From the IMG/VR virus record IMGVR_UViG_3300037264_000605, positions 1-30,725 of that record: 30,725 nucleotides of DNA; one strand, written 5' to 3'. A program made the position numbers and the translations under genes. Shown here one piece after another: positions 1 through 30,725 of the stretch (position 1 is its first letter; the number at the start of each line of letters is the position of its first letter). Below the pieces are notes generated by a model. It worked only from the letters and a program-made list of their open reading frames with translations. It was not told the origin of the DNA and did not search any database. Source of the DNA: a virus.

Positions 1-360
1 CGCTACGACGCCTACTTGCGTGAAACCGCAACGCAGAAACGCGCCGCCGTCATCGCGGCGTATGAGGCGAAGTGCGCCCAGGTCGAGGAGGAGCATGAGC
101 GGCGAATGGAAACGATTGCTATGTGCGCCCAGCTACAAGGCGAGCTTCGGCTAGCTGAGGCCGAGCGGAAGAGGGCGTGCGACTTTCAGGACGAGGCTGT
201 TCGCTTGATGAAGGACCGAGACAGGCTCGCTGCGGTGGTGGAGAAGGCGAGGACGTGGCTTCGTGGTGGAATCGGCGAGACCACAGACGACCTCCACGCC
301 ATCCTCACCGAGCAGGCTGCGGAGGATGCAGACCGCGCCGCAGCGAGGGGGGAGAAGTGA
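1..360 (+). CDS. Coiled-coil hypothetical protein, 5' partial
   Basis: The frame is open from the first base, so the true start probably lies upstream; a TTG at 16 is the first start-like codon inside the window. The visible product is about 119 residues, rich in Ala, Glu, Arg and Lys, with long helical stretches of alternating charged residues that suggest a coiled coil. It ends in a Lys-rich tail at the TGA at 358. The next gene begins at a GTG overlapping this stop (GTGA, 357-360), so the two are probably translationally coupled. No family was recognised. Position at the head of a replication region suggests an early phage gene, but this is inference. Confidence 0.7.
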   Translation, partial: RYDAYLRETATQKRAAVIAAYEAKCAQVEEEHERRMETIAMCAQLQGELRLAEAERKRACDFQDEAVRLMKDRDRLAAVVEKARTWLRGGIGETTDDLHAILTEQAAEDADRAAARGEK

Positions 361-689
361 GCCGGATGCAACGCGACAAAGGCCGACGCGGAGAGTTGGA
401 AGTGCTGTCCCGCCTCAACGCCATCGGCGGTGATGGAGTCCTCAACTACGGCCAAGAAGAACTCTCCGGCGCTGACGGCGACGTGCAGACCGTATTCGGC
501 CAGTACGAAGTGAAAAGGCGCGCATCGTTCCCGTCCTGGCTCGACCTCGCCGAGAACGTCAGAGGCGTGTATTGCCGAAGAGACCGTGGAGAGTGGATGG
601 TCCTCGTTAGGGCCACGGACTACGAGCTGCTGCTGCGCGCTAACCGGGAGTGGATGATTCACATGTGCGAGTTGGTTAAGGAGGCTTAA
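357..689 (+). CDS. Small PD-(D/E)XK-like nuclease candidate
   Basis: This encodes 110 residues. The GTG start at 357 is preferred because a purine-rich GGGGGGAG (about 347-354) lies just upstream; ATG 366 is the alternative, with longer spacing. The N-terminus is basic and then has Glu13 in a helix (GELEVL), an Asp at about 42 and a Glu51-x-Lys53 pair (YEVKRR). This order resembles the E...D...ExK core of PD-(D/E)XK nucleases such as phage resolvase-like endonucleases. The length fits that group. The assignment rests on motif spacing only; a DNA-binding protein of another fold remains possible. The stop TAA is followed directly by the ATG of the next reading frame. Confidence 0.6.
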   Translation: MSRMQRDKGRRGELEVLSRLNAIGGDGVLNYGQEELSGADGDVQTVFGQYEVKRRASFPSWLDLAENVRGVYCRRDRGEWMVLVRATDYELLLRANREWMIHMCELVKEA

Positions 690-773
690 ATGCCGACGCT
701 AGGCCAAACCGTCGAGATGGACTTCGCAGACCCGGAGGACTCGATACGCCGGCCGCACGATGAAGCACGATGA
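690..773 (+). pseudogene. 5' fragment of a small phage gene interrupted by a tandem repeat
   Basis: The ATG at 690 directly follows the TAA of the upstream gene, and GGAGG-like purines (680-684) give a ribosome binding site. The frame encodes 27 residues (starting MPTLGQTVEMDFADPED) and then stops at TGA 771, inside a 10-bp tandem repeat. Removing two repeat units (20 bp) joins this frame to the downstream frame (770-1036) and gives one protein of about 108 residues. This is therefore read as the 5' part of a broken gene. It could also act as a short leader whose stop overlaps the restart ATG at 770 (ATGA), coupling the two pieces. Confidence 0.6.
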
Positions 774-792
774 AGCACGATGAAGCACGATG
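755..792 (+). repeat. 10-bp tandem repeat, 3.8 copies
   Basis: The unit GCACGATGAA occurs at 755-764, 765-774 and 775-784, followed by a partial copy at 785-792. The copies are identical. Because the unit is not a multiple of three, ATG codons fall in all three frames (760, 770, 780, 790) and a TGA falls in the frame of the upstream piece at 771. Only the version two units shorter gives a continuous frame. Slipped-strand expansion is the simple explanation; an assembly error is possible. Confidence 0.9.
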
Positions 793-1036
793 CGAGCGGG
801 TTCTCTGGTGGCACGTCCTCGATCAAGCGTTCAACGACGCGCTAACGAGTACGTCATCGCAGCTCGCCGCGACTTCTCGAGCATGGTTCGCCGACGATTC
901 AACGTGCGTTGGGTCGCTCCGGTGGGTCATCTACGCCACTGGGCTCGACGTCAAAGTGGCGGACGTCAGACGGCGCCTGCTACAAGGCGAGAAGTGGAGC
1001 GGCATTAGGTATCAACGCTTCGTCGGGCGACGATAG
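770..1036 (+). CDS. Small phage protein, 3' part of a repeat-split gene
   Basis: This encodes 88 residues from ATG 770, which overlaps the upstream stop as ATGA and lies in the tandem repeat. The sequence has a helical region with an aromatic pair (RVLWWHVLDQAF), then AWF and a stretch SLRWVIYATGLDVKVADVRR. An AWF...F/L-x-W-V...LGLD...VR pattern is familiar in small uncharacterised phage proteins encoded near replication and packaging genes, where it is usually one continuous protein of about 100 residues. The residues supplied by the repeat (KHDEAR) also match what the upstream frame would supply. Function unknown. It may be expressed by reinitiation or may be a decaying remnant. Confidence 0.6.
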   Translation: MKHDEARCERVLWWHVLDQAFNDALTSTSSQLAATSRAWFADDSTCVGSLRWVIYATGLDVKVADVRRRLLQGEKWSGIRYQRFVGRR

Positions 1037-1750
1037 GTGCTTACCGCGGAATCTGAATCTGGTGAGCGCCTCGCCGCAACACCGAAAGCGTCGGGCCGCT
1101 GTCCGATGTGCCAATCGCCAATGACTCCAAAGTGCGGAGGGATCGTCATCTGGCATTGGTCGCACCGCGCCGATCACACTGAATGCGACGACTGGCACGC
1201 CGTCGAAACCGAGTGGCATCGGGAATGGAAATCGCTATTCCCGTTGGATAGCCAAGAGGTTGTCCTCGAGAAGCGCAGCAAGAAGCATCGCGCCGACGTG
1301 CTGTTGCATCGCGAACTGGTGATCGAATTCCAGCACTCTCCAATCACGATCGCGGACGTTAAGGCTCGCGAGTCGTTCTACGGCCGACGCATGGTGTGGG
1401 TGTTTAACTGTCGCGACGCATTCAAGGATGGACGGCTAACGTTGTCGGACCACGGTGAATACAAGACGTTCCGGTGGACGCATCCCAAGCGGACGCCGCA
1501 ACGATGCGAGCGACCGACATTCTTCGATCTTGGCGGCGCGGGCGTCCTCGATGTAAGGAAACTCCACGGCGACACACGGATAGGTGGATGGGGTTACCTG
1601 CGGACAAAGGCCGACTTCGTGAACGCGATGACCCTGGCGAATCCGAGAGGGTGGATGGAGATGTTGTACCGAGGACCAGAGGCCTTCATTGATCCTTTTG
1701 ATGCCGCCAAAGATCTCGATTCGCCGCAGTGGGCTCCGGGTTTACCGTGA
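1037..1750 (+). CDS. CoiA-like putative nuclease
   Basis: This encodes 237 residues starting at GTG 1037, directly after the TAG of the previous frame. The N-terminal part has a zinc-ribbon-like CPMC (Cys22, Cys25) and then WHWSH (His40, His43), as in CoiA-family proteins whose N-terminus reads CPxC...HFAH. This is followed by EVVLEKRSKKHRADVLL (Asp87) and VIEFQHSPI (Glu97, Gln99), which match the nuclease-like core of CoiA (D...ExQ). CoiA was named for a role in competence in Gram-positive bacteria; phage members are probably DNA-processing nucleases. The C-terminal 130 residues (WVFNCRDAF onward, Trp and Gly rich) were not recognised. An intergenic leader follows before the replication gene. 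Confidence 0.75.
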   Translation: MLTAESESGERLAATPKASGRCPMCQSPMTPKCGGIVIWHWSHRADHTECDDWHAVETEWHREWKSLFPLDSQEVVLEKRSKKHRADVLLHRELVIEFQHSPITIADVKARESFYGRRMVWVFNCRDAFKDGRLTLSDHGEYKTFRWTHPKRTPQRCERPTFFDLGGAGVLDVRKLHGDTRIGGWGYLRTKADFVNAMTLANPRGWMEMLYRGPEAFIDPFDAAKDLDSPQWAPGLP

Positions 1751-1845
1751 GACAATGGGGCCGCTCTTAGCGGAGCGATCCCGGTGAGGCTCGGGGGTGG
1801 CCTGGACAGCGCCCCCGAGCCGAACCACTGTCCAGGGGGTAGCGT
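1751..1845 (+). promoter_or_regulatory. Structured leader with potential pseudoknot at the ribosome binding site
   Basis: The 95-nt gap before the replication gene is dominated by self-complementarity. A 5-bp triloop hairpin lies at 1761-1765/1769-1773. A perfect 10-bp stem pairs GGCTCGGGGG (1788-1797) with CCCCCGAGCC (1812-1821). Its 14-nt loop contains CCTGGACAG (1801-1809), which is perfectly complementary to CTGTCCAGG (1828-1836). The two stems interlock in H-type pseudoknot order. The second 3' strand overlaps the Shine-Dalgarno AGGGGG (1834-1839), six bases before ATG 1846. No T-tract follows, so an intrinsic terminator is unlikely. It could act on RNA (translation control) or as a protein-binding DNA site. 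Confidence 0.65.
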
Positions 1846-2661
1846 ATGGCACGCGTCAATGTCGATCAGAAGGCTCTCACTGACCCAAGGTTCTACCGGT
1901 TAGGAATCGATCTTGGGGCCGAGCCCGAGGTCGCCCACGCGGTCGGGCTCTATACCATGATCCTGGTATGGTCTGAGTGTATCCAACGCGTCGTCTACGT
2001 TCTCGACGGCTGGGTACTCCAATCGATAACCAAGAAAACCAACGGGCACGAGATTCTGCTCTCCGCGGACCTCGTTGTAAAACTAGCGAACGACCGTTTT
2101 CGCGTGAGAGGCGCACGTGAACGATGCTTATATATGAAGGAAGCGCAGGAAAGAGCGCGAGTTAACGGCCAAAAAGGAGGTAGACCAAGAAAACCAACGT
2201 TGGTTTCTACAGAAACCAAAGTCGAAAGCTCTTCTCTTACTCTTACTCCTACTCTTAGTACTTCTGAGTCTGAGGTAGTTTCCAAGGCTTCTACTACCAC
2301 GCTAACAGTTGTCGATTCGCCAAAAAACGGCGAAGTCGACGGCGCGCTCGTCCGTATCCCCAAGAAGCCACCCGGAACCCGAGCCAAGAAAAGCCCACTC
2401 GTGAACGGGGCGCGCGTCGAGCGGATGCAGGAAGATTTCATGAAGCTTTACGAGTTCTATCCACGCCACGTAGGACGTGACGCAGCGTGGCGGGCTTTCG
2501 TGAAGCTCGACCCCGACCTCGAGACGCTACAGGCCATAGTCGCCGACGTCAAGAAACGCACGGACGCCGGGGACTGGATGCCCGACGACCCCGAGCGCGT
2601 CCAGTACATCCCCCACATGAGCACGTACCTGAACCAACGGAGGTGGACCGATGAGGCGTAG
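1846..2661 (+). CDS. Phage replication initiator / replisome organizer-like protein
   Basis: This encodes 271 residues from ATG 1846 with AGGGGG six bases upstream. The N-terminal 100 residues (KALTDPRFYRLG, then AVGLYTMILVW) resemble the winged-helix N-terminal domain of phage replisome organizers. A basic NGQKGGRPRKP motif at about 107-117 is common in these proteins. Residues about 118-165 are a Ser/Thr-rich linker. The C-terminal region (FMKLYEFYPRHVGRDAAWRAF, then IPHMSTYLNQRRW) matches the YPR...A...F...yIP...TyLN..RW pattern at the C-terminus of many phage replication proteins. It probably binds the phage origin and recruits helicase-loading factors. The linker DNA has lower GC than its surroundings and carries origin-like repeats (separate entry). 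The next gene overlaps its 3' end by 11 bases. Confidence 0.75.
   Translation: MARVNVDQKALTDPRFYRLGIDLGAEPEVAHAVGLYTMILVWSECIQRVVYVLDGWVLQSITKKTNGHEILLSADLVVKLANDRFRVRGARERCLYMKEAQERARVNGQKGGRPRKPTLVSTETKVESSSLTLTPTLSTSESEVVSKASTTTLTVVDSPKNGEVDGALVRIPKKPPGTRAKKSPLVNGARVERMQEDFMKLYEFYPRHVGRDAAWRAFVKLDPDLETLQAIVADVKKRTDAGDWMPDDPERVQYIPHMSTYLNQRRWTDEA
2029..2300 (+). other. Candidate replication origin inside the replication gene
   Basis: ACCAAGAAAACCAACG occurs exactly at 2029-2044 and 2184-2199 but in different reading frames (TKKTN versus PRKPT), so the identity is not explained by protein conservation. The second copy runs into a 16-bp perfect palindrome, AAACCAACGTTGGTTT (2191-2206). TTGGTTTCT (2200-2208) is repeated inverted as AGAAACCAA (2211-2219). 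A partial match, AACCAACGG, is at 2632-2640. The next 80 bases are pyrimidine-rich with CTTACT repeats. G+C counted by hand over 2181-2300 is 50 of 120 bases, well below the surroundings. Lambda-type origins lie inside the initiator gene with iterons followed by an AT-rich unwinding region, and this layout is similar. Confidence 0.5.
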
Positions 2662-2944
2662 CCTGGTTGTCCTCAGCGACCTATCGCGCGTATCGGCAGA
2701 CGACCTACTGCGCCGGCTGATGGAAGCTCGAGCCGGAAACCTCGCACGACCCGACTACGAGGAACCCACGTTCAAGTGCCCCGCATGCTGCGACACCGGG
2801 TTCCTAACCAGTAGGCACCAGAACGGACTGGTGTACGGATCAAAGTGCTCGTGCCTCTTGGCCGAAATAGCCAAGAAACCAAAGAGGCAACTCAAACTAC
2901 GTGGCCGCCAGAATGTCGATGACGACGGGATGCCGGTCTTTTGA
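2651..2944 (+). CDS. Zinc-ribbon hypothetical protein next to the replication gene
   Basis: This encodes 97 residues from ATG 2651, with GGAGG at 2639-2643. It overlaps the replication gene by 11 bases, so the two are probably co-translated. The central part has KCPACCDTGF (Cys pair) and later SKCSCLL (Cys-x-Cys), a CxxC...CxC arrangement typical of a small zinc ribbon. A similar Cys pattern (CPxCxGxG...CxC) occurs at the N-terminus of DnaC-like helicase loaders and in DnaJ-type zinc domains, but no ATPase domain follows here. The C-terminus is Lys/Arg-rich. A replication accessory role is plausible from context only. The next gene starts at TTG 2941, overlapping this stop. Confidence 0.7.
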   Translation: MRRSLVVLSDLSRVSADDLLRRLMEARAGNLARPDYEEPTFKCPACCDTGFLTSRHQNGLVYGSKCSCLLAEIAKKPKRQLKLRGRQNVDDDGMPVF

Positions 2945-3216
2945 CCCAACCCACCCCCATCGAACCACCCATATCCACCCGCGAGTTGGCCCAGCACCTG
3001 CGGCGGATGATGGAACTCGCTGGCGAGACCCCGCATGGCCTCGCTGCGCGCCTGGGCGTCTCTGTGGCGACGATCGACGCCTGGCTCTACGGACGGCACC
3101 TGGAAAAGGTCGCGACGATCCTGGGGGCGTTTGAGGCCCTTGGGTGCGTGGTGAAGATTCTGCCCATGACAAAACGTCCGGACACCCCTTGCGTTCTGAG
3201 GAAAACGCATATGTAA
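2941..3216 (+). CDS. Small helix-turn-helix DNA-binding protein
   Basis: This encodes 91 residues if started at TTG 2941, which overlaps the previous stop; an ATG pair at 3007/3010 would give about 70 residues, and the start is uncertain. The segment ETPHGLAARLGVSVATIDAWLYG reads as an XRE/Cro-type helix-turn-helix: a helix with Leu-Ala-x-x-Leu-Gly-Val-Ser, a turn, then a recognition helix with TIDAWLYG. The following helix (ATILGAFEALGCVVKIL) has the shape of a short XRE-family C-terminal part. It may regulate early or late transcription. A terminator-like hairpin follows its stop, so it could be the last gene of the early operon. Targets cannot be inferred. Confidence 0.7.
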   Translation: MTQPTPIEPPISTRELAQHLRRMMELAGETPHGLAARLGVSVATIDAWLYGRHLEKVATILGAFEALGCVVKILPMTKRPDTPCVLRKTHM

Positions 3217-3224
3217 TACGCCCG

Positions 3225-3248
3225 AGCGCACCAACGCGCTTTTGATTT
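3225..3248 (+). terminator. Weak intrinsic terminator candidate
   Basis: AGCGC (3225-3229) and GCGCT (3236-3240) form a 5-bp stem with a six-base loop, followed by TTTGATTTTAT. Stem and T-rich tail have the order of a Rho-independent terminator, although the stem is short and the tail is interrupted. It lies between the HTH gene and the methyltransferase gene, in the only sizeable gap in this part. A second short stem, GCGTT/AACGC at 3191-3195/3204-3208, lies just inside the HTH gene. Confidence 0.4.
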
Positions 3249-3263
3249 TATCGCGGGGTGGCG

Positions 3264-4562
3264 ATGGACGTCGTGGAAGTCAGCGTCTCCGACCTCGCCA
3301 CAATGGGCGCGCCGTACAACCCCCGACGCATCGACGATCACGACATGGACGCCCTACGGCGATCCCTGCGGTACTTCGGCACCGTGGAGCCGATTGTCGT
3401 CAATCGCCGTTCTGGGCGCATCGTCGGCGGCCACCAACGGGTCAAGGCGGCTCAGGCCGAGTCGATGGCGTCCCTACCGGTGGTCTACGTCGACCTCGAT
3501 GACCCATCCGAGAAGCAGCTCAACATCGCGCTGAACCGCATCCACGGCGAATGGGAGCCGGAGCTACTCTCGAGCCTACTGCGCGAGCTCGAGGCGGAAG
3601 GCGCAGACCTGGCGCTCACGGGGTTCGCGGATTTGGAGTTGACGAGACTGTTAGCCTTGGCGAATGAGGGGATGACTGATCCCGACGAAGTGCCACCTCT
3701 CGATGTTGTGACACACGCGCGGACGGGTGACGTTATTCTGATGGGTGGTCACCGACTTGTTTGTGGCGATTCGACTGACACTGCGGTTATAGAATCGGCG
3801 TGCTGCGATCGACGTGCGATGTTAGTGGTGACGTCTCCGCCCTACAACTGCGGCATCGACTACGACGTCCACGACGACTCGATGAGTCCCGACAAATACC
3901 TCGAGCTCATCCGTAGAGTCGCCGCAGCGGTTGTCGATCACTGCCTCGATGATGGCGGCGTGTGCGCCTGGAACGTAGGCGTCACCCCGAAGACAATGCA
4001 CACAAGGCACGCCGCGATTCTCGAGGGCGTCGGGCTCAAATATCTGCGCCAGATCGTGTGGCGTAAGTCCGGCGTCGCATATCCGATCTGGCAGTTCACG
4101 ACGGCTGAATGCAAGGCGCGACGATACACGCCGAACTATCAGCATGAAATCGTTTTCCTGTTCTCGAAGGGTGACGTATCTGAGGGTCAGCCTGGATCAT
4201 CGCAGCCAGACGACGATCTGTACTGCGACGTATGGGACATCGTACAAAGTCAGGCGACGGTGGGCCTCAAGATTGCTGTTAGGAAAGGCTCGAATTCCAT
4301 GACTCACGGATCGCACAATATTGCGAGCCATCCGGCGGCGTTCCCAGTGCAGGTGCCGTCGGGAGTGATACGTCACATGGCGGCAAAGGGTGATCTGGTT
4401 TTCGATCCATTCGCCGGATCTGGTTCATCGTTGATTGCCTGCGAGATTCTGGGCCGCACGTTCGCAGGTGTTGAGATGTCGCCCGCTTACTGCGACGTGA
4501 TCGTCAAACGCTGGCAGGACTTCACAGGCAAGAAGGCCGAAGGGTGGCGAGGCAATGCCTAG
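3264..4562 (+). CDS. ParB-like domain fused to N4/N6 DNA methyltransferase
   Basis: This encodes 432 residues. ATG 3264 is chosen because GGGG (3254-3257) is well spaced; GTG 3258 in the same frame has no ribosome binding site. Residues 1-110 are a ParB/sulfiredoxin-like domain (NPRR near 19, then IVGGHQR with GGHQR at 55-59). A linker leads to a beta-class DNA methyltransferase: TSPPYN (190-195) is the catalytic motif IV and DPFAGSG (381-387) is the AdoMet-binding motif I, in the permuted order typical of the beta class. SPPY is common in N4-cytosine enzymes but also occurs in N6-adenine ones. This fusion is widespread in phages and usually lacks a partner restriction enzyme; it probably protects phage DNA. 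It sits just upstream of the packaging genes and overlaps the next gene by 8 bases. Confidence 0.9.
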   Translation: MDVVEVSVSDLATMGAPYNPRRIDDHDMDALRRSLRYFGTVEPIVVNRRSGRIVGGHQRVKAAQAESMASLPVVYVDLDDPSEKQLNIALNRIHGEWEPELLSSLLRELEAEGADLALTGFADLELTRLLALANEGMTDPDEVPPLDVVTHARTGDVILMGGHRLVCGDSTDTAVIESACCDRRAMLVVTSPPYNCGIDYDVHDDSMSPDKYLELIRRVAAAVVDHCLDDGGVCAWNVGVTPKTMHTRHAAILEGVGLKYLRQIVWRKSGVAYPIWQFTTAECKARRYTPNYQHEIVFLFSKGDVSEGQPGSSQPDDDLYCDVWDIVQSQATVGLKIAVRKGSNSMTHGSHNIASHPAAFPVQVPSGVIRHMAAKGDLVFDPFAGSGSSLIACEILGRTFAGVEMSPAYCDVIVKRWQDFTGKKAEGWRGNA

Positions 4563-4920
4563 TGGCGGGCGTCGGGCTAAGTCTGGACGGAAGCAGACCG
4601 TCAGCGGTGGGCGTGAGTGGGTGCGAGATATCGTTGACGAGCCCGAGCGCCGGCAGCGGTTCATCAACGCCCTCGACGCCGCCCTTGTCGGATGGGCTAG
4701 AAGCAAGAATCCATCCGAGGCAGCCGGCGCAGCGGTCACGGCGTATCTCCGAGCGTTCGAACACGGCTACGGCCGCCCCCCGCAAGCCCTCGACGTCAAA
4801 GTCGCGAACGACGCCTTCCTCGAGTTCCGCATCCTCGACGCAACCGGAGCCGACTTCGCGTTTGGCATCGGCGATCTACCTACCCGCTCTGTACCCCTAC
4901 CAACGCAGGCTACTGAATGA
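4555..4920 (+). CDS. Small terminase subunit candidate
   Basis: This encodes 121 residues from ATG 4555, overlapping the methyltransferase stop. The N-terminus is short, basic and glycine-rich (MPSGGRRAKSGRK), as often seen in small terminase subunits. It is followed by helices (RRQRFINALDAALVGWARS, then EAAGAAVTAYLRAFEHGYG). The C-terminal tail, from FRILDATG, is not recognised. Position directly before the large terminase and a length near 120 residues support a small terminase, which recognises phage DNA for packaging, but there is no diagnostic motif. Its last 59 bases are read in another frame by the probable start of the large terminase. A generic hypothetical protein is the alternative. 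Confidence 0.6.
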   Translation: MPSGGRRAKSGRKQTVSGGREWVRDIVDEPERRQRFINALDAALVGWARSKNPSEAAGAAVTAYLRAFEHGYGRPPQALDVKVANDAFLEFRILDATGADFAFGIGDLPTRSVPLPTQATE

Positions 4921-6136
4921 CCCGGCGCGCGATGCTTGTACGGTCAGTGCTACCCAGGTCGGGAAGACCTACGCCCTCGCGGTGTGGATCGTGGTCATGG
5001 CGATGACGAGGGGATCGAAGGTTCATCCGTGGTGGTGGATCGCCCCGACGTTTTCGCAGATCGCGCAAGGGTTCAAGCTCGCTCTGGCGTTCGCGTCCAG
5101 CGCGGGCATGGTTCAGGCGTCGACCGTGTCGCCGTTCCCGATCATCAAACTCGTCAACGGGGCAACGATCGAGTTTAGGTCCTGGGAGCGGGAACAGAAC
5201 CTCGCGGGCACGACCATCGGCGGCGGGGTTGTCGATGAGGCGGGGCTGCTCACAAACGAAGCGCAGGGGATTATCTCCACGAGACGCTCCGCAACCCTTG
5301 GGCCGCTCCGCTACATCGGCAACCCCGGCGTCGTCGCCGGCCCATTCCGTAGGCTCTGCGCCTTCGGCGAGGAAGCTAAGGTCCCAGGGAGCCAATGGTC
5401 CGGGGTGTTCTCCATCCATCGGTGGACTTGGAAGGACAAGTACGACGCCCTCCTGACGAACGATGCAGGCAAGGCCGCAGCCTACGCCGCATTCATCGAG
5501 CAGGAGCGCCTGAGTCTCCCAGAATATGAGTTCCGTAGGCTCTACGAGGCCGAATGGACGGAAGATGAGGCCGCTGTCTTCCGCAACCTGGATGCCTGCA
5601 TCGATCGAACCGCCGGGCTCCTGGCCTCGACCTCCGATCGTTTCGTCTTGGGGGTCGACGTCGCGCAGTCCGTAGACTACCTCGTCGCGGTAAGCTATGC
5701 TGTCGATGCACGACGGCTTGAGTTGCGCTACCGCGTTCGCGGCATCCCCTACGCGCAGGCAGCCGTGGCGCTCAAGGCGCTCTCGGTCGAGCTAAACGCG
5801 CCACTCGTCGTCGAGGAGAACGGTCCCGGCATCGCCCTGATCCAGGAGCTAGTCCGCCTCGATTGTCCCGTGTTCCCGTTCACAACGACGGCGCAATCGA
5901 AGCAGGAACTCATCATCAACATGGCGGCCGACATCCAGGCCGCACGGTTGAAGCTCGCCGATCACGCGCCCATGCCGCACGAGTTCGCGGTCTACCGCTA
6001 CACGCGCGGTCCCACCGGGCTCTATCGGTACTCGGCCCCGGATGGCGAGCACGATGACACGGTAATGGCCGCGGCCCTCGCGCGCTTCGGCGGAATCCGG
6101 TTCCCATCGGACAACGCCTCTATCGGGTGGCTCTGA
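4862..6136 (+). CDS. terL: Large terminase subunit (ATPase and nuclease)
   Basis: This encodes 424 residues from TTG 4862. The frame is open further upstream, but that part is Ser/Pro-rich and is the shadow of the preceding gene, while homology-like sequence begins at YLPALYPYQRRLL. CTG 4889 is another possible start. The ATPase domain has Walker A SATQVGKT (29-36) and Walker B VVDEA (123-127). The nuclease domain has RNase H-like acidic residues at Asp266 (LGVDVA), Glu318 (LVVEEN) and Asp398/Asp399 (GEHDDT). This is the motor that moves DNA into the prohead and cuts it. The 3' end is TGATG, so the portal ATG at 6136 overlaps the stop and implies coupling. The GGAG at 4846-4849 is rather far from the TTG. 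Confidence 0.95.
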   Translation: MASAIYLPALYPYQRRLLNDPARDACTVSATQVGKTYALAVWIVVMAMTRGSKVHPWWWIAPTFSQIAQGFKLALAFASSAGMVQASTVSPFPIIKLVNGATIEFRSWEREQNLAGTTIGGGVVDEAGLLTNEAQGIISTRRSATLGPLRYIGNPGVVAGPFRRLCAFGEEAKVPGSQWSGVFSIHRWTWKDKYDALLTNDAGKAAAYAAFIEQERLSLPEYEFRRLYEAEWTEDEAAVFRNLDACIDRTAGLLASTSDRFVLGVDVAQSVDYLVAVSYAVDARRLELRYRVRGIPYAQAAVALKALSVELNAPLVVEENGPGIALIQELVRLDCPVFPFTTTAQSKQELIINMAADIQAARLKLADHAPMPHEFAVYRYTRGPTGLYRYSAPDGEHDDTVMAAALARFGGIRFPSDNASIGWL

Positions 6137-8241
6137 TGGGCCGCTTCGGGAACGCGGTCAAGGCCCTCTTCGGGGTGCAGTTCTCCGTCCCAGGCCCGGC
6201 ATCATGGGGGTCAACGCAGGACTGGCTTCGCGGCCTCGATATTCCAGGCCAAACCGGCCTGTCTGCTCCCTACGCGCAGCATCCTACGATCGCCCTTTGC
6301 CTTGACCTCGTCTCCCGCGATGGGGCCTCGGTGGAATGGGAAGTCTTCCCGCGCGGGGTCGATGATCCAGACGCAAGGATCGACGATCACCCCATCCTTC
6401 GCGCCTTCGCTTCGCCGGGGCCGGGGCTGACCGGGCGCGATCTCTGGACCTTGACCTACCTCCAACGGATGCTCTTCGGCGAGGCGTTCTGGTACTACCC
6501 AGACCTCATTCTCGGTTCCACGGGCCGCACGCTCAAGGTCAACGGGAGCGGCGGTATCGCCATCCTGGACCCGCGAGCCGTTCGGTCGAGGCGCAACGCC
6601 GACGGCACGCTCGCGTGGACCTACGAACCGAGCGGCCAAAAGATCGTCCTCGACGCGGATCGTCTCACCCAGTTCAAGCGGATCAATCCCTACGATGGGG
6701 TGCGAGGACAGTCTCAAGTTGAGCCTATCCTCGGCGAAGCCTGCGCCGATTGGGCGGCGGCCGAATGGAATCGCCGATTCTTCTCCGAGAACAACGGTAT
6801 CCCAACCCTCGTCCTGATCCCCGGCGATACCGGGGCCGCGCTCATGATGACTTCCACGCAGCGCGAGGAGTTCCTTCAGCGCTGGAAGACGCAGCACGCG
6901 AATAAGCGCAACGTCGGGGCGATCCCTGCCGGGTGGGACATCAAAGACTTCTCCATCTCGCAAAAGGACATGGACTTCCGCTCGCTGCGTGAGTACTCGC
7001 GCGAGCTGATCATGGCCCAGATGGGCGTGCCGCCCTTTATCGCGGGGGTGCTCGACAAGGCGAACTACGCGAACGCGCGCGCGCAGTCGGAGGTGTATTG
7101 GAAGGGCACCATCTCGCGGATGTTGATCGAGGTCCAGGCGACACTGAATGCTGATTTCCTTCCGAAGGTCGGGGCCGCCGACATCGATCTCTTCCCGTGC
7201 TGGGAGCAGGTCAAGGCGCTCACGGAGGACCTCGCGGCGAAGACCGCGATGGCCGATACTTGGATGAAGATCGGCATCCCGAAGCGCGAGATCAACGAGC
7301 GTCTCGAAATGGGATGGGACATCGACGAGATCGAGGACGCCGACCAGGGCTACGTTGCCACGAGCCTACAGACCATCGAGAACGCGAGCGCTCCACCGCC
7401 AGCGCCGATGGCACTGCCAGGCCCCGGCGGTGCCGCCAATCTCACCGACCCGGCAGTGCCTCCTCCTCGGGCGCTGACGCTCGTCACAGGCGAGAAGAGT
7501 GCGGCCTCAACGCGGCTCACCTGGCGATCCCATAACGCGGCTCGGATTCGGACGGAATCGCGGTTTGAGAAGCTCGTCCGATCGCATTTCAACGCCCTCG
7601 AACGGGAGACCCTTGACAATCTCTACGGCATGAAGGGTTACACGGCCAAACAGATTGAGGATCCGGAGCGGGTCATCTTCGACCTCGCGACCGCGCAAGC
7701 GGAGATCGCGCGCAGGTCGCAGCCGGCTTACGAGGCGGCCATGGTCTCCGGGAACAATTCCTTGGAGTTGGACATCGCGTCCGTGGAAGCGGTCAATTTC
7801 CTTTCGCCGCGAGTCATTGCGCGCGTCACTCAATTGACGAACCGCATCAAAGACATCGACGTCACCGTTCAGCAGCTTCTTCGTGAAGAGTTGTCTGCGG
7901 GGATCAGCGCGGGCGAGAGCATCGATGAGATCGCGAAGCGCGTTCAGTCCGTCTTCGACGTCTCACGCGCGCGCGCTCGCGCGATCGCGCGGACCGAGAA
8001 CGGCGTCGCCTTCAATACCTCCCGCAACGAAGGCATGAAAGAAAACGGCATCAACCAGCATCGCTGGATCACTCAACTCGATGACGTGACCCGCGAGGAT
8101 CATCGGAAAGAGAATGGGAATGTCGTCGCCATCGGCGAGCACTTCCCCGAGACCGGACTTTATTACCCCAACGACCCGGCTGGACCGGCCGCGCAAGTCA
8201 TCAATTGTCGATGCCTTGCCGTCCCGGTGACGTGGAGGTAA
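6136..8241 (+). CDS. Portal protein fused to Mu F-type head morphogenesis domain
   Basis: This encodes 701 residues from ATG 6136, which overlaps the large terminase stop; GTG 6127 in frame is less likely. Residues about 1-430 have HK97-type portal features: a DLVSRDGASVEWEV segment, LTYLQRMLFGEAFWYY, RINPYDGVRGQS, and the MAQMGVPPFIAGVLD and NYANARAQSEVYW region typical of portals. A Pro/Ala-rich linker (about 415-460) leads to helices and then a Mu gpF/SPP1 gp7-type domain (about 590-700) with ARTENGVAFNTSRNEG and INCRCLAVPV. The portal forms the DNA entry ring at one head vertex, and the F-like protein is a minor head protein. They are usually separate adjacent genes; here no stop or restart separates them. 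Confidence 0.93.
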   Translation: MGRFGNAVKALFGVQFSVPGPASWGSTQDWLRGLDIPGQTGLSAPYAQHPTIALCLDLVSRDGASVEWEVFPRGVDDPDARIDDHPILRAFASPGPGLTGRDLWTLTYLQRMLFGEAFWYYPDLILGSTGRTLKVNGSGGIAILDPRAVRSRRNADGTLAWTYEPSGQKIVLDADRLTQFKRINPYDGVRGQSQVEPILGEACADWAAAEWNRRFFSENNGIPTLVLIPGDTGAALMMTSTQREEFLQRWKTQHANKRNVGAIPAGWDIKDFSISQKDMDFRSLREYSRELIMAQMGVPPFIAGVLDKANYANARAQSEVYWKGTISRMLIEVQATLNADFLPKVGAADIDLFPCWEQVKALTEDLAAKTAMADTWMKIGIPKREINERLEMGWDIDEIEDADQGYVATSLQTIENASAPPPAPMALPGPGGAANLTDPAVPPPRALTLVTGEKSAASTRLTWRSHNAARIRTESRFEKLVRSHFNALERETLDNLYGMKGYTAKQIEDPERVIFDLATAQAEIARRSQPAYEAAMVSGNNSLELDIASVEAVNFLSPRVIARVTQLTNRIKDIDVTVQQLLREELSAGISAGESIDEIAKRVQSVFDVSRARARAIARTENGVAFNTSRNEGMKENGINQHRWITQLDDVTREDHRKENGNVVAIGEHFPETGLYYPNDPAGPAAQVINCRCLAVPVTWR

Positions 8242-8243
8242 CC

Positions 8244-8996
8244 ATGGCCGAAGAAATCGTCCGCGCCGGGTTCGCGATGCTCCCGAAGGCCGTCGATGAG
8301 AAGACGCGCACGGCGACGCATCTGATTTCAACCGACGCCATCGACCGAGTCGGGGACATGATCGATGCGACCGGATGGGACCTCAAGAACTACCGGCGGA
8401 ACCCCATCGTCCTCATGAACCACGACCACGACGTGAAGTCGATCATCGGGGCAGGGACAGTCCGCGCTGGGGATGATGGGCTCTGGGCGACGACGCAGTT
8501 CTCGGACATCGGGGCCGGATCGCTGGCCTTCCATCTCGTGGCCGAGGGGTATGCGAGGGCGTGGAGCGTCGGATTCACATCTCAGGAAAAGCATGGCGTG
8601 GCGGAGGGGGCGAGGGCCGGTTGCGCCGCCTGCAAGGCCGCGCGCAAAGCGCAGTTGAAGGACGTCGAAGAGGATGCGGTTTACGTCCGCGGGAATCATT
8701 ACGCGAAGCAGGAACTCCTCGAGTACTCGCTCGTGACCGTGCCGATGAACCCGGATGCGATCTCGGCTTACGAGGCGCGCGGATTCAAGCGGGAGGATCT
8801 GGATCTGGTGGTGAGATCGATCGTTGAACCGGGCGTCGATGACGCGCCTTGCGAGGCGGAACCCGCTAAGACGGTGGTTGATAGGCCAGCGATTTACGAA
8901 GCGCTGCTACGCGCCGGGCTCGTCGTGAGGCAGCAGCAAACACGGGAGGCGATCCGACGGATTGCCAATGAAAGGACTGTGAAATGGCGACGTTGA
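8244..8996 (+). CDS. Prohead serine protease, HK97 type
   Basis: This encodes 250 residues from ATG 8244 with TGGAGG at 8233-8238. It belongs to the caudovirus prohead protease family (peptidase S78-like): DAIDRVGDMIDATGWDL, then NPIVLMNHDHD with the likely catalytic His60, then AYARAWSVGF-like sequence with catalytic Ser108, and LLEYSLVTVPMNPDA near 165. It matures the capsid by cutting the capsid delta region, and in these families also itself. Between Ser108 and the LLEYSLV motif there is an unusual segment with GCAACKAARKA (Cys pair) and acidic residues, about residues 121-147. Its 3' end overlaps the capsid gene by 13 bases. Confidence 0.93.
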   Translation: MAEEIVRAGFAMLPKAVDEKTRTATHLISTDAIDRVGDMIDATGWDLKNYRRNPIVLMNHDHDVKSIIGAGTVRAGDDGLWATTQFSDIGAGSLAFHLVAEGYARAWSVGFTSQEKHGVAEGARAGCAACKAARKAQLKDVEEDAVYVRGNHYAKQELLEYSLVTVPMNPDAISAYEARGFKREDLDLVVRSIVEPGVDDAPCEAEPAKTVVDRPAIYEALLRAGLVVRQQQTREAIRRIANERTVKWRR

Positions 8997-10408
8997 AAGA
9001 GGAAATGAAGAACGCCGGCGATCTTCACGACAACAAGATCGTGGATCAGATCGTCGAGCTGACCGACGCGTTCCAACATTCGACCGATGTCCTCGGGAAG
9101 GACATGAAGGCGCTCGAGACCAAGGTGTCGAAAGAGCGATCCGACCTCGTCGGTGAGGTCGAGAGGTTCAAGACGGAGGCGGCGGCGGGAATGAAGGTCC
9201 TGGAAGAGAGGATCACGCATCTCGCGAAGCGTCAGATCGCCATCGGGCCGTCGCTCCAGGACCGCGAAGCGAAGATGCTCGCGGCGATCCCGGATTCCGA
9301 CCGGAAGATGGTCCATCTCGCCGAGCAGCAGATGGACCCGGCGCGGGACAAGGGGCGGTTCGCGTCTCCCGAATACAAGGCCGCGGCGATGCTCTGGTTC
9401 TGGAAGTCGGCTCAGGTCCAGTGCTCTAGGCTCGGCGGCAACCGCCGCGGGCTCCAAGACGAGCTGGAGAAGCTCGAGAAGGCGTTCGCGGAGGTTTACG
9501 GGCAGGAGAAGGCCGCATTCGCTGAAGGTGCAGCGGGCACGGGCGGATCGTGGATTCCGGACCCGGTCGCCGCGGACGTGTACCGCCTGATCGCCGACAA
9601 CAGCGTGATGTCGCCGCTCGTGACGCACATCCCGATGACGAGCCAGTTCCTCGATCTGCCGACCGAAGGCACGACGATGACCGTCACGGTTGGAGCGGAG
9701 AATACCGCGATCACGGACAGCGTTCCGGCGTCTCCGGTCGCCAAGGTGCTGCTCACGGCGTTGCGGTTCAACGGCTACGCGACGGCGTCGATCGAGTCGC
9801 TTCAGGACAGCGCGGCCAGCATCCTGACGTGGGTTCAGCAGAAGCTGGCCGAGTTGATCGGAACCGAACTCGACCGCCAGCTCCTCGAAGGGACGGGCGG
9901 CGCCTCGAGCTTCACCGGACTCAGCACGGACGCCGGCGTGAACGCGATTGCGGCGGGCACGAACGGCGACGCGATCACGTATGCGAAGCTCGCATCGATC
10001 CCGTACTTCGCGCTTCAGAGAGCCTCACGGCAAGGCGCGCAGTGGTTCCTCTCGCCTGCGGCCATGGGTAAGGTCGTCGGGCTCGTGGACTCTCAGGGAA
10101 TGCCGATCTTCCAGTTCAGCAACGTTCCGAATGCGGTTGCATCGTCCATTCTCGGATACCCGGCGCAGGTGCACAGCGTCATCCTGGCCAACAGGACGAA
10201 AGGCACCGGGACCGCGCTCACCAACATCTACTTCGGCCCCCCGAAGTCGATCGTTCTGGGCGACAAGATGGGGATGAGCTGGGATGTCAGCGAGGCCCCA
10301 GGGTTCGCGTCCGCATCGGTAGCCATGCGGCTTCTCATGCGGGCAGGGGGCGCGGTTGCGGTTCCGAAGGCGTTCACGAACGCGAAGGACCTCGGCCCGA
10401 CCACGTAG
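8984..10408 (+). CDS. Major capsid protein, HK97 fold
   Basis: This encodes 474 residues from ATG 8984, with AAAGGA upstream, overlapping the protease gene. The N-terminal 170 residues are helical and charged (coiled-coil scaffold, delta domain). The mature part begins around residue 175-185 (AEGAAGTGGSWIPDPV). Capsid-like features follow: IADNSVMSPLVTHIPM, SIESLQDSAASILTWVQQ, LIGTELDRQLLEGTG, then ILGYPAQVHSVILAN and a terminal GAVAVPKAF. The expected mature protein is about 295 residues, close to HK97-family norms. The protease gene directly upstream supports the cleaved-delta model; the exact cleavage site cannot be read from sequence. A GC hairpin follows the stop. Confidence 0.95.
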   Translation: MATLKEEMKNAGDLHDNKIVDQIVELTDAFQHSTDVLGKDMKALETKVSKERSDLVGEVERFKTEAAAGMKVLEERITHLAKRQIAIGPSLQDREAKMLAAIPDSDRKMVHLAEQQMDPARDKGRFASPEYKAAAMLWFWKSAQVQCSRLGGNRRGLQDELEKLEKAFAEVYGQEKAAFAEGAAGTGGSWIPDPVAADVYRLIADNSVMSPLVTHIPMTSQFLDLPTEGTTMTVTVGAENTAITDSVPASPVAKVLLTALRFNGYATASIESLQDSAASILTWVQQKLAELIGTELDRQLLEGTGGASSFTGLSTDAGVNAIAAGTNGDAITYAKLASIPYFALQRASRQGAQWFLSPAAMGKVVGLVDSQGMPIFQFSNVPNAVASSILGYPAQVHSVILANRTKGTGTALTNIYFGPPKSIVLGDKMGMSWDVSEAPGFASASVAMRLLMRAGGAVAVPKAFTNAKDLGPTT

Positions 10409-10414
10409 TGATCT

Positions 10415-10450
10415 GGGGAGCCGGGGCGACGGCTCCGGCTCCCCATCTTT
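10415..10450 (+). terminator. GC hairpin downstream of the major capsid gene
   Basis: GGGGAGCCGG (10415-10424) and CCGGCTCCCC (10435-10444) form a perfect 10-bp stem with a 10-base loop, followed by ATCTTT. The T-run is short, so it may be a leaky terminator or a 3' stabilising or processing stem that raises capsid mRNA level relative to the genes downstream. The next gene has its own GGAGG at 10451-10455. Confidence 0.55.
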
Positions 10451-10460
10451 GGAGGTTCGC

Positions 10461-10682
10461 ATGGTTGAGGACCGGGTCGCGGTGCAGGTCAGGCGCGGGA
10501 ACATGGGCGGCATCCCGCCGCGTTTGCTGCGTCCATTGAAATCGATCGCCGAGGAATGGATCGCGAAGGGCTGGGCCGTTCGCGTGGAGGACCCTCATGT
10601 ACTACGTGGTAACGACAAAGGGAGAGGCGCTGGGGTACGGACCGGAGGGCTCCGTAGTGCAGTTGACTCTCCGACAGATTGA
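10461..10682 (+). CDS. Small hypothetical protein after the capsid gene
   Basis: This encodes 73 residues from ATG 10461 with GGAGG at 10451-10455. The first 45 residues (VAVQVRRGNMGGIPPRLLRPLKSIAEEWIAKGWAVRV) have a compact alpha/beta look. The last 28 are Gly/Arg-rich and overlap the next gene, which starts at 10597 with its own GGAGG, by 86 bases. Such a long overlap is unusual here. A frameshift close to 10590 would end the frame at TAA 10610 with a short overlap, so either a sequence error or a recent mutation may have extended this product. Function unknown; small proteins in this position are often head accessory proteins. Confidence 0.6.
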   Translation: MVEDRVAVQVRRGNMGGIPPRLLRPLKSIAEEWIAKGWAVRVEDPHVLRGNDKGRGAGVRTGGLRSAVDSPTD

Positions 10683-10806
10683 CGAAGCGCTCGCGGTCGG
10701 AGCGATCGTCCTCGTCACCGGGAACGCAGTAGCCGAGGCGGATGAGCCGGAGGCGTCTCGCGGCGCCTACAAAACCAGGAAGATGAAGGCGAAGGACGAG
10801 GAATGA
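10597..10806 (+). CDS. Small hypothetical protein of the head region
   Basis: This encodes 69 residues from ATG 10597 with GGAGG at 10586-10590. It begins with a likely beta hairpin (MYYVVTTKGEALGYGPEG), continues with LTLRQIDEALAVGAIVLVTG, and ends in a Lys/Glu-rich tail (KTRKMKAKDEE). No family was recognised. Its stop overlaps the ATG of the next gene at 10803, so it is co-translated within the head module. A role as capsid accessory or connector-associated factor is possible from position only. Confidence 0.65.
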   Translation: MYYVVTTKGEALGYGPEGSVVQLTLRQIDEALAVGAIVLVTGNAVAEADEPEASRGAYKTRKMKAKDEE

Positions 10807-11213
10807 GCGCGCAGCGCACGGAGATCATTGCCTCATCCGCCTTCACGGCGAACGGCAATTCCGCCGCGTTTCCGATCCCTACGGCGGAACAACTCATAGT
10901 GGGAGTCGATGTCACGGCGCAGTCAGGGACATCGCCGATCCTTACGGTCTTCCTGCAATGTTCGGATGATGGCGGCACGACCTGGTACGACATGCCGGTC
11001 GATCTCACCTTGCTCTCTGCGAACACCGCGGCGACCGGGACGATGTCGGCAACGGCGAAGCGGAACATCGTCGACACGCTCACTGGAGCGGCCGCGGTCG
11101 GGCAATTCCTGGCGGTGATCAAGGCGGCCCCGACGGACACGCTCCGCGCGAAATGGATCATCTCAGGGACGACCCCGTCGTTCACCTTCTCGATTTCGAT
11201 GGTGGCGAAGTAG
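10803..11213 (+). CDS. Beta-rich structural protein, possible head decoration
   Basis: This encodes 136 residues from ATG 10803. It is rich in Thr, Ser and Ala with alternating strand-like stretches. A notable LTVFLQCSDDGGTTWYDMP (about 48-66) followed by AKWIISGTTPSFTFSISMVAK resembles the beta-sandwich signature seen in phage virion surface proteins (strand-SDDGG-TTW-strand). Position between capsid and connector genes supports a head decoration or minor head protein. No specific family is claimed. The stop TAG is three bases before the next ATG. Confidence 0.65.
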   Translation: MSAQRTEIIASSAFTANGNSAAFPIPTAEQLIVGVDVTAQSGTSPILTVFLQCSDDGGTTWYDMPVDLTLLSANTAATGTMSATAKRNIVDTLTGAAAVGQFLAVIKAAPTDTLRAKWIISGTTPSFTFSISMVAK

Positions 11214-11216
11214 GTC

Positions 11217-11843
11217 ATGGCGCTGACGACGATCGACCGCGTTGCGTCCTGGGCTAAGAAAGACGTCGACCCGATGCGCCAGGACGAATTGCAGCGCTGT
11301 ATCGACGCTGCGGAAGCGAGTCTCGACCGGATTACGGGGCGCCGAATGCGGCGAGCCACGCGGACGGCATACTTCAGCGGCAAGGATCTCGGCTCAGACA
11401 GGTTGATGTTGCCTATCGGAGACCGGCCCGTCCTGCATACGGGCGGCACGCTCATCACCTGCACGGAGAACGGCATCGTTCTGACTCTCGCCATCGGGTA
11501 CTCGCCATCCGCAGGGGTCATCATCGAGGGCGCCAACGGCGGGAACATCGGAGACGGGCCGTGCGTCCTGCTCCGCAACGGGGCGACCTGGCACAGCGGG
11601 CCATGGTATGGGGGCCAGCAGAACATCGTCGTCACGTATTCGAGCGGCTGGGAATTGGATGGCGCTACACAGCCGGTCCCGGCGGACGTCATCCAACTCG
11701 CGAGCGCGGCCGCGTGGTTGATCTTCACTGGTGCGGAATCCATTGGAAAGTCGCAAGCGTCCGTTGGCGGGGCTTCCGTTTCGTTCGAGGGGGCGCTGCC
11801 GCCGTTCGAGGCGGACGTCCTGCAAGCGCTCAAGGTGGTGTGA
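11217..11843 (+). CDS. Head-tail connector protein, gp6-like candidate
   Basis: This encodes 208 residues from ATG 11217. It opens with LTTIDRVASWAKKDVDP and then RCIDAAEASLDRITGRRM, the N-terminal helix pattern of HK97 gp6-type connector proteins, which form a ring below the portal. The middle has beta-rich sequence (YFSGKDLGSDRLMLPIGDRP, typical of the DLxLPxxPV motif in this group) and NIVVTYSSGW. A C-terminal helix follows (PADVIQLASAAAWLIF). The order portal, protease, capsid, connector is the standard one. The stop TGA overlaps the next ATG at 11843. Confidence 0.8.
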   Translation: MALTTIDRVASWAKKDVDPMRQDELQRCIDAAEASLDRITGRRMRRATRTAYFSGKDLGSDRLMLPIGDRPVLHTGGTLITCTENGIVLTLAIGYSPSAGVIIEGANGGNIGDGPCVLLRNGATWHSGPWYGGQQNIVVTYSSGWELDGATQPVPADVIQLASAAAWLIFTGAESIGKSQASVGGASVSFEGALPPFEADVLQALKVV

Positions 11844-12430
11844 TGGCCATTATCAAGGTCAAGAGCATGGCGGAGATGCTGAAACGGTTCGAATCGCTGG
11901 GCAAGGATCTTGAACCGTCCATCTTCAACGCGATGGTGATCTCTGCGGAGGCGATGTTCGCCGAGGTCACGACGAACAAGATGCGAGGCCAGTATCTCGG
12001 CGTCGTTACCGGGCGCGGGATACGTTCTATGGTCCCGACGACGACGCGCTCGAAGGCGAAGATCTCGGCCGGGATCGGCTCCTCGGTCGGCTACATCGCG
12101 GCGCACGAGCAGGGGTTCAAGCCGTTGGAGACTGTCGGCGTCAAGGCTCACGAGGCGCGGCATCGCGGGCGGATCACGCGGCGCGGCCGTCGCGGGGTCA
12201 ACGCGAATGCCATCCTCAGGCGAGCGAGACTCACTAAGGCTCAAAAGGCTACTGGTGTATGGGCCGTGAAGGGGCATCGGCGCAAGGTCGACATCCCCGC
12301 GCGGCACTTCATGCGCGACACCGTACGCGAGGAGTTCATCCCGACGGTCGATCGCATCGAGCGGGCTCTCTACATTGCGGCATTGACAGGCGGCGTGGCG
12401 TCACGCGCGGCCATCAATGCCGGGCGGTAG
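11843..12430 (+). CDS. Neck/tail completion protein, HK97 gp10-like
   Basis: This encodes 195 residues from ATG 11843, overlapping the connector stop. It begins KVKSMAEMLKRFESLGKDLEPSIFNAMVISAEAMFAEV, a helical N-terminus typical of gp10-like neck proteins. It then has YIAAHEQGF and, near the end, KVDIPARHFMRDTVREEF, which corresponds to the E-x-G...PARPFL motifs of this family. The middle carries a basic stretch (HRGRITRRGRRG) not always seen. It probably sits at the head-tail joining ring. The next gene begins two bases after its stop. Confidence 0.75.
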   Translation: MAIIKVKSMAEMLKRFESLGKDLEPSIFNAMVISAEAMFAEVTTNKMRGQYLGVVTGRGIRSMVPTTTRSKAKISAGIGSSVGYIAAHEQGFKPLETVGVKAHEARHRGRITRRGRRGVNANAILRRARLTKAQKATGVWAVKGHRRKVDIPARHFMRDTVREEFIPTVDRIERALYIAALTGGVASRAAINAGR

Positions 12431-12432
12431 CC

Positions 12433-12897
12433 ATGGCCATCGGTAAAGACGAGGCGATCGACGCCGCGATTGCCATCCTCAAGGGGCTGAACGGTTCGGC
12501 TTTCTTTACGAACCTTGGCGGAAGGGTCTACACGCGCCTCTTCACGCCGCCGCAATTCCCTGATGTAGAGCTGCCGTTCGCTTGCCTGGCGCTGAACGAC
12601 GAATCCGAGACCATCGAGTACGAGGCGGCCTTGGGCATCTCGAAATGGAGGATGAAGGGCCTCGCTTTCTTCGCTGAGAACGCTGAGAGCGATCCATTGA
12701 ACACAACCGCGAAGACGGCCACGGCCAAGTTCCGCGATGGCGTGGTTAAGGCGTTCATGGCCGATCAGTCTCTATCCGGTCAGGTCAAAAACTGCATGGT
12801 CGTTTTCGTCAACACGATCTCGGGCGCAGCGGATTACGCGCAGGTCGAGTTTCACTTGGAGTTCGAACAGATGTTTTCCGCATCGGATCTTTCGTAG
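12433..12897 (+). CDS. Tail terminator / tail completion protein
   Basis: This encodes 154 residues from ATG 12433. It has a helical start (DEAIDAAIAILKGLNG), then RVYTRLFTPPQFPDVELPFACLAL, the pattern of tail terminator proteins (short helix, LP-x-x-x-V region), and ends with SGAADYAQVEFHLEFEQMF, a strand typical of these proteins. The tail terminator caps the tail tube during assembly and joins the head. Its place directly upstream of the tail tube gene is the usual one. A gap with weak hairpin potential follows. Confidence 0.7.
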   Translation: MAIGKDEAIDAAIAILKGLNGSAFFTNLGGRVYTRLFTPPQFPDVELPFACLALNDESETIEYEAALGISKWRMKGLAFFAENAESDPLNTTAKTATAKFRDGVVKAFMADQSLSGQVKNCMVVFVNTISGAADYAQVEFHLEFEQMFSASDLS

Positions 12898-12953
12898 TGC
12901 GAGCCGTTGTGGCGTCGCATCAAACGCGGCTCACGCCGTAGAAAGGGAATGTC
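12898..12953 (+). promoter_or_regulatory. Short gap with inverted repeat before the tail tube gene
   Basis: GAGCCG (12901-12906) pairs with CGGCTC (12927-12932), and flanking bases extend the stem imperfectly. An alternative pairing uses GGCGT (12911-12915) and ACGCC (12933-12937). No T-tract follows. AAGGGA (12942-12947) serves as the ribosome binding site of the next gene. It may be an mRNA structure that sets tail tube expression; support is modest. Confidence 0.3.
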
Positions 12954-13502
12954 ATGGCACTTTCGGGAAAAGATGTCACCAAGATTCTCGTCGGCGGAGC
13001 CGAGTTGTTCACGAGCCCCTACGTCACAAACGCGGGCGCCGGGACGTTCTCGTCTTTCGGCCACACCCTAGAGCCTACCGAATGGGCTCTGGAGTACGAA
13101 GACTTCGACGTGGTTTCGGAGCTTTCGATCGGTCGCGTGAAGACGGTCCCGATCAATGCGAACTATTCGATCAAGGCCGTTCTCGGGCAGAACGATCCCG
13201 CGGCGATGCTGATCATGTCGAGGCAGCTCGCGGCGCAGTTGACGGGGACGCCGCCGAACGACAACCTCGCGTTCTCCGATCCGGTGGAGATCTACTACCA
13301 ACTGAAGCTCGTGGGCGTCGGGTTCGGAACGACGAAGGTCGACACGTACACATTCTGGCGCTGTCAGGTGGCGTCCGTCGAGCCAATCCAATACGCGAAG
13401 GCCGGGGTTCAACGGCTCGCGGCGACTTGGAAGGTCCTGCGCGACGATTCTATCGTCGCCCCGACGACGAACGGATTCTACGCCAAGCGCGTCAGCACGT
13501 AG
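12954..13502 (+). CDS. Major tail tube protein
   Basis: This encodes 182 residues from ATG 12954 with AAGGGA upstream. Sequence features fit a phage tail tube subunit: LVGGAELFTSPYV, THTLEPTEWALEYEDFDVVSE-like stretch, then regular beta strands with an amphipathic central helix (DPAAMLIMSRQLAAQLTG) and a hydrophobic strand-rich end (FWRCQVASVEPIQYAKAGVQRLAATWKVL). There is one such gene and no sheath gene next to it, so the tail is non-contractile. It is followed by a likely chaperone and the tape measure gene in the standard order. Confidence 0.8.
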   Translation: MALSGKDVTKILVGGAELFTSPYVTNAGAGTFSSFGHTLEPTEWALEYEDFDVVSELSIGRVKTVPINANYSIKAVLGQNDPAAMLIMSRQLAAQLTGTPPNDNLAFSDPVEIYYQLKLVGVGFGTTKVDTYTFWRCQVASVEPIQYAKAGVQRLAATWKVLRDDSIVAPTTNGFYAKRVST

Positions 13503-13517
13503 TGGATTGGAGTCGTC

Positions 13518-14054
13518 ATGCCAATGGAGGACCTTCTCGGGAAGGTGGTGCGGACGGCTTCGGGGGTGGAGGTGTCGACCCCCACAGTCCGCAATTTCTA
13601 TCGTTGCCTCGAGGTCTACAGAGGTGAGATTCACCGCATTAGGACGTTCATCGCGGAGCATGGGAACAAGGTCGAGCCGGAGCTGCTGATCACGTTCTTC
13701 CTGGCGACTCCGGAGGACAAGAGGCTCGAATACGTCCTCGGCTCCCGCACAGATATGGAGGAGCGAGCGAGGGCGTGGATACCGTTCATCGTCCCGCTCG
13801 CCTCTGCGATCAACGGGAGGTTGCGGCCTCTGGACGAGGTCGTCGTGTTCGCTCCGGAAGACGATGATGAAGTCGATGATGCGGTGGCAATGGTGCTTCG
13901 CGCCGCCGACTGCTACCACATCGACCCGATGGCCGTCATGGACTGGCCTCTCGGCCTATTCTTGGACGTCACCAAGGCATTCTCGAAGCCGCCTCGGACT
14001 CCTGGGAAGATCGCATCCGCGGAGCCGAACTCAATCCAGGGAATCGTGGGGTAG
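13518..14054 (+). CDS. Tail assembly chaperone candidate
   Basis: This encodes 178 residues from ATG 13518. It lies between the tail tube and tape measure genes, where tail assembly chaperones are found. The N-terminal half is helical (TVRNFYRCLEVYRGEIHRIRTF). The C-terminal part has MVLRAADCYHIDPMAVMDWPLGLFLDVTKAF, which resembles the Asp-Pro...Trp-Pro end of chaperone domains that hold the tape measure. Many siphophages make a longer form by programmed frameshift. Here no second coding frame of useful length lies between 13502 and the tape measure start, so a single product is likely. Confidence 0.65.
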   Translation: MPMEDLLGKVVRTASGVEVSTPTVRNFYRCLEVYRGEIHRIRTFIAEHGNKVEPELLITFFLATPEDKRLEYVLGSRTDMEERARAWIPFIVPLASAINGRLRPLDEVVVFAPEDDDEVDDAVAMVLRAADCYHIDPMAVMDWPLGLFLDVTKAFSKPPRTPGKIASAEPNSIQGIVG

Positions 14055-14057
14055 GGC

Positions 14058-16151
14058 GTGGCCGACCGTAACGTCGTCATCGAGGGATTGATCGAGCTTC
14101 ATCTCGCAGGGAAGGGGGGCGCAGAAGCCGTCGCCTCCATGAAGCAGATCCTCGCCCAGACTAAGGAAGTTGAGAAGTCCACCGGCGGATTCGCCGCCGG
14201 CACCGCGAAGGCCACGGCCGAGGTCGGGAAGCTCGACGCTGCGATGGTCGGCCTTGGGAAAACCGTTGCGGGATACTTTGCCGCGGGTGTTGTCGCTAAC
14301 TTCCTCCGTGATTCCTATATCGGATTCGCCAGAACGGAACGCCAGGCCTTGGCCCTGGAGCATCAGATCCGCGCGCTAGGCGACGAGGCCGGTGCTGTCG
14401 GGCTGCGCGCGTTCATCAAAGACCTCTCGCAGACCTACGGCATCCTCGACGATGATCTCGTGCCTGCGATGCAGCGCGCCGTCGGGGCGTTCAAGGATGT
14501 CAAGGTCTCGCAGGAGATCGTTGGCATCGCGGCTAAGTTCGCGGCGAATGGTATTGGCGATGTCGGGACGAATCTCGACGCCATCGCTCGCTTCTTCCAG
14601 TCGGGGAGCGCCAGGGGCCTCGTGCAGTTCGGCGTAGACATCAAGGGCGCGGCGGATGGAACGATCGATCTCAACGAAGGCTTGCGCGCACTCACGGCGC
14701 AGGCGGGAACGCTTGGGTCTGGGTTCAGAGATGCACAGCGGGATGTCGACGAGCTGAGGATCGCATGGGACAGCCTGAAGGATTCTGTCGCATCCGGGAT
14801 CGGCGGGATGATCGCCGGGCTGCGCGCGGTCAAAGAGCAGACCGATAAGAACACTATCGATGGGATGCGGAGGAACAGAGAGAACCTCTCGATCTCGCAA
14901 AAGGAATGGCTCGACGCCTACGACGCGCGCGAGCAAGCGGCCGTCGATGCGTTCTTTAATGCTGAGACCACCATCGAGGCATCGTCGAGGGCATTCGCGG
15001 AGAAGCAGTCCGGGCGGGACAAGGAAGCGGCCGACAAGAAAGCGGCCGACTTGGTCAAGTCCGAAAGGGACCGGCTGGAGAAGGTGGACGCTCTCGAACA
15101 GCAAAGCCACGACAAGCTCCTCGGCCAACGGGCCGCCAGGGCGGAGGCTGGATCGCAGGAGCAGATCGACATCCTATTGCGGTTGAACGCCTCGATGGAG
15201 GCTGCGGCCATAGAGTCGGCCCGGAAGATCGGTGCTCAGACTGTTGAGATCGAGAAGTTCTTTGCCGGTGAGCGCGACAAGATCCGCGCCGGCAAGGGCG
15301 AGAGCAAGGCGACGAAGGACGCGCGAGAGGCCGAGGACGCTCTCGACCCGAGAGCCGGGTTCGATGAGGTGGAGAAGGCGTACCAGGAGCACCAACTCAC
15401 CCTCACCGCGATCCTCGAGGAGGCCCTCATCGAGCGGTTGCAGTTGGCGATCGATCTTGCTCCAGAAGGTTCGCAGGAGCGGCTTGACGCCATCGCGGGA
15501 CTCGAGGAGGCCGAGTTCGCGCTGAGTACCGAGCGGAAGATCGCAGCGGCGCAAGGCGACGCTGAACTCATCGGAGCGATCAAAGATGCCGCGGCTGAAC
15601 ATGAGAAAGGTCGAATCAAGGCAGTCGAGAAGTTCGGTCTCGATGCCGACAGGGCAAGGTTGCAGAGTAACCTCGCCGCCACGCAGCAAATTGCCGGTGC
15701 TCTGGGCGGCCTCTTTGCGAAGAACAAGGGCTTTGCTATTGCGATGGCGGTCGTCAACACCGCCCTCGGTATCACGATGGCGCTCTCGGATCCCAGCTTG
15801 CCGTCATGGTACGCTCGGGTCGCGGCCGCCATCGTCGTCGCGGCTTCCGGCGTCGCTCAGATCGCAGCCATTCGATCCGCCAGCCCTGGCGGCGGGGGCG
15901 GGTCGATCAGCGCCTCTGGCGGCGGGTTTACGGCGGCCGCGCCGACACAATCCGCAGCGCCTCCTCCGGGTAGTCAGATCGCGCCGGTCTCGCAAGCTCA
16001 GGCTGGCGCGCTCGATTCCCGGGGCCAGCCGGTGGCGGCTGGCGGAACTACGATTAACATTCAGTACGCCTTCGGTGATCGCCAGGCGATGACGAAGCTC
16101 GCGCGCGAGTTGAACAGGGTCAACGCGAACGATCAGGGGAACATCCGGTGA
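14058..16151 (+). CDS. Tail tape measure protein
   Basis: This encodes 697 residues from GTG 14058, three bases after the previous stop. Helix-rich throughout, with an N-terminal AKATAEVGKLDAAMVGLGKT region, a hydrophobic stretch near 72-85, long charged coiled-coil segments (about 270-500), and a hydrophobic C-terminal part (FAIAMAVVNTALGITMAL, then ARVAAAIVVAASGVAQIAAI) with Gly-rich sequence, as in tape measure proteins. The tail length set by such proteins is about 0.15 nm per residue in studied phages, so a tail of roughly 105 nm is inferred. Its stop overlaps the GTG of the next gene (GTGA). Confidence 0.9.
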   Translation: MADRNVVIEGLIELHLAGKGGAEAVASMKQILAQTKEVEKSTGGFAAGTAKATAEVGKLDAAMVGLGKTVAGYFAAGVVANFLRDSYIGFARTERQALALEHQIRALGDEAGAVGLRAFIKDLSQTYGILDDDLVPAMQRAVGAFKDVKVSQEIVGIAAKFAANGIGDVGTNLDAIARFFQSGSARGLVQFGVDIKGAADGTIDLNEGLRALTAQAGTLGSGFRDAQRDVDELRIAWDSLKDSVASGIGGMIAGLRAVKEQTDKNTIDGMRRNRENLSISQKEWLDAYDAREQAAVDAFFNAETTIEASSRAFAEKQSGRDKEAADKKAADLVKSERDRLEKVDALEQQSHDKLLGQRAARAEAGSQEQIDILLRLNASMEAAAIESARKIGAQTVEIEKFFAGERDKIRAGKGESKATKDAREAEDALDPRAGFDEVEKAYQEHQLTLTAILEEALIERLQLAIDLAPEGSQERLDAIAGLEEAEFALSTERKIAAAQGDAELIGAIKDAAAEHEKGRIKAVEKFGLDADRARLQSNLAATQQIAGALGGLFAKNKGFAIAMAVVNTALGITMALSDPSLPSWYARVAAAIVVAASGVAQIAAIRSASPGGGGGSISASGGGFTAAAPTQSAAPPPGSQIAPVSQAQAGALDSRGQPVAAGGTTINIQYAFGDRQAMTKLARELNRVNANDQGNIR

Positions 16152-16390
16152 ACGCTCCAACCGTTTCCGAGATCATCGTGCGTTCGGCGGTCTCACATCT
16201 CCTTCACGCGGTCGCCGCGCATCGCGCCGGGGATCTTGGCGAACGGGAACTCCTCGCCATCACGACTGCGGCGAACGATGCCATCGCGGCCGCGCAGGCG
16301 GGATCGGCCTCGCCCTACGCGGCCTTTGCGGCGAAGGCTAACGCCGCAGTGATGGAGCGCATCGCGGAGCTTGATCATGGTGATGCATGA
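16148..16390 (+). CDS. Small Ala-rich hypothetical protein of the tail module
   Basis: This encodes 80 residues from GTG 16148, which overlaps the tape measure stop. It is highly helical and alanine-rich (HLLHAVAAHRAGDLGERELLAITTAANDAIAAAQAG) with no recognisable motif. It overlaps the next gene by four bases (ATGA at 16387-16390), so it is tightly coupled with the tail operon. It may be a small tail assembly or tip factor; nothing in the sequence decides. Confidence 0.65.
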   Translation: MNAPTVSEIIVRSAVSHLLHAVAAHRAGDLGERELLAITTAANDAIAAAQAGSASPYAAFAAKANAAVMERIAELDHGDA

Positions 16391-18621
16391 GCCTGCGCGC
16401 CTATCGACTCATCTTCACATCGCCATCAGGCGAGGTGTTTGACGTGAGCGACCGCCTAGAGATCGGGCAATTGGGAAGCATCAGCTCGACGCCAGAGACC
16501 GATCTGACGGTCTTGACGCATGGTGACATGGCGATGACCCTCGACGATCACGACGGCGCCGTCTCATCGTTCCTGGAGAATGCGACCCCGACCGACGTCT
16601 ATCAAGTGATGCTGGAGCGCCAGCTCGCCGGCGTTGGCTCATGGGTGAGGTTGTTCGGCGGGATGCTCGACCTTCCTTATTCGCTGTCCTACGACGACAA
16701 GAGGAAGACGGCGCATGTCGCCGCGTACGGGTATACCAAGAAGCTCGAAAGGATCTCGGCCGACACGATCAAGCGGACGTTCGTCGGTAAGACGGCATCC
16801 ATCACAATAGATAGTGCCACGCTCGTATTCATCTCTGGTGAGACGGCTGATCTCGAGGTGGGGGATGTCGTTCGGTTGAACGACGGGCAAAACCGAGAGA
16901 ACTTCATTGTCGACCGCGTCATATCGGCGACGAACGTCGCGACGACGGAGGTCGCAGGTAGAACCTTCACCGGGGTTTACGCCGAGGTCACGACTCAGTT
17001 CTATCGTGACAAGAGCCCGGCGGCGCTCTTAGCGCTTATCGCAACCACGGCTGGCGTCACGCTGAACCCGCGCACCCTGGGCTCGGCTCTGGCAGACATA
17101 CCCATCGCGACACCGTTCACCATAGAGGATCTGAACTTGAGTGGCGTGCCGCAAGGTCTGAGCCCGATCGGGCTCTACGTACATGCCACGTTCCTTTCCG
17201 CCTACGGGACGACGAGGAAGAGGACGACGAGCCCGATCGTCCCATGGACCGATGGGGCCACATCGAACGCCGCACCGTTCGATTGGACGCCCTACTTGTT
17301 CACGGAGCCAGCCGCCCTTGACATCGTCGGAGGTGCGGCCGACACCGGAATGCTCGCCGGGAATCGAACGACTGGGTATGCCTATCACAACCTGCGGAGC
17401 GGGAACAATCTCGGTTTGTGGCGACGGCTCGGCGCCGGGGCCGATACGGCGCTTGGTACATGGTACACGGGAGTAGCCGGCATCGATATGAATAAACAAT
17501 GGGTCGAGATCGACCCGACAAGCGCCCGTACATTCATGACGCATAATGATGTTACCATCGCGGGCGCGCGGGATTTCTTCTATTGGGACGGCACCTTCCA
17601 CGCCATCGACTCATTCAGCGGCGGGCTGCGCTGTCTTCGTGGTAGCGGCGGCGTGACCTACATCCTCATGGTCGACGACAACTACCACCTGCCGGTTGGC
17701 AACCACAACAACTTGAGGATCTACGATCCGGCCCCGACGCCTCCCGCGCTCGTTCGGATCATGCCTTGGGGAAACCTCACGGACGAGATCCTGCACTGGA
17801 CCTTCAGGACGTGGGGCACATCACGGACCGGGGTCGGGGCCAGGTGGATGAGTGTTCTGTTCCACCGCAACAACGAGACCTGGTTGAGGCTCTATAACGC
17901 CGAGGGCCCGCCCTCAGCGTGGTCATTCACTACCGAGTACAAAATCTCATCCGGCGCCTCGACTCGAGGCAGCGTAGGGGACGGAACGAGTAGCGTGCTC
18001 GCTTACACGACGGTGCTCGTCTGGGATGCCGGAGAGGAACTCCTCGCGGGCTTCGCCGGAGGTGTATGGTTCGTTCTATCGCCGTCTTACGCAGGGGTCG
18101 TAAGGTACGCGGACTTCGCGCGGAGTTCCTGCGCTAAGGCGGCGAAGGATGTCGCCGTCATCATCAGCTCCATCGTGCACACCGATGAGTACGGCATCCT
18201 CTCCGTCCTGAATCGAAGGGAGTTGGGCTCCGGAGTTGCCGCCGACATTGGGACGCCTCTCACGTCGACGACGCGCCCGAACTCCGAAGTCTATCGTTCG
18301 TCCGTGAGAGTACGCGGGACCGATGCCCTCGGTAATGCAGTCGACGAGGTTCAGGGTGAGCAGGGGGACTCAGCGCGTCGCGTCTCGATCGACTCGGCTC
18401 TCATCTCCACGCCCGGGATGGCGCTCGCATGCGCGATCGCGACCCTGGCATTCACCTCCAAGATCCGGCGCCAGCGAGACGTCTCGGTTGTGGACGACGG
18501 GACCCCCGTCCCGGTGTTTGGCCGCGTGAAAATGGACGGCGCGGAGTGGTTCGTCTACAAGCTCGAAACTGATCTCGAGCAGGAGACTCATCAGATGACG
18601 CTCCTTGAGGTTTTGCCATGA
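16387..18621 (+). CDS. Tail hub-like protein with large internal beta-rich insert
   Basis: This encodes 744 residues from ATG 16387. The N-terminal part (RAYRLIFTSPSGEVFDVSDRL, then SWVRLFGGMLDLPYSLSYDD and HVAAYGYTKKLERI) and the C-terminal part (NSEVYRSSVRVRG, then RQRDVSVVDDGTPVPVFGRV and VYKLETDLEQETHQMTLLEVL) resemble the two halves of phage distal tail hub proteins. Between about residues 230 and 590 lies a Trp/Tyr/Gly-rich stretch with repeated short beta-strand units (for example FFYWDGTFHAIDSFSGGL), suggesting a propeller-like or lectin-like insert. The hub holds the tail tip, and the insert may contact the host surface. The assignment of the insert is inference. Confidence 0.7.
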   Translation: MSLRAYRLIFTSPSGEVFDVSDRLEIGQLGSISSTPETDLTVLTHGDMAMTLDDHDGAVSSFLENATPTDVYQVMLERQLAGVGSWVRLFGGMLDLPYSLSYDDKRKTAHVAAYGYTKKLERISADTIKRTFVGKTASITIDSATLVFISGETADLEVGDVVRLNDGQNRENFIVDRVISATNVATTEVAGRTFTGVYAEVTTQFYRDKSPAALLALIATTAGVTLNPRTLGSALADIPIATPFTIEDLNLSGVPQGLSPIGLYVHATFLSAYGTTRKRTTSPIVPWTDGATSNAAPFDWTPYLFTEPAALDIVGGAADTGMLAGNRTTGYAYHNLRSGNNLGLWRRLGAGADTALGTWYTGVAGIDMNKQWVEIDPTSARTFMTHNDVTIAGARDFFYWDGTFHAIDSFSGGLRCLRGSGGVTYILMVDDNYHLPVGNHNNLRIYDPAPTPPALVRIMPWGNLTDEILHWTFRTWGTSRTGVGARWMSVLFHRNNETWLRLYNAEGPPSAWSFTTEYKISSGASTRGSVGDGTSSVLAYTTVLVWDAGEELLAGFAGGVWFVLSPSYAGVVRYADFARSSCAKAAKDVAVIISSIVHTDEYGILSVLNRRELGSGVAADIGTPLTSTTRPNSEVYRSSVRVRGTDALGNAVDEVQGEQGDSARRVSIDSALISTPGMALACAIATLAFTSKIRRQRDVSVVDDGTPVPVFGRVKMDGAEWFVYKLETDLEQETHQMTLLEVLP

Positions 18622-19619
18622 GCGGTTATCGGCGGGACCCGGTCATCCGGATCATTCCTCGGAACTCGCCCGAGGAAGTCTACTGGTTCACGGACAACCT
18701 AACCGACGTCGGTTCGCATACGCGGATCATGCTGCACTACGAGCTGATCCAGCAGATGCGCGAAGACATCAACCGATCGTTGCGACCGATCATCTATGGA
18801 TGGCGGCCGGAGGTTACGATCGATTGCGTGATATGGAGTATGACGGATCAGCTATTCCTCTCAAGGATAGAGGAGGCGCTCTCCGACCGCGATGGGTATG
18901 ACGTGTTCCTCTCCATTGACGGTGGGGTCGTCTATCGCCGCGTCATCCTCATGGAGGGCGCGGACGCGAAGCCGATTTCCGGAAAGACGGTCGTCGGGGC
19001 GTCATTCAGCCTCGCCATGAAATGCGTCGACTTGATTTCGCGCCGCCCGGCAATGATGACGGACCAAGGCACGGGCGGCGAACTCATCGAAGATGGCGGC
19101 TTCGAGCAATGGGACACGGCCGCTCAGCCGCGCGCATGGGTGACTGGCTCTGGGGTCGGTACCGTCGCCCAAGAGCTTACGATCATCCGCTCCGGACTTT
19201 CGTCCGCGAAGGTGACGCGCTCAGATGGTGCGACCTTCTTCTCTTTCCAGCAGCGCAACTCGGCAACGAGTATCGAGCCCAGACCTGGCCATTGGTACCG
19301 TGTGCTGGCGTATGCGCGCGGGTCGATAGACATCCCTGCCGGAGGTAGCGGCCCGTTCCGTATCCAGGTCTTCAATGTCAGCAGGAATGAGAGCATCGGG
19401 CCAGACGGCAAGACCATCGGCGGCGACCTCTCGATAACCGGCGTGCTGGCCGCCACGTGGAGCGGAGTCGAACTGTACTTCAGGGTCCCGTCGAACTGGT
19501 TGCCTGCGAACGAGGTCTATTTGCGCTTCGTGGGATATTGGGCGGCTGGCGAATCGCTCTATTACGATGATGCCTCGGTTTACGGTCCGGTATTGCGTCC
19601 AGGGTACGCAACTTGGTGA
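18618..19619 (+). CDS. Tail protein with C-terminal carbohydrate-binding-like domain
   Basis: This encodes 333 residues from ATG 18618, overlapping the hub gene stop. The N-terminal half (RDPVIRIIPRNSPEEVYWFTDNL, then VIWSMTDQLFLSRIEEALSD) looks like a tail tip attachment domain. The C-terminal half, from ELIEDGGFEQWDTAAQPRAW, follows the pattern of CBM4/9-like jelly-roll modules: NGGFE-x-W start, SGLSSAKVTRSDGA, YRVLAYARGS, and a closing LYYDDASVYG strand. Such modules bind polysaccharides, so it may bind a host capsule or cell-surface glycan. Order in the distal tail region supports a receptor-contact role. Confidence 0.75.
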   Translation: MSGYRRDPVIRIIPRNSPEEVYWFTDNLTDVGSHTRIMLHYELIQQMREDINRSLRPIIYGWRPEVTIDCVIWSMTDQLFLSRIEEALSDRDGYDVFLSIDGGVVYRRVILMEGADAKPISGKTVVGASFSLAMKCVDLISRRPAMMTDQGTGGELIEDGGFEQWDTAAQPRAWVTGSGVGTVAQELTIIRSGLSSAKVTRSDGATFFSFQQRNSATSIEPRPGHWYRVLAYARGSIDIPAGGSGPFRIQVFNVSRNESIGPDGKTIGGDLSITGVLAATWSGVELYFRVPSNWLPANEVYLRFVGYWAAGESLYYDDASVYGPVLRPGYATW

Positions 19620-19623
19620 CACC

Positions 19624-22600
19624 ATGAAGCGCTTACTCATCGCTCTCGCCCTCCTGATCGGAGCCAGCGTTGACGCCGCCGTGGAGACAACCACGATCAC
19701 CGGGAAGGTGCTGATCCCTAACGGGAGCGGGAACCCCTACACGGCCGGGACCGTGACCGTTACGCTATCGACTGCCGGGACGGCCGTAGATGGCGGATCT
19801 ACGGTCATCGTCTCCGGCAGGACGACGGCAACGATCGCGGCCGATGGGACTGTATCCTTCGCGGTAGTACCAAACGATGTCATCTCCCCAGAGGGAACGT
19901 ACTACATCGTTAAGTTCAGCCCCACGGCGCCAACGTCGGCGAGCTGGACCGAGAACTGGATCGTCGTTACGACGCCGGACCCGATCACCATCGGGGCTGT
20001 GACTAGGGTTAACACACCGCCCGGGATAGCCGCCCCGGTATCGACTATCCAGGATGAGGGCGCCGATCTAGCGAAGAGGACGAAGCTCAATTTCGTCGGT
20101 GCTGGTGTGACCTGTCTGGATTCTGCGGGCCAGAGCAGGACCGATTGTACTATCACGTCTGGCGGCGGCGGCGGGACGCCTGGTGGCGTCAACCAGGACG
20201 TGCAGGTCAACGTTTCGTCGTCGTTCGGCCCGGCACCTGGGTTCACCGCAAACACGACGACGGGCCAGGTCGCGACCAGATCGCTCGCGATCCCGAACAG
20301 CTTTACGACTTCCGGTGCCGGTCTTTACTTCACCGGCCCCGCGGGTGCTGTGCCGTGGATGACGAACGTCAGCTCGGCTCACGCGTCATACGCCGGGACG
20401 GGCGATGCCTCGGCGGTCGAAGCGCTCAACATCTTCCTGGGCATCAATGCTGGCCCGGCCACGATGCCTTCCGCAACGCAGGTCCATGAGGGGAAAGAGA
20501 ACATCGGGATCGGACCGCATGCGCTCGATGCCCTCACGCTGGGGAACGCAAATACCGCCATAGGTCGGCAGTCGATGACGGGGCTAACGACCGGCCAGTA
20601 CAACGTCGGCATCGGCGGTGGCACGCTTCAGGCCGCGACGACAGCGTTCTCTAATACCGCACTTGGGCAGTCCGCTGGGGTCGATACGACGAGCGGAAAC
20701 AACAACGTCTTCATCGGCGACACGACAGGATCTCCGATCCAAACCGGAGATAAGAACACGATGGTCGGGTCGGCGTCCTATTCGAACGCGGCCGACTCTC
20801 AGAACCGCATCACGCTGGGTTACGGCGTCCTGGCCGACACGGACAAGAAGGCGACCATCGGGAATACCGATACCGAGGCTGGTGGGGCCGGTCTGGGTAC
20901 GACGCTGGTTGAGCTGCGCGGTGCGGTCGCGGTGCGCGATCAGGCGGACGGGTTCAAGGCTACGGTCAGCCCGGCGCCGCTCACAGCGGATCGGGCGCAC
21001 TCGCTCCCGAATGCGGCTGGGACTTATGCGATCACGCAGAGCGCAACCGGGGTACCGGATACTCTCGTCTGTACGAACTGTGTTGACGCGGTGGACGTTG
21101 CCGCGGACGTTGCGACACAGGCCGAGATCGATGCGAAACTGAACGACACCGGAGACACCGGGACCGGAACTTATGACTTCTCCGGTTCTGTGTTCGAACT
21201 CCCCAACGGCACGGCACCGACTGGTACGGATTGTGACGCCGCAGGTGAGGCAGGACGCGTGTTCATCGACACCGACGCCACGAGCGGGCAGCGGGTCTAC
21301 GTCTGCGAGGGCGTCTCGGGCTGGATTCTTCAGGGCGGCGCTGGCGGCGGCTCACTCGCGACGCTCTCCGACGTGACGCTCACGACACCGGCGACAGGAG
21401 CGACCCTCATCAAGAGCGCCGGGAATTGGGTGGATGGACAGCTCGACCTCGCCGACACCGATGCCGTTACCGGGCTGCTTGCGGCCGCCAACGTCGGGAC
21501 CGGGCTTACGGACGCTCAGGTATCAGACACTCTCACGTCATCGTTATTTGTGGGTTCCGGCTCGACGACGACTGCGATCGACCTTGCGACTGCGGAGGTT
21601 GCAGGTTCGCTTGCGGATGCAAGCGTCTCGGATACGCTGACGTGCTCGTTGTTCGTGGGCTCCGGCTCGACGACGACAGCGGTAGACCTGGCGACAGCGG
21701 AGGTCGGAGGTGACCTTCCGTTTACAAGTGTGGCTCAGATCGCAACCGACAGATTGCTCGGACGCGATACGGCCGCTACAGGCGACATCGAACAACTCAC
21801 CGTCGGTGGCGGCATCGAGTTCACTGGGACTGGCATCCAGACTTCGGCGTTCACCGGCGATGTCACGAAGACCGCTGGTGGGACTGCGACCACGATCGCG
21901 GCCGACTCGGTCGCATTGACGACGGACACGACGGGGAGCTACGCCGCCGGAGACGCCGAAGCCGGGGCCGCGCTGACCGGGGACACCGCGACGGCGTTCT
22001 TTACCTTGGGCGCGCTCGAGGTCGCGCGCGGTGGCACCGGAGCAGCCCCAGGGGCAGACGACCAGGCGATCGTCTCCGACTCGACGTCGGCCGCGACCTG
22101 GCGGGCCATCCCCAACTGCGTCGCCAACAACATGCTGACCTACACCGCCGCAACCAACACCTTCGGCTGCGACGCGGACGACGGCGCCGGCGGCGGCGCT
22201 CCTATCGGCGTTGACTACCTCGTCGGGACGGCCGATGCCACGTTGACTTCCGAGATCGTAGTCGGGACCACGCCAGGCGGTGAGCTTGGGAATACGTGGG
22301 CCTCTCCGACGATTGACGATTCGATCACGGTGGCGGGCTGGACGCTCACGACCGCAACGATCACCGATCCGATCCTGGACATCCTCGACTCGGCCGCACC
22401 AGCGCCTACGGTCGAGGGGCGCGTGGAATGGGAGAGTGACGACGATCATCTAATCGTCGGCGATGGCACCGCTCAGGTTGAATTCGTACCCGCCGAAGAC
22501 GTGAGCGGTGATGCAACTATGACCGACGCGGGCGTTCTGACGATTGCGGCGAGCGCCGTGACCCTGACGACTGACGTCACCGGGATTCTTCCTGTCGCGA

Positions 22601-25596
22601 ATGGCGGCACCGCCCTGAGTTCTGGAACGAGCGGCGGTATTCTCGGGTACACCGCGACCGGGACGCTCGCATCCAGCGCCGCGCTCGGAGCCGGGAACAT
22701 CGTAGTCGGAGGAGGCGCGGGCGCGGTCCCGACTTCGGTCACGGCTGGCGCGACGACGACGATCCTGGTCGGCGGTGGGGCCTCCACGGCCCCGGTATGG
22801 ACGACGGCGACAGGTACGGGCGCTCCCGCGCGCGGAACATCGCCGACGATAACGACCCCGGTTCTCGACTTCACGCAGAGCGCCGCTCCGGCTCCGACCG
22901 TTGAGGGCCGTGTCGAATGGGAAACGGATGACGATCATTTGATAATCGGTGACGGCGCCGCTCAAGTCGAGTTCGTCCCGGCCGAAGATGTGAGCAGTGA
23001 CGCCACGATGGATGACGCCGGCGCCCTGACGATCGCGGCTAACGCGGTCGCCTTGACGACGGATACGACGGGAAACTACGTCTCCAGCGCGACGGCGAGC
23101 CAGGGATTGCTACTGACCGGAGCCGAAGGTGCATCGCTCGGCCTCGCGACGTGTACCGATGGTCAGATCCTCAAGAATAGCGGTGGGACATCTTGGGCCT
23201 GCGCCGCTGATTCCACCGGCGGCGCGGGAGCATGGACCGACGCCGACCCGATCGCCACGGCGACATCAACGCGTGATGTTCAGATTGGCCCGACGTTCAA
23301 CAATACCGCCAAGCTGTCGGTCGATGGAGATGCCGATCAGATTCAACTATCGGTCCAGGGGAACTCGACTCAGACGACGAGCCTCATGGTGTTGGAGAAC
23401 AGCGCCGGTACGGACCAACTCAAGGTGTCGAATACCGGGAACGTGACTTACGGATCGGGAGCGGATGCCGACCTCACGCTGCTGACGGTCGATCAGGGGA
23501 CAGGGACAGACCCAACGGTTCTCTGGCAGGATTCCCTGGGCCGGTTCAAATTCACAACTTCGAACGTCGCGTTTGATGATCCTGCGACTACGGCGACTCG
23601 AGGCTTAGAGTGGTCTGTTACCAGTCCGGTCTCGACGAAGCTCTACGCCGGTGTGTGCAGCGCCGACTTCAACAGTAACCGCGACAACATCTTCGCATGG
23701 TCCTATAACCGGGATTGTAACGGCACCAGGATTGATACGGCCGAACACTCGACACAGGTCCAACTGGAAACGAGCTTCGATTCCAGCGCCACCGCGGGGC
23801 GGCAGGACTACGTCGAGTGGAATTGGGATTTCACGACGGCGGCCGGGGCGCAGTGGAGGCCGTTCGGGGGTGGGCTCTACATCCCGGCGAACTCCAACGC
23901 TGGGCATGCGACGTTCGATTTCAAGCCTGACAACAGGAACAGCGGAGCCGACTTCTCGCTTCAGCTCGACTGGCCTCGGGTGAACTTCAACCGCATCTCA
24001 TCTCTTGACGATCCGCTCAATGCTGGCATGTCGACGTTTGCACACTCGAACGAGTTCCCGACGGGAGCCGGGACCGAAGGGCACCAGACGATACTCTCGA
24101 TCGATCACACCGACACGCGTTCGTTCAACTTCACCTCGATCATAGGGTCCGTCGACTTCAGCGCGACCGGGACGACATCGGCGATCTTCCTGGAAACCGC
24201 TGGATGGTTTAAGGCCAAGTTTACCGGGACTACGGTCGGAAGGACCATAGACTCGATCATCGGCGTCAAGTCTGACGTCAGCCTACTCGCCACCTCGGCC
24301 ACGACTGGTAACTCGACGAATCACGGGTATCTCTTCAAGGGGCATTTCGATCTGTCCGGGACGAACACCCAATGGGCGGATGGCGCGGGGCTCTACATCG
24401 ATACGCCGACAGCGCCGGGAGCGAGCACGTCTTACCCCAACGCCTCGGGCATCCACATCGCGGATCAGACGTTCAACAATGCCGCGTTCGGCGGACCGTC
24501 CTACGCCGTGGTCATCGACTCGCAGACGGTCAGCGACGGCGGCGAGGGGAACCTCGTCATGCTCGGGACCGGGTACAACCACGGGCACGTGGTTCTCGGG
24601 ACGACCCACCTTTGGGAACAGACTGCGGGCACGCTGCGCTTCAAATCCGGCGCTCCAACATCGGATGGCGACGGCACGGCGATCGGCGGAGGTGGTGGCG
24701 GCGATTCGATCACAGTCGACACCGTGGCCGTGGTCGACCCCGATTTCGCATCGACAGCAGATATCGACTTCATCAACACCTCGAATGTCATCACGGCGAA
24801 CGTCAACGCGAATGCGGTGGAGCTAACGACTGACACGACCGGGAACTACGTCCTCGATGTCGCCGACGGCACGGGCATCGATGGTACGGCGGCCGCGGAG
24901 GGTGCGACCTACACGCCGACGCTCGATCTCACGGAGATCAACTCGACAACGTTCGGCTCCGGTACCTTTACGGCGCTGACGTTCGATGCTGGGGCGACCG
25001 ATCCGACGTTCACGATGGCATCGAACAGCGTAACCGTAACGAACGCCGCGACCTTCAACTTCGTGAATGACTCCATCTCGACAGCCGACCTCGGGACGGA
25101 ACTCAGGTCGATGTATTGGGGTGCCGGATCGATGGCGCTCGACGCCGGATTCTGCATCGTCGCGACCGAGCAGGTTCTCAACGCAGGCCCGAAGGAATGG
25201 GCATTCTCATGCGCCGACAACGCGGCCAGTATCTTCTACGGGTCGACCGTCATGCCGGATTCCTGGAACGCCGGGACGGTGACGTTCGAATTGAGCGTGT
25301 TCCACGGGACGACGGAGGCGATCACCTTCGCCGGAGACTTCTCCGCGCAGTGCCGAGGGGCCGGCGAAGTCCCGAGCAGTACCTGGGGGACCGCCGTGCA
25401 GGGCGACGTCGCGATCACGACCGCGAATCAGATCGTCAACACGACGACGGGAGCCGTCACGGCGACGGGCACATGCACCGCCGGCGATTTCCTGTTCTGG
25501 CGCTTCGTCATCGACTCCGGGACGTTCTCCACGAACGCGGCCAACTCGAAGGTGCTCGGCGTCAAGATGGAATACACCGCGAACATAGGGGACTGA
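19624..25596 (+). CDS. Giant distal tail fibre protein with N-terminal signal peptide
   Basis: This encodes 1990 residues from ATG 19624, with GGTGA upstream. An earlier ATG (19567) lies inside the previous gene and has no ribosome binding site. Residues 1-19 form a Sec-type signal peptide (MKRLLIALALLIGASVDAA). A beta-sandwich-like domain (about 20-130) follows, then a Gly-rich linker with GTPGGVNQDVQVN (about 180-195) typical of tail fibres. Repeats with NTAIG/GNNNVFIG motifs lie at about 305-405. Duplicated segments follow: a 35-residue tandem pair and a 65-residue dispersed pair, and recurring LTTDTTGNY motifs. The end (WNAGTVTFELSVFHGTTEAI...GVKMEYT) is a beta-rich domain commonly seen at the end of metagenomic tail fibres. 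It probably forms a trimeric receptor-binding fibre. A signal peptide on a tail protein is unexpected. Confidence 0.88.
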   Translation: MKRLLIALALLIGASVDAAVETTTITGKVLIPNGSGNPYTAGTVTVTLSTAGTAVDGGSTVIVSGRTTATIAADGTVSFAVVPNDVISPEGTYYIVKFSPTAPTSASWTENWIVVTTPDPITIGAVTRVNTPPGIAAPVSTIQDEGADLAKRTKLNFVGAGVTCLDSAGQSRTDCTITSGGGGGTPGGVNQDVQVNVSSSFGPAPGFTANTTTGQVATRSLAIPNSFTTSGAGLYFTGPAGAVPWMTNVSSAHASYAGTGDASAVEALNIFLGINAGPATMPSATQVHEGKENIGIGPHALDALTLGNANTAIGRQSMTGLTTGQYNVGIGGGTLQAATTAFSNTALGQSAGVDTTSGNNNVFIGDTTGSPIQTGDKNTMVGSASYSNAADSQNRITLGYGVLADTDKKATIGNTDTEAGGAGLGTTLVELRGAVAVRDQADGFKATVSPAPLTADRAHSLPNAAGTYAITQSATGVPDTLVCTNCVDAVDVAADVATQAEIDAKLNDTGDTGTGTYDFSGSVFELPNGTAPTGTDCDAAGEAGRVFIDTDATSGQRVYVCEGVSGWILQGGAGGGSLATLSDVTLTTPATGATLIKSAGNWVDGQLDLADTDAVTGLLAAANVGTGLTDAQVSDTLTSSLFVGSGSTTTAIDLATAEVAGSLADASVSDTLTCSLFVGSGSTTTAVDLATAEVGGDLPFTSVAQIATDRLLGRDTAATGDIEQLTVGGGIEFTGTGIQTSAFTGDVTKTAGGTATTIAADSVALTTDTTGSYAAGDAEAGAALTGDTATAFFTLGALEVARGGTGAAPGADDQAIVSDSTSAATWRAIPNCVANNMLTYTAATNTFGCDADDGAGGGAPIGVDYLVGTADATLTSEIVVGTTPGGELGNTWASPTIDDSITVAGWTLTTATITDPILDILDSAAPAPTVEGRVEWESDDDHLIVGDGTAQVEFVPAEDVSGDATMTDAGVLTIAASAVTLTTDVTGILPVANGGTALSSGTSGGILGYTATGTLASSAALGAGNIVVGGGAGAVPTSVTAGATTTILVGGGASTAPVWTTATGTGAPARGTSPTITTPVLDFTQSAAPAPTVEGRVEWETDDDHLIIGDGAAQVEFVPAEDVSSDATMDDAGALTIAANAVALTTDTTGNYVSSATASQGLLLTGAEGASLGLATCTDGQILKNSGGTSWACAADSTGGAGAWTDADPIATATSTRDVQIGPTFNNTAKLSVDGDADQIQLSVQGNSTQTTSLMVLENSAGTDQLKVSNTGNVTYGSGADADLTLLTVDQGTGTDPTVLWQDSLGRFKFTTSNVAFDDPATTATRGLEWSVTSPVSTKLYAGVCSADFNSNRDNIFAWSYNRDCNGTRIDTAEHSTQVQLETSFDSSATAGRQDYVEWNWDFTTAAGAQWRPFGGGLYIPANSNAGHATFDFKPDNRNSGADFSLQLDWPRVNFNRISSLDDPLNAGMSTFAHSNEFPTGAGTEGHQTILSIDHTDTRSFNFTSIIGSVDFSATGTTSAIFLETAGWFKAKFTGTTVGRTIDSIIGVKSDVSLLATSATTGNSTNHGYLFKGHFDLSGTNTQWADGAGLYIDTPTAPGASTSYPNASGIHIADQTFNNAAFGGPSYAVVIDSQTVSDGGEGNLVMLGTGYNHGHVVLGTTHLWEQTAGTLRFKSGAPTSDGDGTAIGGGGGGDSITVDTVAVVDPDFASTADIDFINTSNVITANVNANAVELTTDTTGNYVLDVADGTGIDGTAAAEGATYTPTLDLTEINSTTFGSGTFTALTFDAGATDPTFTMASNSVTVTNAATFNFVNDSISTADLGTELRSMYWGAGSMALDAGFCIVATEQVLNAGPKEWAFSCADNAASIFYGSTVMPDSWNAGTVTFELSVFHGTTEAITFAGDFSAQCRGAGEVPSSTWGTAVQGDVAITTANQIVNTTTGAVTATGTCTAGDFLFWRFVIDSGTFSTNAANSKVLGVKMEYTANIGD
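21520..21729 (+). repeat. 105-bp tandem duplication within the tail fibre gene
   Basis: Two adjacent 35-codon units (21520-21624 and 21625-21729) encode VSDTLT[SC]SLFVGSGS, then TTTA[IV]DLATAEV. The protein units are nearly identical over the first 27 residues, while many codons differ at the third position. The duplication is therefore old enough to have accumulated silent changes, or the residues are under selection. Confidence 0.8.
22390..22584 (+). repeat. 65-codon dispersed repeat in the tail fibre gene, copy 1
   Basis: This segment encodes SAAPAPTVEGRVEWE through LTTDVTG. A second copy of the same length lies at 22879-23073. By direct count 56 of 65 residues are identical, while many third codon positions differ. 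It includes the DDDHLI[VI]GDG motif typical of repeated beta units in fibres. Confidence 0.8.
22879..23073 (+). repeat. 65-codon dispersed repeat in the tail fibre gene, copy 2
   Basis: This is the second copy of the 65-residue unit (SAAPAPTVEGRVEWE through LTTDTTG), matching copy 1 at 22390-22584 in length and at 56 of 65 residues. It is followed by a fresh GNY motif (LTTDTTGNY) that recurs several times in the fibre. Confidence 0.8.
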
Positions 25597-25599
25597 CCC

Positions 25600-26838
25600 A
25601 TGCGAAAGGTTTTCGCTCTGGCGTTGATCACGCTCGCGGCCTTCGCCGCGCTCGCGCAGCCCTACGTCACTCCATTCCGGCCGCGCAAGCCGCCCGGGAT
25701 CCTCTATCGTGGGGCCGGGACTGTGGCCAGCGCGACGGGGACGGTGGGTCCAGGACTGCCCGGAGGCACCTCCGTCGGCGACCTGCTCATCATGCTTTGT
25801 AGTACCTCCGGTCAGGCGATAACGGCATCCGGATGGACCGAGGTCGCGTCATCGCCACAAGATCTTGGGATCGCCTGCCCGGCCGCAGGATGCACCAGGC
25901 TGACGGCGTTCTACAGGATCGCGCAGACGACGAACGCAACGACGACGAGCGACTCCGGAGATCACCAGATCTGCCGGATCAACGGATGGATCGCAGAGAC
26001 GTTCAACGGAACGACGCCCTTCGCCGGCAGCAGCGGCGGGACTCAGACTGGTACCACGTCGCTCTCTGTGCCGGCCGGGACGGCGGGCGTGGCCAATTCG
26101 ATGGTCCTGATCATGGCGACCGAGGACTTCGATCACGCGGGATCCGGGACGGTCGAGTTCAGCGGATGGGCCAACGCCGACCTGACGAGCATAACGGAGC
26201 GCACGGACAATTCAACGTCTCTGGGCGACGGCGGCGGGATCGGGAGCGCAACCGGACTGAAGGCGACGGCCGGGGCCTACGCTGCGACGACGCTCACGAC
26301 GGCGAACGGAACTGAGCACGGCGAGATCACGCTCGTGATCGCGCCCTACGTGAGTTCCTATGCCGGGCCATGCTCAACACAAGACCTCACGAACGAGAAC
26401 AACGAGACGAACGTCACGGACTACACGATGATAAGCGCCGGGCAATCGTTCCTGCCGAAGGTGTCCGGAATGATGTACGGGATCGCGTTCGAGGTCCACA
26501 CGATCTCGATCAATCAAACGATCAACTGGTGCATGTCCGATGATACCGGGACCCTGGGCTGTGGGAATGCGATGGCAGCAGGCTCGGTCGCCCTGACCTC
26601 GGCGAATGACAACAGTTGGGTCACCCTGGTTTTCCCGGTCCCGGTCGCGGTCGACGGCAGCAGGAAATACTATCTATCCATGCGATCAACGGAGACCACG
26701 GGCGCGCTCATATGGGCGACTTTGACAGGGGATCCTGATCCCAACGGATCGCTATTCATCGGCGACACCAGCGGGAACTGGGTCTCGGACGTGACCGGCG
26801 CTGACGCCGATTTCCGAGTCTACATCTGCTCGAATTAG
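25600..26838 (+). CDS. Second distal tail protein with N-terminal signal peptide
   Basis: This encodes 412 residues from ATG 25600, three bases after the fibre stop. It begins with a Sec-type signal peptide (MRKVFALALITLAAFAALA, cleavage likely after Ala19). Residues about 50-255 match a domain that recurs in phage tail proteins: VGDLLIMLCSTSGQAI, SGWTEVASSP, RLTAFYRIAQ, DSGDHQI, SVPAGTAGVANSMVLIMATEDF, then FSGWANADLTSITERTDNST and GLKATAGAYAATTLTTANG. Residues about 256-412 form a separate Cys-containing beta-rich domain (TINWCMSDDTGTLGCG, VAVDGSRKYYLSMRSTE, DFRVYICSN). It probably joins or extends the distal fibre. The lysozyme gene follows 19 bases later. Confidence 0.85.
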   Translation: MRKVFALALITLAAFAALAQPYVTPFRPRKPPGILYRGAGTVASATGTVGPGLPGGTSVGDLLIMLCSTSGQAITASGWTEVASSPQDLGIACPAAGCTRLTAFYRIAQTTNATTTSDSGDHQICRINGWIAETFNGTTPFAGSSGGTQTGTTSLSVPAGTAGVANSMVLIMATEDFDHAGSGTVEFSGWANADLTSITERTDNSTSLGDGGGIGSATGLKATAGAYAATTLTTANGTEHGEITLVIAPYVSSYAGPCSTQDLTNENNETNVTDYTMISAGQSFLPKVSGMMYGIAFEVHTISINQTINWCMSDDTGTLGCGNAMAAGSVALTSANDNSWVTLVFPVPVAVDGSRKYYLSMRSTETTGALIWATLTGDPDPNGSLFIGDTSGNWVSDVTGADADFRVYICSN

Positions 26839-26857
26839 ATGCTCGTGAGGTGTGTCT

Positions 26858-27289
26858 ATGGAACTTGAAAAGCTCATTGCGGCTCTGAAAAAGGACGAGG
26901 GATCGAACATCGTCGGCGGGCGGCACCGACTCTACAAGTGCCCATCGGACAAATGGACCATAGGATACGGACGGAACCTCGAAGCGAACGGGATCTCTGA
27001 ATCGGAGGCGACGGGATTCCTGATCGCCGACGCGATCGAGGCGCACCGAGTCGCCGCGGCGCTCATTCCGAATTGGTTTGAGCTGGACGACGTGAGACAG
27101 AACGTCCTCGCCAACATGGCCTATAATATGGGTGGCAAGGCGCTCTCAGGCTTCAAAAAGCTCCTTGCTGCGGCCAATATAGGGGATCATCCCGAAGCGG
27201 CGGCCCAGATACTAGACTCTAAGTTTGCAACGCAAGTCCCGAACAGGGCGTCGAGGCTGGCGAACGAGATGCTGATCGGCGGCAAGTGA
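26858..27289 (+). CDS. Endolysin, GH24 lysozyme
   Basis: This encodes 143 residues from ATG 26858, with GTGAGG at 26845-26850; GTG 26852 is a weaker alternative. It is a T4-type (GH24) lysozyme that cuts the glycan strands of peptidoglycan at lysis. The core is LKKDEGSNIVGGRHRLYKC followed by WTIGYGRN. Glu14 is the catalytic acid and Thr34 the conserved Thr. The position equivalent to T4 Asp20 is Cys28, with the usual five-residue spacing to the Thr. The E-to-C gap is 13 residues, five longer than in T4. No signal peptide or SAR segment is visible, so it should need a holin; membrane proteins follow directly. Confidence 0.92.
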   Translation: MELEKLIAALKKDEGSNIVGGRHRLYKCPSDKWTIGYGRNLEANGISESEATGFLIADAIEAHRVAAALIPNWFELDDVRQNVLANMAYNMGGKALSGFKKLLAAANIGDHPEAAAQILDSKFATQVPNRASRLANEMLIGGK

Positions 27290-27290
27290 A

Positions 27291-27617
27291 TTGGCCGACG
27301 TCAATGGGTGGGGGAAGATGATCGGGGCCTTCGTCTCCGGTGGGCTCATCGCCGGCGTCGCGCTCATCGTCACGTTCCTGCTCTCGGTTGGCGCCGAACG
27401 CCAACGGGTCCTGATGCACCTGGAGACCACGGAGCCTATGGTGGCGATCGCTCAGTCGCATTTCGGGGATACGAGCCAGCACCTGAGCGAGACTGAGAAT
27501 AGTCTGCTGTCTGTGTTGCCGGTGAAGTTCGTGCAGGTCGAAACCCGGCTTCAGTCGATCGAACAGGACTTGAAAGAGATGAACAAGAAGCTGGACGAAG
27601 CGCTGCGAAGGCGATAG
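27291..27617 (+). CDS. Small membrane protein with C-terminal coiled coil
   Basis: This encodes 108 residues if started at TTG 27291, just after the lysozyme stop; ATG 27318, with a G-rich ribosome binding site, would shorten it by nine residues. A single hydrophobic segment (MIGAFVSGGLIAGVALIVTFLLSV, about 10-33) is followed by about 75 polar residues ending in a coiled-coil stretch (VETRLQSIEQDLKEMNKKLDEALRRR). Topology and position next to the lysozyme fit an inner-membrane spanin subunit or a hemolysin-type lysis accessory protein. No diagnostic motif decides. Confidence 0.65.
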   Translation: MADVNGWGKMIGAFVSGGLIAGVALIVTFLLSVGAERQRVLMHLETTEPMVAIAQSHFGDTSQHLSETENSLLSVLPVKFVQVETRLQSIEQDLKEMNKKLDEALRRR

Positions 27618-27629
27618 AAGGGAGAGATC

Positions 27630-27938
27630 ATGGATGCTTTGAAAGTTCTACCGTGGGCCATGCTGGGATGGGGTTACGTCGGGCTGCTCGTCCACATCCT
27701 GACGACGCTGGCGAATCCGGCCGATGAGACACTCTCGTCGGTAGCGGACGTGTTCCTCCATCGCGGGAAGACGGTGCTGACTGCGGCTCTCGTGATCCCG
27801 TTCCTCGTCCTCGGAGTCCAGGAACTCGGTCAACTGAACGCAGTCGCCGCATTCGCGGCGGGTTACATGAACGTCTCGCTCATCAAGAAGGGTGCCGAGA
27901 CGTGGATGAACAAGAGCAAACTGATGGGAGGAGAATGA
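27630..27938 (+). CDS. Holin candidate
   Basis: This encodes 102 residues from ATG 27630 with GGGAG about five bases upstream. There are two to three hydrophobic segments: LPWAMLGWGYVGLLVHILTTLA (about 6-28), TVLTAALVIPFLVLG (about 48-63) and NAVAAFAAGYMNVSLI (about 70-86). A charged C-terminus follows. Size, membrane segments and position after the lysozyme fit a holin, which opens the inner membrane to release endolysin. Its stop overlaps the start of the next gene (ATGA). Confidence 0.65.
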   Translation: MDALKVLPWAMLGWGYVGLLVHILTTLANPADETLSSVADVFLHRGKTVLTAALVIPFLVLGVQELGQLNAVAAFAAGYMNVSLIKKGAETWMNKSKLMGGE

Positions 27939-28384
27939 TGACGCGCAAGCAAGGGGTTGTCTTGGGCACGGTAGCCATCGTCTTTGCGATCCTGCTGTTC
28001 TTCACGTTCTGCCCGCCCGGGGCGAAGGCGGCGGAAAAGCCCATCCCGTTTCTGGCTCCCACGATCGGATACCAGGACGCGCCGACGATTGGGGTGGGCG
28101 CTGGGGCGCTCTTCCCTTCGAACGGGATGCTCTTCCTGGGGACGTTCACCTATCAGCAGACCACGGGTGGCGGGACCGGCATCGTGCCGTTTAACGCCTG
28201 CGGGGCGTGGTCGGACTACGTGAACTCAACGTATTGCCGCCACTCTTTCCAGGTGCCGTATCCGATCCCAGAAAGCGGTGGACTCGGCTTCATGTTCACC
28301 GTAGCTTTCCCACTCGACGGAAAGAAATGGCGGCGCATCATCGACGACGATCCCGAACCCTTTCACGGAGGTAAGAAACCATGA
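27935..28384 (+). CDS. Secreted hypothetical protein with N-terminal signal
   Basis: This encodes 149 residues from ATG 27935 (or 27938), with GGGAGGAG just upstream; the start overlaps the holin candidate stop. Residues about 8-25 are a hydrophobic signal (GVVLGTVAIVFAILLFFTF), with a plausible cleavage site AKA-AEK after residue 32. The mature part has short strand-like segments, a Cys pair (FNACGAWSDYVNSTYCRH) and ends with a strand GLGFMFTVAFPLDG and an acidic tail. No family was recognised. It could be a periplasmic or envelope protein acting on the host. It overlaps the next secreted gene by four bases (ATGA). Confidence 0.6.
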   Translation: MMTRKQGVVLGTVAIVFAILLFFTFCPPGAKAAEKPIPFLAPTIGYQDAPTIGVGAGALFPSNGMLFLGTFTYQQTTGGGTGIVPFNACGAWSDYVNSTYCRHSFQVPYPIPESGGLGFMFTVAFPLDGKKWRRIIDDDPEPFHGGKKP

Positions 28385-28959
28385 GACGATTCGCGCTTCT
28401 CGCAATGCTCCTCGTAGCATCTCTCGGCTTCGGCCAGGCTCAGGCCGCGGGCTGCACGGCCGCCCTCAGCTTGAGTGATGTCACGACGCTCCCAGGGACC
28501 ACACTCAACATGGTTACGGTGCGGATGACCACGAATCAGCCGACGCTAGGGGTCCAGATGGACATCGTCGACGGCGTGCCTGGCATCTACGCCACGTCCT
28601 GCACGTCTCTCGTGCCGGGACTCACCTGCGGTTTCAATGCGGGCGGGTACAATGGGGTTACGCGCATCCTTCTCTATTCGTTCAACCTCACGCAGATTCC
28701 GGTGGCGACAAGTACGCCAGTCGCTCGAATCGGATTCTCGGTGGCATCAAATGTCGTGCCCTATAGCCGCATTCTTCACATGAACAACTTCATGGTCGCC
28801 GACAGCATCAACGAGGCTTGCCGGTTCCCCGGCGACGGCGTGTTCACCGTCACCAATTCGAGTGCGTTCTCCCGGTCGCCGGCCAAAACGCCAGTCATCG
28901 ACTTCGATACCGCACTACGTGATCTGGGCGTTGTCGTCGACGATGGAGTTCCGTTCTAG
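28381..28959 (+). CDS. Secreted cohesin-like protein
   Basis: This encodes 192 residues from ATG 28381, coupled to the previous gene by ATGA and preceded by GGAGG. Residues 1-22 are a clear signal peptide (MRRFALLAMLLVASLGFGQAQA) followed by AGC, a weak lipoprotein-like site at Cys25. The mature part resembles a cohesin-type beta-sandwich: ALSLSDVTTLPGTTLNMVTVRM (about 28-49), LGVQMDIVDG, TRILLYSF, VARIGFSVAS, and a strand-rich end. Four cysteines (25, 74, 83, 147) may form disulphides. Cohesin domains bind partners such as dockerins; whether this one does is unknown. The C-terminal 30 residues are acidic. Its place after the lysis genes suggests an accessory (moron-type) function such as altering the host envelope. 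Confidence 0.6.
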   Translation: MRRFALLAMLLVASLGFGQAQAAGCTAALSLSDVTTLPGTTLNMVTVRMTTNQPTLGVQMDIVDGVPGIYATSCTSLVPGLTCGFNAGGYNGVTRILLYSFNLTQIPVATSTPVARIGFSVASNVVPYSRILHMNNFMVADSINEACRFPGDGVFTVTNSSAFSRSPAKTPVIDFDTALRDLGVVVDDGVPF

Positions 28960-29072
28960 TAAGTATCTGTGTTTTCACACGAGTTATCTAAGATTACAGC
29001 AAGCCTCTTGACGTTGCCTGGCTTTGCGCCAAACATCATCGAGAGGCCCACGCCTGAACGACAGGAGTCCAA
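28960..29072 (+). promoter_or_regulatory. Low-GC intergenic gap with weak promoter-like sequence
   Basis: This 113-base gap is more AT-rich at its start than the surroundings. It has a small stem TGTG/CACA (28968-28971/28976-28979) around TTTT. TTGACG at 29008-29013 matches a -35 element and, 17 bases on, AAACAT (29031-29036) is a poor -10. ACAGGAG (29061-29067) is the ribosome binding site of the next gene. A promoter that allows separate control of the final genes is possible but weakly supported. Confidence 0.3.
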
Positions 29073-29279
29073 GTGAACAGATCACTGATCGGAGTCATCA
29101 TCTTCACGGTCGTCGAGGTCGTAACGCTCGTGGTCTGGCTCGTTCTGGCCGGGGTCCCTTTCGACGGTGGATACGGGGCCGTTACCGTCCTGACGATTGG
29201 CCTCTTCATCGAGCACTTCGTTTCGGTGAACGTCGGGAACGGGCGCCCTCCGTTCGGGTCTCTACCGCCGAATAAATGA
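29073..29279 (+). CDS. Small two-helix membrane protein
   Basis: This encodes 68 residues from GTG 29073 with ACAGGAG six bases upstream. Two hydrophobic segments are evident: SLIGVIIFTVVEVVTLVVWLVL (about 4-25) and GAVTVLTIGLFIEHFVSV (about 35-52). The tail (GNGRPPFGSLPPNK) is polar. It could be a second holin or antiholin of the lysis region. Its stop overlaps the start of the next small gene (ATGA at 29276-29279). Confidence 0.6.
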   Translation: MNRSLIGVIIFTVVEVVTLVVWLVLAGVPFDGGYGAVTVLTIGLFIEHFVSVNVGNGRPPFGSLPPNK

Positions 29280-29425
29280 ACCCCGCCGACTGCAACCAGT
29301 GGGACGCCATCGCCGAAGCCGCGCTCAAGATTTGGAAGGGCGGCAGGCTTGAACTGGTCGGCGCGGTCCTGGTTGGCATCGTGTTCTGGCGGAAGCCATG
29401 GTTTCGTGATGCGGGGAAGACGTGA
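29276..29425 (+). CDS. 49-residue single-helix membrane peptide
   Basis: ATG 29276 overlaps the stop of the previous gene. The product is MNPADCNQWDAIAEAALKIW followed by a hydrophobic segment, LELVGAVLVGIVFW, and a short basic end. It looks like a one-helix membrane peptide, fitting a group of small lysis or exclusion proteins. The stop TGA overlaps the GTG start of the methyltransferase gene (GTGA at 29422-29425). Its size makes the call uncertain, but both ends are tightly coupled to its neighbours. Confidence 0.55.
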   Translation: MNPADCNQWDAIAEAALKIWKGGRLELVGAVLVGIVFWRKPWFRDAGKT

Positions 29426-30081
29426 AACCTTACTACGAGCGCGACGGGATCACGATTTATCACGGGGATTGCCGGGACGTGTTGCCGTCACTCGCCGGTA
29501 TCGGTTGCGTCATCACTGATCCGCCTTACGGTGCTGGAAGGGACTTTGAGAACGACGACGGAACGCCGGTCGCGTTTCTAACCGAAGTGTTTTCCGCCAT
29601 GTTCGCGTCTTGCAAGGATGACGCCTTCCTGATTCACGATTGGTCCCGTCAGCGCGTTGAGTCCATAAGAGAGTTTCGAGGCGAATGGAAGTTCCTCGAC
29701 CTTTTGGCCGTTACGCAGGAAAACACGATGGCGCATTGTCGTGTCGGATACGACGTGTTCCAGATCAAGTGTCTGTACTCGAAGGGTGCGCCCAAGATCG
29801 CAAGGCGAGGATGGAACCTCTACAAAACCTCCAGGGTGGCGTCGGCGGAAAAGTTCATTCACCCAACGACAAAACATCTCGACGTGTACAAGATGGTTGT
29901 TACTCAGTTTGCTCACGCCGACGAGACGATACTTGACCCGTTTGTCGGCAGTGGGACAACGCTTGAGGCCGCCAAGGCTAAGGGCCGCCGCGCCATCGGC
30001 ATCGAGATCGAGGAGCGGTACTGCGAAATCGCGGCGAAGAGGCTTGAACAGCGCGTCTTGTTTCCTGTGGCGGCACTGTGA
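29422..30081 (+). CDS. Solitary DNA N6-adenine methyltransferase, beta class
   Basis: This encodes 219 residues from GTG 29422. Catalytic motif IV is TDPPYG (about 33-38) and the AdoMet-binding motif is LDPFVGSGTT (about 172-181). The order IV before I places it in the beta class, and DPPY favours N6-adenine. HPTTKHL before motif I is like the HPTQKP element of this family. There is no ParB domain, unlike the methyltransferase at 3264-4562, and no restriction enzyme alongside. It is short with little space for a target recognition domain. It probably modifies phage or host DNA to evade restriction. Its position among lysis-region genes is late. Confidence 0.85.
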   Translation: MKPYYERDGITIYHGDCRDVLPSLAGIGCVITDPPYGAGRDFENDDGTPVAFLTEVFSAMFASCKDDAFLIHDWSRQRVESIREFRGEWKFLDLLAVTQENTMAHCRVGYDVFQIKCLYSKGAPKIARRGWNLYKTSRVASAEKFIHPTTKHLDVYKMVVTQFAHADETILDPFVGSGTTLEAAKAKGRRAIGIEIEERYCEIAAKRLEQRVLFPVAAL

Positions 30082-30725
30082 AACCCGAAACCCGCTGGAA
30101 GATCCTTGCGATCCTCGCCTTCCTCGCAACTGCGTGGCTGGCGCTCTCCTGGTGGGCCACGGCGCGCGAGCTAGGCAAGGCCGAGACGGTCATCGACAAG
30201 TACGCGGCCGAGGAGCTTGAGCGTCAAGGCTACGACGACGGGGCGTTCAAGGAGCCGAAGATCGCAGACGCTCCGGCCGGGACGACAGCGATCGTCCGCG
30301 CGACCGGGATGGTCCGCTATTTGCCAAAGTCTGGGGCTCCCACGGCGATCTCCCTTTCCTCGCCGGGCACTGTGGATGGTCCACAGCTCATGCCGGGGAG
30401 CCCCATGACGCCTGACGTTCCACGTGGAAACCCCTGCAGCCTAGATGACCTGGACGTGACGCTACGCTGCACGGTAGAGGCCCTGGCGACACCGACCAGG
30501 CCCTGGGCCAAGCTCACCCAATCGGCCACCGTCTCGGCTTGGGGGCAGACCAGGGAGTTCCCCTGGATGCCCGCCGGTGACGTCAAGCTGGAGGTCGCGC
30601 CGTCGGTCGTACCGCCGCGGTGGCACCTAGACCTCCTCTCCGGGGTCGCAGCGGGCGAGCGCTTCGGCCTCGAGGTTGGGGCCACCTGGACCGGGAAGAG
30701 CCGTCTGGGGCCCTACCTCATGGTG
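30078..30725 (+). CDS. Membrane-anchored protein, 3' partial
   Basis: The GTG at 30078 overlaps the methyltransferase stop (GTGA). The frame stays open to the right edge, so it is truncated by the window and its true length is unknown. The first 25 residues are basic and then hydrophobic (WKILAILAFLATAWLALSWW), a membrane anchor. A charged helix (ARELGKAETVIDKYAAEELE) follows, then a Pro-rich stretch (about 58-115). The visible end (HLDLLSGVAAGERFGLEVGATW) suggests paired beta strands. Membrane anchor, helix, Pro-rich linker and a terminal hydrophobic region resemble a spanin-like layout, but the evidence is thin. Confidence 0.65.
   Translation, partial: MKPETRWKILAILAFLATAWLALSWWATARELGKAETVIDKYAAEELERQGYDDGAFKEPKIADAPAGTTAIVRATGMVRYLPKSGAPTAISLSSPGTVDGPQLMPGSPMTPDVPRGNPCSLDDLDVTLRCTVEALATPTRPWAKLTQSATVSAWGQTREFPWMPAGDVKLEVAPSVVPPRWHLDLLSGVAAGERFGLEVGATWTGKSRLGPYLMV

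Follow-up and report, generated by a model that had tools for sequence, protein, structure and literature searches.

The stretch of DNA analysed here (the window) is a single virus record of 30,725 bases, whose terminase, portal and capsid genes mark it as a tailed phage. A CoiA-like open reading frame (ORF) at 1037-1750 is followed by an intergenic leader of 95 nt (1751-1845, + strand), which runs up to the ATG at 1846 of a λO-like replication initiator ORF encoding 271 amino acids (1846-2661, + strand). This ATG is the sole candidate start, because an in-frame TAG (1840-1842) precedes it. The C-terminal half of the initiator matches phage replication initiation families (phrog_270, 2e-13; phrog_9474, 2.9e-13; phrog_9327, 2.8e-11), in agreement with the original prediction of a replication gene at this place, and no Pfam family matched the ORF. 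A scan of 1000-4000 for promoter-like sites, using the sigma-70 consensus only, found none on the + strand and one on the − strand (2081-2053), against 1.0 expected. Inside the initiator gene, 2029-2299 is a candidate lambda-O-like origin, in which an exact 16-nt repeat, ACCAAGAAAACCAACG, occurs at 2029 and 2184 (a spacing of 155, which is not a multiple of 3), together with additional copies of AAACCAA(C/A)G and one inverted copy (2198-2206); it adjoins a stretch with 41% G+C, compared with 62% overall.

The leader contains two perfect stems that interlock, as established from the sequence and by script. Stem 1 pairs GGCUCGGGGG (1788-1797, + strand) with CCCCCGAGCC (1812-1821, + strand) over 10 bp, and stem 2 pairs CCUGGACAG (1801-1809, + strand), which lies inside the loop of stem 1, with CUGUCCAGG (1828-1836, + strand) over 9 bp, leaving loops of 3, 2 and 6 nt. 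Both stems and their H-type order had been predicted, and the positions proved exact to the base. The last three bases of the 3′ arm of stem 2 are the first three of the Shine-Dalgarno sequence, which had been given as AGGGGG and is refined here to AGGGGGU (1834-1840, + strand); it lies 5 nt upstream of the ATG and forms 7 bp with the anti-Shine-Dalgarno at the 16S 3′ end (−10.8 kcal/mol). Stem 2 thus covers the AGG, i.e., three of its seven bases, as predicted. A crossing order A-B-A′-B′ with short loops is what a pseudoknot requires, whereas the arms would be nested if they came from an inverted duplication, and the words of stem 1 and stem 2 are unrelated. With interlocking stems, the second of them on part of the Shine-Dalgarno, the leader would by its sequence belong to the class of H-type pseudoknots that overlap a ribosome-binding site (RBS).

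Upstream of stem 1, the leader holds an ordinary first hairpin (1757-1782, + strand; 10 bp with a 1x1 mismatch) and a possible upstream ORF of 10 codons (MGPLLAERSR, 1755-1787, + strand), picked out by eye on weak evidence. This small ORF starts 4 nt past the stop of the CoiA-like ORF, and its UGA (1785-1787) abuts stem 1; it may be a leader ORF or a coincidence.

Chance expectation for the interlock

None of 100 dinucleotide shuffles of the whole window reached stems of 8+8 or 10+9 bp under loop limits of 6/4/15, and 500 whole-window shuffles under looser limits of 8/6/20 gave six hits at 8+8 and one at 9+8. When 1751-1860 was shuffled 20,000 times with the limits of 8/6/20, 7+7 was found in 16 shuffles and 8+8 or 10+9 in none. 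A real background was also searched on both strands, comprising 2,356,694 bases from 168 of 240 phage loci, none of them chosen by motif (the 72 left out were the window's own record, 67 motif-chosen loci and 4 named-phage initiator loci). This background held two hits at 8+8 and none at 9+8 or 10+9, compared with means of 1.2 at 8+8 and 0 at 9+8 in six simulated sets. Chance is excluded in practice for the 10+9 interlock.

Seven real hits were found in the background at 8+7, of which four (L164, L170, L199 and L205) closely precede the C-terminal region matched in an initiator gene. By eye, the interlocks in at least three of these (L164, 1780-1840; L170, 1407-1448; L199, 2392-2433) are inverted copies of one word, resembling iterons, near the conserved C-terminal part. 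The stem words of the window are unrelated to each other, which sets it apart from this one-word pattern.

Shuffles of the leader also rarely match the stability of its nested fold (z −2.58, with 4 of 200 as good). The antisense strand folds similarly (z −2.91), so that the strand is not decided by energy alone; the wobble U1798-G1811 lengthens stem 1 on the sense strand only, which is a weak pointer.

Energy and geometry of the two states

Stem 1 is longer in the nested fold, where U1798-G1811 and G1799-C1810 bring it to 12 bp, and this fold also has an outer helix (1783-1785/1824-1826); for the pseudoknot to form, the outer helix as well as both inner pairs have to open in favour of the loops. 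Stacking sums were −26.8 kcal/mol for stem 1 with 10 bp (−23.5 with 9 bp) and −19.6 kcal/mol for stem 2. By a hand estimate, both stems stacked amount to −46.4 kcal/mol and the competing nested fold at this place to −30.7 + 4.3 − 5.5 = about −31.9 kcal/mol; the pseudoknot would therefore come out ahead as long as loop formation costs less than about 14.5 kcal/mol (11.2 when stem 1 has 9 bp). Loop costs near 10 are usual in pseudoknot models, which would place the two states close in energy with the pseudoknot somewhat ahead. By this estimate, the two states are near enough for switching.

The loop spans were derived from an ideal A-form helix using fibre parameters, which were checked against the minimum distance of 10 Å across the deep groove of such a helix. 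Loop 1 (3 nt) spans 16.3 Å. With all 10+9 pairs formed, loop 3 (6 nt) has to span 41.8 Å, or 7.0 Å per nt, which is at the limit and bears out the earlier remark that the loops are tight; opening one pair of stem 1 gives 7 nt over 39.6 Å, or 5.7 Å per nt. The full 10+9 form would therefore be strained and slight fraying is expected, the model predicting strain in loop 3 unless one or two pairs of stem 1 open.

In nested ensembles the G run of the Shine-Dalgarno is partly paired with other bases, in a manner that varies with the stretch folded, so it is doubtful how far the "open" state is open. In the pseudoknot the GGGU of the Shine-Dalgarno stays free, so repression may be partial.

Relatives and look-alikes

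Searches of phages, plasmids, IMG/VR and GTDB contigs turned up no initiator that shares the N-terminus of the window's protein. Searching with the initiator returned 49 GenBank phage records, none with 80% query coverage, and the 20 matches listed were all to its C-terminal part, as were those in four plasmid records; the N-terminal 105 amino acids alone gave no match to GenBank phages at E 10. One stretch in IMG/VR and nine in GTDB contigs fitted the pattern of the initiator protein, and none of these was a relative. A weak hit of the N-terminus to phrog_3926 (E 0.13) was followed into 20 records, and the family was found in 0 of 20. An alignment of six initiators yielded 80 IMG/VR loci, the best 80 of at least 460 confirmed, of which 79 had a script-assigned start (L154 being the one without); by eye, none of these begins like the window's protein, and crossing stems occur near the start in 6 of the 79, each of 5-6 bp.

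The rest of the genome was also used to look for relatives. An alignment of the terminase found 84 stretches but no relatives in GTDB contigs. Phages related by terminase, portal or methyltransferase carry other replication modules (L003 and L041), end early or lack an initiator match, except for a weak C-terminal one in L104. The nearest relatives by terminase are L002 and L003, with 81-82% identity. The DNA of L002 is 82% identical to the window over 2942-3226 and does not match before 2942, and at the equivalent position L003 and L041 encode, by eye from their ORF lists, another replication protein. The replication module seems, from these sequences, to have been exchanged, which would explain the absence of covariation data. 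The module boundary at 2942 is itself sharp. By eye, L002 (160-335) and L003 (4010-4195) carry repeated words (GCGCCA-like, and GGTGGCAC palindromes) just upstream of the HTH gene, which are perhaps origins or operators.

Motif scans recovered parts of the arrangement elsewhere. The word of stem 2 with a gap of 8-38 nt occurs in 32 stretches, six of which (L011, L012, L018, L021, L027 and L037) have a crossing first stem of merely 5-6 bp. The word of stem 1 occurs with 10 bp in four stretches and its 9-bp core, GCTCGGGGG...CCCCCGAGC, in 35 stretches in IMG/VR; a crossing stem of at least 7 bp accompanies this core only in L208, which is also among the four. There, an intergenic H-type pseudoknot of 11 + 9 bp lies at 6978-7055 of another phage contig. 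L208 was not counted as covariation: its genes are on the opposite strand, its two stems are similar to one another (GGCTGAGGT, GGCTCGGGGGT), and the chance of a crossing stem of at least 9 bp, simulated for four loci at 0.1-0.6% per locus, extrapolates to about 0.05-0.1 over 35 stretches.

A translational switch and its alternatives

The feature in this single genome is real, non-random and RNA-like and lies in a telling place, and the mechanism proposed for it is plausible. Judged from the sequence, the leader probably carries a cis-acting RNA pseudoknot that tunes initiator translation as a switch at the RBS, with translation lower when stem 2 forms. Stem 1 would fold immediately on transcription, and its loop would then pair with 1828-1836 to form stem 2, sequestering three bases of the Shine-Dalgarno; this stable helix, abutting the rest of the Shine-Dalgarno, would lower 30S loading. 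In the nested state with its 12-bp hairpin, the Shine-Dalgarno would be free of stem 2 and the initiator would be made. The balance could be shifted by the initiator, another protein, a small molecule or upstream ribosome traffic. We infer that stem 2 forms in vivo and has a repressing effect, and that this balance is shifted by some factor; the position of stem 2 on the Shine-Dalgarno favours repression. A frameshift or readthrough role is rejected, because 37 nt separate the end of the upstream ORF (1750) from stem 1, and a terminator role is unlikely, as the scan shows no terminator-like site at stem 1.

The pseudoknot is of a known kind, represented in this single genome by a variant that fits no named family. 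Rfam covariance models gave no match above the gathering threshold in the whole window (the best scores, ceN61 at E 2.4 and RsmW at E 4.7, were far below their thresholds), consistent with the original prediction, which had recognised no riboswitch. The ribosomal protein S15 gene rpsO has a pseudoknot at the ribosome site, where the target is a ribosomal protein and not a replication gene. The closest working model is, by analogy, the preQ1 riboswitch. In the T. tengcongensis riboswitch, the second helix of the pseudoknot shares two bases of the Shine-Dalgarno and lowers 30S binding, and nearby structure itself also hinders the 30S (PMC9410914). The leader is likewise H-type, its second helix sharing three Shine-Dalgarno bases where that of preQ1 shares two (PMC9410914). 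It differs from preQ1 in having no Rfam match and no known ligand and in preceding a phage initiator gene. The stems of preQ1 are also much shorter. The T4 gene 32 precedent named in the original prediction is a loose one. In T4/RB69 the pseudoknot occupies the 5′ end of the operator, at a distance from the ribosome site, which belongs to a less structured stretch of more than 40 nt that follows; there it nucleates cooperative binding at UUAAA repeats (PMC535899). The likeness is a leader pseudoknot on a phage replication gene (PMC535899); in the window stem 2 itself covers the Shine-Dalgarno, and 1837-1845 offer no stretch of this less structured kind with UUAAA-type repeats.

It is unlikely that the repeats are DNA sites and the interlock incidental; they would then belong to an origin or to an operator, bound by the HTH protein (2941-3216) or some other regulator. 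This reading would agree with the similar folding of both strands, with the resemblance to origin iterons seen where inverted repeats interlock in certain other initiator genes, and with the words repeated just upstream of the HTH gene in L002 and L003 (by eye). However, copies of the two words with at most one mismatch are near expectation in the window (8 vs 6.5 and 6 vs 6.25 expected), the two words differ from each other, and the initiator gene itself holds a stronger candidate for an origin, one that has both a repeated word of its own and an A+T-rich stretch.

By gene type, the closest analogues are the leaders of plasmid initiators, which suggest that the pseudoknot might instead activate translation, with 1755-1787 as the leader ORF. 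In ColIb-P9 repZ (IncI-alpha) and IncL/M repA, pairing between a loop and sequence upstream of the rep ribosome site activates, the leader ORF being translated first and an antisense RNA blocking the pairing (PMC8383071, PMC8125031). The leader of the window shares with them an initiator gene, a pseudoknot at the rep ribosome site and a possible small leader ORF, here with its stop abutting stem 1, and the loop-to-RBS pairing is of the same sort; unlike in these plasmids, stem 2 overlaps the Shine-Dalgarno instead of preceding it, and an antisense RNA is not evident (PMC8383071, PMC8125031). The one promoter-like site that 1000-4000 holds on the − strand (2081-2053) is no more than chance would give, and the small ORF lacks a clear Shine-Dalgarno, short ORFs being common. 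We regard activation as improbable.

It is also rather improbable that only the hairpin of stem 1 matters, for mRNA protection, as an RNase site or as a pause, with stem 2 accidental. The GC-rich hairpins with the same core in many phage contigs (the 35 stretches in IMG/VR) would accord with this, but, given stem 1, a crossing perfect 9-bp stem arises in only about 0.12% of shuffles, and this one lands on the Shine-Dalgarno. Pure chance, for which nothing speaks beyond the single-genome basis, is negligible in view of the shuffles of window and leader and of the 168-locus background.

Returning to the translational switch, initiator dose helps to set the timing and amount of phage DNA copying. 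Plasmids have pseudoknots in initiator-gene leaders, and a phage counterpart acting directly on the Shine-Dalgarno would link both worlds. Titles and abstract starts in the open-licence literature, with most subscription journals outside it, yielded no description of a lambda-O-type phage initiator with a pseudoknot in its leader. There is a slim prospect that the leader represents an undescribed class, a phage-borne, long-stemmed RBS pseudoknot switch setting the dose of a lambda-O-type initiator through the initiator, another phage protein, a small molecule or ribosome traffic on the small ORF, with the start of replication governed at translation. As the stems are strong and simple, paired mutations would be an easy test. 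Elsewhere in the window, a perfect tandem repeat of GCACGATGAA in 3.8 copies occupies 755-792.

Follow-up and report, generated by a model that had tools for sequence, protein, structure and literature searches.

Does this phage begin its replication inside the gene for its own initiator? The question is raised by 30,725 bp of linear viral DNA with 62% GC, the IMG/VR record IMGVR_UViG_3300037264_000605 (the whole stretch is called the window below), in which an initiator gene carries repeated, palindromic and weakly paired DNA. A handful of model phages are known to start replication within a gene. A lambda-like plan of this kind had been proposed in the initial annotation, and it is supported, though not proven, by repeats at a conserved place behind a protein hinge, by an adjoining weak tract and by a positive lambda control. 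We consider it probable from these sequence comparisons that approximately 2184-2300, in the linker codons of the initiator, is the replication origin of the phage and works like a lambda-type in-gene origin, since the DNA features exceed what the protein demands and their position is conserved. GC skew gives no guide to the origin, as it rises almost through the whole fragment; no terminal repeats were found in the window, and the record may be incomplete.

The initiator gene and the DNA behind its hinge

The initiator gene (1846-2661, plus strand) encodes 271 aa comprising an N-terminal domain, a GGRPRK hinge, an unstructured linker and a C-terminal replication-initiation domain. The C-terminal half matches phrog_270 (E 2e-13), phrog_9474 (E 2.9e-13) and phrog_9327 (E 2.8e-11), whose annotations name primosomal or replication initiation proteins, and this domain is of the phage replication-initiation type. 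Pfam gave no match at E up to 1, hence none to the lambda O family, and none of the PHROG matches is named O-like. A tblastn search against named phages gave 49 records, of which those among the matches listed align in the C-terminal part only. A single-protein search of viral_contigs and genome_contigs found no close relatives, and a sequence search of solved structures found no match.

A structure model built from 22 sequences displays a helical N-terminal part that continues as a long helix up to residue 110, a stretch without secondary structure (residues 111-184), and a helical C-terminal domain in which most of the model's confidence lies (a model from 2 sequences was too poor for use). 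The DNA-binding fold of the N-terminal domain stays putative because that part is modelled at low confidence. The 22-sequence model had no significant match among solved structures; its matches among viral predicted structures (E up to 0.001), which have low TM, include helix-turn-helix proteins and a putative replisome organizer.

The hinge codons (2176-2193, plus strand) are nearly invariant in alignment A3 and form a landmark common to other phage initiators. They end the N-terminal part of the protein, and the candidate origin site starts there. The 16-bp sequence ACCAAGAAAACCAACG occurs at 2029-2044 and again at 2184-2199; the copies lie 155 bp apart and are therefore in different reading frames of the gene. 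The second copy runs into the 16-bp palindrome AAACCAACGTTGGTTT (2191-2206), the perfect core of a 21-bp near-perfect palindrome, AGAAAACCAACGTTGGTTTCT (2188-2208), which we propose as the main binding site. A further arm, AGAAACCAA (2211-2219, plus strand), is inverted relative to 2200-2208 and is a proposed half-site. The 16-bp repeat, the 16-bp palindrome and the inverted pair had been reported before and are present as described. The sites of 2188-2219 stand directly after the hinge, in the linker codons between the two domains of the initiator. The distant copy of ACCAAGAAAACCAACG (2029-2044, plus strand), a half-site without a palindrome, lies in codons of the N-terminal domain and so falls outside the conserved post-hinge place. 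A similar sequence, CAAGAAACCAAAGAGG, with AAACCAA at 2876, occurs on the plus strand at 2871-2886 in the next gene, 55 bp before a helix-turn-helix (HTH) gene, and is possibly an extra or regulatory site.

Protein conservation had been judged insufficient to explain the 16-bp repeat, and this stands: none of 4000 synonymous shuffles, in which protein and codon usage were kept, produced a direct repeat of that length, and a Markov model of the whole window expects 0.01 such repeats within 200 bp. A 16-bp palindrome arose in 0.3% of 4000 synonymous shuffles of the initiator gene; the Markov model expects about one per window, where two are observed, and the palindrome is therefore notable for its position, not for its existence. 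The motif AAACCAA has four sites in the initiator gene against 0.57 expected (P 0.001, synonymous shuffles), out of six in the 30.7-kb window; only two lie elsewhere, one of these in the next gene. Scored by 8-mer repeats alone, the 150 bp after the hinge take 11th place out of 348 coding stretches in the window. Taken singly, the window makes a modest case, and the argument is carried by the comparison with other genes.

The sites are overlapped and followed by weak DNA. The low GC content given earlier for 2181-2300 (50 of 120 bases G or C) is correct and understates the tract: no other 100 bp of the window are as unstable as 2181-2280, which lie 4.6 SD from its mean, and the 60-bp minimum of nearest-neighbour stability for the whole window lies at 2204-2263. 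An easily unwound tract hence adjoins the sites, and we propose 2181-2280 as the unwinding tract. The CTTACT-type repeats noted within it could be read directly as four six-base units, CTTACT, CTTACT, CCTACT and CTTAGT (2236-2259, plus strand). The low GC content results from synonymous codon choice: over the first 120 bp of linker codons, GC at third positions is 0.30, a value as low as which none of 400 synonymous shuffles gave, and in the rest of the gene it is 0.69.

Relatives, sister phages and the replication module

If relatives kept the protein and lost the repeats, an origin at this place would be doubtful. Two remotely related contigs that share the N-terminal domain, L007 and L093, instead keep palindromic repeats and a weak tract directly after their GGRP(R/K)K codons. 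L007 was picked up by its terminase, which is 52% identical to that of the window. Its initiator (2223-3158) is 29% identical to the window protein over the N-terminal domain and has GGRPRK in common with it. Directly after the hinge follow four 24-bp palindromic repeats of the type GAAAACCCCTAAAGGGGTTT and then a tract with TAGATCTTGATCTT repeats; all AAACCCC/GGGGTTT motifs in the 15.7 kb of L007 fall within the post-hinge region, and immediately behind the hinge the stability of the DNA lies 4.7 SD below the mean of the contig. The N-terminal domain of L093 is 29% identical to that of the window over 100 aa (E 2e-7), and its linker contains GGAAACCCATGGGTTTCC followed by a GATAAGAGAAGAGAAGATAAGAGAAG tract. 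A scan with the L007 protein found no match other than L007 itself, and no similar DNA was found in named phages.

When aligned at the hinge, the near-perfect palindrome of the window (AGAAAA-CCAAC/GTTGG-TTTCTAC) falls on the first palindrome of L007 (AGAAAA-ACCCCT/AAAGGGG-TTTCTAC). The outer arms are equal, while the core differs on both sides with its symmetry kept. A pattern of kept arms and changed core is how the sites of a diverging DNA-binding protein would look. The depressed third-position GC is likewise found in both relatives, equally low in none of 400 shuffles for L007 and with p 0.005 for L093. Because these values lie below those of synonymous shuffles, the DNA of window-type linkers, and not the protein alone, appears to have been shaped. 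By the same shuffles the drop was not found in L089 or L090, two other hinge loci.

Sister phages provide the opposite comparison. The terminases of L003 and L002 are 81% and 84% identical to that of the window. L003 has a DnaB-like ATPase gene (2100-3566) where the window has its initiator, and positions 1-160 of L002 apparently retain the end of a gene of this type. A whole replication module has been exchanged between the window and these close sisters. The 16.1 kb of L003 contain no AAACCAA, and the 8.3 kb of L002 contain two widely separated copies; as the cluster is missing where the initiator is replaced, the sites go with the initiator and not with the structural genes. The terminase-based sisters (L002-L005, L008) were retained for contrast only, as they carry a different replication gene or end short of the region.

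Apart from the replication genes, the window has two DNA methylase genes, one fused to a ParB-like domain (3258-4562) and one at 29422-30081. The L003 methylase gene (1290-1943) lies next to the replication gene of that contig, and its last part is similar to the window's 29422-30081 methylase.

Repeats after the hinge in sixty phage genes

IMG/VR was scanned for NG(K/Q)KGGRP(K/R)K codons irrespective of repeats, and a set was drawn from the matches listed; genes long enough on both sides of the hinge were kept and dereplicated to 60, which include the window, L007, L089 and L090, all of which came from other searches. The null consisted of 500 synonymous shuffles, with significance at 0.05. 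In these 60 genes from the matches listed, 745 direct 8-mer repeats fall within the first 150 bp behind the hinge versus 131 expected (sd 21), as do 117 inverted repeats versus 48 (sd 9); repeats there are significant in 42 genes and not in the other 18. The flanking stretches of the same listed-match genes differ from this: the 150 bp before the hinge contain 35 direct repeats versus 21.5 (sd 5.7) and 51 inverted ones versus 70, with no gene significant, and the 150 bp following the post-hinge stretch contain 49 versus 33 (sd 7.5) and 81 versus 71, with five genes significant. Duplication of linker codons in frame is not the whole cause, because out-of-frame direct 9-mer repeats are also in excess after the hinge (128 versus 5.9, sd 3.6; same 60 genes from the matches listed).

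The post-hinge excess among these listed matches holds in 36 DUF1376, 13 DUF6291, three window-type and eight other genes (Pfam itself counts 36 DUF1376 and 16 DUF6291 genes in the set). The linker shows the largest repeat excess of all coding stretches in 32 of the 60 listed-match loci, and averaged over the set, DNA stability reaches its minimum in stretches that begin about 30 bp past the hinge. Lambda O served as a positive control: in its gene the same test, run as a sliding scan, was significant only where stretches hold or adjoin the known iterons.

The DUF1376 and DUF6291 hinge proteins, which fall into PHROG primosomal and replication initiation families, share with the window initiator the hinge, a repeat-bearing linker and, in part, the C-terminal domain. 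They differ in the N-terminal domain: that of the window, L007 and L093 matched no Pfam family, including the DUF1376 and DUF6291 models. No NCBIfam family covers the hinge-protein set. We lean towards the view that the GGRPxK hinge codons mark the origin in a large set of phages, and that DUF1376, DUF6291 and the unnamed N-terminal domain of the window are origin-binding domains, each reading the iterons of its own linker. Across unlike initiator domains the comparison gives one rule, in which the hinge is followed by repeats and these by weak DNA, and it points to a function for two Pfam families that lack one. If the hinge is such a landmark, origins become predictable from sequence in phages known only from metagenomes, and those of environmental phages would be open to prediction and test. 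The phage with the origin predicted here is uncultivated, and its initiator domain is unnamed. As in-gene origins are already known, what is possibly new is the marking of likely origins by the hinge in DUF1376 and DUF6291 proteins; a search of the open-access literature, in which DUF6291 was not among the topics, found no such link.

The motif NGKKGGRP(K/R)K also ends many short proteins of about 50-100 aa with no linker after it (L092, L097, L102, L121 and others). The motif itself may touch DNA in the manner of an AT-hook.

Probable origin function and alternative readings

The arrangement resembles that of lambda, where palindromic sites lie in the linker codons of gene O with an AT-rich tract beside them; the Stx-phage versions of this origin likewise lie in gene O (PMC7466680). 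The 24-bp site spacing of L007 is close to the 20-24 bp of lambda. The window differs from lambda in the sequence of its sites, in the lack of a recognised P-like loader and in having no O family match. It also has fewer sites (the near-perfect palindrome, the arm next to it and the distant half-site) than lambda or L007 with four each, which counts against an origin. Also against it are the 11th place of the linker by repeats, the 18 hinge genes without significant repeats, the low confidence of the modelled N-terminal domain and the lack of a recognisable loader beside the initiator. The SPP1 origin oriL lies within gene 38 and includes an AT-rich unwinding element (PMC6316719), so that, likened by description, both systems combine origin repeats inside the initiator gene with AT-rich DNA. 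In TP901-1 and Tuc2009 the origins are placed inside the replisome organizer genes (as cited in PMC8965321), and like the window these phages have repeats within the initiator gene. TP901-1 Rep has no GGRPxK hinge and in the same test gave a weak repeat signal, at aa 76-125; it was dropped as a yardstick for the repeat test.

By analogy with lambda and SPP1 (PMC7466680, PMC6316719), the initiator would bind the palindromic sites of 2188-2219 through its N-terminal part (about aa 1-116), and strain from the bound complex would open the weak tract beside them (about 2200-2280). The C-terminal domain would then bring in the replicative helicase, directly or via a loader. Few structural demands are made on the linker, which leaves its codons free for both binding sites and a melting tract. 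Pfam and PHROG searches recognised no helicase loader beside the window initiator. L089 has a DnaC-like loader next door to its initiator, and the gene after the initiator in L090 and L007 encodes a DUF6475 domain, the L090 gene also matching a helicase loader weakly; the corresponding gene of L093 looks alike by eye.

Palindromes are typical of operators, and those of the linker might serve the initiator or the HTH protein (2941-3216) in this way, with the origin elsewhere; the HTH gene lies 720 bp downstream and is preceded by the similar sequence of 2871-2886. We regard this as unlikely, as the sites lie inside a gene and not at a promoter, the region has about as many promoter-like matches as expected by chance, the same place is rich in repeats in unlike initiators, and an operator needs no weak DNA tract. 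Operator and origin roles could, however, coexist. Another reading is a minus-strand transcription terminator formed by the inverted pair 2200-2219, where a scan calls a stem with a T-rich tail behind it. Just 3 of the pairs in this stem are G-C, the region contains 7 such matches versus 3.4 (sd 1.7) in shuffles, and the recognisable genes around it are on the plus strand, which together make a terminator most improbable.

It is also conceivable that the repeats have no function as DNA and are a by-product of a fast-evolving, low-complexity linker subject to short duplications and biased codons. Linkers are indeed prone to indels, and in-frame repeats are visible in the protein of some relatives. 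The excess nevertheless survives synonymous shuffling, including that of inverted and out-of-frame repeats, and the symmetry of the palindrome is kept through changes in both arms between the window and L007. We therefore hold such a by-product to be very unlikely, and prefer an origin in the linker codons.

Several further features of the window were observed. Directly after the initiator gene, in the place of the helicase loader of relatives, 2651-2944 encode a small Cys-rich protein (CPACCDTG...CSC) without a Pfam match, which by eye resembles a DnaI-type loader reduced to its zinc part, with no ATPase. The gene immediately ahead of the initiator (1037-1750) encodes a CoiA-like protein that includes a nuclease-like domain. 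At 755-794, where the open reading frame 770-1036 starts, GCACGATGAA is repeated head to tail in three and a half copies, possibly a regulatory array or a slippage site. A single open reading frame of 2009 aa (19567-25596) contains internal repeats (17 bp at 21556 and 21661) and possibly encodes a tail fibre or a similar protein.
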